From assembly GCF_004330295.1 (NCBI RefSeq), contig NZ_SJOJ01000003.1, positions 1-64,000 on the forward strand: a stretch of DNA of 64,000 nt. Reading direction: 5' to 3'. This DNA is from Rahnella victoriana (lineage in GTDB: Bacteria > Pseudomonadota > Gammaproteobacteria > Enterobacterales > Enterobacteriaceae). Positions 1 through 64,000 of this stretch are shown one piece after another; position 1 is the first letter of the stretch, and every line of letters begins with the position of its first letter. Both the position numbers and the translations under genes were made by a program. The notes beneath the pieces are model-generated. The model ran no database searches. It saw only the letters and a program-made list of their open reading frames with translations, and had not been told where the DNA came from.

Positions 1-117
1 GTTATCAGGTTAATACTAAAATTCTTAGCTCAGTTCAATAACTTGTCAGATTACAGATGCAACTTTTAAGAAAATATCATAAAGTCTTAATATGGATAAA
101 TCACAAAGATAATCACC
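1..117. other. AT-rich leader upstream of the aryl polyene cluster
   Basis: No gene end is visible here. The stretch is clearly more AT-rich than the coding DNA that follows and ends with a weak ribosome-binding site before the ATG at 118. It probably contains the promoter of the polyene operon, but I cannot pick a convincing -35/-10 pair. In E. coli-type clusters further genes, such as a methyltransferase, can lie on this side; any such gene would be outside the window. Confidence 0.4.
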
Positions 118-843
118 ATGAAATTCTCACTGGATATACATGACTGGCGGGCTTTAGCTCCGGGGATCCACAGTTGTGAGCACTGGATCCAGTGGGCTCA
201 GCAGCCTGATAGCAATACGTTTTCAGGCGATATTGCCAAAAGCCAGCATATCCCTATGATGGCAGCCCGAAGAATGAGTATCGGAAGCCGTTTTGCGGTG
301 GATACCGGGCTGGCATTACTCGAAAAGCATGATGTGGATGCCGCCATTTTTACCAGCCGGCATGGTGAACTGGAGAAAACGGGGCGTATTTTACATTCTC
401 TTGCACAGCAAGAAGCCATTTCACCGACAGAATTTTCGATGTCAGTCCACAACACTGCGGCGGGCTGGTTAACCATTATCAGTAAAAATCCATTACCCGT
501 GACTTCATTGGCCGCAGGAAACGACAGTTTTCAGCAGGGAATACTGGAAGCTCAGTCGATGCTGGCCACCGGCTCCACTCGTGTGATGTTGGTGGATTTC
601 GAGGGTGAAATTCCCGATATATATCACGAATCGGTAAATTCTGAGTTTCTGCCTTACGCCGTAGCAATAATATTAACGGCTGGCGATACTTTGCATTGTC
701 AGCGTATTTCATTGCCGGTTGAGGATATGAATTCGGCTCTTCCGCAGAGCCTGAAATTTTTACGCGGTTATCTCTCTTCTGCCCCTTTATTTAATGTCAG
801 TGCTGACAACCGCCACGACTGGCAATGGGTTCGTGATTTGTGA
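118..843 (+). CDS. apeC: Beta-ketoacyl synthase-like chain length factor (aryl polyene)
   Basis: 241-residue protein resembling only the N-terminal half of a thiolase-fold ketoacyl synthase (Ketoacyl-synt_2 type). The place where a ketosynthase would carry its nucleophilic Cys reads SVHNTAAG (residues 109-116), with Asn in the Cys position, so it should not condense by itself. In characterised aryl polyene systems such a protein pairs with the catalytic ketosynthase ApeO and acts as a chain length factor; the ApeO-like gene is at 10114. It is the first gene of the cluster and its TGA overlaps the next ATG (TGATG). The family assignment is firm; the partner role is inferred from family knowledge. 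Confidence 0.8.
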   Translation: MKFSLDIHDWRALAPGIHSCEHWIQWAQQPDSNTFSGDIAKSQHIPMMAARRMSIGSRFAVDTGLALLEKHDVDAAIFTSRHGELEKTGRILHSLAQQEAISPTEFSMSVHNTAAGWLTIISKNPLPVTSLAAGNDSFQQGILEAQSMLATGSTRVMLVDFEGEIPDIYHESVNSEFLPYAVAIILTAGDTLHCQRISLPVEDMNSALPQSLKFLRGYLSSAPLFNVSADNRHDWQWVRDL

Positions 844-1655
844 TGAGAGAAACAGCAGCACCCGAAGAAACGTCTTCCCTGACGAACCGTATCTGGCGGT
901 GGCTGGCAACCGGATTCTTTTTCGCACTTTTCGGAATTGGCGGACTGTTGCTTTCGATTATCTGGTTTACTCTGTTGCGGCTCATCATCCGACAGCCGGA
1001 GAAACTGCACCGGATGACGCTGAACAGTATCCGCAACAGTTTTCGCTTCTTCCTGGCGGGATTACGTCTGGTGGGGGTAATGGATTACCGGTTTACAGGC
1101 GACGAAAAGTTTCAGCAGGATGCCGGATGCCTGATTGTGGCGAATCATCCCAGCCTTTTGGATTATGTGATCCTGGCGTCACGGATGCCGCGTTGTGATT
1201 GCATCGTCAAACAGGCTTTACTGCGTAACCCGTTCTTACGCGGTGTGATAAAAGCGGCGGGTTACCTGATTAATTCCGGATCTGACGCCCTGTTGCAGGC
1301 CTGCGATACCCGGCTGAAAGCAGGAGGGACGTTACTGGTTTTCCCTGAAGGAACGCGCACGTTGCCCGACAAACCGATGACGCTGCAACGTGGCGCCGCT
1401 AACATTGCATTGAGAGCGGGTTGCGATATCAGGATTGTTCATATCTCATGTCAGCCACCGATGCTGACTAAAAAGGGGAAGTGGTACCAGATCCCCAAAG
1501 CAAAACCTCAGTTTGTGATAACCGTGGGCGAGAAGATAAAAGCGAATAACTTTTTAGCTGAAAGTGATCTTTCACCTGCTCTGGCCGCAAGACGACTGAC
1601 ACAGCATTTGCGTACTGAACTGATGCGCAGCAATACTCAAAATAACGAGAAATAA
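843..1655 (+). CDS. apeD: Lysophospholipid-type acyltransferase (aryl polyene)
   Basis: 270-residue PlsC-like (LPLAT) acyltransferase. A hydrophobic membrane segment lies at about residues 20-50, the catalytic NHxxxxD motif is NHPSLLD (His102 to Asp107), and the acyl-acceptor motif FPEGTR is at 167-172. I take the ATG at 843, which overlaps the TGA of the preceding gene, rather than the in-frame GTG at 840. In polyene clusters this enzyme is thought to help move the aryl polyene acyl chain onto a lipid anchor at the inner membrane; the exact acceptor is not readable from sequence. Confidence 0.83.
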   Translation: MRETAAPEETSSLTNRIWRWLATGFFFALFGIGGLLLSIIWFTLLRLIIRQPEKLHRMTLNSIRNSFRFFLAGLRLVGVMDYRFTGDEKFQQDAGCLIVANHPSLLDYVILASRMPRCDCIVKQALLRNPFLRGVIKAAGYLINSGSDALLQACDTRLKAGGTLLVFPEGTRTLPDKPMTLQRGAANIALRAGCDIRIVHISCQPPMLTKKGKWYQIPKAKPQFVITVGEKIKANNFLAESDLSPALAARRLTQHLRTELMRSNTQNNEK

Positions 1656-1658
1656 GTC

Positions 1659-1916
1659 ATGGATTCATTAAGTAACGACATTAAAACACTGATCATCGCG
1701 ACGCTTAATCTGGAAGGCATGACACCCGATGAGATTGATACGCAAGCCCCCCTTTTTGGTGACGGATTAGGGCTGGATTCTATCGACGCTCTGGAGTTAG
1801 GTCTGGCGTTGAAAAAGCAATACGGTGTGATCCTTTCGGCGGAAAGTCAGGAAATGCGCGAGCATTTTTATTCGGTTGAAAGTCTGGCCAGATTTATTTC
1901 AGTACAGCGTGGTTAA
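1659..1916 (+). CDS. apeE: Acyl carrier protein (first of two, aryl polyene)
   Basis: 85-residue acyl carrier protein with the phosphopantetheine attachment motif GLDSIDALEL; the modified residue should be Ser41. It carries the starter and/or growing polyene chain as a thioester in the cytoplasm. The start is three bases after the preceding stop, and a second, different carrier protein follows at once. Two carrier proteins side by side are standard in aryl polyene clusters; one is usually the extension carrier and the other may serve loading or transfer, but sequence alone does not tell them apart. Confidence 0.85.
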   Translation: MDSLSNDIKTLIIATLNLEGMTPDEIDTQAPLFGDGLGLDSIDALELGLALKKQYGVILSAESQEMREHFYSVESLARFISVQRG

Positions 1917-1926
1917 AGAGATTCCT

Positions 1927-2181
1927 ATGCAGAAGCAAGAAATTTACCAGCAAATTAGCACCTTATTAATCAAGCTATTTGAAATTGATGAAGACGATAT
2001 CAGCCCGGACGCCGAACTCTATGAGGATCTGGATTTAGACAGCATTGATGCTGTCGATCTGGTGGTTCATTTGCAAAAAATCACTGGCAGAAAGATCCGG
2101 CCAGACATGTTCAAATCCGTGCGTACCGTTCAGGACGTGGTTGATGCAATTGATGAATTGCTCAACACGCCTGCGGCCTGA
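1927..2181 (+). CDS. apeF: Acyl carrier protein (second of two, aryl polyene)
   Basis: 84-residue acyl carrier protein with the attachment motif DLDLDSIDAVDL, Ser39 being the expected phosphopantetheine site. The first in-frame ATG at 1876 lies inside the previous gene; the ATG at 1927, preceded by a GAG-containing Shine-Dalgarno, gives the normal carrier-protein length. It should be activated by the phosphopantetheinyl transferase at 13720 or a housekeeping one, and presented to the ketosynthases, ketoreductase and dehydratases of the cluster. Confidence 0.85.
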   Translation: MQKQEIYQQISTLLIKLFEIDEDDISPDAELYEDLDLDSIDAVDLVVHLQKITGRKIRPDMFKSVRTVQDVVDAIDELLNTPAA

Positions 2182-2201
2182 TTTCTGCGGATCCCGCTGT
2201 C

Positions 2202-2792
2202 ATGGATAAGCGCCGGAGCCTTTTACTTCTCAAGCTTAAAACAATTGTCCGCTGGGCAATGCCACTGGCGGTTATTGCTTACCCGATAGCCGTCTGGTGT
2301 GGCCTGAAAAACTGGGGAACCGGTATTCTGGCTCCCTTGTTAATCACTGTATTTCTTCTGCGTTTACTGACGTTTCGCGGGAAACTCTCCCGGTTAACAT
2401 TCTTTGGAAAAGCCATTGCTGTTACGGGTATTGTGCTGGTCGCCGCCAGTGTTGTACTGCGTGAAACCTCGCTGCTGTTGTATTACCCGGTCGCGGTTAA
2501 TGGGATATTACTGGGATTATTCTTCAGTTCCCTGTATGGCCGGCAATCGCTTGTTGAACGTCTTGCCCGGCTGAGTGAACCGGATTTACCCCCTGAAGGG
2601 GTGATTTATACCCGGCGGGTCACTCAGGTCTGGTGCGTTTTCTTTCTGTGTAATGGCACGTTTGCTTTATACACCTGCCTGAAAGGTGATATGGCACTCT
2701 GGGCTTTATACAACGGTGGCATCAGTTATCTGCTGATTGGCTTATTAATGGGTATGGAATGGATAGTCAGAAAGCGCCTGCGACACTTATGA
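2202..2792 (+). CDS. apeG: Integral membrane protein of the aryl polyene cluster (COG4648-like)
   Basis: 196 residues with about six hydrophobic segments over nearly the whole length and no catalytic motif I recognise. Proteins of this kind (COG4648) occur between the carrier-protein and acyl-adenylase genes of aryl polyene clusters, and this one sits in that position. A role in membrane assembly or transport of the polyene is plausible but not shown. Its TGA overlaps the preferred ATG of the next gene at 2789 (ATGA). Confidence 0.7.
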   Translation: MDKRRSLLLLKLKTIVRWAMPLAVIAYPIAVWCGLKNWGTGILAPLLITVFLLRLLTFRGKLSRLTFFGKAIAVTGIVLVAASVVLRETSLLLYYPVAVNGILLGLFFSSLYGRQSLVERLARLSEPDLPPEGVIYTRRVTQVWCVFFLCNGTFALYTCLKGDMALWALYNGGISYLLIGLLMGMEWIVRKRLRHL

Positions 2793-4138
2793 CGCTGCCA
2801 ATGAGCCAATGGCTCAGCGCGGAAAGAGCAGATGACCATCTGGTGGCCTGGAATGAAAGCCGGGAATGGCGACAACGCGAATTCCGCCAGGATGTTTTGT
2901 CTTTGCTGGCTGCCCTCCGTGCTGCCCCTCATTCACGCTGGGCGTTATGTCTTGAAGACCATTACTTCTTTGCTGTGGCGCTGCTGGCGGTACTTTATAG
3001 TGGCAAAACGCCGGTATTGCCTGGCCATTTCCGCCTGGCCGTACTGGCTGAGCAACGCGATGAGTTTGATGCGCTGATCACCGATCTTCCTTTGCTGGCA
3101 GCGTGCCCGGTAATCCGTTTTCCCATTGTTGCGGATGAATCGCTCTCCGTTTTACCGGAGTGGCCAGACAACGCGTCGCTGACCTTGTTTACCTCAGGTT
3201 CGACCGGCAGACCACAGAAAATCATCAAACCGGTATCTTGTCTGGAAAAAGAGAGTCAGTGGCTTTTGGCCCGCTGGGGCACTGAGTTTACCGCAGTACG
3301 CTTTGCCGCCACTGTGGCTCCGCATCATATGTATGGCCTGAGTTTTGCCTTCATGCTGCCATTATCACTGGGTTTGCCTTTCGCGACGAAAAGCGTTGAA
3401 TACCATGAGCAGCTTTCCCCCCTGACGAACGGGCATAACGTCGTGTTCATCAGCAGCCCGGCCTTTCTTAAAAGGCTGGATCCGGGATTGAAAACCGCCA
3501 CACTCCGGCAGGTGTTTTCTGCGGGCGGTCCGCTGGACAATGATACTGCGTCACTGGTGCAGCAAGTTTGTGGTTGCTCACCCACAGAAATTTACGGCAC
3601 GACAGAAACCGGGGTGATTGCCTTTCGCCAGCCGTCACGGTCCAAAGACGCGTGGACACTTTTTGATGGCGTTGAACTCCGGTCTCATACTGACGGATCG
3701 GTTTCGCTGATGTCTCCGCTGATCCCGCAACTGGAAGGCATAACGCTCAGTGACGAGATCCGACTATTGCCGCCCGGGCAGCGCCATTTTACCCTGCTGG
3801 GACGCAAGGATCGGATCGTCAAAATCGCCGAGCAACGCATCTCGCTGACTGAAATCGAGCAGCGTTTAGAGGCACTGGATCTTTTAACCGATGCCTGCGT
3901 TCTGACTCTCGAGAAAAACGGACGGATCTACATCGCTGCTGTGCTGGTGCTGAACCCGCAGGGCGAGCAGCGATTGCACACGCAAGGTCAGAGAGTTTTC
4001 CTCGCCCAAATCCGCCATGCGCTGCGTGAGTGGTTATCGCCGGTGTCCGTACCGCGTTACTGGCGTTTCGCTCCCGCGATCCCGCTCAACCCGCAAGGCA
4101 AACGTGCAACGGCACAATTACAGGAAATGTTTTTATGA
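2789..4138 (+). CDS. apeH: Acyl-/aryl-adenylating ligase (AMP-binding enzyme, aryl polyene)
   Basis: 449-residue ANL-superfamily adenylating enzyme. The phosphate-binding motif TSGSTG is at residues 135-140, the A5-type motif EIYGTTETG follows in the middle, and the hinge motif GRKDRIVKIAEQRI lies near the C-terminal subdomain. It should activate the aromatic starter acid with ATP and load it on a carrier protein. An in-frame ATG at 2759 would add ten residues; I prefer 2789 because it overlaps the preceding stop (ATGA), the pattern used throughout this cluster. Confidence 0.83.
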   Translation: MTLPMSQWLSAERADDHLVAWNESREWRQREFRQDVLSLLAALRAAPHSRWALCLEDHYFFAVALLAVLYSGKTPVLPGHFRLAVLAEQRDEFDALITDLPLLAACPVIRFPIVADESLSVLPEWPDNASLTLFTSGSTGRPQKIIKPVSCLEKESQWLLARWGTEFTAVRFAATVAPHHMYGLSFAFMLPLSLGLPFATKSVEYHEQLSPLTNGHNVVFISSPAFLKRLDPGLKTATLRQVFSAGGPLDNDTASLVQQVCGCSPTEIYGTTETGVIAFRQPSRSKDAWTLFDGVELRSHTDGSVSLMSPLIPQLEGITLSDEIRLLPPGQRHFTLLGRKDRIVKIAEQRISLTEIEQRLEALDLLTDACVLTLEKNGRIYIAAVLVLNPQGEQRLHTQGQRVFLAQIRHALREWLSPVSVPRYWRFAPAIPLNPQGKRATAQLQEMFL

Positions 4139-4479
4139 TCTTGCCTGAAGTGCTCAGTCAGCAATTTACCGGCGATACGAGTGTGCAGCTCGGGCTCCGA
4201 CTGTCGGCGGATCTCTTCTGGTTCAAAGGCCATTTCCCGACGTCTCCCATCCTGCCCGGTGTCACGCAGGTTAACTGGGTCATGATTTACGCGGACGAAC
4301 TTCTCGGGCTGAATCAGGCTTTTTCGGGGATGGAAGTGGTGAAGTTTCAGCGCCCGCTGCTGCCGGATGAAGTCGTGAGTTTGCAGATCGACTGGCTGAA
4401 AGAGAAACACCGGTTAGTCTTCCGCTACAGTGTGGGTGGATCCGTCGCCAGCAGTGGGAAAATCACATTATGTCCATGA
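4135..4479 (+). CDS. apeI: Hot-dog fold 3-hydroxyacyl-ACP dehydratase (aryl polyene)
   Basis: 114-residue FabA/FabZ-like single hot-dog domain. The active-site helix region reads GHFPTSPILPGV with the expected catalytic His33. It should dehydrate 3-hydroxyacyl-ACP to extend the conjugated double bonds. A second hot-dog protein is at 11283, and in studied systems ApeI and ApeP form a mixed dehydratase complex. The start ATG overlaps the TGA of the ligase gene (ATGA); the longer frame beginning at 4030 is only a read-through into that gene. Confidence 0.82.
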   Translation: MILPEVLSQQFTGDTSVQLGLRLSADLFWFKGHFPTSPILPGVTQVNWVMIYADELLGLNQAFSGMEVVKFQRPLLPDEVVSLQIDWLKEKHRLVFRYSVGGSVASSGKITLCP

Positions 4480-6197
4480 CGTCTTCTGCCCCTTTTTCTG
4501 CCTGCCTGATTATCCCGTGCTACAACCACGGCGCGATGATGGCGAACGTGCTGGAAAATCTCCGGCCATTCGGTCTGCCGTGCATTGTGGTGGATGATGG
4601 CAGTGATGCGCCGACGGCGGAGGCGTTGCAGCAGCTGGCCAGCGTCACGCCGTGGATGCACCTGACGCGTCTGCCCTCCAACCTGGGCAAAGGCGGCGCA
4701 GTGATGGCCGCGTTGCGTCTGGCGGCAGAGCAGGGTTTCACCCATGCTGTACAGGTGGATGCCGACGGCCAGCATCAGCTTTCTGACGTTCCCGCCATGC
4801 TGGCCGAGGCCAGGAAACACCCCGATTGCCTGATCTCCGGCCAGCCGGTATACGATGAAAGCGTTCCGAAATCGCGTCTTTATGGCCGCTACATCACGCA
4901 TTTCTGGGTGTGGATCGAAACGCTGTCCTTTTCGGTGAAAGACAGCATGTGTGGTTTTCGCGTATATCCTCTCGAACCCTGCCTGCAACTGATGGCGCAG
5001 AAGACACTGGGTTTGCGGATGGATTTTGATACGGAAATCATGGTGCGTCTTTACTGGCAGGGTACGCGCAGTCGCTTCCTGCCTACCCGTGTCATTTACC
5101 CCGACGATGGCCTCTCGCATTTTGATGCGGTAAAAGACAACCTGCAGATCTCATGGATGCACACCCGGCTGTTTTTTGGCATGTTGCCGCGTATTCCTTT
5201 TCTATTGCGCCAGAGGCAAAAAACGCAGGAGCAGGCGCACTGGTCAACGACGCAGGAGCGTAAAGGATTATGGGGGATCCGCCTGATGCTGGCGGTTTAC
5301 CGCACGCTGGGCTACCAGGCTTTTCGTGTGCTGCTTTATCCGGTGATCGGCTGGTTCTGGCTGACCGGGGGCAAACAGCGTGCGGCTTCTGCTGACTGGC
5401 TTGAACGCGTCAGTGCCACCGCGGCCCGGCGCGGGATGGCTTTGCCGTATCCGCTGAGTACATTCCGGCATTTCATGCGCTTCGGTGAGTCGCTGCTCAC
5501 TAAACTGGCGAGCTGGCAGGGCGATAAAACCCTGACCGACGCGGTGCTGGTCAATCCTGAGATCTGCGAGGCGCATATCGCCTCCGGTCGCGGCACGCTG
5601 ATCCTCGCCTCCCACTTAGGGGATATCGAATCCTGCCGTGCGATTGGCACGCTGAACCATCGGATCACCGTCAATGCACTGGTTTTCACCGACAATGCCG
5701 AGCGATTTAATCAGGTGATGAAAGAGATTAATCCGCAGGCGGTGGTCAATCTGATCCAGGTCAGCCAGATGGGGTCTGACACCGCCATCTTATTGCAGGA
5801 AAAACTGGATGCCGGCGAATGGGTGGCGATCGTGGGTGATCGCACCTCTGCCAGCCAGCATCAGCGCGGTGAGCATTCCCGTGTGATTTACAGCGAATTT
5901 CTGGGCAAGCCAGCCGCATTTCCGCAAGGCCCGTTTATTCTGGCGGCGGCGTTACGTGCGCCGGTCATGTTGATGTTTGGCATCAAGCAACAGCACCGGC
6001 TGCATATTTATTGCGAATCTTTTGCCGATCCGCTGATCCTCCCGCGTGCGAATCGCCTGCCCGCCTTGCAGGCTGCCGTCGATCGCTACGCCGCACGTCT
6101 TGAGCATTACAGCCTGCTGGCCCCTCACGACTGGTTTAATTTTTATGATTTCTGGCAGCGTCCGGCGGATGCTGCCTCTGACAGGAAACCTGACTGA
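4470..6197 (+). CDS. apeJ: Bifunctional family 2 glycosyltransferase / HtrB-like acyltransferase
   Basis: 575 residues in two parts. Residues 1 to about 225 are a GT-A glycosyltransferase family 2 domain (DDGSDAP nucleotide-binding stretch, VDADGQHQ metal site, CGFRVYP later). From about 270 onwards is an acyltransferase like the lipid A lauroyl/myristoyl enzymes, with SHLGDIE giving the HxxxxE catalytic pair. The fusion suggests that sugar addition and acyl or polyene transfer to a lipid are done by one membrane-associated protein. ATG codons at 4470 and 4476 are both possible starts; the second overlaps the preceding TGA. Confidence 0.82.
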   Translation: MSMTSSAPFSACLIIPCYNHGAMMANVLENLRPFGLPCIVVDDGSDAPTAEALQQLASVTPWMHLTRLPSNLGKGGAVMAALRLAAEQGFTHAVQVDADGQHQLSDVPAMLAEARKHPDCLISGQPVYDESVPKSRLYGRYITHFWVWIETLSFSVKDSMCGFRVYPLEPCLQLMAQKTLGLRMDFDTEIMVRLYWQGTRSRFLPTRVIYPDDGLSHFDAVKDNLQISWMHTRLFFGMLPRIPFLLRQRQKTQEQAHWSTTQERKGLWGIRLMLAVYRTLGYQAFRVLLYPVIGWFWLTGGKQRAASADWLERVSATAARRGMALPYPLSTFRHFMRFGESLLTKLASWQGDKTLTDAVLVNPEICEAHIASGRGTLILASHLGDIESCRAIGTLNHRITVNALVFTDNAERFNQVMKEINPQAVVNLIQVSQMGSDTAILLQEKLDAGEWVAIVGDRTSASQHQRGEHSRVIYSEFLGKPAAFPQGPFILAAALRAPVMLMFGIKQQHRLHIYCESFADPLILPRANRLPALQAAVDRYAARLEHYSLLAPHDWFNFYDFWQRPADAASDRKPD

Positions 6198-6198
6198 T

Positions 6199-6642
6199 AT
6201 GACCTCCAAACGTGATCCGCGCTTTAACGACCCGCGATTTTCTACCCGGGTGGATATCACCATTCCTTTTCACGATGCTGATGCGATGGGTGTGGTCTGG
6301 CATGGCAATTATTTTCGATATCTGGAAATCGCCCGCGAACAGTTACTTAAGCAATTTGATTACGGCTATCGCCAGATGCAAGCCTCCGGTTATGTCTGGC
6401 CGATTGTGGATACCCGCCTGAAATACATCGCGCCGGTGCTGTTTGAACAGCGTATTACCGTGCACGCGCAGCTGGAAGAAATCGAAAACCGCCTGCGCAT
6501 CGGTTATCAGATTTACGACATCGATACCGGGAAACGCACCACGACCGGTTACACATTGCAGGTCGCGGTGGATGCTACCACGCAGGAAATGTGTTTTGTC
6601 TCGCCGCAGGTGCTTTTCGATAAAACAGGAGTCAGCCTGTGA
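6199..6642 (+). CDS. apeK: 4-hydroxybenzoyl-CoA-type thioesterase (aryl polyene)
   Basis: 147-residue hot-dog thioesterase of the 4HBT/YbgC type. The signature HDADAMGVVWHGNYF (residues 25-39) contains the catalytic Asp28. It is likely to release or proofread acyl chains bound to the carrier proteins. The ATG at 6199 is one base after the preceding stop; the frame open from 6046 lies inside the acyltransferase gene. The stop overlaps the GTG start of the next gene (GTGA). Confidence 0.82.
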   Translation: MTSKRDPRFNDPRFSTRVDITIPFHDADAMGVVWHGNYFRYLEIAREQLLKQFDYGYRQMQASGYVWPIVDTRLKYIAPVLFEQRITVHAQLEEIENRLRIGYQIYDIDTGKRTTTGYTLQVAVDATTQEMCFVSPQVLFDKTGVSL

Positions 6643-7244
6643 AAGCCTTTCTGCTCATCGTCATGACGTTTTTCAGCGTGGCGGCACACGCGGTGACGCT
6701 GGAAGAACTTCAGCAGCGTTTCAGTCAGGTGCCGGTGCTGCGCGCTGAGTTTGCCCAGCAACGTACTATCAGTGGCATGGCTCAACCGCTTAATTCCACA
6801 GGCAATTTGCTGATCGCCCAGCAGCAGGGATTATGGTGGCAGCAGGAAAAACCCTTCAGTCTGACGTTATTACTGACTGAAAACCGCATGGTGCAAACTA
6901 TGGCCGGACAGGAGCCTCAGGGAGTGACGGCAGAAACCAATCCGCAAATGTTCCAGTTCAACTCCCTGCTCAGCGCGCTGTTTCATGCTGACCGCAAAGT
7001 GCTGGAAGAGAACTTCAGCCTTGATTTTACCGATCTCGGTAAAGGGGCGTGGACGCTGATCCTGACGCCGAAAGTCTCGCCGCTGAACCGCCTGTTCCGC
7101 CGCATCACGCTCAATGGCGACACCTTTCTGAACAATATCGACATTGATGACATGCAGGGCGACGCCACGCATATTCGCTTCTTCAACCAGAAAACCACGC
7201 CCGCCACGCTGACCGATGCCGAGAAACGCCATTTTGCGTCCTGA
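6639..7244 (+). CDS. apeL: LolA-like outer membrane lipoprotein carrier (aryl polyene)
   Basis: 201-residue periplasmic protein starting with GTG. The signal peptide (MKAFLLIVMTFFSVAAHA) is followed by a mature part resembling LolA, the chaperone that carries lipids of lipoproteins across the periplasm. In this cluster it probably shields and carries the lipid-anchored polyene between the MMPL exporter encoded next and the outer membrane. The start overlaps the previous stop, and the next gene starts 29 bases before its end. Confidence 0.78.
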   Translation: MKAFLLIVMTFFSVAAHAVTLEELQQRFSQVPVLRAEFAQQRTISGMAQPLNSTGNLLIAQQQGLWWQQEKPFSLTLLLTENRMVQTMAGQEPQGVTAETNPQMFQFNSLLSALFHADRKVLEENFSLDFTDLGKGAWTLILTPKVSPLNRLFRRITLNGDTFLNNIDIDDMQGDATHIRFFNQKTTPATLTDAEKRHFAS

Positions 7245-9540
7245 CCTTCACCGCAGACTGGCACAATGCTGGTTGCTGATGATTGCGCTGCTGGTGGCGG
7301 CGTTATTCTGGTTGCTGCCGCGCAGTCAGGTTAACAGCAGCGTACTGGCGCTGTTGCCGCAGCAACAGGAAAGCGACATACCGCAGGCAATTTCGGACGG
7401 TTTTACGCAGCGGCTGGATCGTCAGCTGATGTGGCTGGTCAGCCCGCCGCCGGGAGCCGGTACGGAACCGGTGAATGACTGGCAGAAACAGTTACAGGCG
7501 ATGCCGGAACTCAGTCAGGTTCAGGGGCCGGTGGATGCGCAACGCCAGCAGGAATGGGGAACCTTTTTCTTCCGGCACCGTAACGCCTTACTCGATGAGG
7601 CGACCCGCCAGCGGCTGACGTCCGGTGCAGATCAGCAAAGTCAGTGGATCCTCGGTCAGGTGTATTCGGCGTTTGCGGGCGTCAGCGGCAAAGAGCTGGC
7701 GAACGATCCGTTATTGCTGGTTCGTGCCTCACAAATGGCGCAGCAGCAAAACAGCGGTGGCATGACGCTGGATCAGGGCTGGCTGATGGCGCGTGATAAA
7801 CAGGGGCGCACCTGGTATTTACTGCATGGCGAACTGAAAGCCTCGTCGTACGACATCACCTCCGCAAAACACACGGTCGCGGCGCTTGATGCGGCGAAAG
7901 ACGCATTTAAGGCGCGCTGGCCGGGGGCGCAGGTGCTTGAGCGCGGCACGATTTTCTACAGCAATTACGCCAGTCAGCAGGCGGAACACGATCTTTCGAC
8001 CATAGGTGCCGCATCGGTTATTGGCGTCTTCGTGCTGATCTTGCTGATGTTCCGCTCGGTTCTGCCGCTGTTACTCAGCTTACTGTCGATTGCCATCGGC
8101 GCGCTGTCCGGCACGGTATTTACCCTGTGGGTGTTTGGCGGGATCCACGTGATGACACTGGTACTGAGCACCAGCATTGTCGGGATCTCTGCCGATTATA
8201 CGTTGTACTTCCTCACCGAACGGCGCGTACATGGCGGCACCAGTACCCCGCTGGAAAGCCTGAAAAAGCTGTTCCCCGCGTTATCCATGGCGCTGCTGAC
8301 CACGGTGGCTGCCTATCTGATGCTGCTGATTGCGCCTTTCCCCGGCCTGCAACAACTGGCTGTGTTTGCCGCCGCCGGGCTGAGTGCAGCCTGTATCACC
8401 GTGATGTGCTGGTATCCGTATTTGTCCCGTCATTTGCCGGTTGGCCCGACGCCGGGGCTGACGCTGATCCTGCGCTGGTTACTGGCCTGGCGCAGCCGCA
8501 AAGCGCTGCGGTTAGGTTTACCGTTAGTGATACTCGCGCTGGCGACAGTCGGCATATCGCAGCTGACCATCAATGATGACATTGCCGATTTACAGGCGCT
8601 GCCCGCCGGATTACAGCAGCAGGAACAGCAAATTGCCGCGCTGACCGGGCAAACCAACGATCAGAAGTGGCTGGTGGTGTATGGCGATAATCCCGAACAG
8701 ACCTTACAACGGCTTGAAGCCCTGCGGCCCAAACTGGTTCAGCTGAAAGAGAAAGGCGTGATTGACGGGTTCCGCGCGGTTGGGTTGCCTTCGCAGGCAC
8801 AGCAGCAACGCGATCTGTCCCTGCTGCGCCAGCGTGCGCCGCAGATCATTGCGCAGCTGCAGCAGGCCGGTATTGCCGTGGCCGCCCCCGATCTCAGTGC
8901 CCGGCGGGTTGACGTCCCTGACTGGCTGAACAGCGTGGTCAGCGAAGGCTGGCGCTTGCTGTGGTTGTCCCTGCCGGACGGGCGCAGCGCCACGCTGATC
9001 CCGGTGAACGGTGTTCATGACAGCGCCGCGATGGCCGCACTGGCAGCTTCCACGCCCGGTAGCGGATGGATCGATCGCAAAACGGAATTCAGCAGTCTGT
9101 TCTCCCAGTACCGGGTATATCTGACAGCCTTGCTGGCGCTGGCCGTGGCGGTGATTGCCGTGATTTATTTGTGGCGGTTTGGCCTGCCGCACGGGCTTAT
9201 CTGTCTGCTACCGACCTTACTTTCCCTGAGCATGGGCCTCGCTGCGCTGGGATTCAGCGGGCATCATCTCAACCTGTTCTCCCTGCTGGCGCTGATTCTG
9301 GTGCTGGGGATTGGCATTAATTACACCCTGTTCTTCACCAATCCGCGCGGCACGCCGACCACCTCGATGTTTGCCATTTTTATGGCAGTGGTCACGACGC
9401 TGCTGACCTTCGGCATGCTGGTGTTCAGCTCAACACAAGCCATCAGCAGTTTTGGCATTGTCCTGAGCGTTGGCATAGTGACGGCTTTCCTGTTGTCGCC
9501 GCTGACCTTGCCCGCAAAAAAACGAGGACGCAAACCATGA
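7216..9540 (+). CDS. apeM: MMPL/RND-superfamily exporter (aryl polyene)
   Basis: 774-residue inner-membrane protein with the duplicated layout of MMPL exporters: one N-terminal membrane helix, a large periplasmic region, a bundle of helices at about 270-430, a second periplasmic region and a second bundle at about 640-770. It should export the lipid-linked polyene, working with the LolA-like protein before it and the lipoprotein after it. An internal TTG nearer the end of the previous gene is an alternative start, but the ATG at 7216 gives a complete first membrane segment either way. Confidence 0.8.
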   Translation: MPRNAILRPDLHRRLAQCWLLMIALLVAALFWLLPRSQVNSSVLALLPQQQESDIPQAISDGFTQRLDRQLMWLVSPPPGAGTEPVNDWQKQLQAMPELSQVQGPVDAQRQQEWGTFFFRHRNALLDEATRQRLTSGADQQSQWILGQVYSAFAGVSGKELANDPLLLVRASQMAQQQNSGGMTLDQGWLMARDKQGRTWYLLHGELKASSYDITSAKHTVAALDAAKDAFKARWPGAQVLERGTIFYSNYASQQAEHDLSTIGAASVIGVFVLILLMFRSVLPLLLSLLSIAIGALSGTVFTLWVFGGIHVMTLVLSTSIVGISADYTLYFLTERRVHGGTSTPLESLKKLFPALSMALLTTVAAYLMLLIAPFPGLQQLAVFAAAGLSAACITVMCWYPYLSRHLPVGPTPGLTLILRWLLAWRSRKALRLGLPLVILALATVGISQLTINDDIADLQALPAGLQQQEQQIAALTGQTNDQKWLVVYGDNPEQTLQRLEALRPKLVQLKEKGVIDGFRAVGLPSQAQQQRDLSLLRQRAPQIIAQLQQAGIAVAAPDLSARRVDVPDWLNSVVSEGWRLLWLSLPDGRSATLIPVNGVHDSAAMAALAASTPGSGWIDRKTEFSSLFSQYRVYLTALLALAVAVIAVIYLWRFGLPHGLICLLPTLLSLSMGLAALGFSGHHLNLFSLLALILVLGIGINYTLFFTNPRGTPTTSMFAIFMAVVTTLLTFGMLVFSSTQAISSFGIVLSVGIVTAFLLSPLTLPAKKRGRKP

Positions 9541-10112
9541 TCCGATGTATGCCGCCGGTGCTGGCGCTGCTTATTGTCATGCTTGGCGGATGTGCCGCAC
9601 ACGAACCGTCCGGCAATGAACCGCAGGCATGGCTCAAACGCGGCGTGCAGGTGAATTTACCCGCGCCGTCGCTGGAAAAACCCTTCACTCAGCAACAGTT
9701 GCTGACCGCCACGGTGAACGGTAAACAGCAGTCGTTACTGGTATTACTGAATGCTGACGGCAAATCATTGCAGCTTGCCGGGCTTTCCCCTCTGGGGATC
9801 CGTCTGTTCAAAGTGGTCTACGATCAAACAGGGATCCACACCGAACAGGCGATCAGGATCGAAGGGTTGCCGCCAGCCAGTCAGGTTCTGGCCGATATCA
9901 TGTTGAGTTACTGGCCTGCGCAGCGCTGGCAGCCGTTGTTGCCGCCGGGCTGGACGCTGGAAGATCAGCCGCTGCGCCGGACGTTACGGGATACAGAAGG
10001 CAATACCATCACCCGCATCGACTACCTGCCGCGGGGCAGTGCGCGTCAGCCGGTGTCGATCACACAGATGGCGTTTCACTACCAGATAACCATCCAGAAT
10101 GTCGGTGACTGA
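9537..10112 (+). CDS. apeN: DUF3261-type lipoprotein (aryl polyene)
   Basis: 191-residue lipoprotein with a type II signal peptide ending in the lipobox LGGC. Short lipoproteins of the DUF3261 kind are a constant part of aryl polyene clusters and are presumed to act at the outer membrane in delivery or anchoring of the pigment. The start overlaps the exporter's stop (ATGA). No enzymatic motif is visible. Confidence 0.75.
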   Translation: MIRCMPPVLALLIVMLGGCAAHEPSGNEPQAWLKRGVQVNLPAPSLEKPFTQQQLLTATVNGKQQSLLVLLNADGKSLQLAGLSPLGIRLFKVVYDQTGIHTEQAIRIEGLPPASQVLADIMLSYWPAQRWQPLLPPGWTLEDQPLRRTLRDTEGNTITRIDYLPRGSARQPVSITQMAFHYQITIQNVGD

Positions 10113-10113
10113 T

Positions 10114-11286
10114 ATGATTTATTTTTCCGCCGTGGGCATGGTGAACGCGCTGGGAGACAACAATGCGCGCATCGCTGCCAGCCTGAGGGCTGGCGTCGCG
10201 CCCGGCATGTCGTTGCAGGAAGGCTGGCTGACGGAAAACCGGCCAGTCTGGCTCGGCAGCGTGACCGGCGATCTGCCTGCCATCCCGTCCCGGTTTGCAC
10301 CGCACCGCAGCCGGAATAATCAGTTATTGCTGGCGGCGCTGGCGCAAATCCGCACGCAGGTCGATGCCGCCATTGGCCGGTACGGTAAAGATCGCGTCGC
10401 GGTGATCATGGGCACCAGCACCTCCGGCATTGCCGAAGGGGAACAGGCGGTGCGCAGTTTGCAACAGCACGGGACATTCCCGCCGGGCTACGACTATCAG
10501 CAGCAGGAACTGGGCGATCCTTCGCAGTTTATGGCGGAATGGCTGGATCTCAGCGGTCCCGCTTACACCTTATCCACCGCGTGTTCTTCCAGCGCCAAAG
10601 CGATCATCAGCGGAAAGCGGCTGATCGACGCCGGACTGGCCGATGCCGCGCTGGTGGGCGGTGCGGACAGTCTGTGCCGCATGCCGGTGAATGGCTTTAA
10701 CAGTCTGGAATCATTCTCACGCGGACGTTGTACGCCGTTCGGACAGGATCGTGACGGCATCAATATCGGCGAAGCGTCGGCACTGATCCTGCTGACCCGT
10801 GAACCCGCAGACGTTGCGCTGCTGGGCACCGGAGAATCTTCCGACGCCTGGCATATGTCCGCGCCGCATCCTGAAGGTCTGGGCGCGGAACGGGCAATCG
10901 CGATGGCACTGCAACAGGCCGGACTTCAGGCCAGTGACGTGGGATACATTAATGCTCACGGCACCGCCACGCCGCTCAACGATCAGGTTGAAGCCGCCGT
11001 GATCCACAGAATGTTTGGGGGCGGGACGTCATGCAGCTCCACCAAACACCTCACCGGCCACACGCTGGGCGCGGCAGGGGCGACGGAAGCCGCACTGAGC
11101 TGGCTGATCCTGACCAGCGAATTACCGTTGCCGCCACAGGATTTCAGTGTCACGCCAAGGGATTCCGGCCTGCCTGCGATCCGGCTGGTGGAAGGGCATG
11201 AGCCGCTGACCCGGCCCGTGATTCTGTCGAACTCTTTTGCCTTTGGGGGTAATAACGCCAGCATTCTGATCGGGAGGCCGTCATGA
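10114..11286 (+). CDS. apeO: Beta-ketoacyl-ACP synthase (aryl polyene, catalytic)
   Basis: 390-residue ketosynthase of the FabF/type II PKS class with a complete Cys-His-His set: STACSSSA (Cys157), NAHGTATPLND (His282) and KHLTGHTLGAAG (His316). It should condense malonyl-ACP with the growing polyene, and by analogy pair with the cysteine-less protein encoded at 118. I prefer the ATG at 10114, one base after the lipoprotein stop; an ATG at 10099 would add five residues (MSVTD). The end overlaps the next gene's ATG. Confidence 0.87.
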   Translation: MIYFSAVGMVNALGDNNARIAASLRAGVAPGMSLQEGWLTENRPVWLGSVTGDLPAIPSRFAPHRSRNNQLLLAALAQIRTQVDAAIGRYGKDRVAVIMGTSTSGIAEGEQAVRSLQQHGTFPPGYDYQQQELGDPSQFMAEWLDLSGPAYTLSTACSSSAKAIISGKRLIDAGLADAALVGGADSLCRMPVNGFNSLESFSRGRCTPFGQDRDGINIGEASALILLTREPADVALLGTGESSDAWHMSAPHPEGLGAERAIAMALQQAGLQASDVGYINAHGTATPLNDQVEAAVIHRMFGGGTSCSSTKHLTGHTLGAAGATEAALSWLILTSELPLPPQDFSVTPRDSGLPAIRLVEGHEPLTRPVILSNSFAFGGNNASILIGRPS

Positions 11287-11762
11287 ATACCCTGTCTGCA
11301 GAGGCATTCCTGCCACATGCCGCCCCGATGGTGTTGCTGGATAGCGTCATTGAAGTCGCAAACGACACGGCATTGTGCAGCGTGGTGGTGTCGCCGGACA
11401 GCGTGCTGGCACCGTTTCTGAATGCCCGGGGCGCGTTGCCCGCGTGGTACGCCATCGAACTGATTGCGCAAACCGTGGGGGTGTGGAGTGGCTGGCATGG
11501 CGCGCAGCAAGGGGAAGCGCCTCAGGTTGGCATGCTTCTCGGCGCAAGAGCGGTGAAATGCAGCGTCGCGGAATTTGCCGCAGGCAGTGAATTGCTGATT
11601 CAGGTTTCGCTGGTTTTGCGTGACGAGAAAATCGCGAGCTTTGAAGGTGTTATCAGCATTAAACAGGAAAAAGACAACCTGCAGGTTGCCACGGGAAGGC
11701 TGAATACCTATCAGCCAGACAAGGAAGAACTCATTACGCTCACACAGGGGAAACCACAATGA
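11283..11762 (+). CDS. apeP: Hot-dog fold dehydratase subunit (aryl polyene)
   Basis: 159-residue hot-dog protein of the 3-hydroxy-fatty-acyl-ACP dehydratase class, more distant from FabZ than the protein at 4135. The central helix reads ALPAWYAIELIAQTVG, where ApeP-type proteins have their active-site region. It is expected to form a mixed complex with the 4135 product. Both ends overlap neighbours by four bases (ATGA). Confidence 0.8.
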   Translation: MNTLSAEAFLPHAAPMVLLDSVIEVANDTALCSVVVSPDSVLAPFLNARGALPAWYAIELIAQTVGVWSGWHGAQQGEAPQVGMLLGARAVKCSVAEFAAGSELLIQVSLVLRDEKIASFEGVISIKQEKDNLQVATGRLNTYQPDKEELITLTQGKPQ

Positions 11763-12490
11763 CACGTTCGGTATTAGTGACCGGTGCCAGCAAAGGCATC
11801 GGCCAGGCCATTGCCCGCCAGCTTGCCGGCGATGGTTTTCAGGTAGTGATCCACTACCACAGCGATAAAGACGGGGCAGAAAACACGTTACAGCAGATCA
11901 CGGCTCACGGCGGTGAAGGGCGACTGGTGCAGTTTGATATCAGCAACCGCCAGCAGTGCCGCGAGGTGATTGACGCCGATATCGCCACGCACGGCGCGTA
12001 TTATGGTGTGGTCAATAACGCCGGGATCACCCGTGACGCAGCCTTTCCGGCACTGACTGACGAAGACTGGGACGGCGTGATCCACACCAATCTGGACAGC
12101 TTTTACAACGTCTTACAGCCCTGCGTGATGCCGATGATCGGCCTGCGTCAGGGCGGGCGCATTATCGCGCTTTCCTCGGTTTCCGGCATTACGGGCAACC
12201 GCGGCCAGGTCAATTACAGCGCCGCAAAAGCGGGGATCATCGGTGCCTGCAAAGCGCTGTCGCTGGAACTGGCAAAGCGCAAAATCACCGTAAACTGTAT
12301 CGCACCGGGGCTGATTGATACCGGTATGCTGGAGATGGAAAAACCGGCGCTCGACGCCGCCATGAGCATGATCCCGCTTAAACGCATGGGGCAGGCGGAA
12401 GAAGTCGCGGGGCTGGCCAGCTATCTGATGTCTGATATTGCCGGTTATGTTACCCGGCAGGTGATCTCCATCAACGGAGGAATGGTATGA
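11759..12490 (+). CDS. apeQ: 3-ketoacyl-ACP reductase, FabG-like (aryl polyene)
   Basis: 243-residue short-chain dehydrogenase. The NADPH-binding motif TGASKGIG is at residues 8-15, NNAGITRD at 86-93, and the catalytic Ser140, Tyr153 and Lys157 are in place. It reduces the 3-keto group after each condensation. It sits between the second dehydratase and the last ketosynthase, so a whole extension cycle is encoded contiguously from 10114 to 13716. Confidence 0.87.
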   Translation: MTRSVLVTGASKGIGQAIARQLAGDGFQVVIHYHSDKDGAENTLQQITAHGGEGRLVQFDISNRQQCREVIDADIATHGAYYGVVNNAGITRDAAFPALTDEDWDGVIHTNLDSFYNVLQPCVMPMIGLRQGGRIIALSSVSGITGNRGQVNYSAAKAGIIGACKALSLELAKRKITVNCIAPGLIDTGMLEMEKPALDAAMSMIPLKRMGQAEEVAGLASYLMSDIAGYVTRQVISINGGMV

Positions 12491-13716
12491 CGCATCGCGT
12501 TGTGATTACCGGCATGAAAGGGATTACCGCGTTTGGCCATCACTGGGATGAGATTTCGGCACGCCTGCAACAGGGCAAAAATGCCGTCCGCCATATGGAT
12601 GAATGGCTGATTTATCAGGGGCTGAATACGCATCTTGCCGCGCCCGTTGATGATTTTGTGTTGCCCGCGCATTACACCCGAAAACGCATCCGCTCGATGG
12701 GACGGGTTTCCCTGCTGTCTACCCGCGCGGTGGAACTGGCGCTGGAACAAGCGGGTTTACTCGACGATCCGATCCTGACCGACGGTGAAACCGGCATTGC
12801 GTTCGGTTCATCCACCGGCAGTACCGGGCCGGTCAGCGAATTCGCCACCATGCTGACGGAAAAACACACCAATAATATTACCGGCACGACCTATGTGCAG
12901 ATGATGGCGCACACCACGGCGGTCAACACCGGGCTGTTTTTTGGCCTGAAAGGCCGGGTGATCCCGACGTCCAGCGCCTGCACCTCTGGCAGTCAGGCCA
13001 TCGGTTACGCCTATGAAGCCATTAAACACGGTTACCAGACCCTGATGGTGGCAGGGGGCGCGGAAGAGCTGTGCCCGTCCGAAGCGGCAGTGTTCGACAC
13101 CCTGTTTGCCACCAGCCAGCAAAATGATCACCCGGATTTATCGCCGCGCCCGTTTGATGCACAGCGCGACGGGCTGGTGATTGGTGAAGGCGCGGGGGCG
13201 CTGATCCTCGAGTCGCTGGAACATGCTCAGGCGCGTGGTGCGAAGATATACGCCGAAGTCATCGGGTTTGCGACCAACTGCGACGCCGCGCATATCACCC
13301 AGCCACAGCAATCGACCATGCAGATTTGTATCGAAAAATCGCTGAAAAATGCCGGCATTCCGGCCTCTGAAATTGGCTATATCAGTGCGCATGGTACGGC
13401 GACGGATCGCGGTGACATTGCCGAAAGTCATGCCACCGCTGCCGTGTTTGGCAATCAGACGCCGATTTCCTCGCTGAAAAGTTACCTCGGCCATACGCTC
13501 GGTGCCTGCGGGGCGCTGGAAGCCTGGATGTCGCTGGAAATGATGCGTGAAGACAGGTTTGTGCCGACCATCAATCTGACCCATCCCGACCCGCTGTGTG
13601 GCGACCTCGATTATGTGATGGGGGAGTCGCGGCATATTCAGACGGAGTTTATTCAGTCCAACAACTTTGCATTCGGTGGCATCAATACGTCACTGGTTTT
13701 CCGCCGCTGGCCGTAA
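12487..13716 (+). CDS. apeR: Beta-ketoacyl-ACP synthase II-like (aryl polyene)
   Basis: 409-residue FabF-like ketosynthase with a full active site: SSACTSGSQ (Cys165), SAHGTATDRGD and SYLGHTLGACGA. It is the second catalytic ketosynthase of the cluster; in studied systems this one is thought to start the chain or make short precursors while the ApeO/ApeC pair elongates. That division is family knowledge, not visible here. It overlaps the reductase gene by four bases. Confidence 0.85.
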   Translation: MTHRVVITGMKGITAFGHHWDEISARLQQGKNAVRHMDEWLIYQGLNTHLAAPVDDFVLPAHYTRKRIRSMGRVSLLSTRAVELALEQAGLLDDPILTDGETGIAFGSSTGSTGPVSEFATMLTEKHTNNITGTTYVQMMAHTTAVNTGLFFGLKGRVIPTSSACTSGSQAIGYAYEAIKHGYQTLMVAGGAEELCPSEAAVFDTLFATSQQNDHPDLSPRPFDAQRDGLVIGEGAGALILESLEHAQARGAKIYAEVIGFATNCDAAHITQPQQSTMQICIEKSLKNAGIPASEIGYISAHGTATDRGDIAESHATAAVFGNQTPISSLKSYLGHTLGACGALEAWMSLEMMREDRFVPTINLTHPDPLCGDLDYVMGESRHIQTEFIQSNNFAFGGINTSLVFRRWP

Positions 13717-13719
13717 ACG

Positions 13720-14406
13720 ATGAATTCCGCGTACCTTGTGACTGCGCTGCTGAATGATGCTTTTTCGCTGTCACGCCTGCCCGCAGAATTGCGCGCAAAA
13801 AGTGACAGTCTGCCTGCTGCCCGTCGCCAGCAATGGCTGGCGGGCAGGGCGTTGCTGGCGGAAGCACTGGCGGCTTTGTACGGCGGCGACATGCTGCCCG
13901 CAATGCAGCTTTCCGCGCAGGGAAAACCCTCTTTTACCGATCCTTCCCTGCCGCATTTTTCCCTCAGTCACAGTAAAAATCATCTGCAACTGGTGCTGTG
14001 TGCGGCGGCAGAAACCGGCGGCGATGTGGAGCAGATCCGCCCGCGACCCCGCTATCTTGCGGTGGCGAAGGAAGCATTCACTTCGGCGGAATGTCAGTGG
14101 CTGGCAGAACAGCCCGATCCGGTTATGGCCTTCTGGCAACTGTGGTGCCTGCGTGAAGCCTGGCTGAAACAGCAGGGCGGCAGCGTGTGGCAGATGGACA
14201 GGATCCGTCCCGATCCGGTGGCAGGAAAATATACTTCTGAACCTTTTACCGACAGCCTGTTATGGGTTGACGGTGACGACGCCGTGATGCGGGCGCTGGC
14301 GCTGCCTGCCCGCGTCACGGAGGTAAAAGAATGGGTGTTTAACGCGGCGTCCGGCAGGCTACAGCCGCAGACGCCGCGCCAGTGGTTGCGCTTTTCACCC
14401 CGCTGA
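13720..14406 (+). CDS. 4'-phosphopantetheinyl transferase (Sfp/EntD-like)
   Basis: 228-residue Sfp/AcpT-superfamily protein with the signature motifs LSHSKN, GGDVEQIRPR (metal-binding Asp/Glu) and WCLREAWLKQQG. It should attach phosphopantetheine to the carrier proteins encoded at 1659 and 1927. It starts three bases after the last ketosynthase gene and is the last gene of the operon; in E. coli-type clusters, as I recall, the equivalent enzyme is near the other end. A dedicated activating enzyme makes the cluster more self-contained. Confidence 0.82.
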   Translation: MNSAYLVTALLNDAFSLSRLPAELRAKSDSLPAARRQQWLAGRALLAEALAALYGGDMLPAMQLSAQGKPSFTDPSLPHFSLSHSKNHLQLVLCAAAETGGDVEQIRPRPRYLAVAKEAFTSAECQWLAEQPDPVMAFWQLWCLREAWLKQQGGSVWQMDRIRPDPVAGKYTSEPFTDSLLWVDGDDAVMRALALPARVTEVKEWVFNAASGRLQPQTPRQWLRFSPR

Positions 14407-14516
14407 TTATTGCGTTGTCATCAAAAGTCTTGTGGCAAAGCAGTCGTTTTTATCCATGAAGCACCGGTTCATACTCTCTTCCAACATTGACCTGATTACT
14501 ATTAAGAGAGAGCACA

Positions 14517-15320
14517 ATGAGCATTCCTGCATTCGGTCTGGGTACCTTCCGCCTGAAAGATGACGTGGTAAAAGCGTCGGTCGCCACCGCCGTAGAACTG
14601 GGCTATCGCGCCATTGATACCGCACAGATTTATGATAACGAAGCCGCCGTCGGCGAGGCGCTGGCAGACAGTGGCGTCGCCCGTGAAGAACTCTACATCA
14701 CCACCAAAATCTGGATCGAAAACCTCGCTGCGGACAAGCTGGCCGACAGCCTGAAAGAAAGCCTGCGCAAGCTGAAAACGGATTATGTCGATCTGACCTT
14801 GATCCACTGGCCGTCGCCAAATCAGGCGGTCAGCGTGGCAGAAACGATGCACGCGCTGGTGGAAGCGAAGAAAATGGGGCTGACCCGTGAAATCGGTATT
14901 TCCAACTTCACCGTTGCCCTGATGCAGGAAGCTATCGACGCGGTCGGTGCGGATCAGATCGCGACCAATCAGATTGAACTGTCGCCGTTCCTGCAAAACC
15001 AGACCGTGGTGGATTTTGCCCGTCAGAACGGCATCGCCATCACGTCTTACATGACGCTGGCTTACGGCGATGCGCTGAAAGACGCGACCATTATTGAGAT
15101 CGCCGCACGCCATAACGCGACGCCTGCACAGGTGGTGCTGGCCTGGGCGTTGCAGCTGGATTACGCGGTGATCCCGTCATCGACCAAACGCGAAAACCTG
15201 CAAAGCAATTTGCTGGCGCAGCAACTGACCCTGACCGAAGCGGATATGCAGCAGATCGCCGCGCTGGAACGCAATGGCCGTCTGGTCAGCCCGGAAGGTC
15301 TGGCTCCAGACTGGGATTGA
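14517..15320 (+). CDS. dkgB: Aldo/keto reductase, 2,5-didehydrogluconate reductase B
   Basis: 267 residues, the same length as E. coli DkgB and nearly collinear with it from the start ([15 protein letters not shown]) to the end ([10 protein letters not shown]). Aldo-keto reductase landmarks are present: Asp and Tyr of DTAQIYDNE, Lys of TTKIW, and the NADPH-binding end PSSTKRENL. It reduces 2,5-diketo-D-gluconate and other aldehydes such as methylglyoxal. It follows a 110-base gap after the polyene operon and has a clear AAGAGAGAG Shine-Dalgarno. This is the first gene of the conserved dkgB-yafC-yafD block. Confidence 0.93.
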
Positions 15321-15330
15321 TCGTTAAACG

Positions 15331-15350
15331 CCTCCCCTTCGCCGGGGAGG
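15331..15350. repeat. Solitary GC-rich hairpin between dkgB and yafC
   Basis: CCTCCCC and GGGGAGG form a 7-bp inverted repeat around TTCGCC, in the gap between the convergent dkgB and yafC genes. Its sequence is close to the core of the two composite repeats at 29632 and 60520, so it may be a single repeat unit. It may also help end transcription, although no T-run follows. Confidence 0.5.
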
Positions 15351-15359
15351 AATCAACCT

Positions 15360-16256
15360 TCACCCCCCACGGGTTCCCAGCTTCTCACTGAGAAAATCAA
15401 TAAAGCACCGGATCCGCGTGCTGACCGTCTGATCGCTGTAATACACCGCGTGGAACGGCATGGCGATGCGCAGGGTATCCGGCACCAGCAGTTTCACCAG
15501 ATCGCCGCGCGCGACATCTTCATCCGTCATGAAATCCGACAGACAGGCAATCCCGTTGCCCTGTAAACACAGCCTGCGCAGCGTTTCACCACTTCCGGAA
15601 CTGATAAACGGCGTGACCGTCAGTTGCTGACCGTCAGCGCACAGCAGCGGCCATTTATTCAGCGCAACCACTTCGTTAAAACCCAGACAGCGGTGCTTCA
15701 GCAGGTCATCGGCATTTTCCGGCATTCCCCATTTTTTAAGGTAATCCGGCGAGGCCAGCACGCTGCGGTAGCTCAGCATCAGCTTGCGCGCCCGCAGGCT
15801 GGAATCTTCCAGCTCACCCACGCGGATCGCCACATCCACTTTATGCTCAATCAGATTGATATTGCTCTCGGACGAAAATAGCGCGAGCGACATCTTCGGG
15901 AAACGTTCGGTAAATTCCGCCACCAGCGGCGATATGAGATGCAAAATGACCGGCGTCGCGGCATCAACCCGCAACAGCCCCTGCGGGTCGTCGCGGTTCT
16001 CCAGCAAGTCATCTTCGGCGGCCGCCATGTCATGCAGGATTTTCTGCACACGAACAAAATACCGCTCGCCTTCGTGCGTCAGGCTGATTTGACGCGTGGT
16101 GCGGTTGAGCAGGGTGATCCCCAGTTTTTTCTCCAGACGTTTCAGGGTCCGGCTGACCACGGAATTATCCTGCCCCAGCTGTTCTGCTGCGCGGCTGAAA
16201 CTGCCGCTTTCCACCACCGTGACAAAGGTAATCAATTCTTCAGAACTGGCTCGCAT
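15360..16256 (-). CDS. yafC: LysR-family transcriptional regulator YafC
   Basis: 298-residue LysR regulator. The N-terminal winged helix ([20 protein letters not shown]) is followed by the effector-binding domain to the end ([14 protein letters not shown]). It matches E. coli YafC along its length. I start at the ATG at 16256 because GGAGTAAC lies just before it; an upstream ATG at 16280 would add eight residues without a good ribosome site. It is divergent from the MFS gene at 16363, the classic arrangement of a LysR regulator and its target, so it may control that exporter here. Confidence 0.9.
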
Positions 16257-16362
16257 TGTTGTTACTCCAGCATAAATCAATTGATACTTTGGTTATTTCT
16301 GTCATTTAAGCACAAGCCGATAATAGCCGCTATCAAATCGATATTCATGTGGAGTAAAGGTT

Positions 16363-17538
16363 ATGCCGCTTGCACTATTAGCACTGACCATCAGTGCGTT
16401 CGCTATAGGAACAACAGAGTTTGTTATCGTCGGCCTTGTGCCGACCATCGCGCAGCAACTGGGGGTTTCCGTGCCGTCGGCCGGTTTGCTGGTTTCCATT
16501 TACGCGCTTGGCGTGGCGATTGGCGCACCGGTGCTGACCGCGCTGACCGGCCGTGTACCGCGTAAAGCCCTGCTCATCGGCCTGATGGTACTGTTCACGC
16601 TGGGCAATCTGCTGGCGTGGCAGTCACCCAATTACAATACGCTGGTGATGGCGCGTCTGCTGACCGGGCTGGCGCACGGTGTGTTCTTCTCGATTGGCTC
16701 GACCATCGCCACCAGCCTGGTGCCGAAGGAAAAAGCGGCGTCGGCCATTGCATTGATGTTCGGCGGCCTGACGGTTGCACTGGTCACCGGGGTGCCGCTG
16801 GGGACATTTATCGGGCAGCATTTCGGCTGGCGCGAAACTTTCCTCGCCGTCTCGCTGATTGGCGTGATAGCGATTATCGCCAGCGCCATTCTGGTGCCCA
16901 ATAACATTAAAAATAAACCGGCGGCGCGTATTGCCGATCAGGTCAAAGTGCTGATGAACCCGCGTTTACTGCTGATTTACGCCATTACCGCGCTGGGTTA
17001 CGGCGGCGTATTCACCACCTTTACCTTCCTCGCGCCGATGATGCAGGAGCAGGCCGGTTTCTCTGCCAGCATGGTCAGCTGGATCCTGCTGGCATACGGT
17101 GTGTCGGTGGCGGTGGGTAATATCTGGGGCGGCAAACTGGCTGACCGTCACGGCGCAGTCAAAGCGCTGACGATCATCTTTGCGGCACTGGCCGCGTTGT
17201 TACTGATTTTCCAGTTCACCTCAGGCTTTGGTATTCCGGCGTTAATCACCCTGCTGGTGATGGGCATCTTTGCTTTCGGTAACGTGCCGGGATTACAGGT
17301 GTACGTGGTACAGAAAGCCGAAGAGGTGACGCCTGATGCGGTGGATGTCGCCTCCGGCCTGAATATCGCCGCCTTCAACGTCGGTATTGCCTTAGGTTCG
17401 GTGATTGGCGGGCAGGTGGTGTCTACGATTGGGCTGGCGCAAACGCCATGGATTGGTGCGGTGATCGTCGCGGGTGCGCTGTTACTTATCCGCCTGAGCG
17501 GGCATCTGGATCGCAAGCCCAAAGCGGCGCTGGCCTGA
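16363..17538 (+). CDS. MFS drug/sugar exporter, YdhP/AraJ-like (DHA1 family)
   Basis: 391-residue major facilitator transporter with twelve predicted helices, the N-terminal signature TISAFAIGTTEFVIVGLVP of the DHA1 efflux group and the motif A-like loop GRVPRKALL. Substrates of this subfamily (sugars, arabinose, drugs) cannot be assigned from sequence. It stands between yafC and yafD, which are adjacent in E. coli, and is divergent from yafC across 106 bases. A GGAGTAAAG ribosome site precedes the ATG, and a hairpin terminator follows at 17563. Confidence 0.82.
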   Translation: MPLALLALTISAFAIGTTEFVIVGLVPTIAQQLGVSVPSAGLLVSIYALGVAIGAPVLTALTGRVPRKALLIGLMVLFTLGNLLAWQSPNYNTLVMARLLTGLAHGVFFSIGSTIATSLVPKEKAASAIALMFGGLTVALVTGVPLGTFIGQHFGWRETFLAVSLIGVIAIIASAILVPNNIKNKPAARIADQVKVLMNPRLLLIYAITALGYGGVFTTFTFLAPMMQEQAGFSASMVSWILLAYGVSVAVGNIWGGKLADRHGAVKALTIIFAALAALLLIFQFTSGFGIPALITLLVMGIFAFGNVPGLQVYVVQKAEEVTPDAVDVASGLNIAAFNVGIALGSVIGGQVVSTIGLAQTPWIGAVIVAGALLLIRLSGHLDRKPKAALA

Positions 17539-17562
17539 TTATTCCTGGATTTTGTGTCTTCA

Positions 17563-17593
17563 CGGCTCGCCTCTGGCGGGCCGTTTTTGTTTT
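17563..17593 (+). terminator. Rho-independent terminator after the MFS gene
   Basis: Inverted repeat CGGCTCGCC / GGCGGGCCG around a TCT loop, followed by TTTTTGTTTTT, 25 bases after the stop of the MFS gene. Confidence 0.85.
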
Positions 17594-17641
17594 TATGCTA
17601 GCCTGTAGATGTGACCAGGTTGTATACCAATGTAAACAGAT

Positions 17642-17696
17642 TTGGCCTGAGCGCCTGCGGGCGTATACTGAACTTTCGCTGTGGGAATCTCTCTCA
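17642..17696 (+). promoter_or_regulatory. Candidate yafD promoters (sigma-70 and sigma-E like)
   Basis: TTGGCC (17642-17647), a 16-base spacer and TATACT (17664-17669) form a plausible sigma-70 promoter. Just downstream, GAACTT (17670-17675), 16 bases, then TCTCA (17692-17696) fits the sigma-E pattern with one mismatch. E. coli yafD is, from memory, a member of the sigma-E regulon, which makes the second reading reasonable. Neither is proven. Confidence 0.4.
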
Positions 17697-17731
17697 TATA
17701 GCAACGATATAACGGGTAACAGGCGATTAGC

Positions 17732-18532
17732 GTGCGGAAAAAAACATATGCAATGAGGTATGTCGCAGGTCAGCCCGCAGAGCAAATCTTTCCGGGCGTC
17801 CTCGCACATTTGGGGCCGGATTTGCCGCCGGGTGCTGCGCTGCCGAATTCGAATATTTTGCGCGTCATGGTGTGGAATATCTTCAAACAACAGCGGGCTG
17901 ACTGGTTGTCAGTCCTGCGCGATTACGGCAAAGATGCGCAACTGGTGCTGCTTCAGGAAGCGCAAACCACGCCCGAGCTGATCCGGTATGCCACGTCGAA
18001 TTATCTGGCGGCGGATCAGGTACCCGCGTTTATGCTGCCTCAGCACCCCTCTGGCGTGATGACACTCTCTGCTGCGCATCCGGTCTATTGTTGTCCGCTG
18101 CGTGAGCGTGAGCCGCTTCTGAGGCTCTCTAAATCGGCACTCGTCACCGTGTATCCGCTTCTGGATGGGCGTTTGCTGATGGTGGTGAATATCCACGCGG
18201 TGAATTTCAGTATCGGGATCGACGTGTACAGTAAGCAGCTTGACCCGATTGGTGAGCAGATTGCCAACCATAAAGGTCCGGTGATCATGGCGGGGGATTT
18301 CAATGCCTGGAGCAGGCAACGCATCAATGCGCTGTTCGGCTTTGCGGGCAATATCCATCTGGAGGAAGTGCGCTTCCCGGCGGACTATCGCAAACGCGCC
18401 TTTGGCAGGCCGCTGGATTTCATTTTCTATCGCGACCTGAGCGTCACCAGCGCATCAGTGATGGAAACGCGGGCGTCGGATCATAACCCGCTGCGGGTGG
18501 AATTCCTGGCTGATAAGCCGCTGACGCAGTAA
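17732..18532 (+). CDS. yafD: Endonuclease/exonuclease/phosphatase family protein YafD
   Basis: 266 residues, the same length as E. coli YafD and highly similar from [17 protein letters not shown] on. The EEP fold markers are present: WNIFKQQ with Asn, LLQEAQ with the metal-binding Glu, [16 protein letters not shown] with the Asp/Asn pair, and the terminal SDHNP. It starts with GTG, as I recall for E. coli. The molecular substrate is unknown. The neighbouring yafE methyltransferase gene of E. coli is missing; mltD follows directly in the opposite orientation. Confidence 0.92.
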
Positions 18533-18570
18533 CGCTTAATTCGTCCGTCAAAAAAACGCAGACATAAAAA

Positions 18571-18600
18571 AAGCACCCGGAGTGATCAGGGTGCTTTTTT
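18571..18600. terminator. Bidirectional terminator between yafD and mltD
   Basis: AAGCACCC / GGGTGCTT stem (18571-18578 with 18589-18596), with an A-run before it and a T-run after it, placed between convergent genes. Confidence 0.88.
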
Positions 18601-18619
18601 ATTGCCGGTACCTTCAGAC

Positions 18620-20005
18620 TCAGGTATCAGGGCTCATTTTGTTGCTGACGAACAACGTTAACTTGTTGCCCGGCTGCAGGTTGTCGGCATTCGCATTCCA
18701 GCGCATCACATCTTTGATGTTAACGCCGTGACGCCTTGCAATGCTCGACAGTGAGTCACCTTTACGTACCTGGTACGTGATACTGCCGCCATTCACACTG
18801 GTGCTGCTGACGCTGTTATCCGCCACTTGCAGTGTTTGCCCAACTTTTAACGCGCCTGCTGAGCGCAAATTGTTCCAACGCTGTAAATCACGGGTCTTCA
18901 CATTCAGTCGGGCTGCAATACCAGACAAGCTGTCGCCGGAGCGCACCTTGTACTCTTTTGCACCAGACGGCATGTTGCTGGCCAGTTTGGTTTCCTGTAC
19001 TGCGGCGATATCGCCATCAGCCAGTGAATCTTTTAACTGGTCGGCATGCGCCTTCGGCAGAACAATGTAATGCGGGCCATTCGGCGCGGTCACATTCTTC
19101 TTGTAGCCAGTGTTAAACGACTTGAGCTTGGTCAGGGACATGCCCGCCATCTCAGCCGCCTGAGTCAGCTGCATCTGCTGGCCGACTTCAACACGCGCCA
19201 GAGCACGGTCTTCACTCGGTTTCGGCAGACTGATACCGTATTTCTTGCTGTGCTTGAGAATGTCGCTCAACGCTAACATTTTCGGCACATAAATCGATGT
19301 TTCACGTGGCAGCGCCAGCGCCCAGAAATCCGTTGAACGGCCCTTGGCTTTGTTCGCTTTCACCGCTTGCATGACACGGCCTTCACCGCTGTTATACGCA
19401 GCCACGGTCAGTAACCAGTCGCCACCAAACATCTTGTTCAGACGTTGCATCATATCAAGCGCAGCAGTCGTCGAAGCCACAACATCGCGGCGTCCGTCAT
19501 ACCACTGGTTTTGTTTCAAACCATAATTTCGACCCGTCTGCGGCACAATCTGCCACAACCCGGCAGCGTTCGCTGACGAGGTTGCTTTGGGGTCAAAAGC
19601 GCTCTCCACTATGGGTAGCAGTACCAGTTCCATCGGCATATTACGTTTCTTAATCTGCTCGGTGATCCAGTACATGTACGGCTCTGCCCGTAATGTTACA
19701 TCGTGGAGATAGCTCTTATTTTTTAAATATTTAACTCTTTGCTCGCGGATCCGGGGATTATCCGGAACCTTCATCTTCAGCTCGTCGCCTATGAAGTTCC
19801 ACAAATTTTGTTGGGAGACGGTGTCGTTTCCATCCAACCATCCCCCAGATGCCGCTCGGCCATCATCTGTGTACTGTCCTGCTTCACTTTGACTTGCTGA
19901 AGACAAACTCTGTGCATGTTGTTCCGGTACCTTCACGCCCTGCCTGGACGCCTGGCAACCTGTGAGCAACATGGAGGCGATTATTAGGATCGCGTTTGCC
20001 TTCAT
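18620..20005 (-). CDS. mltD: Membrane-bound lytic murein transglycosylase D
   Basis: 461-residue lipoprotein: MKANAILIIASMLLTGC has a lipobox ending at Cys17. The SLT domain (about 100-230) has the catalytic Glu in LPIVESAFDPKATS and the AYNSGEGRVM motif. Two LysM peptidoglycan-binding repeats close the protein (from YKVRSGDSLSGIA and YQVRKGDSLSSIA). It cleaves murein glycan strands to 1,6-anhydro products. I start at the ATG at 20005; the frame is open to 20065, but that part is not conserved and would block the signal peptide. Confidence 0.94.
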   Translation of the reverse strand: MKANAILIIASMLLTGCQASRQGVKVPEQHAQSLSSASQSEAGQYTDDGRAASGGWLDGNDTVSQQNLWNFIGDELKMKVPDNPRIREQRVKYLKNKSYLHDVTLRAEPYMYWITEQIKKRNMPMELVLLPIVESAFDPKATSSANAAGLWQIVPQTGRNYGLKQNQWYDGRRDVVASTTAALDMMQRLNKMFGGDWLLTVAAYNSGEGRVMQAVKANKAKGRSTDFWALALPRETSIYVPKMLALSDILKHSKKYGISLPKPSEDRALARVEVGQQMQLTQAAEMAGMSLTKLKSFNTGYKKNVTAPNGPHYIVLPKAHADQLKDSLADGDIAAVQETKLASNMPSGAKEYKVRSGDSLSGIAARLNVKTRDLQRWNNLRSAGALKVGQTLQVADNSVSSTSVNGGSITYQVRKGDSLSSIARRHGVNIKDVMRWNANADNLQPGNKLTLFVSNKMSPDT

Positions 20006-20074
20006 GTGTGTGTCATAGTTGCTTAAAAGACGAGCGATAATACTTTGCTTCGAAAAAAAACACAACCTTTGGGT

Positions 20075-20830
20075 CTAGAAGCTATCCTTGAGTGCCCTTA
20101 AACGGGCAAAAACCTGCCAGTGAGGCGTTAAGGGATCGCTAAGGTTTAATTTGTTTTGTAAATCAACATCATCACATCGTAAAAAGAGGTTAATTTTACG
20201 CTCAAGACCGAGGGTTGAAGGCAGGGAAGATTGTCCCTTTTCCCGCATTTGTTGCACTTTGTGCTCATGAGAATGAATATCATCATCAGCCGGTAAAATA
20301 GCACGCGCAAACTTAAGATTTGAGAGAGTGTACTCGTGCGCGGCGCAGATTAAAGTTTCATCAGGCAAGGCAGCTAACCGTTGAAACGACTGGTACATTT
20401 GCTCCGGCGTTCCTTCAAACAACCGACCACATCCGGCAGAAAACATCGTATCGCCGCAGAAAAGATAAGGCGCGCTATAGTATGAAATGTGACCAAGTGT
20501 GTGCCCGGGCGTAGCAAAGATCTGCCATTCCAGACCGCCGATTACCAATTTATCGTCGTTTTTAAGACTAATCTGACTAAATTTGTTCTCAGTTTCGTGA
20601 GGTCCGTACACTTTCAGACCCGGAAAATGGCTGCAAATCTCGTTTACGCCCCCCACATGGTCATGATGATGATGGGTCAGAAGGATCGCCGTCGGGGTTA
20701 AATTGGCCTTTTTCAGCGCCGCTAAAACCGGAGCCGCCTCACCGGGATCGACAATCAGGCAATGCCCCTGCTGGTCATCCAGCATCCAAATGTAATTGTC
20801 CTGCAACGCAGGAATACTGATAAGATTCAT
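20075..20830 (-). CDS. gloB: Hydroxyacylglutathione hydrolase (glyoxalase II)
   Basis: 251 residues, the E. coli length. The metallo-beta-lactamase motif [10 protein letters not shown] binds two metals, with further ligands in [20 protein letters not shown] and CAAHEYT. It hydrolyses S-lactoylglutathione to D-lactate and glutathione, finishing methylglyoxal detoxification. AGAGGTTGCC precedes the ATG at 20830; the frame runs upstream into the divergent yafS gene and is not used. Confidence 0.95.
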
Positions 20831-20873
20831 GGCAACCTCTCTTTGGCAACTGCTTGAAAGAAGATAACAAACT

Positions 20874-21599
20874 ATGCGACCAGCCCGCGCCCGTAAGACC
20901 ATTGTTGCACCGGCTTCATGGGAAGATATCCCGTGCGGAGACCATTACCGTGCCGCGCTTGAGCAACAACTGCAACCCTGGTGGGGCAAACTCTATGGTT
21001 TTCACCTGCTGAAAATCGGCGCATTAAGTGCCGAAATCGACGCGCAGGCGTGTCCTATCTCGCATCAGGTGAACTTTGCGCCCGAAGGCGAGGGGCTGCA
21101 TGTGCGGGGCGATCCGTACTATTTACCCTTTGCGGCCAAGTCGGTAGATGCCTGCCTGCTCAGTCATACGCTGGCCTACGCGGACGACCCGCACCGTATT
21201 CTGCGGGAAGTGGATCGCGTGCTGATTGATGATGGCTGGATGGTGCTCAGCAGCTTTAATCCACTCAGCCTGCTGGGGATCGGAAAACTGATGCCGGTGT
21301 TTCGAAAACGCCAGCCATACAGCAGCCGCCTGTTTACCCAGATGCGCCTGCTCGACTGGCTGTCATTGCTCAATTATGAAGTGATGGTGCACCGGCGTTT
21401 TCACGTGCTGCCGTGGAAAAAGAATGGCGGCAAATTACTGAGTACGCATCTTCCCGCGCTGGGCTGTATGACGCTGATCATCGCCCGCAAACGCACCTTC
21501 CCGCTGACGCCGACGGCGAAGAAAGTGCCCGCGCAGAAACAAAAAATACCGCAGGCGGTAGGCGCAACCAAGAGCTACAGAAAAGAGCATCGCGACTGA
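20874..21599 (+). CDS. yafS: Class I SAM-dependent methyltransferase YafS
   Basis: 241-residue Methyltransf_11-type protein. The conserved part includes [40 protein letters not shown], read as motif II to post-motif stretches, with the glycine-rich first motif less standard ([10 protein letters not shown]). It matches E. coli YafS in position, divergent from gloB and next to rnhA. Its substrate is unknown. The C-terminus is lysine-rich. Confidence 0.88.
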
Positions 21600-21638
21600 A
21601 GCTTTGCTCCTTCCCCTGTTACGATGGGTTCTGCGACG

Positions 21639-22106
21639 TTAATTCTCTGCCTGATAGCCGACATCATCCAGCGTCGGATTGCCCGCCGCGTCTTTTGCCA
21701 GTATGTCACACCGTTCATTTTCAGGATGTCCGGCGTGACCTTTAACCCACATCCAGTTCAGCTGATGCGTCTGGATCGCCGCATCCAGGCGCTTCCACAA
21801 ATCGACGTTTTTCACCGGTTTTTTGTCTGCGGTTTTCCAGCCCCGTTTCTTCCAGTTGTGGATCCACGACGTGATCCCCTGACGGACGTACTGACTGTCG
21901 GTGCTCAGTGTCACTTCGCACGGTGACGTCAGGGCTTCCAGTGCCACAATCGCCGCCATCATTTCCATGCGGTTATTGGTGGTCAGACGGAAACCTGCGC
22001 TGAACTCTTTTTCGTGCTGTTTATAGCGTAAAATCGCACCGAAACCGCCGGGGCCGGGGTTACCCAGGCAGGAGCCATCGGTGAAAATCTCTACCTGTTT
22101 GGTCAT
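21639..22106 (-). CDS. rnhA: Ribonuclease HI
   Basis: 155 residues, E. coli length. All catalytic residues are at E. coli numbering: Asp10, Glu48, Asp70, His124 and Asp134. It degrades RNA in RNA-DNA hybrids. In E. coli it shares a short divergent promoter region with dnaQ; here the facing neighbour across 260 bases is aguB, so that shared regulation has been broken up or moved. Confidence 0.96.
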
Positions 22107-22366
22107 TTCTGGCAGGCTCTGTGATCAAAAGTAAACGCCAAGTCTGACATAAACCGGCGTGCCCGGCACAGTAATATCTTGGGGTGTAACTGTCTGAAAG
22201 AGGGGCGTGTCAGCCGTTACCCGGCCATTCATCACTCTTTTGGCTGGAGAGCGCGGTCTTTTGCAATATAATAGGAAAATGCAGAGTGCCAGTTCAAAAC
22301 TCTGAGTGAGTTGAGTCTTTCATGGTTTTTTCACTGCCAATTTTTTCAATGCTTTAAGGATGTCTA
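22107..22366. promoter_or_regulatory. Divergent intergenic region rnhA/aguB
   Basis: 260 bases without a gene. A consensus TATAAT lies at 22267-22272, reading towards aguB, but no good -35 is placed before it. The aguB start is preceded by AAGGATG. The promoter for rnhA must lie in the left part; I cannot define it. Confidence 0.35.
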
Positions 22367-23251
22367 ATGAGAAATGTAACGGTTTCTGCAACACAAATGA
22401 GCTGCAGCTGGGATCTGGAAAAGAATATTGTTAACGCCGAAAAGCTGGTTCGCGAAGCGCAGGCGAAAGGCGCGCAGGTCATTCTTATTCAGGAACTTTT
22501 CGCTGCACCGTATTTCTGTATTGATCAGAGCCCTGAGCATTACAGTCTGGCGCAAGAGCTGGATAACAGCCCGCTCATTCGTCATTTCTCTGCGCTGGCG
22601 AAAGAACTGGAAGTGGTGCTGCCTCTGAGCTTCTTTGAGAAGTGCAACAACGCCTATTACAACTCGCTGGTCATGATCGATGCTGACGGCAGCGTACTTG
22701 ATGTGTATCGCAAAACGCACATTCCGAACGGCCCGGCCTATCAGGAAAAGCAATTCTTCATTCCCGGCGACACCGGTTTCAAAGTGTGGAACACCCGTTA
22801 CGCGAAAATTGGCGTGGGCATTTGCTGGGATCAATGGTTCCCGGAAACCGCACGTTGTCTGGCATTGCAGGGCGCGGAAATCATCTTCTATCCGACGGCC
22901 ATCGGTTCCGAACCTGCCTATCCGGACATTGACAGCCAGCCACACTGGACCCGCGTTCAGCAGGGGCACGCGGCGGCAAACCTGGTGCCGGTGATCGCTT
23001 CAAACCGCATCGGCACTGAAAAAAGCAAATTCATTCCTGATTACGAAATGACGTTCTACGGTTCCTCCTTTATTGCGGATCAGACCGGTGCGCTGGTCGA
23101 ACAGGCCAACAAGACGGATGAAGCGGTGCTGGTTCACACCTTTGATCTCGATGCCATCGCTGCCCAGCGCGCATCCTGGGGTCTGTTCCGTGACCGTCGC
23201 CCTGAAATGTACGGCGCTATCGCCACATCTGACGGTTCAACAAGGAAATAA
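22367..23251 (+). CDS. aguB: N-carbamoylputrescine amidase
   Basis: 294-residue nitrilase-superfamily enzyme with the triad Glu43 (LIQELF), Lys116 (YRKTHIP) and Cys153 (GICWDQWFPE). The WDQWFPE context and the length are those of N-carbamoylputrescine amidohydrolase, which makes putrescine, CO2 and ammonia. It is followed after three bases by aguA, so the two finish the arginine-decarboxylase-agmatine route to putrescine. The pair lies between rnhA and dnaQ. Confidence 0.93.
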   Translation: MRNVTVSATQMSCSWDLEKNIVNAEKLVREAQAKGAQVILIQELFAAPYFCIDQSPEHYSLAQELDNSPLIRHFSALAKELEVVLPLSFFEKCNNAYYNSLVMIDADGSVLDVYRKTHIPNGPAYQEKQFFIPGDTGFKVWNTRYAKIGVGICWDQWFPETARCLALQGAEIIFYPTAIGSEPAYPDIDSQPHWTRVQQGHAAANLVPVIASNRIGTEKSKFIPDYEMTFYGSSFIADQTGALVEQANKTDEAVLVHTFDLDAIAAQRASWGLFRDRRPEMYGAIATSDGSTRK

Positions 23252-23254
23252 CGG

Positions 23255-24340
23255 ATGTCTTCTATTGATATCACCCCTCAGGCTGAAGGTTTTGTGATGC
23301 CCGCTGAATGGGCATCACAGCAAGCGGTCTGGATGATCTGGCCTTACCGTACTGACAACTGGCGCTCCAACGGCCGTCCGGCGCAGCTGGCTTTTGCGAA
23401 TGTCGCGGCAGCGATTGCCACCACCACGCCGGTCTTTATGGCGGTGCCGGCAGCGGAAATGGCCAACGCGCGTGAAGTGATGCCTGCCCAGATTACGCTG
23501 GTGGAAATGGAAAGTGATGACGCGTGGATGCGTGACACCGGCCCGACCATTGTGGTGAATCCGCAGGGTGATCGTCTGGCGATCGACTGGACGTTTAACG
23601 CGTGGGGCGGTTTCCACGGCGGCCTTTACTCCAGCTGGGAACGCGATCAGTTGGTTGCCCGTCAGGTTGCCAATTATCACCACATTCCGTACCTGTCGAC
23701 CGATCTGGTGCTGGAAGGCGGCTCAATTCATGTCGATGGTGAAGGGACCTTGCTGACCACCGCTGAATGCCTGCTGAATCCGAACCGCAATCCTGATTGG
23801 TCGAAAGCAGAGATTGAGGCGAAGCTGCGGGAAACCCTCGGTGTTGAGCAATTTATCTGGCTTGAAGAGGGCGTGTTCAACGACGAGACCGACGGTCACG
23901 TTGACAACATGTGCTGCTTTGTCCGTCCGGGTGAGGTCGCGTTGCACTGGACTGACGACCAGCAGGATCCGCAGTACGCGCGCTCTCTGGCGGCGTTAAA
24001 GGTGCTGGAAGCGGCGAAAGATGCTCAGGGCCGCAGCCTGAAAATCTGGAAAATGCCGTCGCCTCCGGTCATGCATGCTAGCGCAGAAGAAACCATCGGC
24101 GTGTTGCCTGGCACGGCCATTGAGCGTGTGGAAGGTAACCGTCTGGCGGCCTCTTACGTCAATTACCTGATCAGCAATAACCACATCATCTTCCCGCTGC
24201 TGGATGCGAAAACCGATCCGCTGGCTGAAGCGATGTTTGCTCAGATGTACCCGGATTATAAAATCACCGGCATTCCGGCCCGTGAAATTCTTCTGGGTGG
24301 TGGTAACATCCACTGCATTACGCAGCAAATCCCCGCGTAA
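23255..24340 (+). CDS. aguA: Agmatine deiminase
   Basis: 361-residue peptidyl-arginine-deiminase-fold enzyme. The MRDTGP motif, the FNAWGG stretch, the [12 protein letters not shown] and DGHVDNMC active-site segments and the catalytic Cys354 in GGGNIHC are all present. It converts agmatine to N-carbamoylputrescine and ammonia. It is coupled to aguB upstream. Between its stop and dnaQ is a 32-base GC-rich hairpin (GCCCGGC 24349-24355 with GCCGGGC 24374-24380) without a T-run. Confidence 0.95.
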
Positions 24341-24422
24341 GATAAAGTGCCCGGCACGCGTCTCTGTTTCGTGGCCGGGCAGATCGTTTCTGCAATTGAC
24401 CGTCACCGTTGGATAATGAGCC

Positions 24423-25160
24423 ATGGATTTACAAAACACCTCTAACAGGATCGTCGTTCTCGATACCGAAACCACCGGTATGAATAAGCTGGGCGTCCAT
24501 TATGAAGGACACCGGATTATCGAAATCGGTGCCGTTGAAGTGATTAACCGCCGCCTGACCGGCCGCAACTTCCATGTCTATCTCAAACCCGATCGTCTGG
24601 TGGATCCTGAAGCTTTTGGCGTTCACGGTATCAGTGACGAGTTTCTGGCCGATAAACCGACCTTTGCTGAGATTGCTGACGACTTTATCGAGTACATTCG
24701 CGGCGGCGAGTTAGTCATTCATAACGCCACGTTCGACATCGGCTTTATGGATTACGAGTTCGACATGCTCGGACGCGATCTGCCGAAAACGGAAACGTTC
24801 TGTAAAATCACCGACAGCCTGGCGATGGCGCGTAAGCTGTTCCCCGGCAAGCGTAACAACCTCGATGCCCTGAGTGATCGCTACCTGATCGACAACAGCA
24901 AGCGAACGCTGCACGGCGCGTTGCTTGACTCCGAAATTCTTGCCGAAGTTTATCTGATGATGACCGGCGGCCAGACCAGCATTAAGTTCACTCACGAAGG
25001 CGAGCAAAATACCGGTGCGGACGGTCTGGGGATCCAGCGCGTGGCGCGTCCGGCATCCGGTTTAAAAGTGATTACGGCGACGGAGCAGGAACTGGCGTGG
25101 CACGAAGAAAGATTGGATCTGGTGGTGAAAAAGGGCGGCAGCTGTTTGTGGCGTTCGTAA
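24423..25160 (+). CDS. dnaQ: DNA polymerase III epsilon subunit (3'-5' proofreading exonuclease)
   Basis: 245 residues. The DEDDh exonuclease motifs are VLDTETTGM (Asp14, Glu16), HNATFDIGF and the H/D-containing LHGALLDSEIL. After the catalytic domain comes a clamp-binding hexapeptide, QTSIKF, matching the QTSMAF of E. coli, then the alpha-binding tail. It proofreads for the replicative polymerase. It lies 82 bases downstream of aguA on the same strand, and tRNA-Asp follows as in E. coli. Confidence 0.95.
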   Translation: MDLQNTSNRIVVLDTETTGMNKLGVHYEGHRIIEIGAVEVINRRLTGRNFHVYLKPDRLVDPEAFGVHGISDEFLADKPTFAEIADDFIEYIRGGELVIHNATFDIGFMDYEFDMLGRDLPKTETFCKITDSLAMARKLFPGKRNNLDALSDRYLIDNSKRTLHGALLDSEILAEVYLMMTGGQTSIKFTHEGEQNTGADGLGIQRVARPASGLKVITATEQELAWHEERLDLVVKKGGSCLWRS

Positions 25161-25241
25161 GCGGCTTTTACTGAGTTTTGCACTGAAATTATCCAGCCTG
25201 CGGAAAAACTGTGCGGTTGATTGAAAATATCAGGAAAAGCA

Positions 25242-25270
25242 TTGACGTAAAGGCGGGCATTCCTTAATAT
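25242..25270 (+). promoter_or_regulatory. Promoter of tRNA-Asp
   Basis: TTGACG (25242-25247), a 17-base spacer and TAATAT (25265-25270), followed by a GC-rich discriminator (CCGCTCCG) of the kind seen at stringently controlled stable-RNA promoters. Confidence 0.8.
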
Positions 25271-25299
25271 CCGCTCCGTTCTTAACCAGAACAAAACGC

Positions 25300-25376
25300 G
25301 GAGCGGTAGTTCAGTTGGTTAGAATACCTGCCTGTCACGCAGGGGGTCGCGGGTTCGAGCCCCGTCCGTTCCGCCA
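25300..25376 (+). tRNA. aspV: tRNA-Asp (GTC)
   Basis: 77 bases with the encoded CCA end, near-identical to E. coli tRNA-Asp. The acceptor stem is GGAGCGG/CCGTTCC, the anticodon GTC is at 25334-25336, and the T-loop is GGTTCGAGCCC. It sits directly after dnaQ, as aspV does in E. coli, and marks the border between conserved backbone and the hpx island. Confidence 0.97.
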
Positions 25377-25383
25377 CTATTCA

Positions 25384-25415
25384 GAAGCCCTGAGTGAGAA
25401 ATCACTCAGGGCTTC
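25384..25415. terminator. Strong hairpin after tRNA-Asp
   Basis: Perfect 14-bp stem GAAGCCCTGAGTGA / TCACTCAGGGCTTC with a GAAA loop, followed by TCGTCGTTT. It should end the tRNA transcript and may also act for hpxC coming from the other side. Confidence 0.85.
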
Positions 25416-25462
25416 GTCGTTTCAGCCGTCCTGGCTTCATCCCTCCCTGCAAAACGACCTGT

Positions 25463-26965
25463 TTATTCCACTTCGGTTTTCATAAAGCCCATTGCGCCGC
25501 TGGTTACGCGGTCATGACGGGCGATATAACGATAAAAACCTCCGGCCAGAAACGCACCGATAAACCAGCTGAAGTTCGCCACCTGATGCAGGCTCGGGGT
25601 AAAGCTGATGATCAGACCAATCGCCACCGCAGGTACCAGCGCGGCAATCGCTTTCGGGTTAAACCCGTTGCGGTACCAGTAACGGCCGGAAGGTGTGGCG
25701 TTAAACAGCGCATCCACATCCATATGACCGCGTTTAATCAGGTAATAATCCGCCAGCAGAATCCCGAACAATGGCCCGATGAATGACCCCAGAACGTCCA
25801 GCGTATAGTGGATAATTTCCGGTGACTGGAACAGGTTCCACGGCGTCAGCAGAACGGAACCGACGGCGGCGATCATCCCGCCGGTACGGAAACTGATTTT
25901 CTGCGGTGAACAGTTGGAGAAGTCGAACGCCGGTGACACAAAGTTCGCCACGATATTGATACCGATGGTCGCGATGATCATGGTCAGCAGACCGAGCGCC
26001 ACCGCCACGCTGTTACCCACCCGGCTGACGGTTTCGATAGGATCGGTGATCATCTGGCCGAACAGAGATTGCGTCCCGGAAACGATCACCACGGTGACAA
26101 TCGAGAACAGCAGGAAGTTAAACGGCAGCCCCCAGCGGTTACCGCGACGGATTTCGCCCATGCTTTTGCCGTAACGGGAGAAGTCGCCGAAATTGAGCAA
26201 CGGACCGGAGAAGTAAGACACCACCAGCGCCGTCGCGGTCAGCATTTCCCAGCCCTGCTGGCCGACGGTCAGCGTTTTGGTGGACAATGTGAAAGAGATA
26301 TTGCTCAGACCGGTTTTATACAAAATCCAGCCCGCCAGCATCAGCATGACGATATACACCGCCGGACCTGCCACATCGATAAAGCGTTTGATGGCACTCA
26401 TCCCGTGCCAGAACACCATCGCCTGCAACACCCACATAATACCGAAACAGATCCAGCCCAGCGCCGACAGACCCAGCCAGTGCGGCACGGTCAGCGGTGT
26501 CAGCGACGGGAAGAACTTCAGCAGCACCAGCATTAATGCGTTAGCCGCCAGATAGGTCTGAATGCCGTACCAGGAGAAAGCGATCAGCCCGCGGATCACC
26601 GCCGGAATGTTCGCGCCAAACACGCCGAATGCCTGACGGCAAATGACGGCGTAAGGTACACCGGCCTGCTGGCTGGGTTTCGCCACCAGATTGGCACAAA
26701 TCTGCACGATACAAATCCCGCACAGCAAACACAGCAGCACCTGCCAGCTGGTCAGGCCAAGGGTGAAGAAACTCGCGGCGACCACATAACCGCCCATGCT
26801 GTGCACATCGGACATCCAGAAAGAAAAGATGTTGTACCAGCTCCAGTTCTGATGACGGGTGGGAGCAAGATCATCGTTACACAGCCGCGGGCTGTAATAA
26901 GGTTTGATGATCCCGGCGCTCTGTTCAGATGACGCCGTGGCGGAGGTGATTTCCTGATTTGGCAT
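25463..26965 (-). CDS. hpxC: Allantoin/hydantoin permease, NCS1 family
   Basis: 500-residue nucleobase-cation-symport-1 transporter with about twelve helices. The conserved stretch NWSWYNIFSFWMSDVHSMGGYVVAASFFTLG-type region is split as helices 1-2, and PVFNFGDFSR-like LLNFGDFSRYGKS lies in the middle, as in Mhp1 and allantoin permeases. Start: the ATG at 26965 with AGGAGCACG before it; the frame is open to 27055 but lacks a ribosome site. It is divergent from hpxSAB, the Klebsiella hpxC layout. Likely role: uptake of allantoin as nitrogen source. Confidence 0.85.
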   Translation of the reverse strand: MPNQEITSATASSEQSAGIIKPYYSPRLCNDDLAPTRHQNWSWYNIFSFWMSDVHSMGGYVVAASFFTLGLTSWQVLLCLLCGICIVQICANLVAKPSQQAGVPYAVICRQAFGVFGANIPAVIRGLIAFSWYGIQTYLAANALMLVLLKFFPSLTPLTVPHWLGLSALGWICFGIMWVLQAMVFWHGMSAIKRFIDVAGPAVYIVMLMLAGWILYKTGLSNISFTLSTKTLTVGQQGWEMLTATALVVSYFSGPLLNFGDFSRYGKSMGEIRRGNRWGLPFNFLLFSIVTVVIVSGTQSLFGQMITDPIETVSRVGNSVAVALGLLTMIIATIGINIVANFVSPAFDFSNCSPQKISFRTGGMIAAVGSVLLTPWNLFQSPEIIHYTLDVLGSFIGPLFGILLADYYLIKRGHMDVDALFNATPSGRYWYRNGFNPKAIAALVPAVAIGLIISFTPSLHQVANFSWFIGAFLAGGFYRYIARHDRVTSGAMGFMKTEVE

Positions 26966-27073
26966 AAATCGTGCTCCTGTCATAAACAACATGTGAAAGT
27001 CGGAAGCCGGGTCCCGGCTGCCTAAAGTGAAAAAGCAGTCACAGGAGCACTGCATGAATCAGGCCAAATTTCA

Positions 27074-27130
27074 TTTTTTGTATACAAAAAATCACTTTCA
27101 TGTATACGATTAAATTCTCGAACGGTATAC
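27074..27130. promoter_or_regulatory. Tandem GTATAC palindromes, candidate HpxS operators
   Basis: Three GTATAC cores at 27080-27085, 27102-27107 and 27125-27130, spaced 22 and 23 bases, i.e. about two helical turns. The first is in a perfect 18-base palindrome (TTTTTTGTATACAAAAAA, 27074-27091). TTGTATACAA fits the TNGT-ACNA half-site rule of FadR-type GntR regulators, and hpxS is the adjacent gene. In Klebsiella HpxS is reported to bind tandem sites at the hpxSAB promoter. A further TGTATACAA lies in the hpxA coding start (27892-27900). Confidence 0.7.
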
Positions 27131-27142
27131 GGAGTAACGGCA

Positions 27143-27877
27143 ATGACCAGTTGGAACGGGCTAAATACAGCCTATTTTACCGAGGATAAGGACGACCATA
27201 TTTATAACGCGCTGGTGAGATCTATCGTGGAACACCAGCTTTTGCCTGGCAGCAAATTGCCGGAAGAAGCGCTGGCTGAGGCGTTTTCAGTCAGCCGCAC
27301 GGGGATCCGCCGCGTCCTGCAACGCCTTGCCGCAGTGCAACTGGTCACGTTATTGCCCAAACGTGGTGCGCATGTCACCACGCCGGATGCTCAGGAATCC
27401 CGCGATGTGTTCGCCACCCGTAAAATTCTGGAGTGCGCCAACCTGCCGCAGGTGATCGCGCATTGCCAGTCGCCGCATCTGGTGGCGATGAAAAAACTGG
27501 TGCAGGAAGAAAAGCGCGCTCACGATGAACGCAACGGCGCTGCGGCGATCCGCCTTTCCGCCGCCTTCCACGTTCAGCTACAGGCCATTTCCGGCAATAA
27601 AGTGCTGACCGAATCCGTCTCGCAACTGACCCTGCGTTCCTCGCTGGCGATTGCCGCCTGGGGCGCGCCGTGGCAACAGGGCTGCCGTTGTCATGACCAT
27701 GACGACCTTATCGATTTGCTGAAAAAGCGCGATGTCGCCGGGCTGACGGAGAGCATGGCGCATCACTTCGACAGCATCGTCGCCAGCCTGCGTTTTGAGC
27801 AGAACAACGGACACACGCCGGATTTTGCGCAGATTTTTGGCACGCAGAAGCCGGTCACCGGTAAGGACGCTGACTGA
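27143..27877 (+). CDS. hpxS: GntR-family regulator of allantoin genes
   Basis: 244-residue FadR-subfamily GntR protein. The winged helix spans about residues 20-85 (PEEALAEAFSVSRTGIRRVLQRL is the recognition region) and an all-helical FCD effector domain follows, with conserved His residues (FHVQLQAIS, HHFDSIV). In Klebsiella the equivalent HpxS represses hpxSAB without allantoin and activates with it. Here it heads hpxS-hpxA-hpxB; its TGA overlaps the ATG of hpxA (TGATG). Start is supported by GGAG before 27143. Confidence 0.85.
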   Translation: MTSWNGLNTAYFTEDKDDHIYNALVRSIVEHQLLPGSKLPEEALAEAFSVSRTGIRRVLQRLAAVQLVTLLPKRGAHVTTPDAQESRDVFATRKILECANLPQVIAHCQSPHLVAMKKLVQEEKRAHDERNGAAAIRLSAAFHVQLQAISGNKVLTESVSQLTLRSSLAIAAWGAPWQQGCRCHDHDDLIDLLKKRDVAGLTESMAHHFDSIVASLRFEQNNGHTPDFAQIFGTQKPVTGKDAD

Positions 27878-28635
27878 TGGCCAACCCGCTCTGTATACAA
27901 CTGATCAACCCGAACACCAGTCTGGCGATGACTGAGGTCATGGCGCACAGCGCCCGCTCGGTGGCGTCGCCGGAGACACACATTGTGGCGGTTTGCCCTG
28001 AAGAGGGGGCACCGTCCATTGAAGGACATTTCGATGAAGCGATTGCGACGCTCGGCGTATTGCAGCAGATAAAAGCCGGGCGTGACGCGGGCGTGGACGG
28101 GCACATTATTGCCTGTTTCGGCGATCCGGGATTACTCGCTGCCCGCGAGCTGGCACGTGCGCCGGTGATCGGCATTGCCGAAGCGGCGATGCATCTTGCC
28201 ACCTTGCTGGCGACGCGTTTCTCGATTGTCACCACCTTACCGCGCACGCTGACCATCGCCCGCCATTTGCTGCATCAGTACGGCTTTGAACGCCATTGCG
28301 CCGCCTTACATGCCATCGATTTGCCGGTGCTGTCGCTGGAAGACGGCAGCGGACTGGCGCAGGAAAAAGTGCGTGAGCAATGTATCGCGGTCAAAAAATC
28401 CGACGGCAGCGGGGCGATTGTCCTGGGTTGCGGCGGAATGGCCGATCTGGCGCAGGCACTGACGCTCGAGCTGAATATCCCGGTGATCGACGGGGTCAGC
28501 GCGGCGGTGAAAATGGTTGAGTCGCTGGCGGCGCTGCGCCTGACGACCAGTAAACATGGCGATCTGGATTATCCGCTGGAAAAACCTTTGTCTGGCCGTT
28601 TTGCCGGGCTGAATCTGAGAGAACACTATGTCTGA
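27877..28635 (+). CDS. hpxA: Allantoin racemase (Asp/Glu/hydantoin racemase family)
   Basis: 252-residue cofactor-independent racemase with the two catalytic cysteines in HIIACFGDPGL and GAIVLGCGGMADL, the N-terminal INPNTS substrate-binding motif and the VIDGVSAAVKM end. It interconverts R- and S-allantoin so that the stereospecific allantoinase can use all of the pool. It is translationally coupled to hpxS and hpxB on both sides. Confidence 0.88.
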   Translation: MANPLCIQLINPNTSLAMTEVMAHSARSVASPETHIVAVCPEEGAPSIEGHFDEAIATLGVLQQIKAGRDAGVDGHIIACFGDPGLLAARELARAPVIGIAEAAMHLATLLATRFSIVTTLPRTLTIARHLLHQYGFERHCAALHAIDLPVLSLEDGSGLAQEKVREQCIAVKKSDGSGAIVLGCGGMADLAQALTLELNIPVIDGVSAAVKMVESLAALRLTTSKHGDLDYPLEKPLSGRFAGLNLREHYV

Positions 28636-29566
28636 TATGGAATACGGTTTTAGCGAAACTTATCCGCGTGACTTAATCGGTTACGCCGGACGTCCGCCGC
28701 ACGCCAACTGGCCGGGCAACGCCCGCATCGCCGTGCAGTTTGTGCTGAATTACGAAGAGGGCGCAGAGAATAACGTTCTGCACGGTGATGCCGGTTCTGA
28801 GCAATTCCTGTCTGACATCATTGGTGCAGCCAGTTTCCCCGACCGCCATATGTCGATGGATTCACTGTACGAATACGGATCCCGTGCCGGGTTCTGGCGC
28901 ATCCACAACGAGTTTCAGAAACGCGGTCTGCCGCTGACTGTTTTCGGTGTGGCGATGGCACTGGCACGCAATCCGGAAATCGTCAGTGCCATCAAAGCGG
29001 CAGATTACGATATCGTCAGCCACGGCTGGCGCTGGATCCATTATCAGAACATGAGCAAAGCCGAAGAGGCGGAGCACATGCAAAAAGCGGTCACCGTACT
29101 GCGCGATCTGTTCGGTAAAGCGCCATCGGGCTGGTACACCGGCCGCGACAGCCCGAACACCCGTCAGCTGGTCGCGGAGTCTGGCGGATTCCAGTATGAC
29201 AGCGATTATTACGGCGATGACCTGCCATTCTGGATGCCGGTGAAACTGGAAAGTGGCGAAACGAAACAGCATCTGGTGATCCCTTACACGCTGGAAACCA
29301 ACGACATGCGGTTTGCCTCCCCGCAGGGTTTCAACACCGGCGAGCAGTTTTATACCTATCTGAAAGACACTTTTGATGTGTTGTACGCTGAAGGGGAAAC
29401 TTCGCCGAAAATGATGTCGGTCGGCATGCATTGCCGGATCCTCGGCCGTCCGGGGAGATTTCGCGCTTTACAGCGGTTTCTCGATTACATCGGGTCACAT
29501 GAGAAGGTGTGGGTGTGTAAGCGGCAGGACATTGCCGACCATTGGGTTAAACATTTCGGTGTTTAA
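28628..29566 (+). CDS. hpxB: Allantoinase, PuuE type (polysaccharide-deacetylase fold)
   Basis: 312-residue metal-independent allantoinase. It has the NodB-like barrel with YPRDLIGYAGRPPHANWPG at the N-terminus and SHGWRWIHY in the middle, both typical of PuuE. It opens the hydantoin ring of S-allantoin to allantoate. The ATG at 28628 (preceded by GAGAGAAC) overlaps the end of hpxA by eight bases; an ATG at 28637 is the alternative. Transcription converges with hpxZ across a repeat element. Confidence 0.9.
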   Translation: MSDMEYGFSETYPRDLIGYAGRPPHANWPGNARIAVQFVLNYEEGAENNVLHGDAGSEQFLSDIIGAASFPDRHMSMDSLYEYGSRAGFWRIHNEFQKRGLPLTVFGVAMALARNPEIVSAIKAADYDIVSHGWRWIHYQNMSKAEEAEHMQKAVTVLRDLFGKAPSGWYTGRDSPNTRQLVAESGGFQYDSDYYGDDLPFWMPVKLESGETKQHLVIPYTLETNDMRFASPQGFNTGEQFYTYLKDTFDVLYAEGETSPKMMSVGMHCRILGRPGRFRALQRFLDYIGSHEKVWVCKRQDIADHWVKHFGV

Positions 29567-29631
29567 TCCCGAAATTCAAATTCAAAACCTTGGGCTCGCC
29601 GCCCAAACTGGCCATAGCGACAGCTATTAAA

Positions 29632-29758
29632 CTCCCTCCCCTGCGAAGGGGAGGGTTGGGGTGGGGTATTAAACAGAAATTAAGATCTCAGAGTTTTCTC
29701 TGATCCGGTGTTAGCCCTTAAAACCCCCTCCCAACCTCCCCCTTCGCAGGGGGAGGAG
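29632..29758. repeat. Composite GC-rich palindromic repeat, copy 1
   Basis: Two GC-rich hairpin units (core CCCTCCCCTGCGAAGGGGAGGG at the left, 22 bases given here only as arms CCCTCCCC and GGGGAGGG; right core CCTCCCCCTTCGC/GGGGGAGG) face each other around about 60 bases of less structured DNA with GTTTTCTC in the centre. The reverse complement of 60520-60649 has the same plan and much of the same sequence, so this is a repeated element, present here between the convergent hpxB and hpxZ genes. Confidence 0.8.
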
Positions 29759-29792
29759 AAAATTTCCAAAGCTGAACCGCCCAATGGTTCGG

Positions 29793-30176
29793 TCAAACCA
29801 TCAGACTCACATGGGCCGCCACAATCTTCCAGCCACTCGCCATCTTCACCCACGTCTGCTGCTGACGCCCAATTTTGTCGGTGCCTTCCCGGCGGAATTC
29901 CGTGCTGGCGACGGCCATGTCATCGCCGAAGGTGGTGATGGTGGTGTTGACCAGATCCCGGTCTAACCCCTGTGACGATCGCGCAGATCGGAATGCGCGG
30001 ATGGCATCAATGCCGTAAAGATTTTCCCCCGCGCCATAACGCACAGTACGCGGGTCATGCCAGAACAGTTCGTCAAGTACGGCGGTGTCGTTACTGATCA
30101 GCGCCTGTTCATAGCGATAAAACGCCGCGTTCATTTCGGCAAGGATCGCCGGGCGGTCGATATGTTCAGTTTTCAT
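29793..30176 (-). CDS. hpxZ: Oxalurate catabolism protein HpxZ (DUF3225, NTF2-like)
   Basis: 127-residue SnoaL/NTF2-like cone-fold protein (RYEQALISNDTAVLDELFWHD at the start, WKIVAAHVSLM at the end). Its exact activity is unknown; it always travels with hpxX and hpxY. It is the last gene of hpxWXYZ, 53 bases after hpxY. I use the ATG at 30176; an ATG at 30200 would add eight residues (MKRVKRVI). Confidence 0.83.
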   Translation of the reverse strand: MKTEHIDRPAILAEMNAAFYRYEQALISNDTAVLDELFWHDPRTVRYGAGENLYGIDAIRAFRSARSSQGLDRDLVNTTITTFGDDMAVASTEFRREGTDKIGRQQQTWVKMASGWKIVAAHVSLMV

Positions 30177-30229
30177 GATGACTCTCTTTACTCTTTTCAC
30201 TTCACCCTGGAAAACGGGGATGCGGGACG

Positions 30230-31633
30230 TTACGCAGGCATCACCGGAGAACTGCTGACGTTCACAATGCCTTGTTGCTCAAGCGCACGGGCGGCACGCA
30301 GGCACAGGTCTTCGCGCCATGGTGGCGCAATCAGTTGTAATCCTATCGGCAGGCCGCCGGACGTGGTGACGGGCACCGTGACCACCGGCAGACCGAGGAA
30401 CGAGATCGGCTGAGTCAGCATGCCCATATTGGCACGCGTCGGCAGATCCTGCCCGTTGATACGTATAGTGTCCTGACCGATTAACGTGGCCGGACACGGC
30501 GTGGCTGGCGCGATCAGAATGTCCCAATGATCGAACAAGGGCAAGATTTGCTGCTGAAAATGCTGACGAAAACGCTGCGCCTGTACATACCACGCCGCCG
30601 GGATCATCGCCCCGGCAAGTAAACGTTCGCGCGATAACGGCTCAAACTGGTCCGGAACAGTGCGCAATTTTGGCAAATACTGATTACCGCCTTCAGAGGC
30701 GCTGATGATAAACGCGGCGGAGCGTGCCAGTTCAGCCTGTGGCATCTCGGTTTCTTCCTGTGCGTCCAGCGCCTGCGCTATCTGGCGCACCGCCGCTTTG
30801 GCATGGTCGTCGCACCAGGTGGAAAAATAACCGCCAAGTACTGCGGTGCGCAAACCCTGCTGGCCGCGCCCGAGCTGAGAAAATGTTTCGGTAACCGGTT
30901 TATCTGCCTGGAAGTGATCCTGCGGATCTGTGCCCTGCATGGCGTCATACACCTGCGCCAGATCCTCGCTGCACCGCGCCATCGGGCCGATATGATCGAG
31001 GCTGGCGACGAACGGCTGACTGCCGCGACGTGAAATGCGTCCGAAGGTGGGTTTCAGCCCCAGTATGCCGCTTAATGAAGAAGGGACGCGGATCGATCCG
31101 TTGGTATCGCTGCCGAGCGTGAAATGCACCAGACCGGCGGCGACGGCGGCGGCAGAACCACCGGAAGAGCCTCCGGCCACGCGCGCCAGATCCCGCGGGT
31201 TACGGGTGGCACCATAATGGCTGTTTTCCGTGGTGAAACCGTAGGCGTAAGCATCCATATTCAGCATGCCGGAAAGCATCGCGCCCTGTGCCGCGAGGCG
31301 GGAAACCGTCCAGGCATCATGGCGTGCCGCGGCGTTGCTGCTGTTGAGACTCGCGCCTGCCAGCGTTACTTCACCGGCCACGTCCAGCAGGTTTTTTACC
31401 GCATACGGAATGCCTGCCAGCGGCGGTAAAATCGCGCCGCTGGCACGGGTTTTATCGACTTTTGCGGCTTCGCTCAGCATGCGTTCGCGGGTGATATGCG
31501 TCCAGGCGTTGATCACCGGATTGGCCTGTTCAACCGCATCAAGCGTCGACGTTGCAATCTCTGTTGCTGAAATGTCACCCTGAACAATGGCCTGATGTAA
31601 CTGACTGATAGTAAAGCGATCAAAGGATGTCAT
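30230..31633 (-). CDS. hpxY: AtzE-family amidohydrolase HpxY
   Basis: 467-residue amidase-signature enzyme with the Ser-cisSer-Lys triad: Lys in GIPYAVKNLLD, the glycine/serine-rich GGSSGGSAAAVAAG and the nucleophile loop GSDTNGSIRVPSS. AtzE relatives hydrolyse carboxybiuret, which is chemically close to oxalurate, and need a small AtzG-like partner; hpxX just upstream encodes one. A role in oxalurate hydrolysis is therefore likely but inferred. The true ATG is 31633, overlapping the hpxX stop (ATGA); the frame open to 31840 is a shadow of hpxX. Confidence 0.83.
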   Translation of the reverse strand: MTSFDRFTISQLHQAIVQGDISATEIATSTLDAVEQANPVINAWTHITRERMLSEAAKVDKTRASGAILPPLAGIPYAVKNLLDVAGEVTLAGASLNSSNAAARHDAWTVSRLAAQGAMLSGMLNMDAYAYGFTTENSHYGATRNPRDLARVAGGSSGGSAAAVAAGLVHFTLGSDTNGSIRVPSSLSGILGLKPTFGRISRRGSQPFVASLDHIGPMARCSEDLAQVYDAMQGTDPQDHFQADKPVTETFSQLGRGQQGLRTAVLGGYFSTWCDDHAKAAVRQIAQALDAQEETEMPQAELARSAAFIISASEGGNQYLPKLRTVPDQFEPLSRERLLAGAMIPAAWYVQAQRFRQHFQQQILPLFDHWDILIAPATPCPATLIGQDTIRINGQDLPTRANMGMLTQPISFLGLPVVTVPVTTSGGLPIGLQLIAPPWREDLCLRAARALEQQGIVNVSSSPVMPA

Positions 31634-31824
31634 GCGCGGTACACCCCGGCAATTTCCAGACGCGGGTCGAGCGGTAAATCCATCAGCGGCTGCGCCATTT
31701 GCGCGATGCGGCTGAACTGTACCAGTAATTCCTGACGACGGACGTCGTCGAGTTCCAGCGCCAGAACGGATTCCATCTGGCGGATATACGCGGCCCAGTC
31801 GGTCGCTGCGGGGGTATTTTTCAT
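31630..31824 (-). CDS. hpxX: Small AtzG-like subunit HpxX (DUF4089)
   Basis: 64-residue helical protein of the DUF4089/AtzG kind, which acts as a small subunit stabilising the AtzE-type amidase. Hydrophobic and acidic helices (AAYIRQMESVLALELDD, RQELLVQFSRIAQMAQPLMD) fit this. AAGGAAG precedes the ATG, and the stop overlaps the hpxY start, so the two subunits are translationally coupled. Confidence 0.82.
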   Translation of the reverse strand: MKNTPAATDWAAYIRQMESVLALELDDVRRQELLVQFSRIAQMAQPLMDLPLDPRLEIAGVYRA

Positions 31825-31860
31825 GCTGCTTCCTTATCAATTCTCATGAGCGAACTCTGA

Positions 31861-33447
31861 TCAAAATCCGGCGGCGCTGCCGTTGCTGCGCGGGTCGGAG
31901 GCGCCTTCAAACATGCCATTGGTGTGGCGGACAATGGCGCCGGCGTGGCCGACGGCTTCGCTGAAATCCGGCAACAGTTCGACGTCGTGACCGCGCTGTC
32001 TCAGTCCCGCCAGCGTCGGATAGGCGAAACGGCCCTCCAGTTTCAGTGAGTCCGAACTTTCGCCCCAGGTACGGCCCAGCAACCAGCGCGGACCGCTGAT
32101 CGCCTGCTGCAAAGACTTGCCCTGCACCACATGGCGGATAAACACCGCGGCCTGGGTTTGCGGCTGACCGTCACCGCCCATCGAGCCGTACACCATGGTG
32201 CGCCCGTCGTATAAGCGTGCGGCGGCGGGATTGAGGGTGTGGAACGGTTGTTTGCCCGGCGCGAGTGCCAGCAAATGTCCGGCGTCGAGGCTGAAAGACG
32301 CGCCACGGTTTTGCCACAACACACCGCTGCCCGGCAGCACGACACCACTGCCGAACTCGTGATAAATGCTCTGGATAAAGGACACCGCCAGCCCGCTGCT
32401 GTCCATCACGCCCATCCAGACGGTATCGCCCGGCCCTTTACCTTTGCCCCAGTCTGCGGCGCTGTGCGGTTTGATGCGGGTGGCGAGAGCGTCGAGATAC
32501 TGCGGATCCAGCAGATCCTGCGCGTCCTGCGTCATCATGCGCGGGTCGGTGATAAAGCGGTCGCGCAGGCCGAACGCCAGTTTGGTGGCCTCCACCACGC
32601 TGTGAATGGTGGCGCTTTCATCCATGGTTTCCAGCGGCAGGCGATCGGTCAGCCCGAGAATGGCCAGCGAAACCAGTCCCTGCGTCGGCGGGGTCAGGTT
32701 GTAGATTTCGCCTTTACTGTGTTTAAGGCGCAGCGGCACACGGCGCTGCGGTTTATAAGCGGCGAGATCGGCGCGGGTCACCGGCATGCCGAGTTTCTCC
32801 ATGTCGGCGGCCATGTTGTCGGCCAGTTCGCCGCGATAGAAACTGTTCAGTCCGTCCTCACACAGCATCGACAGGGTTTGTGCCAGCTGCGGTTGGGTGA
32901 AACGGTTACCGGCGCGCGGCACATCGCCGTTAGGCAAAAAGATGTCGGCAAAGGCGCGGAAATCCTTCAGCTCATGTTTTTTGGCGCGGGTGGCGGCTTC
33001 CTGCGAGGCGGTGACCGGAATACCGTCAGCCGCATAGCGGATGGCATCGCGCAGCAGGCGGGAGAGGGGTTTCTGTTCGCCACCCAACTCAGCCGACACA
33101 TTCAGTGCTTCCTGCCAGCCGCCGACAGTGCCCGCAACCGTCAGCGCGGATTTCGGGCCACGATGGGGAATGTGCGTTTCACCGGCGTAGAAATCGAGAG
33201 AGGCGAGGGCGCCCGCCGCGCCGCTGGCATCGATAGCCACCGGATTGCCCTGCGGCGGCACAATCAGCCAGAATCCGTCGCCGCCCAGCCCGTTCATGTG
33301 CGGATACACCACGGCAATTGTTGCGGCTGCCGCCACCATGGCTTCGATGGCGTTGCCGCCTTCGCGCAATACCGCAAGCGCACTCTGGCTCGCCAGATGA
33401 TGAGGTGTGACCGCCATGCCCAGCGGTGCGCTGTTACTGTTAATCAT
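31861..33447 (-). CDS. hpxW: Oxamate amidohydrolase HpxW (gamma-glutamyltransferase family)
   Basis: 528-residue N-terminal-nucleophile hydrolase. It is made as one chain and should cut itself before Thr342 (GPGDTVWMGVMD), which becomes the nucleophile of the small subunit. No signal peptide is present, unlike true gamma-glutamyltransferases. The Klebsiella enzyme converts oxamate to oxalate and ammonia in urate breakdown. First gene of hpxWXYZ; AGGACATCGC precedes the ATG, and a near-perfect sigma-54 promoter lies about 75 bases upstream. Confidence 0.87.
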   Translation of the reverse strand: MINSNSAPLGMAVTPHHLASQSALAVLREGGNAIEAMVAAAATIAVVYPHMNGLGGDGFWLIVPPQGNPVAIDASGAAGALASLDFYAGETHIPHRGPKSALTVAGTVGGWQEALNVSAELGGEQKPLSRLLRDAIRYAADGIPVTASQEAATRAKKHELKDFRAFADIFLPNGDVPRAGNRFTQPQLAQTLSMLCEDGLNSFYRGELADNMAADMEKLGMPVTRADLAAYKPQRRVPLRLKHSKGEIYNLTPPTQGLVSLAILGLTDRLPLETMDESATIHSVVEATKLAFGLRDRFITDPRMMTQDAQDLLDPQYLDALATRIKPHSAADWGKGKGPGDTVWMGVMDSSGLAVSFIQSIYHEFGSGVVLPGSGVLWQNRGASFSLDAGHLLALAPGKQPFHTLNPAAARLYDGRTMVYGSMGGDGQPQTQAAVFIRHVVQGKSLQQAISGPRWLLGRTWGESSDSLKLEGRFAYPTLAGLRQRGHDVELLPDFSEAVGHAGAIVRHTNGMFEGASDPRSNGSAAGF

Positions 33448-33522
33448 GCGATGTCCTTTTTTGAGACGCTTTTTTTATGCTGCCCGGGCTTGCAGGGTTG
33501 AGGGCGAGTAGGGATAAAGTTA

Positions 33523-33538
33523 AGCAAGAGGTGTTCCA
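33523..33538 (-). promoter_or_regulatory. Candidate sigma-54 promoter of hpxWXYZ
   Basis: Read on the minus strand: TGGAAC, 5 bases, TTGCT. The GG and GC doublets have the obligatory spacing, and only one base of TGGCAC-N5-TTGCW differs. The expected start of transcription is near 33512, leaving a leader of about 65 bases before hpxW. Confidence 0.65.
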
Positions 33539-33573
33539 CATCGGCAAAAGCCGCCCGCTTTCGCACATAATTT

Positions 33574-33591
33574 TGCTTGCATTGGCAAGCA
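33574..33591. promoter_or_regulatory. Inverted repeat in the hpxW/hpxU gap
   Basis: Perfect 7-bp arms TGCTTGC and GCAAGCA around ATTG. It stands upstream of the hpxW sigma-54 site and about 60 bases before hpxU, so it could be the operator of the RpiR-type regulator HpxU or an activator site. Function is inference. Confidence 0.45.
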
Positions 33592-33647
33592 TAGTGCATG
33601 GTATGTTCCGCTGAATGGCTGAAACATTGGTTACAAAAGGGACGGAG

Positions 33648-34487
33648 ATGAAACAGATAGATGAACGTCTGCGTGACCATTACGCAGAACTGACGCCGCA
33701 GGAACAGCGGGTGGCAGACTTTATTTTTGCCAGCATCGACGACCTGATGAGTTACAACAGCGCCGAACTGGCGCGGCTCAGCGGCGTATCGAAAGCCACG
33801 GTCAGCCGCCTGTTTAAACGCCTCGGTTATCCGAGCTATCGCGATATGCGTGATGAGATGCGCACCCTGCGCCAGAGCGGGATGCCGCTGACCGACAGCC
33901 GCGATGCGGTACAGGGCAACACCTTGTTATCCCGGCACTACAAGCAGGAAATGGCGAACCTCACGCAGTGGATTAACCAGATTGATGGCGTACAGTTTGG
34001 CGCGCTGATCACCGCGCTGAGTCAGGCGCGACAGGTGCGGTTGCTGGGTTTTCGTAACAGTTATCCGGTGGCGCTGCACCTTCGTCAGCAGCTGATTCAG
34101 GTGCGCGCAGGCGTGATGATGATGCCGCAACCGGGGCAAACGCTGGCGGAAGAACTGGTGGATCTCACTGCGCAGGATGTGGTGATTTTTGTCGCCTTCC
34201 GCCGCAGGCCGCGCATGGCGAAGGCCATTCTGACGAAGTTACACACGCTGTGTGTGCCGGTCCTACTGGTGTGCGAGCCACAGGCACAGACGCTTATCCC
34301 GCTGGCGACCTGGCATCTGTCCGCGCCGCTCGACAGTGTCTCGGCGTTCGACAGTTATTCTTCTGCCATGAGTCTGGCGAATTTACTCAGTAATGCATTG
34401 CTGCACGATATGCTCGCTCAGGGCCGTCAGCGTATTCATCAGATCAGCGATCTTTACGCCGATCTCGACGAACTGGAGCAACGCTGA
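33648..34487 (+). CDS. hpxU: MurR/RpiR-family regulator HpxU
   Basis: 279-residue regulator. The N-terminal RpiR helix-turn-helix (LTPQEQRVADFIFASIDDL, then YNSAELARLSGVSKATVSRL) is followed by a SIS-type sensor domain (VRLLGFRNSYPVALHL, ... VFVAFRRRPR-like region), here with amino acid or purine-derived ligands unknown. I start at the ATG at 33648 after AAAGG-GACGGAG; the ATG at 33615 has no ribosome site. Divergent from hpxWXYZ and upstream of the importer operon, so it is the natural local regulator for both. Confidence 0.82.
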   Translation: MKQIDERLRDHYAELTPQEQRVADFIFASIDDLMSYNSAELARLSGVSKATVSRLFKRLGYPSYRDMRDEMRTLRQSGMPLTDSRDAVQGNTLLSRHYKQEMANLTQWINQIDGVQFGALITALSQARQVRLLGFRNSYPVALHLRQQLIQVRAGVMMMPQPGQTLAEELVDLTAQDVVIFVAFRRRPRMAKAILTKLHTLCVPVLLVCEPQAQTLIPLATWHLSAPLDSVSAFDSYSSAMSLANLLSNALLHDMLAQGRQRIHQISDLYADLDELEQR

Positions 34488-34528
34488 TCCCCGTCTGAGG
34501 GGCAAACGGGGCGCTTTTCTGGTGCTCC

Positions 34529-34545
34529 TGCACAATGATAGTGCG
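34529..34545. promoter_or_regulatory. NtrC-like upstream activating site
   Basis: TGCACAATGATAGTGCG fits the NtrC dyad TGCAC-N7-GTGCA with one mismatch at the right end. Its centre is about 165 bases upstream of the predicted sigma-54 transcript start, a normal enhancer distance. Confidence 0.5.
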
Positions 34546-34675
34546 TTACAACATGCCTTTCCTTCCTGCTTTTGCCCTGGTTCAGGGCAAAAAAACCCGC
34601 CTGCCGGTTCCGCCACTTTTTATAATTCCTTGTCTCACCGTGACTTTGCGCACATTTTTCCTGCTGCGTGGCTTT

Positions 34676-34691
34676 TGGCACATTCGTTGCA
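34676..34691 (+). promoter_or_regulatory. Sigma-54 promoter of the importer-hpxJKTQ operon
   Basis: TGGCAC, 5 bases (ATTCG), TTGCA: a perfect match to TGGCAC-N5-TTGCW, with T before it as in the extended consensus. The predicted start is near 34702, with a 44-base leader and a CCGGAG ribosome site before 34746. Nitrogen control of purine breakdown through NtrC is established in Klebsiella. Confidence 0.82.
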
Positions 34692-34745
34692 AAGTTTTAA
34701 ATATAAGAATCTATCGTTCCAAAAACCTTTCACCGGAGATAATCT

Positions 34746-35537
34746 ATGAACATGAACAAACGGCTGTTGGCATGGGCAGGCGCGGCAATGCTGGTGCTTC
34801 AGGCATCCGGCGCGATGGCCGATCAGTTGCAGGATATTCAGAAGCGCGGCGTGCTGCGCGTGGCGGTGCCGCAGGACTTCCCGCCGTTTGGTTCGGTGAG
34901 CAAGGATTTGCAGCCGGAAGGTTATGACATCGACATGGCGCAGTATCTGGCCGACAAGATGAAACTTAAGTTGCAACTGGTGCCGGTGACCAGCGCCAAC
35001 CGCGTGCCTTACCTGCAAACAGATAAAGTCGATCTGGTGATTTCCAGCCTCGGCAAAAACGCCGAGCGCGAAAAAGTGATCGATTTCAGTAACGCCTATG
35101 CGCCGTTCTTCCTCGGCGTGTTTGGCGCGCAGGGTGACAAACTGGCCGATCTGAAAGCACTGTCCGGCAAAACCATCGGCGTGACCCGTGGCGCGGTGGA
35201 AGATCTGGCGCTGACCGATGTGGCGCCGAAAGACGCCAAAATTCAGCGTTATGAAGACAACAACACCACGTTGTCAGCGTACCTGTCCGGTCAGGTGGAA
35301 TACATCGCCACCGGTAACCTGGTGGTGGCGGCCATTGCCCGCATGAATCCGGCTAAAGCGCCGGTGTCGAAAGTGATGCTGAAAGACTCGCCGTGCTACG
35401 TCGGCCTGCGTAAAGACGAACCGGCGCTGAAAGATAAAGTGAATGCCCTGATCGCCGAAGGTATCAAAGATAAAACGCTGAATACGCTGTCCGAAAAATG
35501 GATGAAGGCTCCGCTGCCGGCTTCCATCGGCGCGTAA
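34746..35537 (+). CDS. ABC importer, periplasmic substrate-binding protein (family 3)
   Basis: 263-residue amino-acid-type binding protein. A signal peptide ends near ASGAMA, followed by the SBP_bac_3 fold (RGVLRVAVPQDFPPFGSV, YDIDMAQYLADKM, VDLVISSLGKNAEREKVIDFS). First gene of the operon that continues with two permeases, an ATPase, hpxJ, hpxK, hpxT and hpxQ. The ligand is most likely a purine breakdown product such as allantoate or ureido acid, by context only. Confidence 0.85.
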   Translation: MNMNKRLLAWAGAAMLVLQASGAMADQLQDIQKRGVLRVAVPQDFPPFGSVSKDLQPEGYDIDMAQYLADKMKLKLQLVPVTSANRVPYLQTDKVDLVISSLGKNAEREKVIDFSNAYAPFFLGVFGAQGDKLADLKALSGKTIGVTRGAVEDLALTDVAPKDAKIQRYEDNNTTLSAYLSGQVEYIATGNLVVAAIARMNPAKAPVSKVMLKDSPCYVGLRKDEPALKDKVNALIAEGIKDKTLNTLSEKWMKAPLPASIGA

Positions 35538-35561
35538 TTAACGTTTTCACGGAGATCTTTC

Positions 35562-36227
35562 ATGACCTATCAGCTTAACTTTAGCGCGCTGTGGCCTTAT
35601 ATGCCGGAACTGCTGGCCGGTTTATGGACCACCATTGAGCTGACGGTACTGGCAACGGTTGGCGGTGTCGCAATAGGGATTTGCGGCGCAGCCATCCGCT
35701 GCGGCAACCATAAAACCCTGCGTGCGGTCTGGGGCGTGTATGTCGAAGCCATCCGTAATACGCCGTTTGTGGTGCAGTTGTTTTTCATTGTGTTTGGCCT
35801 GCCGGCCATCGGTCTGAAAATGACCGCCGGTGAGGCGGCGCTGCTGGCGATGCTGATTAACCTCGGCGCGTACAGCACGGAAATTATCCGCGCCGGTATT
35901 CAGGTGACGCCGAAAGGCCAGTGGGAAGCCGGGCGCGTGCTGGGATTAACCCGCAGCCAGACGTTTCTGCGCGTCGTATTGCCGCCGTCGCTGAAACGCA
36001 TTTATCCGTCGCTGGTCAGCCAGTGCATTATCGTGATGCTCGGATCTTCCGTGGTGTCGCAGGTGTCTTTTGAGGAACTGACGTTTGCTGCGAACTTAAT
36101 TCAGTCGCGTACTTTCCTCAGTTTTGAAGTGTATCTGGTCACCACCTTGTTCTATCTGTTGCTGTCGGTGGCGATGCGTCAGCTGTTGCTGCTGGCCGGA
36201 CGCCGTGTCTTTGGGAGTGAAAACTGA
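35562..36227 (+). CDS. ABC importer permease 1 (polar amino acid type)
   Basis: 221-residue HisM/GlnP-like permease with about five helices and the EAA loop EIIRAGIQVTPKGQWEAGRVLGL. Near the N-terminus is the typical VEAIRNTPFVVQLFFIVFGLP stretch. Its TGA overlaps the ATG of the second permease (TGATG), as expected for a heterodimeric membrane unit. Confidence 0.87.
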   Translation: MTYQLNFSALWPYMPELLAGLWTTIELTVLATVGGVAIGICGAAIRCGNHKTLRAVWGVYVEAIRNTPFVVQLFFIVFGLPAIGLKMTAGEAALLAMLINLGAYSTEIIRAGIQVTPKGQWEAGRVLGLTRSQTFLRVVLPPSLKRIYPSLVSQCIIVMLGSSVVSQVSFEELTFAANLIQSRTFLSFEVYLVTTLFYLLLSVAMRQLLLLAGRRVFGSEN

Positions 36228-36880
36228 TGATGACCTTCACCGACTGGGACATTGTGCGCAATCTCCTGCTGGCGGCGCGCTGGACCTTGCTGCTGTCGCT
36301 GACCGCGTTTATCGGCGGCACGCTGGTGACCTTGCCGCTGCTGTTATTGCGGCTGACCAAACGCCGCTGGCCGACACGGTTTGTGCGTCTGTATTCCGAA
36401 CTGTTTCAGGGCACGCCGCTGCTGATGCAGCTGTTCCTGGCCTTCTTCGGGCTTGGCCTGTTTGGCATCAACGTAAGCCCGTGGACCGCCGCCGCGCTGG
36501 CGCTGACGCTGTATACCAGCGCGTATCTGGTGGATATCTGGAGCGGCAGCATTGCCGCGCTGCCGAAAGGTCAGTGGGAAGCGTCACGCTGTCTCGGCCT
36601 GAATTTCGGTCAGACCTTATGGCGGGTGATCACCCCGCAGGCGCTGCGGATTGCCATTGCGCCGACGGTCGGATTTTCCGTACAGGTGGTGAAAGGTACC
36701 GCGCTGGCCTCGATTATCGGTTTTGTCGAACTGACCAAAGCCGGAACGATGCTCAATAATGTGACGTATCAGCCGTTCAAAGTGTTTGGATTAGTGGCGC
36801 TGGGCTACTTCCTGATGTGCTATCCGCTGTCGCGATACAGCCAGCATTTAGAAAAATCATTGCGTGGAGAGAAACAGTAA
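36227..36880 (+). CDS. ABC importer permease 2 (polar amino acid type)
   Basis: 217-residue permease paralogous to the previous one, with SELFQGTPLLMQLFLAFFG near the start and the EAA loop SGSIAALPKGQWEASRCLGL. It couples to the ATPase encoded next; its TAA shares a base with the following ATG (TAATG). Confidence 0.87.
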   Translation: MMTFTDWDIVRNLLLAARWTLLLSLTAFIGGTLVTLPLLLLRLTKRRWPTRFVRLYSELFQGTPLLMQLFLAFFGLGLFGINVSPWTAAALALTLYTSAYLVDIWSGSIAALPKGQWEASRCLGLNFGQTLWRVITPQALRIAIAPTVGFSVQVVKGTALASIIGFVELTKAGTMLNNVTYQPFKVFGLVALGYFLMCYPLSRYSQHLEKSLRGEKQ

Positions 36881-37632
36881 TGCCGCTGATCACCATCAAT
36901 CAGGTTCAGAAATTTTACGGCCAGAACCACGTGCTGAAAGGCGTGGATCTGGATATCGACAGCGGCGAAGTGATTTCGATCATCGGCCGCAGCGGTTCAG
37001 GCAAAAGCACGCTGTTGCGCTGCATGAACGGGCTGGAAGGCTATCAGGAAGGCAGCATCAAACTGGGTGGCATGACCATCACTGACCGCGATTCTCAGGC
37101 GCGTGACATCAGCCGTTCTGTCGGCATGGTGTTCCAGAGTTTCAATCTTTTTCCGCACATGACCGCGCTGGAAAACGTCATGCTGGCACCGCGCCGCGTG
37201 CTGAAAAAGTCCGCCGCCGAATGCCGTGAACTGGCCGCGCAGATGCTGGCGAAAGTCGGGCTGGCGGATCGCATGGATTATTACCCGTCGAATCTTTCCG
37301 GCGGCCAGCAACAACGTGTGGCGATTGCCCGTGCGCTGGCGATGACCCCGAAAGTGCTGCTGTGTGATGAAATCACCTCGGCACTGGACCCGGAATTAGT
37401 CGGCGAAGTATTGAAAGTGCTCGAACAACTGGCGAAAGAAGGCATGACGCTGGTGCTGGTGACGCACGAAATGAATTTTGCCCGCGAAGTGGGCGACCGC
37501 GTGGTGTTTATGCATCAGGGCACCGTGTGGGAACAGGGCGAAAGCCGGGCGCTGTTTGCCAATCCGCAAACCCCCGAGTTAAGACAGTTTATCGCCTCCG
37601 TACGCGGCCTGAATGAGGCTGCTGCAAGCTAA
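36880..37632 (+). CDS. ABC importer ATP-binding protein (GlnQ-like)
   Basis: 250-residue ATPase of the polar amino acid group: Walker [11 protein letters not shown]-loop [10 protein letters not shown], signature LSGGQQQRV, Walker [15 protein letters not shown] and H-loop VTHEM. I use the ATG at 36880; an upstream ATG at 36817 lies inside the permease gene. Powers the importer of this operon. Confidence 0.9.
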
Positions 37633-37650
37633 CATTGTAAAGGATTAACT

Positions 37651-38889
37651 ATGTCAGATTTCATCTCTCCCGGACAAATCAACCCGCCAACCCGTCTGCT
37701 GATGGGGCCGGGGCCAATCAATGCTGACCCGCGCGTGCTGCGGGCGATGGCGAGTCAGCTGGTTGGGCAATACGACCCGGTAATGACCGGCTACATGAAC
37801 GAAGTGATGGCGCTGTACCGTGCGCTGTATAAAACCGAAAACCAGTGGACGTTGCTGATCGACGGCACCTCGCGCGCCGGTATCGAAGCCGTGCTGCTTT
37901 CCGGCATCCGTCCCGGCGACAAAGTGCTGGTGCCGGTGTTTGGCCGTTTCGGCCATCTGCTGTGTGAAATTGCCCGCCGCTGCCGCGCCGAAGTGCACAC
38001 CATCGAAGCGCCGTGGGGCGAAGTGTTTGATCCCCAGCAAATCGAAGATGCGATTAAATCGGTAAAACCACGCTGGCTGCTGACCGTGCAGGGCGATACG
38101 TCCACCACCATGTTGCAACCGCTGGAGCAACTGGGTGAAATCTGCCGCCGTCACGGCGTGCTGTTCTATTCCGATGCGACCGCGTCCTTTGGCGGTAACC
38201 CGCTGGAAACCGATGCCTGGGGCTTAGACGCGGTGTCTGCCGGTTTGCAGAAATGCCTCGGCGGCCCGTCCGGCAGCTCGCCGGTGACCATCAGCCCGCG
38301 CTTTGAAGAGCAAATCCGCCGCCGTAAATGCGTGGAAGAAGGCATCCGTACCGCTGATCACGCCGACGGCGACGACGAGATGATCTACTCCAACTATTTC
38401 GATCTGGGCATGATCATGGATTACTGGGGGCCGGAGCGTCTGAACCATCACACCGAAGCCACCAGCATGCTGTTTGCGGCGCGTGAGTGCGCGCGCATCA
38501 TTCTTGAAGAAGGGCTGGATACCGGCATCGCCCGCCACAAATTACACGGCGGCGCGCTGCTGGCCGGTATTCAGGGCATGGGGCTGGAAGTGTTCGGCGA
38601 CCTGAACAACCGGATGAACAACGTGCTCGGCGTGGTCATTCCGCAGGGCGTTCACGGCGAACAGGTGCGCCAGATGATGCTTAATGATTTCAGCATCGAA
38701 ATCGGCACCTCATTTGGCCCGCTGGCCGGGAAAATCTGGCGTATCGGCACCATGGGTTACAACGCACGTAAAGACTGCGTGTTGCAAACGCTGGTGGCGC
38801 TGGAAGCGGTGCTCAACCGTCTGGGCTTCGCGTCGAAATACGGCGCTGGCGCGCAGGCCGCCTGGGATCACTACGCAGGAGGTCAGTAA
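37651..38889 (+). CDS. hpxJ: Ureidoglycine-glyoxylate aminotransferase HpxJ
   Basis: 412-residue class V PLP aminotransferase of the alanine-glyoxylate type. The substrate loop is LMGPGPINADPRVL, and the PLP lysine is Lys201 in GLQKCLGGPSG, with the Asp of YSDATASFGG before it. The Klebsiella HpxJ moves the amino group of ureidoglycine to glyoxylate, giving oxalurate and glycine. The context with hpxK, which produces ureidoglycine from allantoate, supports this over a general glyoxylate enzyme. AAAGGA precedes the ATG; the stop overlaps hpxK (TAATG). Confidence 0.88.
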   Translation: MSDFISPGQINPPTRLLMGPGPINADPRVLRAMASQLVGQYDPVMTGYMNEVMALYRALYKTENQWTLLIDGTSRAGIEAVLLSGIRPGDKVLVPVFGRFGHLLCEIARRCRAEVHTIEAPWGEVFDPQQIEDAIKSVKPRWLLTVQGDTSTTMLQPLEQLGEICRRHGVLFYSDATASFGGNPLETDAWGLDAVSAGLQKCLGGPSGSSPVTISPRFEEQIRRRKCVEEGIRTADHADGDDEMIYSNYFDLGMIMDYWGPERLNHHTEATSMLFAARECARIILEEGLDTGIARHKLHGGALLAGIQGMGLEVFGDLNNRMNNVLGVVIPQGVHGEQVRQMMLNDFSIEIGTSFGPLAGKIWRIGTMGYNARKDCVLQTLVALEAVLNRLGFASKYGAGAQAAWDHYAGGQ

Positions 38890-40163
38890 TGGCAGAAGCC
38901 TTTACGCTGGCTGCGGTTTCCGAAAGCGCAAAGCTTGCCGCTGAACGGGTGATGGCGCGCTGCGATGCGCTGGCCGCCATCAGTGAAACACCGGGGCAAC
39001 TGACCCGCGTGTATCTCTCAGCCGAACATTTGCAGGCCAATCAGGTGGTGGGCGACTGGATGGCAGCGGCCGGTATGCGCGTCTGGCAGGACAGCGTCGG
39101 CAATATCTGCGGGCGCTATGAAGGGCTGGATCCTTCGGCTCCCGCCATCCTGCTCGGTTCGCATCTCGACAGCGTGCGTAATGCGGGGCGTTACGACGGC
39201 CCGCTGGGCGTGCTGACCGCGCTGGAAGTGGTGGCGCATCTGCATCAGAACGCCATCCGTTTGCCGATGGCGGTGGAAATCGTCGGCTTCTGTGATGAGG
39301 AAGGCACACGTTTTGGCATCACGCTGCTGGGCAGCCGCGGGCTGACCGGCACCTGGCCAGCCGGCTGGCTGGAACGTCAGGACGCGCAGGGGATTTCTGT
39401 CGCACAGGCGATGCAGAATGTCGGGCTGGATCCGCTGAAGATCGGCGCGTCACAGCGCGCGGTCAGCGATTTCTGCGCGTACCTCGAATTGCACATCGAG
39501 CAGGGACCGTGCCTGCAAACGGCCGATGTGCCGCTCGGTGTGGTCACGGCGATTAATGGCGCACGTCGTCTCAATTGCGAATTCACCGGTCACGCCGGAC
39601 ATGCCGGAACCGTGCCGATGGGGCAGCGTCAGGATGCGCTGACCGCCGCCGCCGAATGGACGCTGGCGATTGAAAGCATCACCACCGCCACCGGCCGCAA
39701 TCTGGTGGCAACGGTCGGCACGCTGGAATGTCTGCCGGGCGCGGTGAATGTTATTCCGGGGCAGGTCAAACTGTCGCTGGATGTACGCGGACCGCGTGAT
39801 GATGATCTCGCTGCGCTGCTGGAAACGCTGCTGGCAAAAGGCCGCAATATCGCCGCCCGTCGCGGGCTGACCTTCGCCGCTGAGCAGTTTTACGGGATCA
39901 GCGCGACGGAATGTCACGCCGGTCTGCAACACCGCCTCAGCCAGAGCGTTTTACAGTTGCAGGGACAGGCGATGTCGCTGCCAAGCGGAGCAGGGCACGA
40001 CGCGATTGCCATCGCAGAATGCTGGCCGGTCGGCATGTTGTTTGTGCGCTGTAAAGACGGCATCAGCCATCATCCCGATGAATCTGTCACCACCGGCGAC
40101 GTGGCTTACGCGGTGCAGGCGTATATCAATACTGTGCTGAGTTTTGCTGAGGGGCATTTATGA
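38889..40163 (+). CDS. hpxK: Allantoate amidohydrolase HpxK
   Basis: 424-residue M20-family amidohydrolase. Metal-binding segments are GSHLDSVRNAGRYDGPLG, CDEEGTRFG and HIEQGPCL, with PSGAGHDA near the end. It hydrolyses allantoate to ureidoglycine, CO2 and ammonia. Coupled to hpxJ upstream and hpxT downstream by overlapping codons. Confidence 0.9.
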   Translation: MAEAFTLAAVSESAKLAAERVMARCDALAAISETPGQLTRVYLSAEHLQANQVVGDWMAAAGMRVWQDSVGNICGRYEGLDPSAPAILLGSHLDSVRNAGRYDGPLGVLTALEVVAHLHQNAIRLPMAVEIVGFCDEEGTRFGITLLGSRGLTGTWPAGWLERQDAQGISVAQAMQNVGLDPLKIGASQRAVSDFCAYLELHIEQGPCLQTADVPLGVVTAINGARRLNCEFTGHAGHAGTVPMGQRQDALTAAAEWTLAIESITTATGRNLVATVGTLECLPGAVNVIPGQVKLSLDVRGPRDDDLAALLETLLAKGRNIAARRGLTFAAEQFYGISATECHAGLQHRLSQSVLQLQGQAMSLPSGAGHDAIAIAECWPVGMLFVRCKDGISHHPDESVTTGDVAYAVQAYINTVLSFAEGHL

Positions 40164-40657
40164 CCTTTGAAGAATTCAATGCGCTGTCCGAATTTGAAGC
40201 CGTTGCCCTGTTGCGCCCGCTGGTGAATATTCCTTCGTGGGCGAAAATCGTCAGTGACGGACGGCCTTATGCTTCTGTGGAAGACGTGCTGCGTCGTGCT
40301 GAAGCGGCCTGCGAAAACTGGCAGCCGGAAGAGATTACGCAGGCGCTGTCAGCACATCCGCGCATTGGCGAGCGAGCCAGCGGTGCCAGCAAGGAAGCGC
40401 AGCTTTCCCGTGGCGAACAGGCAACGCTGAATATCAGCCAGCAGGCAGTGATTGATGCGCTGCATGACGGTAATCTGCGTTATGAACAGCGTTTTGGCCG
40501 GGTGTTTCTGATCCGTGCGAAAGGCCGCAGTTCAGAGGAAATTCTGGATAACCTGCAACGGCGGCTGAAAAATAAACCGGATGCGGAAGATCAGGAAACG
40601 GCACAACAGCTGAAAGAAATTACCCTGCTGCGTTTAAAGGAGATATTCCCGTTATGA
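40160..40657 (+). CDS. hpxT: OHCU decarboxylase HpxT
   Basis: 165-residue helical enzyme with the family motif SAHPRIGE (His66) and the C-terminal NRPDAEDQETAQQLKEITLLRLKEIF-like helix. It decarboxylates 2-oxo-4-hydroxy-4-carboxy-5-ureidoimidazoline stereospecifically to S-allantoin. It overlaps hpxK and hpxQ by four bases each. Confidence 0.92.
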   Translation: MTFEEFNALSEFEAVALLRPLVNIPSWAKIVSDGRPYASVEDVLRRAEAACENWQPEEITQALSAHPRIGERASGASKEAQLSRGEQATLNISQQAVIDALHDGNLRYEQRFGRVFLIRAKGRSSEEILDNLQRRLKNKPDAEDQETAQQLKEITLLRLKEIFPL

Positions 40658-40989
40658 CACGCATCACTACCCATATTCTGGATACGTCTTTAGGGCAGCC
40701 TGCGGCCAATGTGCACGTCTGGCTGGAACACCTTGAAGGGCAAAACATCACGCTCGTCAGCGAAACCCAAACCGACGCCGATGGCCGCGCTGCGAAATTA
40801 ACGCCGGAGCCGGTGGCTTCCGGGCATTACCGGTTGTGTGCGGATATCGGCGCGTATTTCACGGCGACCGGCCGCGAAACGCTGTATCACTCGGCGATCA
40901 TTGATGTGGTGATCGATGGCAGTCAGGATCATTACCATCTGCCGCTGCTGATCAGTCCGTATTCTTATTCAACGTATCGCGGCAGTTAG
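40654..40989 (+). CDS. hpxQ: 5-Hydroxyisourate hydrolase HpxQ (transthyretin-like)
   Basis: 111-residue transthyretin-fold hydrolase with the N-terminal THILDTSLGQPAANV (catalytic His7) and the diagnostic C-terminal YSTYRGS. There is no periplasmic signal peptide, so it works in the cytoplasm, opening 5-hydroxyisourate to OHCU. Last gene of the operon; the gene at 41002 converges on it with only 12 bases between the stops. Confidence 0.94.
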   Translation: MTRITTHILDTSLGQPAANVHVWLEHLEGQNITLVSETQTDADGRAAKLTPEPVASGHYRLCADIGAYFTATGRETLYHSAIIDVVIDGSQDHYHLPLLISPYSYSTYRGS

Positions 40990-41001
40990 CTTTCGCTTCC
41001 G

Positions 41002-42270
41002 TCAGCCCATCAGCAGGTGCGGATGTTTAAGCCGCACGCTTTTGGTCAGGGCGGCGTGACTGATATCCCGGTCGCGGTTGCTCTGACGGACCTGTTGCAG
41101 GAACGCCATCAGCAGCGGGTTCGGGCGTTCACGGCGCGACATCAGTTCCGGTTGTCCCTGCACGCCGAGAAAGAACGGATGATTGTTCAGTTCAACCGCC
41201 TGCGCCTGTTCACCACTTTCGTCATACCCTGACACGCGCAACCCGGCGCTTTCCAGTTCGGCCAGTAATTGCGGATTGAGATAACGGCGCTGGTTGTAAC
41301 GCAGGGTAAATTCCTCCCCCGTTTTATTCGCCAGCAGGCTGCCACTGCGGGTCATGACCGGATGATTTCCCAGACGCGGCTGTATATGTTCCGCAAGCGG
41401 CAAACCGGTTTGCAGGCTGCCGAGCGTTGACGGCCCGTGCATGACGACGCGATCCTGCCCGAGCACCTTTTGCCCCAGCGCGGTGACCATCTGATGCATC
41501 CCCTGATTAATGCCAAATACCGGCGTCTGGTTTTCCAGTGCCCAGGCGGCGGTCGCCAGTTGCCCGGTCTGCATCTCGCTGCGGGTGAGCGTCGCGCCCG
41601 GCAACATAATGCCGTCGACGTCAGACAGCGTGGCGTCAAGCTGACTGCCCGCCAGTGACGGCGTGATATAAATAACATCAATGTTCATTGCCAGTGCATC
41701 GGCAGCATCTCCCAGTGCAGCGAGCATCGCCGGATAGCTGTCACGCTGCTCGGCAAAATCACCCACCAGCGCCACACGCAGGGTTTTTCCTGCCCGCATC
41801 ACCGGTTGTGAAACCGAACCTAACGCCCAGCGGCCAAAGGCATCGCGTCCCCAGCCGTTACTGCGAATTTTGCCTGTGACGCAATCTTCCAGCTGGAATT
41901 TATCCTGATGGCGCACCACGGTTAATGATTCGATTTCAATGCCCTGTTCAGCGAGTTGTGCCGCCAGCCCTGCGGAGAGCGGTTCACGCAATGGCACGAC
42001 GATATCTTCTTTAAGTGCCCGATAAATCAGGGATTCAACGCCGGACGCTTCACCCGCGCCGCGCCCGGTCAGGCGTTCAAGCCATACCAGTCCGCTGGTC
42101 AGTGCATGACCCTGCGCGGTGACATGCTGACGTGCGTTCGGATAATGTTGCGCATCATGACTGACGGGAAAGTGACACAGCGGCAAAGCGCGCAATTCAG
42201 CAAGTATCGCTGCCATCGCGCCGTACAACGCGGGTTCGGGCGTGGAGTGTGCAATAAAGGTGATGGTCAT
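41002..42270 (-). CDS. CTP-synthase C-terminal-like glutamine amidotransferase, catalytically degenerate
   Basis: 422 residues. From about 160 to 395 the protein aligns with the glutaminase domain of CTP synthase, e.g. LRVALVGDFAEQRDSYPAML and LNNHPFFLGVQGQPEL. The nucleophile motif GICLGMQ is replaced by GINQGMH (Asn255 for Cys), and the catalytic His of HPE is Gln373 (QPE), while the Glu375 remains. So it should not release ammonia from glutamine. Residues 1-155 show no P-loop and match nothing I recognise. The start at 42270 has AGAGGACACC before it. It abuts the hpx operon and may be a binding or regulatory protein of nitrogen metabolism; function unknown. Confidence 0.75.
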   Translation of the reverse strand: MTITFIAHSTPEPALYGAMAAILAELRALPLCHFPVSHDAQHYPNARQHVTAQGHALTSGLVWLERLTGRGAGEASGVESLIYRALKEDIVVPLREPLSAGLAAQLAEQGIEIESLTVVRHQDKFQLEDCVTGKIRSNGWGRDAFGRWALGSVSQPVMRAGKTLRVALVGDFAEQRDSYPAMLAALGDAADALAMNIDVIYITPSLAGSQLDATLSDVDGIMLPGATLTRSEMQTGQLATAAWALENQTPVFGINQGMHQMVTALGQKVLGQDRVVMHGPSTLGSLQTGLPLAEHIQPRLGNHPVMTRSGSLLANKTGEEFTLRYNQRRYLNPQLLAELESAGLRVSGYDESGEQAQAVELNNHPFFLGVQGQPELMSRRERPNPLLMAFLQQVRQSNRDRDISHAALTKSVRLKHPHLLMG

Positions 42271-42309
42271 CAGGTGTCCTCTGTCAGATGTTTTTGCGGG
42301 GGTATTGAA

Positions 42310-42325
42310 TGCAAGAATTGATCCA
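42310..42325 (-). promoter_or_regulatory. Weak sigma-54-like site before the amidotransferase-like gene
   Basis: On the minus strand: TGGATC, 5 bases, TTGCA. The GG/GC spacing is right, the -12 part is perfect and the -24 part has two mismatches. The predicted start would give a leader of about 30 bases. No clear NtrC dyad was found upstream. Confidence 0.4.
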
Positions 42326-42482
42326 CACAGGGATGTCTTTACATGCTCTGACAAAAAGAGGGAGGTATGTCGCAAACACGCATTTGGTCACACTTCACTG
42401 CTATAAAACGACACGCTGTTCAGACCATAACGCGCTAAGGTAGCGCCGGTAGTTCTAACACTTCATTCACTAAGGAAGCATC

Positions 42483-42989
42483 ATGTCAGCATCGCTTTAT
42501 GGCAGTACGGCGGCACAGTTTGTTCGTGGTTTACAGAATCTTTCAGCCTTGCTGGAAAAGGGCGCGGCATGGGCAAAGGAAAACGGTAAATCAGAAGAGG
42601 ACGTTCTGAATACCCGTCTGGCCGGGGATATGTATCCGCTGGCGCGTCAGGTGCAAATCACCAGTGATATGTCGAAAGGCGCCATCGCCCGTCTGTCCGG
42701 CGTTGCCGCACCGGCGATGGAAGACAATGAAGTGACCTTTGCCCAGTTGCAGGAACGTATCGCCAAAACCCTGCGCTTTATCGAAAGCGTGGATGTCGCG
42801 AAGCTGGAAGGCGATGAATCCCGTGAGATCGTGGTGAAAGGCAGAAACCATGAACTGAAATTCACCGCGCACAGTTACGTCACCGTATTTGCCGTACCGA
42901 ACTTTTATTTTCACATCACCACGGCCTACAACATTCTGCGCCATCTGGGTGTGAATATTGGTAAGGCGGATTTTATCGGCGGAAATTAA
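42483..42989 (+). CDS. DUF1993 family protein
   Basis: 168-residue soluble helical protein of the DUF1993 family (SLYGSTAAQFVRGLQNLSALLEK at the start; HSYVTVFAVPNFYFHITTAYNILRHLGV near the end). The fold is thought to be related to DinB-like four-helix bundles; no function is known. It stands alone: a CTAAGGAAGC ribosome site precedes it and a strong terminator follows at 43022. The 212 bases before it, shared with the divergent amidotransferase-like gene, hold its promoter, which I could not define. Confidence 0.82.
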   Translation: MSASLYGSTAAQFVRGLQNLSALLEKGAAWAKENGKSEEDVLNTRLAGDMYPLARQVQITSDMSKGAIARLSGVAAPAMEDNEVTFAQLQERIAKTLRFIESVDVAKLEGDESREIVVKGRNHELKFTAHSYVTVFAVPNFYFHITTAYNILRHLGVNIGKADFIGGN

Positions 42990-43021
42990 CAGCGGCGGGA
43001 AGTGGCAAAACGGTATGAATT

Positions 43022-43058
43022 AAAAATGCCCCGGCTGAGAAGTCCGGGGCATTTTTTT
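43022..43058. terminator. Bidirectional terminator between the DUF1993 gene and yafV
   Basis: AAATGCCCCGG / CCGGGGCATTT stem with A-run before and T-run after, between convergent genes. It reaches the stop of yafV. Confidence 0.9.
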
Positions 43059-43830
43059 AATCATGAAGCAAAAAGGTATCGGCATCGCGCCACGCGGGGA
43101 AGGTTTCGCGGTAATCCTGTAGTGCTTCCAGTGACAGTTCGGCATCGATAATCATTGCCGAACCCGGCTCAGCCCGCGCCAGTTCTTCACCCTGCGGATT
43201 AATGATCAGGCTGTCGCCGCTGTAGTAGTGACCGTTATCGTCATGACCAACGCGGTTGCACCCGGCAACATATGCCTGATTTTCAATCGCACGGGCGGCG
43301 AGCAACGTCTGCCAGTGGCGGCTGCGCGGGGCAGGCCAGTTGGCGACGTAAAGCGCCAGATCGTAATCCTGACGGTTGCGGGAATACACCGGGAAACGCA
43401 GGTCGTAACAGACTTGCGGCAAAATACGCCAGCCGCGCCATTCGACGATTTCACGGCGTTTGCCCGGCACATAATAGTTGTGCTCACCGGCCATGCGGAA
43501 CAGGTGACGTTTGTCGTAAAAATGCACTTTGCCCTGCGGTTCCACCAGCAGAAAACGGTTCACCGCGCCTTCCGTGGTGCTTAACGCCACACTGCCGCCA
43601 ACCATCGCGCCGAGCTGTTTTGCCCACTGTTGCAGCCATTGCACCACACGCGACTCCGGCAGCGCGCTGCCCGGTGCCTGCATGGCGAAACCGGTGGTAA
43701 ACATTTCCGGCAACACGATCAGGTCGCGGCCGGTCAGCGCACCGAGCAGGCCGTCGAAATGGGCGAGGTTAGCCTCACCGTCCAGCCACACCAGCGGCTG
43801 TTGCAGTACAGACAGTTTTAAAGTTGACAC
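43057..43830 (-). CDS. yafV: Omega-amidase YafV (Nit2-like, 2-oxoglutaramate amidase)
   Basis: 257-residue nitrilase-fold enzyme with the triad Glu42 (LPEMF), Lys107 (YDKRHLF) and Cys141 (PQVCYDLRFP). It matches E. coli YafV closely. It starts with GTG at 43830, with GGAGCGCCT before it; the ATG-started longer frame lies in ybdL. It begins 13 bases before the end of ybdL, so the two are coupled: a glutamine-dependent transaminase would make 2-oxoglutaramate and YafV would hydrolyse it to 2-oxoglutarate, pulling the reaction forward. Confidence 0.92.
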   Translation of the reverse strand: MSTLKLSVLQQPLVWLDGEANLAHFDGLLGALTGRDLIVLPEMFTTGFAMQAPGSALPESRVVQWLQQWAKQLGAMVGGSVALSTTEGAVNRFLLVEPQGKVHFYDKRHLFRMAGEHNYYVPGKRREIVEWRGWRILPQVCYDLRFPVYSRNRQDYDLALYVANWPAPRSRHWQTLLAARAIENQAYVAGCNRVGHDDNGHYYSGDSLIINPQGEELARAEPGSAMIIDAELSLEALQDYRETFPAWRDADTFLLHD

Positions 43831-44978
43831 AGGCGCTCCGCAGCAGCGTCCAGCGTGGCTTCCTGTTTGGCGAAGCACAGCCGGATCAGTTTATGTGGGA
43901 AAGGCGCGGCGCAGAAGACCGACATCGGAATGGCCGCCACGCCAACATGTTCAGTCAGCCAGTGGCAGAATGCAACATCGTCCAGATCGGATACGTCACT
44001 GTAATCGACCAGCAGGAAATAGGTGCCCTGGCTGGGTAACACCTTCAGGCGACTGTTGGCCAGCCCCTGCGCCAGACGGTCGCGTTTGGCCTGATAAAAG
44101 GCCGGTAATTCCTGCCAGTGTTCCGGCGCTTCGCACAGCATATCCGCCAGTGCCAGCTGAACCGGCGTGGTGATGGAGAAGGTCAGATACTGATGAACCT
44201 TGCGCAGTTCGGCGCTGATCACCGCCGGTGCCACGCAGTACCCCACTCGCCAGCCGGTCATGTGATAGGTTTTGCCGAACGATGACACCGCAATGGCGCG
44301 CTGACGCAGTTTGGGATGACGCAGCACGCTGGCGTGGCCTTCGGGGGCAAAACAGATGTGCTCATACACTTCATCGCTCAGCACGAAAATGTGCTTATCC
44401 GCAATGGTCTGCCAGAGCTGTTCAACGTCGCTGTGGCTCCAGACTGTGGCCGACGGATTGTGCGGGGTGTTGATGATCACCAGCTTCGTGCGGTCGGTTA
44501 TCTGATCGGCGAATTCCGCCCAGTTCACCCTGAACTCCGGTGGCTGTAACTGAATACGCTTCATCACGCCGCCCGCCAGTTCTACCGCCGGGGCGTAACA
44601 GTCATAGCTCGGATCGAAAGCAATCACTTCATCGCCTTTCGACACCAGCGCGGTGATGGCGATATACAGCGACTCGGTCGCGCCCGCCGTGATGGTGATG
44701 TCGGTGTTGGCGTCCGGTGCATAGCCGTAAATCTGTTCGGTTTTCGCGGCAATGGCTTCACGAAGCTGCGCGGTGCCGGTCATCGGCGCGTACTGGTTCG
44801 CGCCCTGACTGACGTGATACGCCAGACGGTCACGCAGATAATGCGGACCGTCGAAATCAGGAAAACCCTGCGACAGGTTAATCGCATTGTGTTTCTGCGC
44901 CAGCGCACTCATCTGGGTGAAAATCGTGGTGCCTAATGCAGGGAGCTTACTTTCGGGGATCAATGCTGCTGTGCTCAT
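43818..44978 (-). CDS. ybdL: Methionine/ketomethiobutyrate aminotransferase YbdL
   Basis: 386-residue class I/II PLP aminotransferase. NLSQGFPDFDGP near the start, NTPHNPSATVW and the PLP lysine Lys236 in SSFGKTYHMTGWRVGY identify it as the glutamine transaminase K/YbdL type. It should transaminate 2-keto-4-methylthiobutyrate to methionine, the final step of methionine salvage (MtnE role). It is divergent from mtnB across 208 bases with MetJ boxes. In E. coli ybdL is elsewhere in the genome. Confidence 0.9.
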   Translation of the reverse strand: MSTAALIPESKLPALGTTIFTQMSALAQKHNAINLSQGFPDFDGPHYLRDRLAYHVSQGANQYAPMTGTAQLREAIAAKTEQIYGYAPDANTDITITAGATESLYIAITALVSKGDEVIAFDPSYDCYAPAVELAGGVMKRIQLQPPEFRVNWAEFADQITDRTKLVIINTPHNPSATVWSHSDVEQLWQTIADKHIFVLSDEVYEHICFAPEGHASVLRHPKLRQRAIAVSSFGKTYHMTGWRVGYCVAPAVISAELRKVHQYLTFSITTPVQLALADMLCEAPEHWQELPAFYQAKRDRLAQGLANSRLKVLPSQGTYFLLVDYSDVSDLDDVAFCHWLTEHVGVAAIPMSVFCAAPFPHKLIRLCFAKQEATLDAAAERLCQL

Positions 44979-45076
44979 GGCGGGTCAATACTCCTGGACC
45001 GTTGACCTGACAGGCGTCAGGTGTGCAAATAGCGATGTTGCTCACAATATAACACGATGTTAATATTTGGCAATCG

Positions 45077-45100
45077 AGACGCTTAGATGGCTAAATGCCA
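45077..45100. promoter_or_regulatory. Tandem MetJ boxes between ybdL and mtnB
   Basis: Three contiguous 8-base units AGACGCTT, AGATGGCT and AAATGCCA, against the consensus AGACGTCT (6, 6 and 4 matches). MetJ needs at least two adjacent units. The place between two methionine salvage operons supports the call. Confidence 0.7.
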
Positions 45101-45186
45101 ATTCGGTCTAAGGCACTTAACTTTTTATATATCGCTATTTTCACCCCAAACTCAGTCCCTCAACGCACCGTTTTTTCAGGATAAAA

Positions 45187-45801
45187 ATGACAGAGAATTT
45201 GCAACTGGGCGCGCTGCTGGCGGCCTGTCACTGGATTGGTCAGAAGGGCTGGAGCCCGGCAACGGGCGGCAACATGTCCGTGCGTGAAGGCGATGCCCAT
45301 TGCCTGATCACCGAATCAGGGAAAGACAAAGGATCACTGACCGCAGGCGATTTCCTGCGGGTTGAACTGGAAAGCGGCCTTGCGCCCGACGGCCGACGTC
45401 CTTCAGCGGAAACCGGCCTGCACACCATGCTGTATTCCCGCTATCCTGAAACAGGCGCGGTGCTGCATACCCATTCTGTCAACTCGACGGTGTTATCGCG
45501 GGTAGAACGCAGCGGTGCGCTGGTGCTGGAAGGCTATGAGATGCAGAAATCGCTCAGCGGCCAGACCTCGCACCTTGATCAGGTGGTGATCCCGATTTTC
45601 GACAACAGCCAGGATATTTCCGCGCTGGCGCAGAAGATTATGGCGTCAGCGGAGCACACGCCGTTGCAGTATGGTTTTCTGCTGCGCGGCCACGGGCTGA
45701 CCTGCTGGGGACGGGATGTGGCGGAAGCGCGCCGCCATCTGGAAGGGCTGGAATTCCTGTTCCAGTGTGAACTGCAACGTCGCCTGCTGGAGGCTAAATG
45801 A
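45187..45801 (+). CDS. mtnB: Methylthioribulose-1-phosphate dehydratase
   Basis: 204-residue class II aldolase/adducin-fold enzyme. Zinc ligands include His94 and His96 in VLHTHSVNS, with a further His in [19 protein letters not shown] is the phosphate-binding start. It dehydrates 5-methylthioribulose 1-phosphate. AGGATAAAA precedes the ATG; the stop overlaps mtnC (ATGA). Confidence 0.93.
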
Positions 45802-46484
45802 TCCGCGCCATTATCACTGATATTGAAGGCACCACCACGGATATCCGTTTTGTGCATCAGGTGTTATTCCCCTATGCCCGTCAGCGTCTCGCCGATTTCC
45901 TGCGCCATGAGCATGAGCAGCCTGACGTCGCGGCGGCGCTGGCGGCCCTGCGCACTGAAATCGACCGGCCACAGGCCAGCGTCGAGGCACTCATCGAACA
46001 GCTCTTTACCTACATGGACAACGACGTGAAATCGACGGCGCTGAAAGTGTTGCAGGGCATCATCTGGCGTACCGGCTATGAGAACGGCGATTTTCGCGGG
46101 CATCTGTATCCCGACGTCGCGCCGCAACTGGAAGCGTGGAAAGCGGAAGGTCTGCAACTGTGCGTCTATTCCTCGGGGTCGGTGGATGCGCAAAAACTGC
46201 TGTTCGGCTACAGCGATGCGGGCGATGTAACGCCGTTGTTCAGCGGCTATTTCGATACCCGCGTCGGGGCCAAGCGTGAAACGGAGTCGTATCAGAACAT
46301 CGCTGAACAACTGATATTGCCGCCGCAGGATTTACTGTTTTTATCGGACATCCGTCAGGAGCTGGACGCCGCGCGCTTAGCGGGCTGGCATACCTGTCAG
46401 CTGATCCGCGATGACGCTGACGAGCTCAGCGATCACCTGCAAGTTAATCGTTTTGATCAGATAGCCTTAGAAACATTCTTATAA
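45798..46484 (+). CDS. mtnC: Enolase-phosphatase E1
   Basis: 228-residue HAD-family enzyme. The first motif is DIEGTTTDI (the second catalytic Asp replaced by Glu, as is normal in MtnC), [15 protein letters not shown] is motif II, and [14 protein letters not shown] is motif IV. It both enolises and dephosphorylates 2,3-diketo-5-methylthiopentyl-1-phosphate. Lies between mtnB (overlap) and mtnD (11-base gap). Confidence 0.94.
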
Positions 46485-46495
46485 GAGGGTTGACC

Positions 46496-47041
46496 ATGAG
46501 TGCATTAACAATTTTTAGTGACCAGGATCCTTCCGCACCGGTGTGGGAAAGCCGCGACGGCGACGCGATCGCCGCCGAACTGAGCAAAATTGATGTGCGT
46601 TTCGAACGCTGGCAGGCCGACCGCGATTTAGGCGCGAACCCGCAGCCGCAGGACGTCATTGCCGCCTATCAGCATGAAATCGACAAACTGGTCGAAGAGA
46701 AGGGCTACCAGAGCTGGGACGTGATCAGCATGCGTCCGGACAACGAACAACGCGAGGTGCTGCGCACTAAATTCCTCTCCGAACATACGCACGGTGAAGA
46801 CGAAGTGCGTTTCTTCGTCGAAGGCGTAGGGTTGTTTTGTCTGCACCTGAACGGCAAGATTTTCCAGATCCTGTGCGAGAAAAACGATCTGATTTCCGTA
46901 CCGGCCAACACCCGCCACTGGTTTGATATGGGCGGCTCTCCGTCATTCACCGCGATCCGCGTTTTCGATAATCCGGAAGGGTGGGTGGCGCATTTCACCG
47001 GCGACACGATTGCCGATGTGTACCCGAGGATGGGTGAATAA
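46496..47041 (+). CDS. mtnD: Acireductone dioxygenase
   Basis: 181-residue cupin. Metal ligands His97, His99 and Glu103 ([15 protein letters not shown]) and His141 (TRHWFDMG) are all present. With iron it makes formate and ketomethiobutyrate, the salvage product used by YbdL; with nickel it makes an off-pathway product. I use the ATG at 46496 after AAGAGGGTTG, not the TTG two codons earlier. A terminator follows at 47062. Confidence 0.94.
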
Positions 47042-47061
47042 GGTTTGCATACTGCAGAAAC

Positions 47062-47089
47062 AAAAAAACCACCAGAAGGTGGTTTTTTT
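47062..47089 (+). terminator. Rho-independent terminator after mtnD
   Basis: AACCACC / GGTGGTT stem with an AGAA loop, flanked by an A-run and a T-run. Confidence 0.9.
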
Positions 47090-47366
47090 GTGCTGGTCAG
47101 GTTAGCGGCCTTTCCAGCGGGCTTCGTTACTGATGTAACGCAAGCGCAGACTAGCGGGAGGGATAGTCTACTTTTTGAACTTATTTGTCAAGGACCCAGG
47201 CAATGCGTGTATGATGACTCCGGGCCTTTACGCCGTCTTAGCAAACGGGCACCGGTTTCAGGAAAGGATGTCCAACGACCGTCAACGCAGGCGCAGACTA
47301 GCGCTTGTTTTCACGGAGATATCACCGGTGGTGTTGACGTGAAGCGGTCTTTGCAAGGACCGCACA
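47090..47366 (+). promoter_or_regulatory. Leader/promoter region of a possible small gene
   Basis: 277 bases between the mtnD terminator and the small frame at 47367. It carries a 20-base direct repeat with one mismatch (AACGCAAGCGCAGACTAGCG at 47137-47156, again at 47284-47303) and a possible -10 TATGAT at 47210-47215 with TTGTCA 19 bases before it. Several short inverted repeats suggest a structured leader of about 150 bases. Function unknown. Confidence 0.4.
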
Positions 47367-47486
47367 ATGAAACGGTACATCTGTATCTTTATCGTTGTCA
47401 CCGGAGCGGCAATGTTTCAGGGAAAAGGAAGTTGGAGTATCTCCAATAATTCTCTCTCTGTAACAATTGACGCATCGGGCAAGTAA
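47367..47486 (+). CDS. Possible 39-residue small membrane or exported peptide
   Basis: A short frame with a good AAGGA ribosome site seven bases before the ATG and a perfect terminator hairpin starting four bases after its stop. The peptide has MKRYICIFIVVTGAAMF, a basic start then a hydrophobic stretch like a single membrane helix or signal, followed by a polar half ending in TIDASGK. I recognise no family. A long leader, a duplicated motif and its own terminator are typical of regulated small-protein or type I toxin transcripts, but no antisense RNA is demonstrated. It could also be a non-coding RNA with a chance frame. Confidence 0.4.
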   Translation: MKRYICIFIVVTGAAMFQGKGSWSISNNSLSVTIDASGK

Positions 47487-47489
47487 GCC

Positions 47490-47519
47490 AGAAAGCCGTC
47501 CCGCGAGGGACGGCTTTCT
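47490..47519. terminator. Strong hairpin after the small frame
   Basis: Perfect 13-bp stem AGAAAGCCGTCCC / GGGACGGCTTTCT with a GCGA loop, then TT. It separates the small transcript from the convergent lipoprotein operon. Confidence 0.85.
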
Positions 47520-47527
47520 TTAGGCCT

Positions 47528-48187
47528 TTAACGCATTGCCTGCTTACCATAATTCGGTGAGCGTGGGCCGTACAGCAGGCCGTCGGTCTGAGATGCGCTC
47601 AGCAGACGGTAGCTGGTGAGCCCGGCGATATCATGACCTTTGTCGGACATCGTGCTGGAGATTTGCTTCACCGCAGCCTGAACCAGCATGCCGATGATCC
47701 CGCCGTTGTTGTTGTCATTTTCGCTGTCAGAGGCAGTGGCGTTACCTGTCCACAGCACTTTACCATTGCGTAAATCCACCAGTTTGGCATTAGCGGTCAC
47801 ACGGGTTTCACTGGAAACCACCATGTAAGTGCTGCCGTAGCTGGTGATATCAATGTAAAGCGCGGCATCCGCACCGAAAATTTCACGCAGTTTTGCGGCG
47901 CTGACTGCACGGATATCTTCCGCACCGGTTATGCCGTTCTGCTTGAAAGTTTCCTCAACCACAGCCACCGGGAAGACATAGAAGCCGTCTTCTGCCAGCG
48001 GTGCCGTCACGGTGGAAAGCATGCTGTGGCTGGCGTTCACATCCGGTGAATGGTTCACCGGCGGCAGCACCAGAATCGACCGCGGCTTGCTCTCTTTAAA
48101 CGCCGTGTAATCGTAAGACGCTTTTTTCGCACAGCCTGTCAGCAGCAACGTCAGCACCATACCGGTCAGCAGGAATAAACGTTTCAT
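47528..48187 (-). CDS. GNA1162-type lipoprotein (DUF799)
   Basis: 219-residue lipoprotein (signal peptide with LLLTGC, Cys19). The mature part contains KPRSILVLPPVNHSPDV and AALYIDITSYGSTY, typical of the GNA1162/DUF799 family whose fold resembles TolB/CsgG-like domains. Last gene of a three-lipoprotein operon with a DUF4810 protein and a CsgG-family protein; a joint envelope complex is likely, role unknown. Starts four bases inside the previous gene (ATGA). Confidence 0.83.
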   Translation of the reverse strand: MKRLFLLTGMVLTLLLTGCAKKASYDYTAFKESKPRSILVLPPVNHSPDVNASHSMLSTVTAPLAEDGFYVFPVAVVEETFKQNGITGAEDIRAVSAAKLREIFGADAALYIDITSYGSTYMVVSSETRVTANAKLVDLRNGKVLWTGNATASDSENDNNNGGIIGMLVQAAVKQISSTMSDKGHDIAGLTSYRLLSASQTDGLLYGPRSPNYGKQAMR

Positions 48188-48561
48188 TTAACTCTCCCTT
48201 TATTTTTCAGCAGGAAATCCATGTAGGTTGCTGACTCCGGAAATAAACTTTTCTCCGTATTGAATTCCTGGAATGCCAGATCGGTATGACCGGTATTGGC
48301 ATAAAGTAATCCGAGTTGCGCGTGCAGGCCAGGGGGAACGGCTTTACCGGTGGCGCGGGATTTTTCAATCGACTCTTTCAGTGACGCGATTTGCTCTTCC
48401 GGTCCGACTTTGTCGCCCTGATAATACTGGTAAACGGTCTTCTGATAGTTATCCCAGTTATATAATGATTTATCAGCCTGTTTTGCGCAGCCCGCTAATA
48501 ATAACGCTAAGGTAACAAAGCCGACTTTTATCACGGCACTTCGGTTTTTACATAATATCAT
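48184..48561 (-). CDS. DUF4810 lipoprotein
   Basis: 125-residue lipoprotein with the lipobox LLAGC (Cys25) after a somewhat long n-region, and a mature part with TPR-like helices (LHAQLGLLYANTGHTDLAFQEF). The DUF4810 family is found between CsgG-like and DUF799 genes, as here. A shorter GTG start (at residue 10 or 13) would give a more usual signal peptide and cannot be excluded. Confidence 0.8.
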   Translation of the reverse strand: MILCKNRSAVIKVGFVTLALLLAGCAKQADKSLYNWDNYQKTVYQYYQGDKVGPEEQIASLKESIEKSRATGKAVPPGLHAQLGLLYANTGHTDLAFQEFNTEKSLFPESATYMDFLLKNKGRVK

Positions 48562-48579
48562 TTCAGAATATCCGTATGA

Positions 48580-49251
48580 TTAATTAGCCGGACGCCATGC
48601 GCCGCTTTCGATTCCATTCACCAGATTATTCACCGCTTCGCGGATCGCTAAATCCAGCACTTTACCGTTTAACGTGGAGTCATAACTGGCGGTGCCGCCG
48701 AAACCAATAATTTCGCGGTTGGACAGGGAGTATTCGCCTGCGCCCTGAGAGGAATACACCACTTCAGAGGTCTGGACGTTGACCACATTCAGGCTGACTT
48801 TGGCATACGCGATTTGCTGCTTACCGCGGCCGAGGATGCCCCACAGCTGGTTGTCGCCGACTTCTTTACGGCCAAATTCAGTCACATCACCGGTAATGAC
48901 GTAGTTAGCCCCTTTCAGCGTTTGTGCCTGCCCTTTAATTCCGGCTTCTTCTTTAATTTCCGCCATATTCGTGCGGTCTAATACATTAAAGCGGCCAGTT
49001 TGTTGCAGGTCGGTAACCAGAATGGTTTTAGACTGATTGCCCAGACGATCAACGCCGTCGGAGAAAATACCACTCATATAGCTGGAGCGGTTATCGAATT
49101 TACCGACAGAAATCGGACTGCGGGGGCCGTTATATTGCGTGTTATAAGAAGCGACTTTCTGAACTTCTACCGTACGGGATGATTCTGTCGCGCACCCTGA
49201 TAATGTGCCTGCCGCAATCATGGCCGACAAAATGAAAACTGATTTCCTCAT
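48580..49251 (-). CDS. CsgG-family lipoprotein
   Basis: 223-residue lipoprotein (LSGC, Cys20) of the CsgG/HfaB family: SPISVGKFDNRS, TDLQQTGRFNVLDRTNMAEIKEE and NYVITGDVTEFGRK are the conserved parts. CsgG itself forms the curli secretion pore, but no curli subunit or CsgE/F gene is present and the two partners differ, so this is a separate system. First gene of the operon; 18 bases to the next. Confidence 0.85.
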   Translation of the reverse strand: MRKSVFILSAMIAAGTLSGCATESSRTVEVQKVASYNTQYNGPRSPISVGKFDNRSSYMSGIFSDGVDRLGNQSKTILVTDLQQTGRFNVLDRTNMAEIKEEAGIKGQAQTLKGANYVITGDVTEFGRKEVGDNQLWGILGRGKQQIAYAKVSLNVVNVQTSEVVYSSQGAGEYSLSNREIIGFGGTASYDSTLNGKVLDLAIREAVNNLVNGIESGAWRPAN

Positions 49252-49562
49252 GTTACTATTCCTTGTCCATTTAATGTCTTATTAACGGGCAAAAGCAGCC
49301 CGCGCCAAATTTAATTAATTTGGTTTAATATCGTTCCAATAGGTTGAAGCGGATATTTCACTTAAAAACGATGAATTATCTCAATAGCCATTTTTATTCT
49401 TTTCAGTCACGGAATACCGGCTCTGAAAGAGAATAAAATTTAAAATTGGCTAAGAATAATCCTAACAGATATTGCTTTTCGATTTCCTTACATTTTTGGG
49501 ATTTTCTTATCATCAGCTCAAAAAAACAGCGCCCGCAGGCGCCGCATTATTGACCGGAGGGA
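49252..49562. other. AT-rich intergenic region csgG-like gene / mtnA
   Basis: 311 bases, very AT-rich over 49290-49520, holding the promoter of the lipoprotein operon (not defined by me) and at its right end the mtnA terminator. No gene seen. Confidence 0.5.
49520..49542 (-). terminator. Terminator of mtnA
   Basis: On the minus strand GCGCC-TGCG-GGCGC followed by TGTTTTTTT, about 20 bases after the mtnA stop. Confidence 0.75.
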
Positions 49563-50591
49563 TCACTGTAAGGCTTGCCGGAAAATACCCCCGCGTACCT
49601 GATCCGGTGTCACTACCCCCACATCCAGCACCCATCCGCTGATCAGTTCTGCCGGGGTGACGTCAAATGCCGGGTTGTAAACCTGTGCATCAGCCGGTGC
49701 CCATTGTACGGATCCGAAACTGCCGGAAACGCCGGTAACTTCAGCCGCCGCGCGCTGTTCGATGGGGATCGCCGCGCCGTCAGGGCAGTGCGGATCGTGC
49801 GTGGTATGCGGCGCGGCCACGTAGAACGGGATGCCGTGATATTTCGCCAGCACGGCCAGACTGTAGGTGCCGATTTTGTTGGCCACATCACCGTTGGCGG
49901 CAATGCGGTCGGCACCGACCCAGATGGCATCGACCTGTTTTTGCGCCATCAGGCTGGCGGCCATCGAATCACAAATCAGCTGATAAGGAATGCCCAGCTC
50001 GCCGAGTTCCCAGGCGGTGAGACGCCCGCCCTGTAACAGCGGACGGGTTTCATCTACCCACACCTGCGCGACATGGCCCTGTTCATGCGCAAGGCGGATC
50101 ACGCCGATTGCCGTACCAACACCGGCTGTCGCCAGCCCGCCGGTGTTGCAATGAGTAAGCAAACGGCTGCCGGGCGAGACCAGTGTCGCGCCGTGCGCGG
50201 CAATGCTGTCACATAAGGCGCGGTCTTCCTCGACCAGTCGCAAGGCTTCTTCTGCCGCCGCTTTCACGTAATCAGTGTGCTGCAACGCGGCTTTCATACG
50301 GTCGAGATTGTTCATCAGGTTGACTGCCGTCGGGCGTGAAGCGCGCAGTGTTTCCAGCGCGTGATGCAGTTGATCCGGGGTCATACCCTGTCCGGCCAGC
50401 AGGGCCAGCAGCAGGCTGGCGGACAAACCAATCAGCGGCGCACCACGCACGCGCAGGGTGCGGATGTGATCCACCAGTTCGCTGACGTCGCGGCATTCAC
50501 GCCAGTCAGCGCGTTGCGGCAGGGCTTGCTGGTCGAGGATCCACAGCTGATTTTCACGAATACGTAAACTGGTGGTTGTGAGGTTTTGCAT
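49563..50591 (-). CDS. mtnA: Methylthioribose-1-phosphate isomerase
   Basis: 342 residues. The active-site cysteine is Cys148 in [19 protein letters not shown], and the Asp is in [20 protein letters not shown]. It converts 5-methylthioribose 1-phosphate to the ribulose form, the substrate of MtnB. It is divergent from mtnK over 116 bases carrying MetJ boxes. Confidence 0.95.
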
Positions 50592-50660
50592 TGTTGGTTA
50601 AATCCTTGTTGCCCGGTTGCATCTGGTCACTTATTCTGCCAACATGCGTAACGGATGTAT

Positions 50661-50684
50661 AGACGTCTAAACGCTTTAAAGGCT
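50661..50684. promoter_or_regulatory. Tandem MetJ boxes between mtnA and mtnK
   Basis: AGACGTCT (a perfect met box), then AAACGCTT and TAAAGGCT directly adjoining, in the gap between the two divergent salvage genes. Confidence 0.85.
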
Positions 50685-50707
50685 AAAAAAGAATTCGAGA
50701 GGTCAGG

Positions 50708-51907
50708 ATGTCGCGCTACTACACGTTTACCGCTGAAGATGCCGTTGAATATGCCCGCCAGTTTGGCGGTGTGGCGGATCCGCAATCTCTGGTGACGGCC
50801 GATGAAATCGGTGACGGAAACCTGAATCTGGTGTTTAAGATCCGTGATACCACGGGCAAAAGCCGGGTGATTGTGAAACAGGCGCTGCCTTACGTGCGTT
50901 GCGTGGGTGAATCCTGGCCGCTGACGTTAGACCGGGCGCGCATCGAAGCCGAAACCCTGATTATTCACGGCCAGCATTGCCCGCAGCATACGGTGACGGT
51001 GTTGCATCATGATGCGGAACTGGCGGTGATGGTGCAGGAAGATCTGTCGGATCATCACATCTGGCGCAGTGAACTGGTGCAGGGAAAATATTACCCGCAG
51101 GCGTGCGCGCAGCTGGGTGAATATCTGGCGCAGACGCTGTTCCATACTTCTGATTTCTGCCAGAACGCGCAGGTCAAAAAAGCCGAAGTCGCGCGTTTCA
51201 CCAACCCGGAATTGTGTCAGATCACCGAAGATCTGTTCTTCACCGATCCGTATGTCGATCACGAGCGCAATAATTTTGACGCCATTTTGCAGCCGGAAGT
51301 GAACGCGCTGCGCGAAGATAAACCGCTGCGTCTGGCGGTCGCCGCGCTGAAACATCGTTTCCTGAGCAAGGCCGAAGCGTTACTGCACGGCGATATTCAC
51401 AGCGGGTCGATTTTTGTGGCCGAAGACAAACTGAAAGCCATCGACGCAGAATTCGGGTATTACGGCCCGATGGGCTTTGATCCCGGTTCTGCCCTCGGCA
51501 ATCTTCTGCTGAACTACTGCGGTCTGCCGGGGCTGGTCGGCGTGCGTGAGGCGGCGGACGGACGTGAACAGCGTCTGAAGGATGTCCGTGATCTGTGGCT
51601 GAGTTTCTCAGAGCGTTTCCTGCAACTGGCGCGGGATAAATCACAGGATCCGACGCTGGCGGAGCCGGGCTATGCGGAAGTCTTTCTGCAGGACGTCTGG
51701 CACGATGCCGTCGGCTACTGCGGCGCGGAGCTGATCCGCCGCACCATCGGGCTGGCGCACGTAGCCGATCTCGATACCATTAAAGATGCGGCGATGCGCG
51801 CAGACTGCCAGCGTCATGCGCTGAGTCTCGGCCAAAAACTGATCCTCACTGCACAACAAATCGGCGATGTGGAGTCACTTATTGCGCGGATCCGTCAGTT
51901 CAGCTAA
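50708..51907 (+). CDS. mtnK: S-methyl-5-thioribose kinase
   Basis: 399-residue aminoglycoside-phosphotransferase-fold kinase. [14 protein letters not shown] is the glycine-rich loop, [13 protein letters not shown] carries the catalytic Asp, and [17 protein letters not shown] is the metal-binding DFG-like segment. It phosphorylates methylthioribose, the entry step to the MtnABCD pathway. GAGAGGTCAGG precedes the ATG. Confidence 0.95.
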
Positions 51908-52002
51908 TCCTGTAAGTTTCTTGTATAATGCCCGCCTTCGAGGTGCGTAGGGGTAAACCCGGTGGCATTTCCTCGGTTTACTTTTAACAGGAATACAGAA
52001 TT
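51908..52002 (+). promoter_or_regulatory. Promoter and leader of the yehS-like gene
   Basis: Consensus TATAAT at 51924-51929, 17 bases after the mtnK stop region, without a good -35. The predicted leader contains a hairpin GTAAACC (51953-51959) / GGTTTAC (51975-51981). Confidence 0.5.
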
Positions 52003-52473
52003 ATGATGCATAACCATGTCTTACGCAGCGTGCGCTACATGTTGGATTTAAGCGAAGGCCAGCTGATCGAGATCCTTAAAACCACAGGTACGCCTGTCAG
52101 CCCTGAAGTGATGTCCCGCTATCTGAAAAAAGAAGATGAAGAAGGGTATATGGAAGTGCCGGACGAAGTGATGGCGAACTTCCTGAATGGCCTGATCACC
52201 TTTAAACGCGGTAAAGACGATCGCTTCCCGGCACCGGAAGTAGAAAAGCGCCTGACCAACAACATCATGCTGAAAAAACTGCGCGTGGCGTTTGAGCTGA
52301 AAACCGAAGACATGATTTCTGTCCTGACTGCCGCTGATTTCAAAGTGTCCGAAGGCGAACTGAGCGCGTTCTTCCGCAAAGAAGGCCACAAAAACTACCG
52401 TCCGTGCGGCGATCAGGTGATGCGTTATTTCCTGAAAGGGCTGACGGCGAAAGTCCGTCCGAAAAAAGGCTAA
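52003..52473 (+). CDS. yehS: DUF1456 family protein, YehS-like
   Basis: 156 residues, the same length as E. coli YehS. It is made of two similar halves of about 75 residues: the first around VLRSVRYMLDLSEGQLIEIL, the second around MLKKLRVAFELKTEDMISVL, each ending in an FLNGLI/FLKGL helix. No biochemical role is known. It is a monocistronic gene with its own promoter and terminator. Confidence 0.88.
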   Translation: MMHNHVLRSVRYMLDLSEGQLIEILKTTGTPVSPEVMSRYLKKEDEEGYMEVPDEVMANFLNGLITFKRGKDDRFPAPEVEKRLTNNIMLKKLRVAFELKTEDMISVLTAADFKVSEGELSAFFRKEGHKNYRPCGDQVMRYFLKGLTAKVRPKKG

Positions 52474-52532
52474 GCTATTAAATATTCGCCAGCTTAATAT
52501 ATCTGATGGCGTGTATTAGAAATAATAATAAG

Positions 52533-52565
52533 CGGGGTGCTTTTATGAAAAAAGCGCCCCGTTTT
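52533..52565 (+). terminator. Terminator after yehS
   Basis: 12-bp stem CGGGGTGCTTTT / AAAAGCGCCCCG (one G-T pair), then TTTT. Confidence 0.85.
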
Positions 52566-52635
52566 ACGTTTATTGGTTTTCCAGTGATGTAATTTCGTTA
52601 TTACAGTTTTACTTCACGTTTCCCCGCTTTTATTT

Positions 52636-52665
52636 TTGACAGATTATTCCTCCGGAAACTATCTT
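52636..52665 (+). promoter_or_regulatory. Candidate promoter of the porin gene
   Basis: TTGACA (52636-52641), 18 bases, TATCTT (52660-52665). The -35 is perfect and the -10 moderate. The leader would be about 100 bases and AT-rich. Confidence 0.4.
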
Positions 52666-52769
52666 CTGTTCTCATTATGAAACCTCTGGGCAGTATTTTA
52701 ATAAAAATGAAATAACACCGTTTATTTTAAAACGGCGAATTTAATTTGTATTGAAAGGACATCTTAATT

Positions 52770-54164
52770 ATGACAAAGATTAAAACGTTGGCTTTATTAG
52801 TCGGGCTGGCTGTGTCTGCTCCGGCACTGGCAGCGGGTTCATCAGCCAGTCTGGAAGCCCGCATGGCGCAGCTTGAACAGCGTCTTCAGCAGGCAGAAGC
52901 GCGCGCGGAAACGGCAGAGAAACAAATCCAGCAACTGACGAAGCAGGATGTTAAACGCGAACAGGAAATTGCCAGCGTGAAAGAAGCCACGCCGGTAGAA
53001 GTTAAACAAGATGGAATATCCAAAGACAAACTGTTAACACTTAATGGTTTTGATAATTTAAAACTTTACGGCGATGTTGAATTTAATGTCGACGGTGCAA
53101 GTCGCAGCGGACAATTAACCTCCATCAGAACCGAGGATAATAAAAATTTCCGCGACGGAAATAATGAACGCTGGGATGTGAATGGTCGTTTATTAATCGG
53201 TCTTGACGGTTATCGCCGTAATGATAATGGCCAGTTCTCTGGTTTCTCCGTCCAGCCGACCGCCAATTTAAACGGCTCGATGGGCGTGGATGATGCCGCC
53301 TTCTTCTTCGGTGAAGAAAAAGACTGGATGGCAAAAATCGGCCGCTTCGAAGCCTACGACATGTTCCCGCTTAATCAGGATACCTTCATTGAGTATTCCG
53401 GTAACACCGCCAATGACCTGTATGCCGACGGCTACGGTTATGTCTACATGATGAAAGAAGGGCGCGGACGCAGTGACAGCGGCGGTAACATCCTGCTGAA
53501 CAAAAATCTCGGCAACTGGTATTTCGAGCTGAATACGCTGATGGAAGACGGCACGTCGCTGTATGCCGATCGCAACTATCACGGCAATCAGCTTGATAAT
53601 GATAAAAACACCGTTTACCTGCGCCCGATTATCGCCTGGAAAGGGGATGTCTTCTCGGTGGCGGCCGCGATGGAAACCAACGTCGTCAACAATGCGTATG
53701 GCTATAAAGATGGCGACGAGTTTGTCGATCAGTCCAAACGTAATGGTTACGGCATGACGATGACCTGGGACGGCCAGAAAGCTGACCCTGGAAACGGCAT
53801 CGTGGCGAACCTGAGTACCGCGTATATGGATGCGTCGGATGAAAAAGACTTCACCGTCGGGGCCAATGCGCTGTGGAAACGCTTCGAGCTGGGTTACATC
53901 TACGCGCACAACAAAATCGAAGACTTTAATATTAATGGCGTCCGCGCATCTGACTACGACGATGACTGGTTTGATGAACCGGGCGACTACGATATTCATA
54001 CCATTCACGCCAGTTACCTGATCCCGAACGTGATGGATATGCAGAACTTCAACGTCTATCTCGGTGCCTACGTCTCCATGCTCGAAGCGGATAAAACGTA
54101 CAGCAGCGATGACGACAGCGATCAGAGGTATGGGGCGCGGGTCCGCTTCAAATACTTCTTCTGA
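52770..54164 (+). CDS. Carbohydrate-type outer membrane porin (RafY-like)
   Basis: 464 residues: signal peptide ending ALA (residue 21), a coiled coil at about 25-72 (LEARMAQLEQRLQQAEARAE), then a beta-barrel rich in alternating aromatic and acidic residues and ending FKYFF, the classic terminal aromatic. The N-terminal coil followed by a barrel is the design of sugar porins such as RafY and ScrY. No sugar transporter, hydrolase or regulator is next to it, so the substrate is open. Acidic patches (DYDDDWFDEPGDYD) near the end are notable. Confidence 0.8.
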   Translation: MTKIKTLALLVGLAVSAPALAAGSSASLEARMAQLEQRLQQAEARAETAEKQIQQLTKQDVKREQEIASVKEATPVEVKQDGISKDKLLTLNGFDNLKLYGDVEFNVDGASRSGQLTSIRTEDNKNFRDGNNERWDVNGRLLIGLDGYRRNDNGQFSGFSVQPTANLNGSMGVDDAAFFFGEEKDWMAKIGRFEAYDMFPLNQDTFIEYSGNTANDLYADGYGYVYMMKEGRGRSDSGGNILLNKNLGNWYFELNTLMEDGTSLYADRNYHGNQLDNDKNTVYLRPIIAWKGDVFSVAAAMETNVVNNAYGYKDGDEFVDQSKRNGYGMTMTWDGQKADPGNGIVANLSTAYMDASDEKDFTVGANALWKRFELGYIYAHNKIEDFNINGVRASDYDDDWFDEPGDYDIHTIHASYLIPNVMDMQNFNVYLGAYVSMLEADKTYSSDDDSDQRYGARVRFKYFF

Positions 54165-54190
54165 TTACCCGTCATATTTCGCGTCACAGA

Positions 54191-54290
<100 letters not shown>

Positions 54291-54320
54291 TCCGATAAAC
54301 TGAATCGCTGAATCGGATGC

Positions 54321-54356
54321 AAAAAAAAGCCTGAGTGTAAACACTCAGGCTTTTTT
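54321..54356. terminator. Bidirectional terminator between the porin gene and fadE
   Basis: AAGCCTGAGTGT / ACACTCAGGCTT stem with A-run before and T-run after, between convergent genes. Confidence 0.92.
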
Positions 54357-54373
54357 ATCGGCTAATTATGGGT

Positions 54374-56842
54374 TCAGGCAGCTTCGGTGTGGCGGGGTTT
54401 CGCCTCATCCTTTTTTGCGCTGTCTTTCTCCGCTTCCGGCTTTTTCGCGGCCAGTTCATCCGGTTCAAACTCATCGACGTTGATTGAACGCAGACGGCTT
54501 TCTTCCGCACGGCTGAGAATACGGGCATCGTCGGCGCTCAGATGACCGGCATCCAGACCTTTTTGCGCCAGAATATCCAGACGGGTGAAGGGCAGTTTTT
54601 TACCCATCGCGTCGCACAGGCGTTTATGCACCGGTTCAGCGGCCAGAATATCCTGCAAGGCTTCTTCCAGCAGCCCGACCGGGTTGTGCTCGCTTGGCGT
54701 CAGATACTGACCACGGCCGATACGGCTGCGGGTGGCAGAAGGCACCTGAAGAATACGCGCCAGTTCGTGATCCAGACGGTCAGACGGTGCGGAATGCGCA
54801 CGGCCCAGCGGGAAAATCACCAGACGCATCACACCGGCCACAAAACGGTTCGGGAAGTTACGCAGCAAATCGTCGATAGCCACTTCGGCCTGGTGCAGAC
54901 AATCCTGCACGCCCCAGTGCACCAGCGGTAAATCCGCTTCGTTACAGCCTTCTTCGTCATAACGTTTCAGCGTCGCCGTCGCCAGATACATCTGGCTGAG
55001 GATATCGCCGAGACGGGCGGAAATGCGTTCACGACGTTTCAGGCTGCCACCGAGCACTCCCATCGACACATCGGCCAGCAGCGCCAGGTTGGCACTCAGG
55101 CGGTTGATGTGCTGATAGTAGCGGGCGGTTTGATCATTCACCGGGGTATCGCTGGTGCGTCCGCCGGTCAGACCCAACCAGAAACTGCGCATTTTGTTGC
55201 TGCCGACGTGGCCGATATGCCCGAACAGCGCGCGGTCGAAATCAACCAGATCGTTTTTCTCAGCCGCCGCCATTTCCCGCAGAACGTAAGGATGGCAACG
55301 GATTGCACCCTGTCCGAAGATGATCATGCTGCGGGTCAGAATGTTGGCACCTTCCACGGTGATGGCAATCGGCGCGCCCTGATAGGTACGGGCCACGAAG
55401 TTGCTGCTGCCGAGCATAATGCCTTTACCGCCGGTGATATCCATCGCATCCATCACGGCGCGCTGGCCACGGTGAGTACAGTGGTATTTGACGATAGCCG
55501 ACAGCACGGCCGGTTTTTCACCGAGCATAATGCCGTTAGTGATCAGCGTAGCGGCGGCATCCATTACATAAGCGTTACCGGCAATGCGTGCCAGCGGCTC
55601 TTCGATGCCTTCCATTTTACCGATCGGCAGTTTGAACTGACGGCGGATATAGGCGTAAGCGCCGGTCGCCAGCGCCAGAGATTTCAGGCTGCCGGTCGAG
55701 TTAGAAGGCAAGGTGATGCCACGGCCCACAGACAGACATTCCACCAGCATACGCCAGCCCTGACCGGCCATTTTCGGGCCGCCGATGATGTAGTCGATCG
55801 GCACAAAGATATCGCTGCCGCGCGTCGGACCGTTCTGGAACGGCACGTTGAGCGGGAAGTGACGGTGACCAATTTCGACACCGGCGGTGTCGGTCGGGAT
55901 CAGCGCACAGGTTATGCCCAACTCTGTTTCGTTGCCGAGCAGGTGATCGGGGTCTTTCAGTTTAAACGCCAGACCGAGCACGGTGGCGATAGGGGCCAGC
56001 GTGATATAGCGTTTGTTCCAGGTCAGGCGCATGCCGAGCACTTCTTTGCCCTGCCACTGGCCTTTACACACAATCCCGAAATCCGGAATGGCGCCGGCAT
56101 CGGAACCCGCTTCCGGGCTGGTCAGTGCGAAACACGGAATTTCCAGACCTTCGGCCAGACGCGGCAGATAGTGATCTTTCTGCTCCTGCGTACCGTAATG
56201 TTGCAACAGTTCGCCCGGACCGAGGGAGTTTGGCACGCCGACGGTGATCGCCAGAATACCTGACACACCGGCCAGTTTTTGCAGCACCCGCGCCTGAGCG
56301 TAAGCGGAGAATTCCAGACCGCCGTATTCTTTCTTAATGATCATCGCGAAGAAACGGTGTTTTTTCAGATAGGCCCACAGTTCCGGCGGCAAATCAGCCA
56401 GTTCATGGGTGATCTGGAAATCATTCGCCATGCGACAGGCTTCTTCTACCGGCCCGTCAATAAAGCGTTGTTCTTCTTCCGTCAGCTGCTGCTCAGGATA
56501 ATCCTGCAATTTTTTCCAGTCCGGCTTGCCGCCAAACAGGTCGCCTTCCCACCAGGTCGTCCCGGCTTCAATGGCTTCTTTTTCCGTGCGTGACATCGCG
56601 GGCATCACTTTACGGAAGGTTCGAAGTGCCGGGCCGGAGAACAATGAACGGCGCAGGGCCGGGATATTGAAGGGCAGAAGAATGATCGCCAGCGGCAGCA
56701 ACAGCCACAGCGTCCACAGATTAAGGGCACCCATAGCAGCCGTAAACGCCAGTAAAATCAGGCTGCTGAAGGCAAGATTGACCTTGTGGTAGAACAACGC
56801 ACCAAGGATCACGACAAATGCAACAATGCTAAGAACCATCAT
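54374..56842 (-). CDS. fadE: Acyl-CoA dehydrogenase FadE
   Basis: 822-residue long-type acyl-CoA dehydrogenase close to E. coli FadE. It has an N-terminal membrane anchor of two hydrophobic segments (about 1-60), the dehydrogenase domain with [18 protein letters not shown] and [13 protein letters not shown], and an extra C-terminal domain. It carries out the first oxidation step of fatty-acid breakdown. I start at the ATG at 56842, with AGGAG seven bases before; the frame to 56890 is not conserved. The C-terminal tail is lysine/glutamate-rich and longer than in E. coli. Confidence 0.95.
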
Positions 56843-56861
56843 AGTAAAGCTCCTGAGTAGT

Positions 56862-56878
56862 AGGAGGTCTGACCTGTT
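56862..56878. promoter_or_regulatory. Candidate FadR operator of fadE
   Basis: AGGAGGTCTGACCTGTT has the GGTC-T-GACC core dyad of FadR sites and lies 20 bases upstream of the fadE start, where binding would block transcription without long-chain acyl-CoA. Confidence 0.6.
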
Positions 56879-57111
56879 GTAGGGATACAATGGTTTTAGT
56901 TCATGCTCATTTCTTTATCAATGTGTTTACATACTAATTACAACACAGCTCACAAACCGGCCGCACGATGGGTCAAAAACAGAAACTATCGGAATCATTA
57001 CCGCTTCATTGCTTCTCGCAGTTTCGGCTTTCCGTTAAACTGCACGGCGGAACGTTTTATTGCTATCGGCCGTGTTGAAACCGGCTGCAAATGGACATAA
57101 AAGAGGCTGCT

Positions 57112-57693
57112 ATGTACCAGGATATTATCCGTACTGAACTGAACGAAGCTGCTGACACGCTGAATAAATTCATCAGCGATCCGGCAAATATTGAGTCTAT
57201 TCAACGTGCAGCAGTGCTGCTGGCAGATTCATTCAAAGCGGGCGGGAAAGTGATTTCCTGCGGTAACGGCGGTTCACATTGTGACGCCATGCATTTCGCT
57301 GAAGAACTGACTGGCCGCTACCGTGAAAACCGTCCGGGCTATCCGGCCATCGCCATTTCTGACGTCAGCCACATTTCCTGTGTCGGCAACGATTTCGGCT
57401 ACGAATATATCTTCTCCCGTTATCTGGAAGCGGTTGGCCAGAAGGGCGACGTGCTGCTGGGCATCTCCACCTCCGGTAACTCCGGCAACGTGATCAAAGC
57501 CATCGAAGCCGCCCGTGCCAAAGGCATGAAAGTCATCACCCTGACCGGTAAAGACGGCGGGAAAATGGACGGCTCAGCCGACGTGGAAATCCGCGTTCCG
57601 CACTTTGGTTTCGCTGACCGCGTGCAGGAAATCCACATTAAAGTGATTCATATCCTGATTCTCTTAATCGAAAAAGAAATGGCAAAGGCATAA
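57112..57693 (+). CDS. gmhA: Sedoheptulose-7-phosphate isomerase
   Basis: 193-residue SIS-domain protein matching E. coli GmhA (LpcA): [45 protein letters not shown] and [15 protein letters not shown]. It makes D-glycero-D-manno-heptose 7-phosphate, the first step to the heptose of lipopolysaccharide inner core. I use the ATG at 57112; an ATG seven codons earlier (MDIKEAA) covers the ribosome site. Confidence 0.96.
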
Positions 57694-57719
57694 GATTTTT
57701 GCCGTAAAGGAGGCAGGTG

Positions 57720-58487
57720 ATGTGCGAATTGCTCGGGATGAGCGCTAACGTTCCTACTGATATTTGTTTCAGTTTCAGTGGATTAGTGCAGCGCGGTGGC
57801 GGGACTGGCCCGCATAAGGACGGCTGGGGCATTACCTTTTATGAAGGGAATGGCTGTCGTACTTTTAAAGATCCGACGCCCAGTTTTAATTCGCCCATTG
57901 CCCGCCTTGTTCAGGAATACCCGATCAAATCCTGCGCGGTGATTTCCCATATTCGTCAGGCAAACCGTGGCGAAGTGGCGCTGGAAAATACCCATCCGTT
58001 TACCCGCGAACTGTGGGGTCGCAACTGGACCTACGCGCATAACGGTCAGCTTCGCGGTTACCGCCAGCTCGATACCGGTACGCTGCGTCCGGTCGGTCAG
58101 ACCGACAGCGAATACGCGTTCTGCTGGTTGCTGCACAAACTCACGCAGCGTTATCCACGCCGCCCGGCAAGCTGGCCGCCGGTGTTTCGCTATATTGCGT
58201 CGCTGGCTGATGAGTTACGGCAGAAAGGGGTGTTTAACATGTTGCTGTCGGATGGCAATTTCGTCATGGCGTACTGCTCAACGAATCTGCACTGGATCAC
58301 ACGGCGCGCACCTTTTGGCAAGGCGACGTTGTTGGATCAGGATGTGGAAATTGATTTTCAGCAGCAGACGACACCGGATGATGTCGTCACCGTGATTGCC
58401 ACGCAACCGCTGACGGCAAACGAAACCTGGAACAAGATTGCTCCAGGCGAATTCGCGTTATTTCACCGGGGCGAACGCCAGCTGTGA
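57720..58487 (+). CDS. yafJ: Class II glutamine amidotransferase family protein YafJ
   Basis: 255 residues, E. coli length. After Met removal the N-terminal residue is Cys (MCELLGM), the nucleophile of Ntn glutaminases; [25 protein letters not shown] and [19 protein letters not shown] are the further active-site parts. The amination acceptor is unknown. AAAGGAGG precedes the ATG; the in-frame GTG one codon before would bury the Cys and is rejected. Its 3' end overlaps that of yafK by 30 bases. Confidence 0.94.
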
Positions 58488-59183
58488 AGACAGCGGGGTG
58501 TTGGACAATGGCTGCAACACTTCATACTTACCGTCACTTACCACAACATTCGGTGGCTGGTGATGTTTCTCAAAGTAAGCATATCCCGGCTGCAACTGGC
58601 TCCAGAAGCTGTAGTAGCTGGAGTTCTTATGCGCTTTCATATTGGCATCGGTCATTTTGAACGGGTAGATGCTGATTTGCAGATTACGCTGTCCGAACTG
58701 GAATGCCGCCTGCACGTAGGTGAAGATTTCGTCCATATAGCCGTCGGTCATCGCATAGCAACCGATAGACTTACAGTTACCGTGGATCATCAGATACTTA
58801 CCTGAATACCCCTGCGAGATATCATACGCATTCGGGAAACCGATGTTGATGGCGCGATAAAAGCGGCTGTCGGGTTTCAGGTGGTGAATATCCACGTTGT
58901 AGAAACCTTCCGGGCTTTTGAAATCACCTTCGCGACGTTTATTTCCCAAACCGCCGGAAAAATCGCAGATGCCATAGCTGCCGATCAGGCGAAATTCGCC
59001 GTCGAGCTGGGCATACAATTCGAGTTTACGTTCTTGTTTGAAGATCTGGATATAAACCGGAGCGCCTAATAATTGCTTTTTAAGCGTCGCGTTGACCGGA
59101 ACAGCATCGCTGGCCACGGCGTAATTTGCTGTAAATAAAGGCAAACTGAGGAGCATCGCAAGAAACAGCGCGATTCTGATCAT
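58458..59183 (-). CDS. yafK: YkuD-fold murein L,D-transpeptidase-family protein YafK (DpaA/LdtF)
   Basis: 241 residues: signal peptide ending near YAVA, then a YkuD domain with [14 protein letters not shown] holding His134 and the catalytic Cys142. In E. coli this protein removes Braun lipoprotein from peptidoglycan rather than cross-linking it. It is convergent with yafJ, and the last ten codons of yafK overlap the end of yafJ. Confidence 0.92.
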
Positions 59184-59432
59184 TCTAAATCCTGCTTGGT
59201 AATAATGTCGATTATGTTGTCTACAGCTGAAGTGCCTGTAAGACCGCCACTGATTTTCTTCTTATGTACTGCCTGTCTGAAACGATGCCATATTAATACT
59301 GATTAATTTTTTAGCAATCACCAAATAATGAATAATGAGTTTCGATATCGGAAATTTATTACGTTGCCATCAATGGTGATTAATTAAGCGAAATTAACCA
59401 ACATTTTCTGTGTTGGAAATCTCCTCACTCAA

Positions 59433-59448
59433 CTGTATACTTATACAG
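59433..59448 (+). promoter_or_regulatory. LexA box of dinB
   Basis: CTGTATACTTATACAG is a perfect CTGT-N8-ACAG SOS box, 16 bases upstream of the dinB start codon. Confidence 0.93.
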
Positions 59449-59464
59449 TCATTGGGGGAGGGCT

Positions 59465-60559
59465 ATGCGTAAAATCATTCATGTGGATATGGACTGCTTT
59501 TTCGCGGCCGTCGAGATGCGCGATGATCCTTCCCTGCGCGACATTCCTATTGCTATCGGCGGCAGTCGTGACCGCCGTGGCGTCATCAGCACCGCCAATT
59601 ATCCGGCCCGCAAGTTCGGCGTCCACAGCGCAATGCCCACCGGCATGGCCCTGAAACTGTGTCCGCACCTGAAAGTCATTCCCGGCCGAATGGACGCGTA
59701 TAAAGAAGCCTCTGACCACATTCGTGAAATCTTCGCGCGTTATACGCCATTGATCGAACCGCTGTCACTCGACGAAGCTTATCTGGATGTTTCCGACGCG
59801 ACTCAATGCAACGGTTCTGCGACGCTTATCGCCGCCGAAATTCGTCAGGCCATTTTTGATGAGATCAACCTGACGGCGTCAGCGGGCATTGCGCCGATCA
59901 AATTTCTGGCAAAAATCGCCTCGGATCTGAACAAACCCAACGGCCAGTTTGTTATCACGCCCGATAAAGTGGAGGCGTTTTTACAGGATCTGCCGCTGAG
60001 TAAAATCCCCGGCGTCGGCAAAGTCACCGCCCAGCGTTTGCAGGAGCAGGGGTTAATCACCTGCGGCGATGTGCAACGTTATGATCTGGCTAAATTACTT
60101 AAACGTTTTGGCAAATTTGGCCGTGTCTTATGGGAGCGTTGTCAGGGCATCGACGAGCGTGAGATTTCTCCCGAACGCTTGCGCAAATCGGTCGGTGTGG
60201 AACGTACGCTGGCCGAAGATATTCACAGCTGGGAAGAGTGCGTGGCGCTGATCGACCGTTTGTATCCTGAGTTGCACAGACGCCTGCTTCGCGTAAGCCC
60301 GGAACTGCGCATCGCCCGGCAGGGGGTCAAACTCAAATTCCATGATTTCCAGCAGACGACGCAGGAACACGTCTGGCCGGTGCTGAATAAAGAGGATTTA
60401 CTGAAAGTCGCGCGGGAAGCGTGGGAACAGCGGCGCGGCGGAAGGGGAGTCAGACTGGTGGGATTGCATGTGACGTTACAGGATCCGCAGATAGAGCGGC
60501 AGCTATTGTTAGATTTAAACTCCTCCCCCTGCGAAGGGGGAGGCTGGGAGGGGGTTTAG
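59465..60559 (+). CDS. dinB: DNA polymerase IV with repeat-derived C-terminal tail
   Basis: 364-residue Y-family polymerase. Catalytic Asp8, Asp103 and Glu104 ([23 protein letters not shown]) are at E. coli numbering. It makes error-prone translesion synthesis under SOS control. E. coli DinB is 351 residues and ends with the clamp-binding QLVLGL. Here QLLLDL is at 346-351 and is followed by 13 extra residues ([13 protein letters not shown]) encoded by the composite repeat at 60520. The tail could weaken clamp binding, which relies on a free C-terminus in E. coli; this is inference. Confidence 0.95.
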
Positions 60560-60649
60560 CGGGCAAAATCAATGCCTGAGAAAACTTCAATCAACTGATT
60601 TTGCTTTAATACCCCACCCCACCCCAGCCCTCCCCTTCGCAGGGGAGGG
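60520..60649. repeat. Composite GC-rich palindromic repeat, copy 2 (inverted)
   Basis: The reverse complement of this 130-base stretch follows copy 1 (29632-29758): a left hairpin with CCCTCCCC/GGGGAGGG arms, a GGGGTGGGG run, a loose centre with GTTTTCTC, an ACCCCCTCCC run and a right hairpin with CCTCCCCC/GGGGGAGG arms. It lies between dinB and pepD and begins within the dinB reading frame. Confidence 0.82.
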
Positions 60650-60657
60650 TGCAAAAA

Positions 60658-62118
60658 TTAACCGCGTTCAGGAATCGCTTTCAGCAGCGCCGTCAGCAGT
60701 TTCCAGTACAGCTCGACGCTGGCGATTTCAACCTGCTCATCCGGCGAGTGCGGGCCGGTGATGGTTGGCCCGATGGAGACCATGTCCATGTCCGGGTACG
60801 GTTTTTTGAACAGACCGCATTCCAGACCGGCGTGGATCACCATGATGTTCGGGGTTTTGTTGAACAGCGTCTGGTAAGTTTCACGCACCAGCGTCATTAC
60901 CGGTGAGCTTGGCTCAGGTTTCCAGCCAGGGTAGCTGCCTTTTGCCAGACTTTTCGCGCCTGCCAGTTCGCTCAGTGAATTGAGCATGCTGACCACATAT
61001 TCTTTGCCGCTGTCGATCAGAGAGCGGATCAGGCTGTTGATCGCCACTTCGTCATCTTTCATGGTGACCACACCGACGTTCAGCGAGGTTTCTACCACGC
61101 CTTTCACGTCATCACTCATGCGGATCACGCCGTTTGGCGTCGCGTTCAGCAGGGCAAGGAATTTACCCTGAGTTTCAGCGGTCAGCGCTTTCGCGTTGCT
61201 TTCAGCCGCTTCCACCACCAGAGCAATTTTCTTCTCTACCGCTGACAGTTCGAACTGAATGGTCGCCAGGAATTCCTGAGCTGCCGCTTTCAGTGCGTCT
61301 GCTTTATCCGCTGCAACTGCTAACGTCACGATCGCTTCACGCGGGATCGCGTTACGCAGTGTACCGCCGGTGAAGTCCAGCACGCGCAGGCCGAGCGCGT
61401 CGGTGTTGTCAGCCAGGAAACGTGCCAGCAGTTTGCTGGCGTTGCCCAGACCCAAATGGATTTCAGCGCCGGAGTGGCCGCCTTTCAGACCTTTCAGGGT
61501 CAGTTTCAGCGTGGTGAAACCAGCCGGTACCGCTTCACGGCTCAGGGGCAGTGTGGCAGTAAAATCAATCCCGCCGGCGCAACCCATGTAGATTTCGCCT
61601 TCGGTTTCGGAATCGGTGTTGATCAGGATTTCAGACTGTAACCAGTTTGGTTGCAGGCCAAATGCGCCCGCCATGCCGGTTTCTTCGGTCATGGTCAGCA
61701 GCACTTCCAGCGGGCCGTGTTCTACGCTGTCATCAGCCAGCACCGCCAGCGCGGACGCCATACCGATACCGTTGTCAGAACCCAGCGTGGTGCCGCGGGC
61801 TTTTACCCAACCGTCTTCGATGAACGGCTGGATCGGATCTTTAGTGAAATCGTGAACGGTATCGTTGTTCTTCTGCGGCACCATGTCGAGGTGCGCCTGC
61901 AGGGCAACGGCTTTGCGGTTTTCCATGCCTTTGGTGGCCGGTTTGCGCAGCAAAATGTTGCCAACTTCATCACGCTCAGCGTGGATACCTTTTTCCTGTG
62001 CCCATTCAACGATGTGTTTTGCCAGTTCTTCTTCATGGTAAGAAGGGTGCGGAATAGAACAGATTTTGGCAAAAATATCCCACAACGGTTGTGGCGAAAG
62101 CTGAGACAGTTCAGACAC
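60658..62118 (-). CDS. pepD: Aminoacyl-histidine dipeptidase (peptidase D)
   Basis: 486-residue M20 dipeptidase. QAHLDMVPQ and GTTLGSDNGIGMA carry the metal ligands, LLTMTEETGMAGAFGL the catalytic Glu, and HAGLECGLF a further ligand region. It splits carnosine-type and other dipeptides in the cytoplasm. The stop is 8 bases beyond the repeat element. Confidence 0.95.
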   Translation of the reverse strand: MSELSQLSPQPLWDIFAKICSIPHPSYHEEELAKHIVEWAQEKGIHAERDEVGNILLRKPATKGMENRKAVALQAHLDMVPQKNNDTVHDFTKDPIQPFIEDGWVKARGTTLGSDNGIGMASALAVLADDSVEHGPLEVLLTMTEETGMAGAFGLQPNWLQSEILINTDSETEGEIYMGCAGGIDFTATLPLSREAVPAGFTTLKLTLKGLKGGHSGAEIHLGLGNASKLLARFLADNTDALGLRVLDFTGGTLRNAIPREAIVTLAVAADKADALKAAAQEFLATIQFELSAVEKKIALVVEAAESNAKALTAETQGKFLALLNATPNGVIRMSDDVKGVVETSLNVGVVTMKDDEVAINSLIRSLIDSGKEYVVSMLNSLSELAGAKSLAKGSYPGWKPEPSSPVMTLVRETYQTLFNKTPNIMVIHAGLECGLFKKPYPDMDMVSIGPTITGPHSPDEQVEIASVELYWKLLTALLKAIPERG

Positions 62119-62411
62119 TATAAGTCTCCTGTAACAGTCAGCTCATTCAGGCTCCATTTGCAGGGGAACTGATTGAGATGCTGTAGATTTAAGGTTAAGT
62201 AATCCCCGCCAGACTGTGTGGCGAGTGGCCTGACAGAATATCACTTAATCTTAACCTGTGCGCGGGCGCGGGGAGAAATTCCGGGATTTTTGGGTCGCTG
62301 AGGCCAGATAACCACTGGTTTTTGTGAGCCGGACTCACTATAATCTCGCGCAACCTTTTTTCCCCCCATTATTTTTTTAGAAGCCGATAATTCACTGGCT
62401 GGGACACCTTT

Positions 62412-62870
62412 ATGAGCGAAAAATACGTTGTAACCTGGGACATGCTGCAAATCCACGCCCGTACCATGGCTAAACGCCTGCTGCCGGCAGAACAATGGAA
62501 AGGCATTATTGCCGTCAGCCGTGGCGGTCTGGTCCCTGCAGCGTTGCTGGCTCGCGAGCTGTGCATCCGCCATGTGGATACCGTGTGTATCTCCAGCTAC
62601 GACCATGATAATCAGCGCGAAATGCAGGTGCTGAAACGCGCAGAAGGCGACGGTGAAGGCTTCATCGTGATCGACGATCTGGTTGATACCGGCGGCACCG
62701 CGAAAGCGATCCGCGAAATGTATCCGAAAGCGCATTTCATCACTATCTTCGCCAAACCGGCGGGCGCACCGCTGGTCGATGACTACGTGGTAGACATCCC
62801 GCAGAACACCTGGATCGAGCAGCCGTGGGATATGGGGGTCATCTTTGTGCCTCCATTAGTGGGTAAGTAA
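62412..62870 (+). CDS. gpt: Xanthine-guanine phosphoribosyltransferase
   Basis: 152 residues, E. coli length. [17 protein letters not shown] is the PRPP-binding loop, [17 protein letters not shown] precedes it, and [16 protein letters not shown] is the purine-binding end. It salvages guanine and xanthine. A TATAAT at 62339-62344 lies upstream without a strong -35; the ribosome site is weak. It is divergent from pepD across 293 bases otherwise empty. Confidence 0.96.
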
Positions 62871-62889
62871 TTTCCCCTTAGTGTTTATA

Positions 62890-62918
62890 AACGCCTGGCT
62901 TATTGCCGGGCGTTTTGC
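62890..62918 (+). terminator. Terminator after gpt
   Basis: AACGCCTGGC / GCCGGGCGTT stem (one T-G pair) with a TTATT loop, followed by TTGCTTTTG. Confidence 0.8.
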
Positions 62919-63047
62919 TTTTGTTGACTTGAAATCCTTTCCGCTTGACCTCACACCTCACATGTCGCAACGTGGGCGGGTTATAATCCCGTCCAGAAAT
63001 GATCGCCTGCGGGCGACCTGCTGCTTGCTAACGGAGGATCTTGCATT

Positions 63048-64000
63048 ATGGCTCCAGCCAATCTTACGGAAAAACTGTTTAAACCTTCCTTTAAATATCC
63101 TGAAACGTCGACGCTGGTTCATCGCGTTCATCACCATAATACGCACCCGCCGATGCACTCTGCGCTGGAAGGCGACACGGTCAATTGCTGGTACCGCACG
63201 ATCAACCGTCTGATGTGGATGTGGCGCGGGGTTGATCCGCTGGAAGTGGAAGAAGTGCTGTCGCGTATTGCGGTCTCGAAAGCTGAACACAGCGATCCGT
63301 TATTGCTCGACACCGTGATTGGCTACCGCAACGGCAACTGGATCTACGAATGGTCAAATCAGGCGATGCACTGGCAGCAAAAAGCCGCTGAAGAAACCGA
63401 TGCTGAGATTGCCAGCGAATACTGGCTGAAAGCCGCCAACCTTTACAGCATCGCCGGTTATCCGCATCTGAAAGGCGATACGCTGGCGGAGCAGGCCGAG
63501 GCGCTGGCGAACAAAGCGTTTGAAAAATCTTCTGAGCATTCGTCGTATGAACTGAAAGAGCTGGAATTTAAAATCCCCGGCGGCGCGCCGATCACCGGTT
63601 TCCTGCATCTGCCGAATGAAGGCAAGGCACCGTTCCCGACAGTGATGGTCTGCGGCGGTCTGGACACATTACAAAGTGACCATCAGCGGCTGTTCCGCTC
63701 TTATCTCGCGCCGATGGGCATTGCGATGCTGACCATCGACATGCCGTCCATCGGGTTCTCGGCGAAGTGGAAACTGACGCAGGACACCAGCTTCCTGCAC
63801 CAGCAGGTGCTGATGCAATTGCCGGATGTGCCGTGGGTCGATGCCAGTCGTGTCAGTTTGCTCGGTTACCGTTTCGGCGCGAACGTGGCCGTACGTCTGG
63901 CTTATCTCGAACCGCGCCGCGTACGGGCCGTCGCCACGCTGGGCGCGCTGGTGCATACCCTGCTGAGCGATCCTAAATGTCAGGAACAGGTACCGGATAT
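63048..64000 (+). CDS. frsA: Fermentation/respiration switch protein FrsA (3' end cut by the window)
   Basis: 317 codons are visible of a protein that has about 414 residues in E. coli. [47 protein letters not shown] and [13 protein letters not shown] are conserved. The alpha/beta-hydrolase core follows ([34 protein letters not shown]), with Arg-Phe in the elbow in place of a usual nucleophile Ser, as in FrsA. Reported roles include esterase activity and interaction with unphosphorylated EIIA-Glc. ACGGAGGATC precedes the ATG. Confidence 0.95.

Follow-up and report, generated by a model that had tools for sequence, protein, structure and literature searches.

Glutamine amidotransferase (GATase) domains that have lost their glutaminase activity are already known as a kind, as is the GATase fold itself; to our knowledge, however, those preserved by selection are few, CPS1 being the textbook case. 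Mammalian CPS1 is described as having a serine in place of the catalytic cysteine of its glutaminase-like domain, so that ammonia must come from outside (PMC4655335). The gene analyzed in this work, harbored by a window (i.e., the whole stretch of DNA that was analyzed) of 64,000 nucleotides from Rahnella victoriana, likewise encodes a glutaminase-like domain kept under selection without its catalytic cysteine. However, CPS1 possesses other synthetase domains of its own and has a known ammonia-dependent reaction, and the two are compared by analogy.

CTP synthase (PyrG) differs from the 41002..42270 protein in that the latter lacks the P-loop synthetase half and has lost both the catalytic triad and the glutamine pocket; the match with Escherichia coli PyrG starts at position 286, a front domain of 155 residues replacing about 285 residues. 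The gamma-glutamyl hydrolases PuuD and SpuA, which are active catabolic enzymes, share the class I GATase fold but are single-domain proteins and score far lower; indeed, our protein reaches 31.6 bits against the PuuD equivalog cut-off of 266, and it has no Cys. The CTP synthase C-terminal region-related (seleno)proteins (NF004836) are likewise CTP-synthase-type GATases devoid of the synthetase half (5.4e-24), but our protein scores 84.6 bits against a cut-off of 260 and the 228-position model matches residues 164-394 only, so that the front domain is not part of it. A GxUxG selenoprotein form of this kind is on record (PMC13188914). Lastly, the active two-domain members, such as Agrobacterium fabrum ATU_RS26150, its relatives in Pantoea and Shinella, and a paralogue in the same genome, have intact catalytic residues, unlike the clade of the 41002..42270 gene (hereinafter the dead clade). 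No paper on this gene or on its relatives' cluster was found in the open-licence literature searched; what appears to be new is the existence of a Cys-less clade of a two-domain family, which had no match in the literature searched. Since dead and intact members coexist in the same genomes, the cause and the consequence of the loss can be directly compared.

Results

Organization of the Gene and of Its Product

The features of the region are reported in Table 1. The names hpxJ and hpxK, for the class V aminotransferase and the allantoate amidohydrolase genes, and yafV and ybdL, for the amidohydrolase and the methionine aminotransferase genes, are those that we assume to apply.

Table 1. Coordinates of the 41002..42270 gene, of the parts of its product, and of the neighboring genes.
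Feature	Position	Strand	Remarks
ABC transporter of the hpx-like cluster (substrate-binding protein, two permeases, ATPase)	34746..37632	+	
Class V aminotransferase (hpxJ-like) and allantoate amidohydrolase (hpxK-like) genes	37651..40163	+	NF006773 above cut-off for the amidohydrolase
OHCU decarboxylase gene	40160..40657	+	PF09349
HIU hydrolase/transthyretin family gene	40654..40989	+	PF00576; convergent neighbor
41002..42270 gene	41002..42270	-	422 aa; ATG 42270 to TGA 41002; start and length identical in Rahnella orthologues
Front domain, residues 1-155	41806..42270	-	No recognized family
CTP-synthase-type GATase half, residues 160-395	41086..41793	-	
Asn255	41506..41508	-	Replaces the nucleophile Cys (CTP synthase Cys379)
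Gln373	41152..41154	-	Replaces the catalytic His (CTP synthase His515)
Glu375	41146..41148	-	Third triad residue, kept (CTP synthase Glu517)
C-terminal extension, residues 396-422	41005..41085	-	Dead clade; mostly missing in active relatives
DUF1993 gene	42483..42989	+	Divergent from the 41002..42270 gene
Amidohydrolase (yafV-like, nitrilase family) and methionine aminotransferase (ybdL-like) genes	43057..44978	-	5' of the 41002..42270 gene

The original prediction had described a CTP-synthase-type amidotransferase carrying Asn255 and Gln373 instead of Cys and His, whose first 155 residues contained no P-loop and belonged to no recognized family, and both observations were confirmed. The protein has the class I GATase fold but not the active-enzyme residues (Cys-His-Glu triad and oxyanion Gly), in that it exhibits Asn255, Gln373, and Ala226; the whole CTP synthase model TIGR00337 gave 106.8 bits against a cut-off of 462.75, with a match confined to residues 152-392. 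The structural comparison carried out with Foldseek and VIA-align retrieved, among the 50 matches listed, CTP synthases or other GATase-fold kinds, aligned within residues ~154-405. As for the front domain, no P-loop motif was seen by inspection of the N-terminal half, and the family libraries searched returned no trusted match. In the dead clade, S404 and H405 of the C-terminal tail are invariant, and so are the arginines R379, R380, R382, and R395. No promoter or terminator signal exceeding shuffled sequences was found in 40600-42600, no Rfam match was obtained in 40500-43100, and E. coli genomes gave no match to the gene at the DNA level.

Distribution and Phylogeny of Dead and Active Members

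A second full-length member is present in the same genome (G000:C63:158061-159251); it shares 42% identity over residues 2-397 and retains intact GLCLGMQ and GHPEL motifs. More in general, active relatives share 29-43% identity across most of the length, with the same front domain and the same GATase half, which, together with the invariant residues in common, places the 41002..42270 protein in a two-domain family; intact members were also found on plasmids of Agrobacterium, Pantoea, and Shinella.

Orthologues at 84-90% identity occur in nine records of Rahnella, of which eight belong to named species and one to Rahnella sp. AA; L006-L014 duplicate nine of the genome-search matches and were counted once. 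In the genus sample, all 14 genomes had a family match and 13 an orthologue, G303 harboring the active copy alone. All six genomes of genus g15 carry the orthologue, and the family sample, in which 33 of 392 genomes matched at E <= 1e-30, added four carriers of genus g203 and three of g191, for a total of 26 genomes from four genera; the identity to the 41002..42270 protein is 63-71% in g15 and 49-51% in g191. The order- and phylum-level samples gave matches in only 3/295 genomes at E <= 1e-40 and, when the active copy was used as query, in 3/345 at 1e-45, and the front-domain profile matched 2/398 genomes under order/phylum-level sampling; given these few matches, the two-domain family is sparse.

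For the phylogenetic tree, the 26 window-type sequences were combined with 25 active members and 6 CTP synthases; the former occupy one side of a branch with an SH-aLRT of 99, although this was a quick search without bootstrap, with a long-branch warning and a support of 74 for the active rows themselves. Since the outgroup and all the active rows possess the Cys, these sequences are most simply explained by a single Cys loss on the stem of the dead clade. Not part of the 25 active members are the active-type matches G628, G580, and G396; the active copies of the four g203 genomes, all of which read GLCLGMQ and GHPEL; and L091, a protein of 448 aa that starts oddly and has both Cys and His, which is missing from the tree and from A2/A3 as well. 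The conservation list comprises 24 active members, because L051 was omitted from it and from A2/A3.

Dead and active full-length members coexist in 9 of the 13 Rahnella carriers and in all four g203 genomes. In the other 13 of the 26 carriers (6/6 g15, 3/3 g191, and 4/13 Rahnella) no second match at E <= 1e-30 was found, with only 4/9 and 4/6 first-look candidates scored for G505 and G573, respectively. The idea that the active paralogue is decaying in g203 was discarded; stops had been reported inside three of the four copies, but they actually lie past the C-terminus.

The Lost Glutaminase Site

In CTP synthase, the residues considered here belong to the triad, to the oxyanion hole, or to the contacts with glutamine. 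We compared the pocket of 26 window-type orthologues, 25 active-clade members, and 10 CTP synthases, mapping the positions on the PyrG of the same genome (545 aa, in which Cys379, His515, and Glu517 carry these same numbers). Gly352, Cys379, Leu380, Gln383, Glu403, His469, and His515 are intact in 10/10 CTP synthases and, together with Glu517, in 25/25 active members. In all 26 orthologues, the residues of Gly352, Cys379, Leu380, Gln383, Glu403, and His469 are absent, the Glu403 position being occupied by Gly in 23 sequences and by a gap in three (all those of g191). The equivalent of His515 is lost in 23 orthologues and kept in three, the residue aligned with Arg470 is retained in 23, and the Glu517 position is occupied by Glu in 22 and by Asp in four.

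Whether Asn255 and Gln373 are conserved together was a check suggested by the original prediction, and they proved not to be. Indeed, both positions vary within the dead clade (Asn 23 and Gly 3 at position 255; Gln 17, His 3, Asn 3, and Arg 3 at position 373), so the two residues are not a conserved unit. Seven different residues occupy the oxyanion position (226, equivalent to Gly352). From these alignments, the pocket of the dead clade is a site that has been drifting since its function was lost, with no fixed new triad.

Selection and Shifted Constraint

None of the 26 orthologues contains internal stops. The median pairwise dN/dS of the dead copies is 0.135 in Rahnella (78 pairs), 0.165 in g15 (15 pairs), 0.089 in g203 (6 pairs), and 0.247 in g191 (3 pairs), and it is 0.230 between Rahnella and g15 orthologues (78 pairs); the active Rahnella copies gave 0.089 (45 pairs). 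The GATase half of the dead groups is also under purifying selection (medians of 0.09-0.22 within groups).

The medians of dN(front)/dN(GATase) are 0.56, 0.61, 0.61, and 0.66 in the four dead groups vs. 0.94 in the active copies of Rahnella and 1.39 in those of g203, the genus with both kinds; these are pairwise ratios from non-independent pairs with no phylogenetic correction. The ranges do not overlap in g203 (dead 0.52-0.69, active 0.93-1.80), but they do in Rahnella (dead 0.30-1.28, active 0.42-2.39). Since the ratio is lower in the dead than in the active groups, the front half became, on median, the relatively more constrained part once the glutaminase died.

One objection to a maintained non-catalytic protein would have been the finding of close homologues with Cys and His, disclosing a merely decaying enzyme. 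Such homologues do exist, but in the sister clade; no orthologue possesses the Cys, only three have the His, and the orthologues are under purifying selection. Thus the idea of mere decay fails, and the 41002..42270 gene is maintained.

The Front Domain

P13, A20, G54, S59, G60, L61, D143, G146, and R147 are invariant in the dead clade and conserved in at least 95% of the 24 active members; these residues, together with the new C-terminal tail, may mark functional places. Structure prediction of residues 1-160, which had been proposed as a check, was of use for the GATase half, which matched CTP synthase/GATase folds, and not for the front part: the whole-length AlphaFold2 model has blocks of 26-67 pLDDT in residues 1-160, most of them below 60, and the front-only model has a mean pLDDT of 43.0, both unusable there; the input consisted of window and related-locus sequences, the diverse relatives from the genome search being left out. 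Two weak family candidates were rejected, that is, mitochondrial L47 (E 0.02, about 40 residues) and SCNM1_acidic (E up to 1 in 8/27 members, 0.0053 at best; in the member shown, the match covers 15 residues).

The idea that the front domain is a shrunken synthetase half of CTP synthase did not receive significant support from the profile comparison of residues 70-160, which scored 12.4 vs. a mean of 11.9 for 150 shuffles. Pairwise BLAST to three CTP synthases extends to residue 78 of the front half, and the whole-family profile aligns with the synthetase domain over only 24-25 columns at an hhalign probability of 0.8-3.4%. Residues 3-27 scored 20.2 against the P-loop region (95th percentile of shuffles 16.3/17.3, maximum 22.3/25.8), and the dead-clade profile alone scored 14.1 against the synthetase domain, below the shuffle mean of 14.4; the likeness of residues 3-27 to the P-loop region is suggestive at most. 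An alignment with whole CTP synthases put the front domain at yet another place and was set aside.

Genomic Setting

In all 26 carriers, the gene is located between a convergent hpx-like cluster and the ybdL-yafV-like genes, co-directional with it and upstream, at distances up to 6.4 kb. The hpxK-hpxJ-like genes are found within 5.5 kb in 25 of them; the remaining one (L098) is on a contig that does not extend beyond the OHCU decarboxylase gene. The linkage to purine genes, which the original prediction had offered as a check, was thus recovered as proximity. However, the gene is not a co-directional member of an hpx operon, since it lies on the opposite strand and is convergent in the window and in the 25 other regions, and it does not occur wherever hpxJ occurs. 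An HpxJ-like match is present in 151 of 384 family genomes, 18 of which are among the carriers found and 133 are not (the samples of 384 and 392 genomes are not identical, and the genomes with no match are only partially listed). An HpxJ-like match accompanies the gene in every one of the 18 carriers of the family sample. In three carriers, the stretch yielded neither the OHCU decarboxylase nor the HIU hydrolase gene, while the orthologue is present; G630, from genus g191, harbors hpx-like and yafV-like genes without the orthologue. In several of 16 regions around other HpxJ genes the flanking genes adjoin directly (L154) or with other inserts. CTP-synthase-like matches close to HpxJ-like genes in L148 and L156 turned out, on reading, to be ordinary PyrG.

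Vertical inheritance could account for the unvarying position across four genera, so that the position favors neither the hpx-like nor the ybdL-yafV-like neighbor. The hpx link being positional and convergent, and ybdL-yafV being an equally constant neighbor, a role in purine metabolism is unproven.

Other features of these regions are worth reporting. The DUF1993 gene separates the 41002..42270 gene from the yafV-like one in 18 of the 26 regions (13 Rahnella and 5/6 g15) and was not found in those of g203 and g191. By eye, a urate-permease-like (NCS2-type) gene is present between the HIU hydrolase gene and the site in L106, L108, and L149-L152, and a uricase-like gene in L108 and L152. G303, a near-complete genome of the same genus that keeps the active paralogue, gave only short weak matches to 36000-45000, the block of the hpx-like genes, the 41002..42270 gene, and the ybdL-yafV-like genes, among the 40 of 161 candidates scored.

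The Active Paralogue and Its Cluster

The surroundings of the active copy were analyzed in 14 regions (L046, L049, L051, L052, L097, L111-L115, and L177-L180), from chromosomes and plasmids of Enterobacterales and Rhizobiaceae. M24 and MR/MLE genes are close to it in all 14; in 13 there are also genes for an M20 deacylase and an amino-acid ABC transporter, the stretch L177 ending before them. DapA-like and PLP aminotransferase genes also occur in 13 regions, the exception being Agrobacterium, where a VOC protein, a hydroxypyruvate reductase-like enzyme, and a D-amino-acid transaminase are encoded in their stead. The one M24 enzyme scanned is nearest to the ectoine hydrolase DoeA, below its cut-off. 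In L097 (G000:C63:150000-168000, the cluster of the own-genome copy), as well as in L046, L049, L051, and L052, this conserved catabolic cluster, unassigned to any pathway, comprises an amino-acid ABC transporter, an ArgE-like M20 deacylase, MR/MLE, M24, and DapA-like proteins, an aminotransferase, and the active CTP-synthase-like protein. Its substrate may be a cyclic amidine or an N-acyl amino acid.

Discussion

The whole body of data depicts a two-domain family, so far undescribed, in which this paralogue is glutaminase-dead and nonetheless maintained; its front domain would carry the remaining function and its GATase half would be scaffold-like; we assign to this reading a probability of about 0.58. 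The suggestion that a non-catalytic member had been kept is upheld by the absence of the Cys from all the orthologues and by purifying selection. According to this model, the front domain would bind, or react with, a small nitrogenous metabolite, using free ammonia or none, while the GATase half would have been retained as a folded scaffold, a dimer interface, or an allosteric module, as in CPS1. Purifying selection acts on the GATase half too, which may therefore play some part by itself. Moreover, the active relatives may be hydrolases rather than amidotransferases, in which case the comparison with CPS1 would be a loose one. The breakdown of allantoate releases ammonia, and an ammonia-using or ureide-related role would be compatible with the setting beside the genes for this pathway, but this is a guess. 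In a more specific form, the 155 front residues would represent a new enzymatic or ligand-binding domain, by now independent of glutamine, whose ligand would be either free ammonia released when ureides are broken down or some other nitrogen metabolite; we regard this as a decidedly unlikely conjecture. If it were true, the protein would be an ammonia-switched pseudo-amidotransferase of nitrogen recycling, and the ancestral partner of the front domain would have been a glutaminase/hydrolase.

Different roles, not mutually exclusive, might be envisaged on the basis of the neighborhood. An accessory function in purine (ureide) catabolism, such as the handling of ammonia or ureidoglycine for HpxJ/HpxK-like enzymes, overlaps the preferred reading and is unlikely but worth keeping in mind. 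It fits the closeness of the hpxK-hpxJ-like genes in all the 25 carriers whose contig reaches that far and the HpxJ-like match in every carrier of the family sample, as compared with the much lower overall frequency; however, the vertical inheritance of the position would explain the linkage equally well, most HpxJ-like genomes are not among the carriers found, the convergent orientation implies no co-transcription, and G630 dispenses with the gene, G303 being non-discriminating. Rather unlikely is a regulatory or stabilizing partnership with PyrG, with the neighboring Hpx or YafV/YbdL-like enzymes, or with the active paralogue, through the GATase surface and the C-terminal tail. The clade-specific tail, the invariant arginines, S404-H405, and the constant place between the two gene sets would agree with it, but half of the carriers show no active paralogue, which is thus not an obligate partner, and three carriers have the gene in stretches that yielded neither the OHCU decarboxylase nor the HIU hydrolase gene. 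For the former reason a hetero-oligomer with the active paralogue was rejected as a general role, bearing in mind that G505 and G573 were scored in part.

Other hypotheses concern the old active site. YafV is an omega-amidase, and the adjoining ybdL-yafV-like genes, as well as the Arg470-aligned residue kept by most orthologues, might point to a sensor of glutamine or of a related amide, e.g., alpha-ketoglutaramate, acting via the old glutamine pocket. Ketoglutaramate is reported to originate from glutamine transamination and to be removed by omega-amidases (PMC6302742). Nevertheless, at the six other pocket positions no orthologue has the enzyme residue, and positions 226 and 373 vary freely, unlike in a specific ligand site; the glutamine-sensing idea of the original prediction, weakened in particular by the changes or gaps (three rows, at Glu403) at the equivalents of Gly352, Leu380, Gln383, and Glu403, appears therefore improbable. 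A new chemistry based on Asn255, Gln373, and the retained Glu375 might find some comfort in the prevalence of Asn and in the presence of Glu or Asp in 26/26 sequences; it is nonetheless very improbable in view of the four residues admitted at position 373, of Gly in three sequences at 255, of the seven residues at the oxyanion position, and of Asp replacing Glu in four sequences of a drifting pocket. A decaying copy, lastly, might account for the loss of the catalytic residues, for a GATase dN higher than that of the front domain, and for the divergence of the g15 and g191 proteins, but no internal stops were found in 26 genomes and the median dN/dS is 0.09-0.25, which makes this the least credible of the explanations considered.

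As for the active relatives, they are publicly labeled either as "CTP synthase" or as "gamma-glutamyl-gamma-aminobutyrate hydrolase family protein" (e.g., Agrobacterium fabrum ATU_RS26150); the former label is misleading for members without the synthetase half, i.e., ATU_RS26150 and its plasmid relatives.

A last observation regards the class V aminotransferase of the window (37651-38889), which is matched in genomes as small as 0.5-1.2 Mb, the listed identities being 65-76% (G042, G327, G358, G395, G421, G424, G460, G516, G582, and G637). This looks like retention by endosymbionts and hints at a role of the enzyme beyond ureide breakdown.
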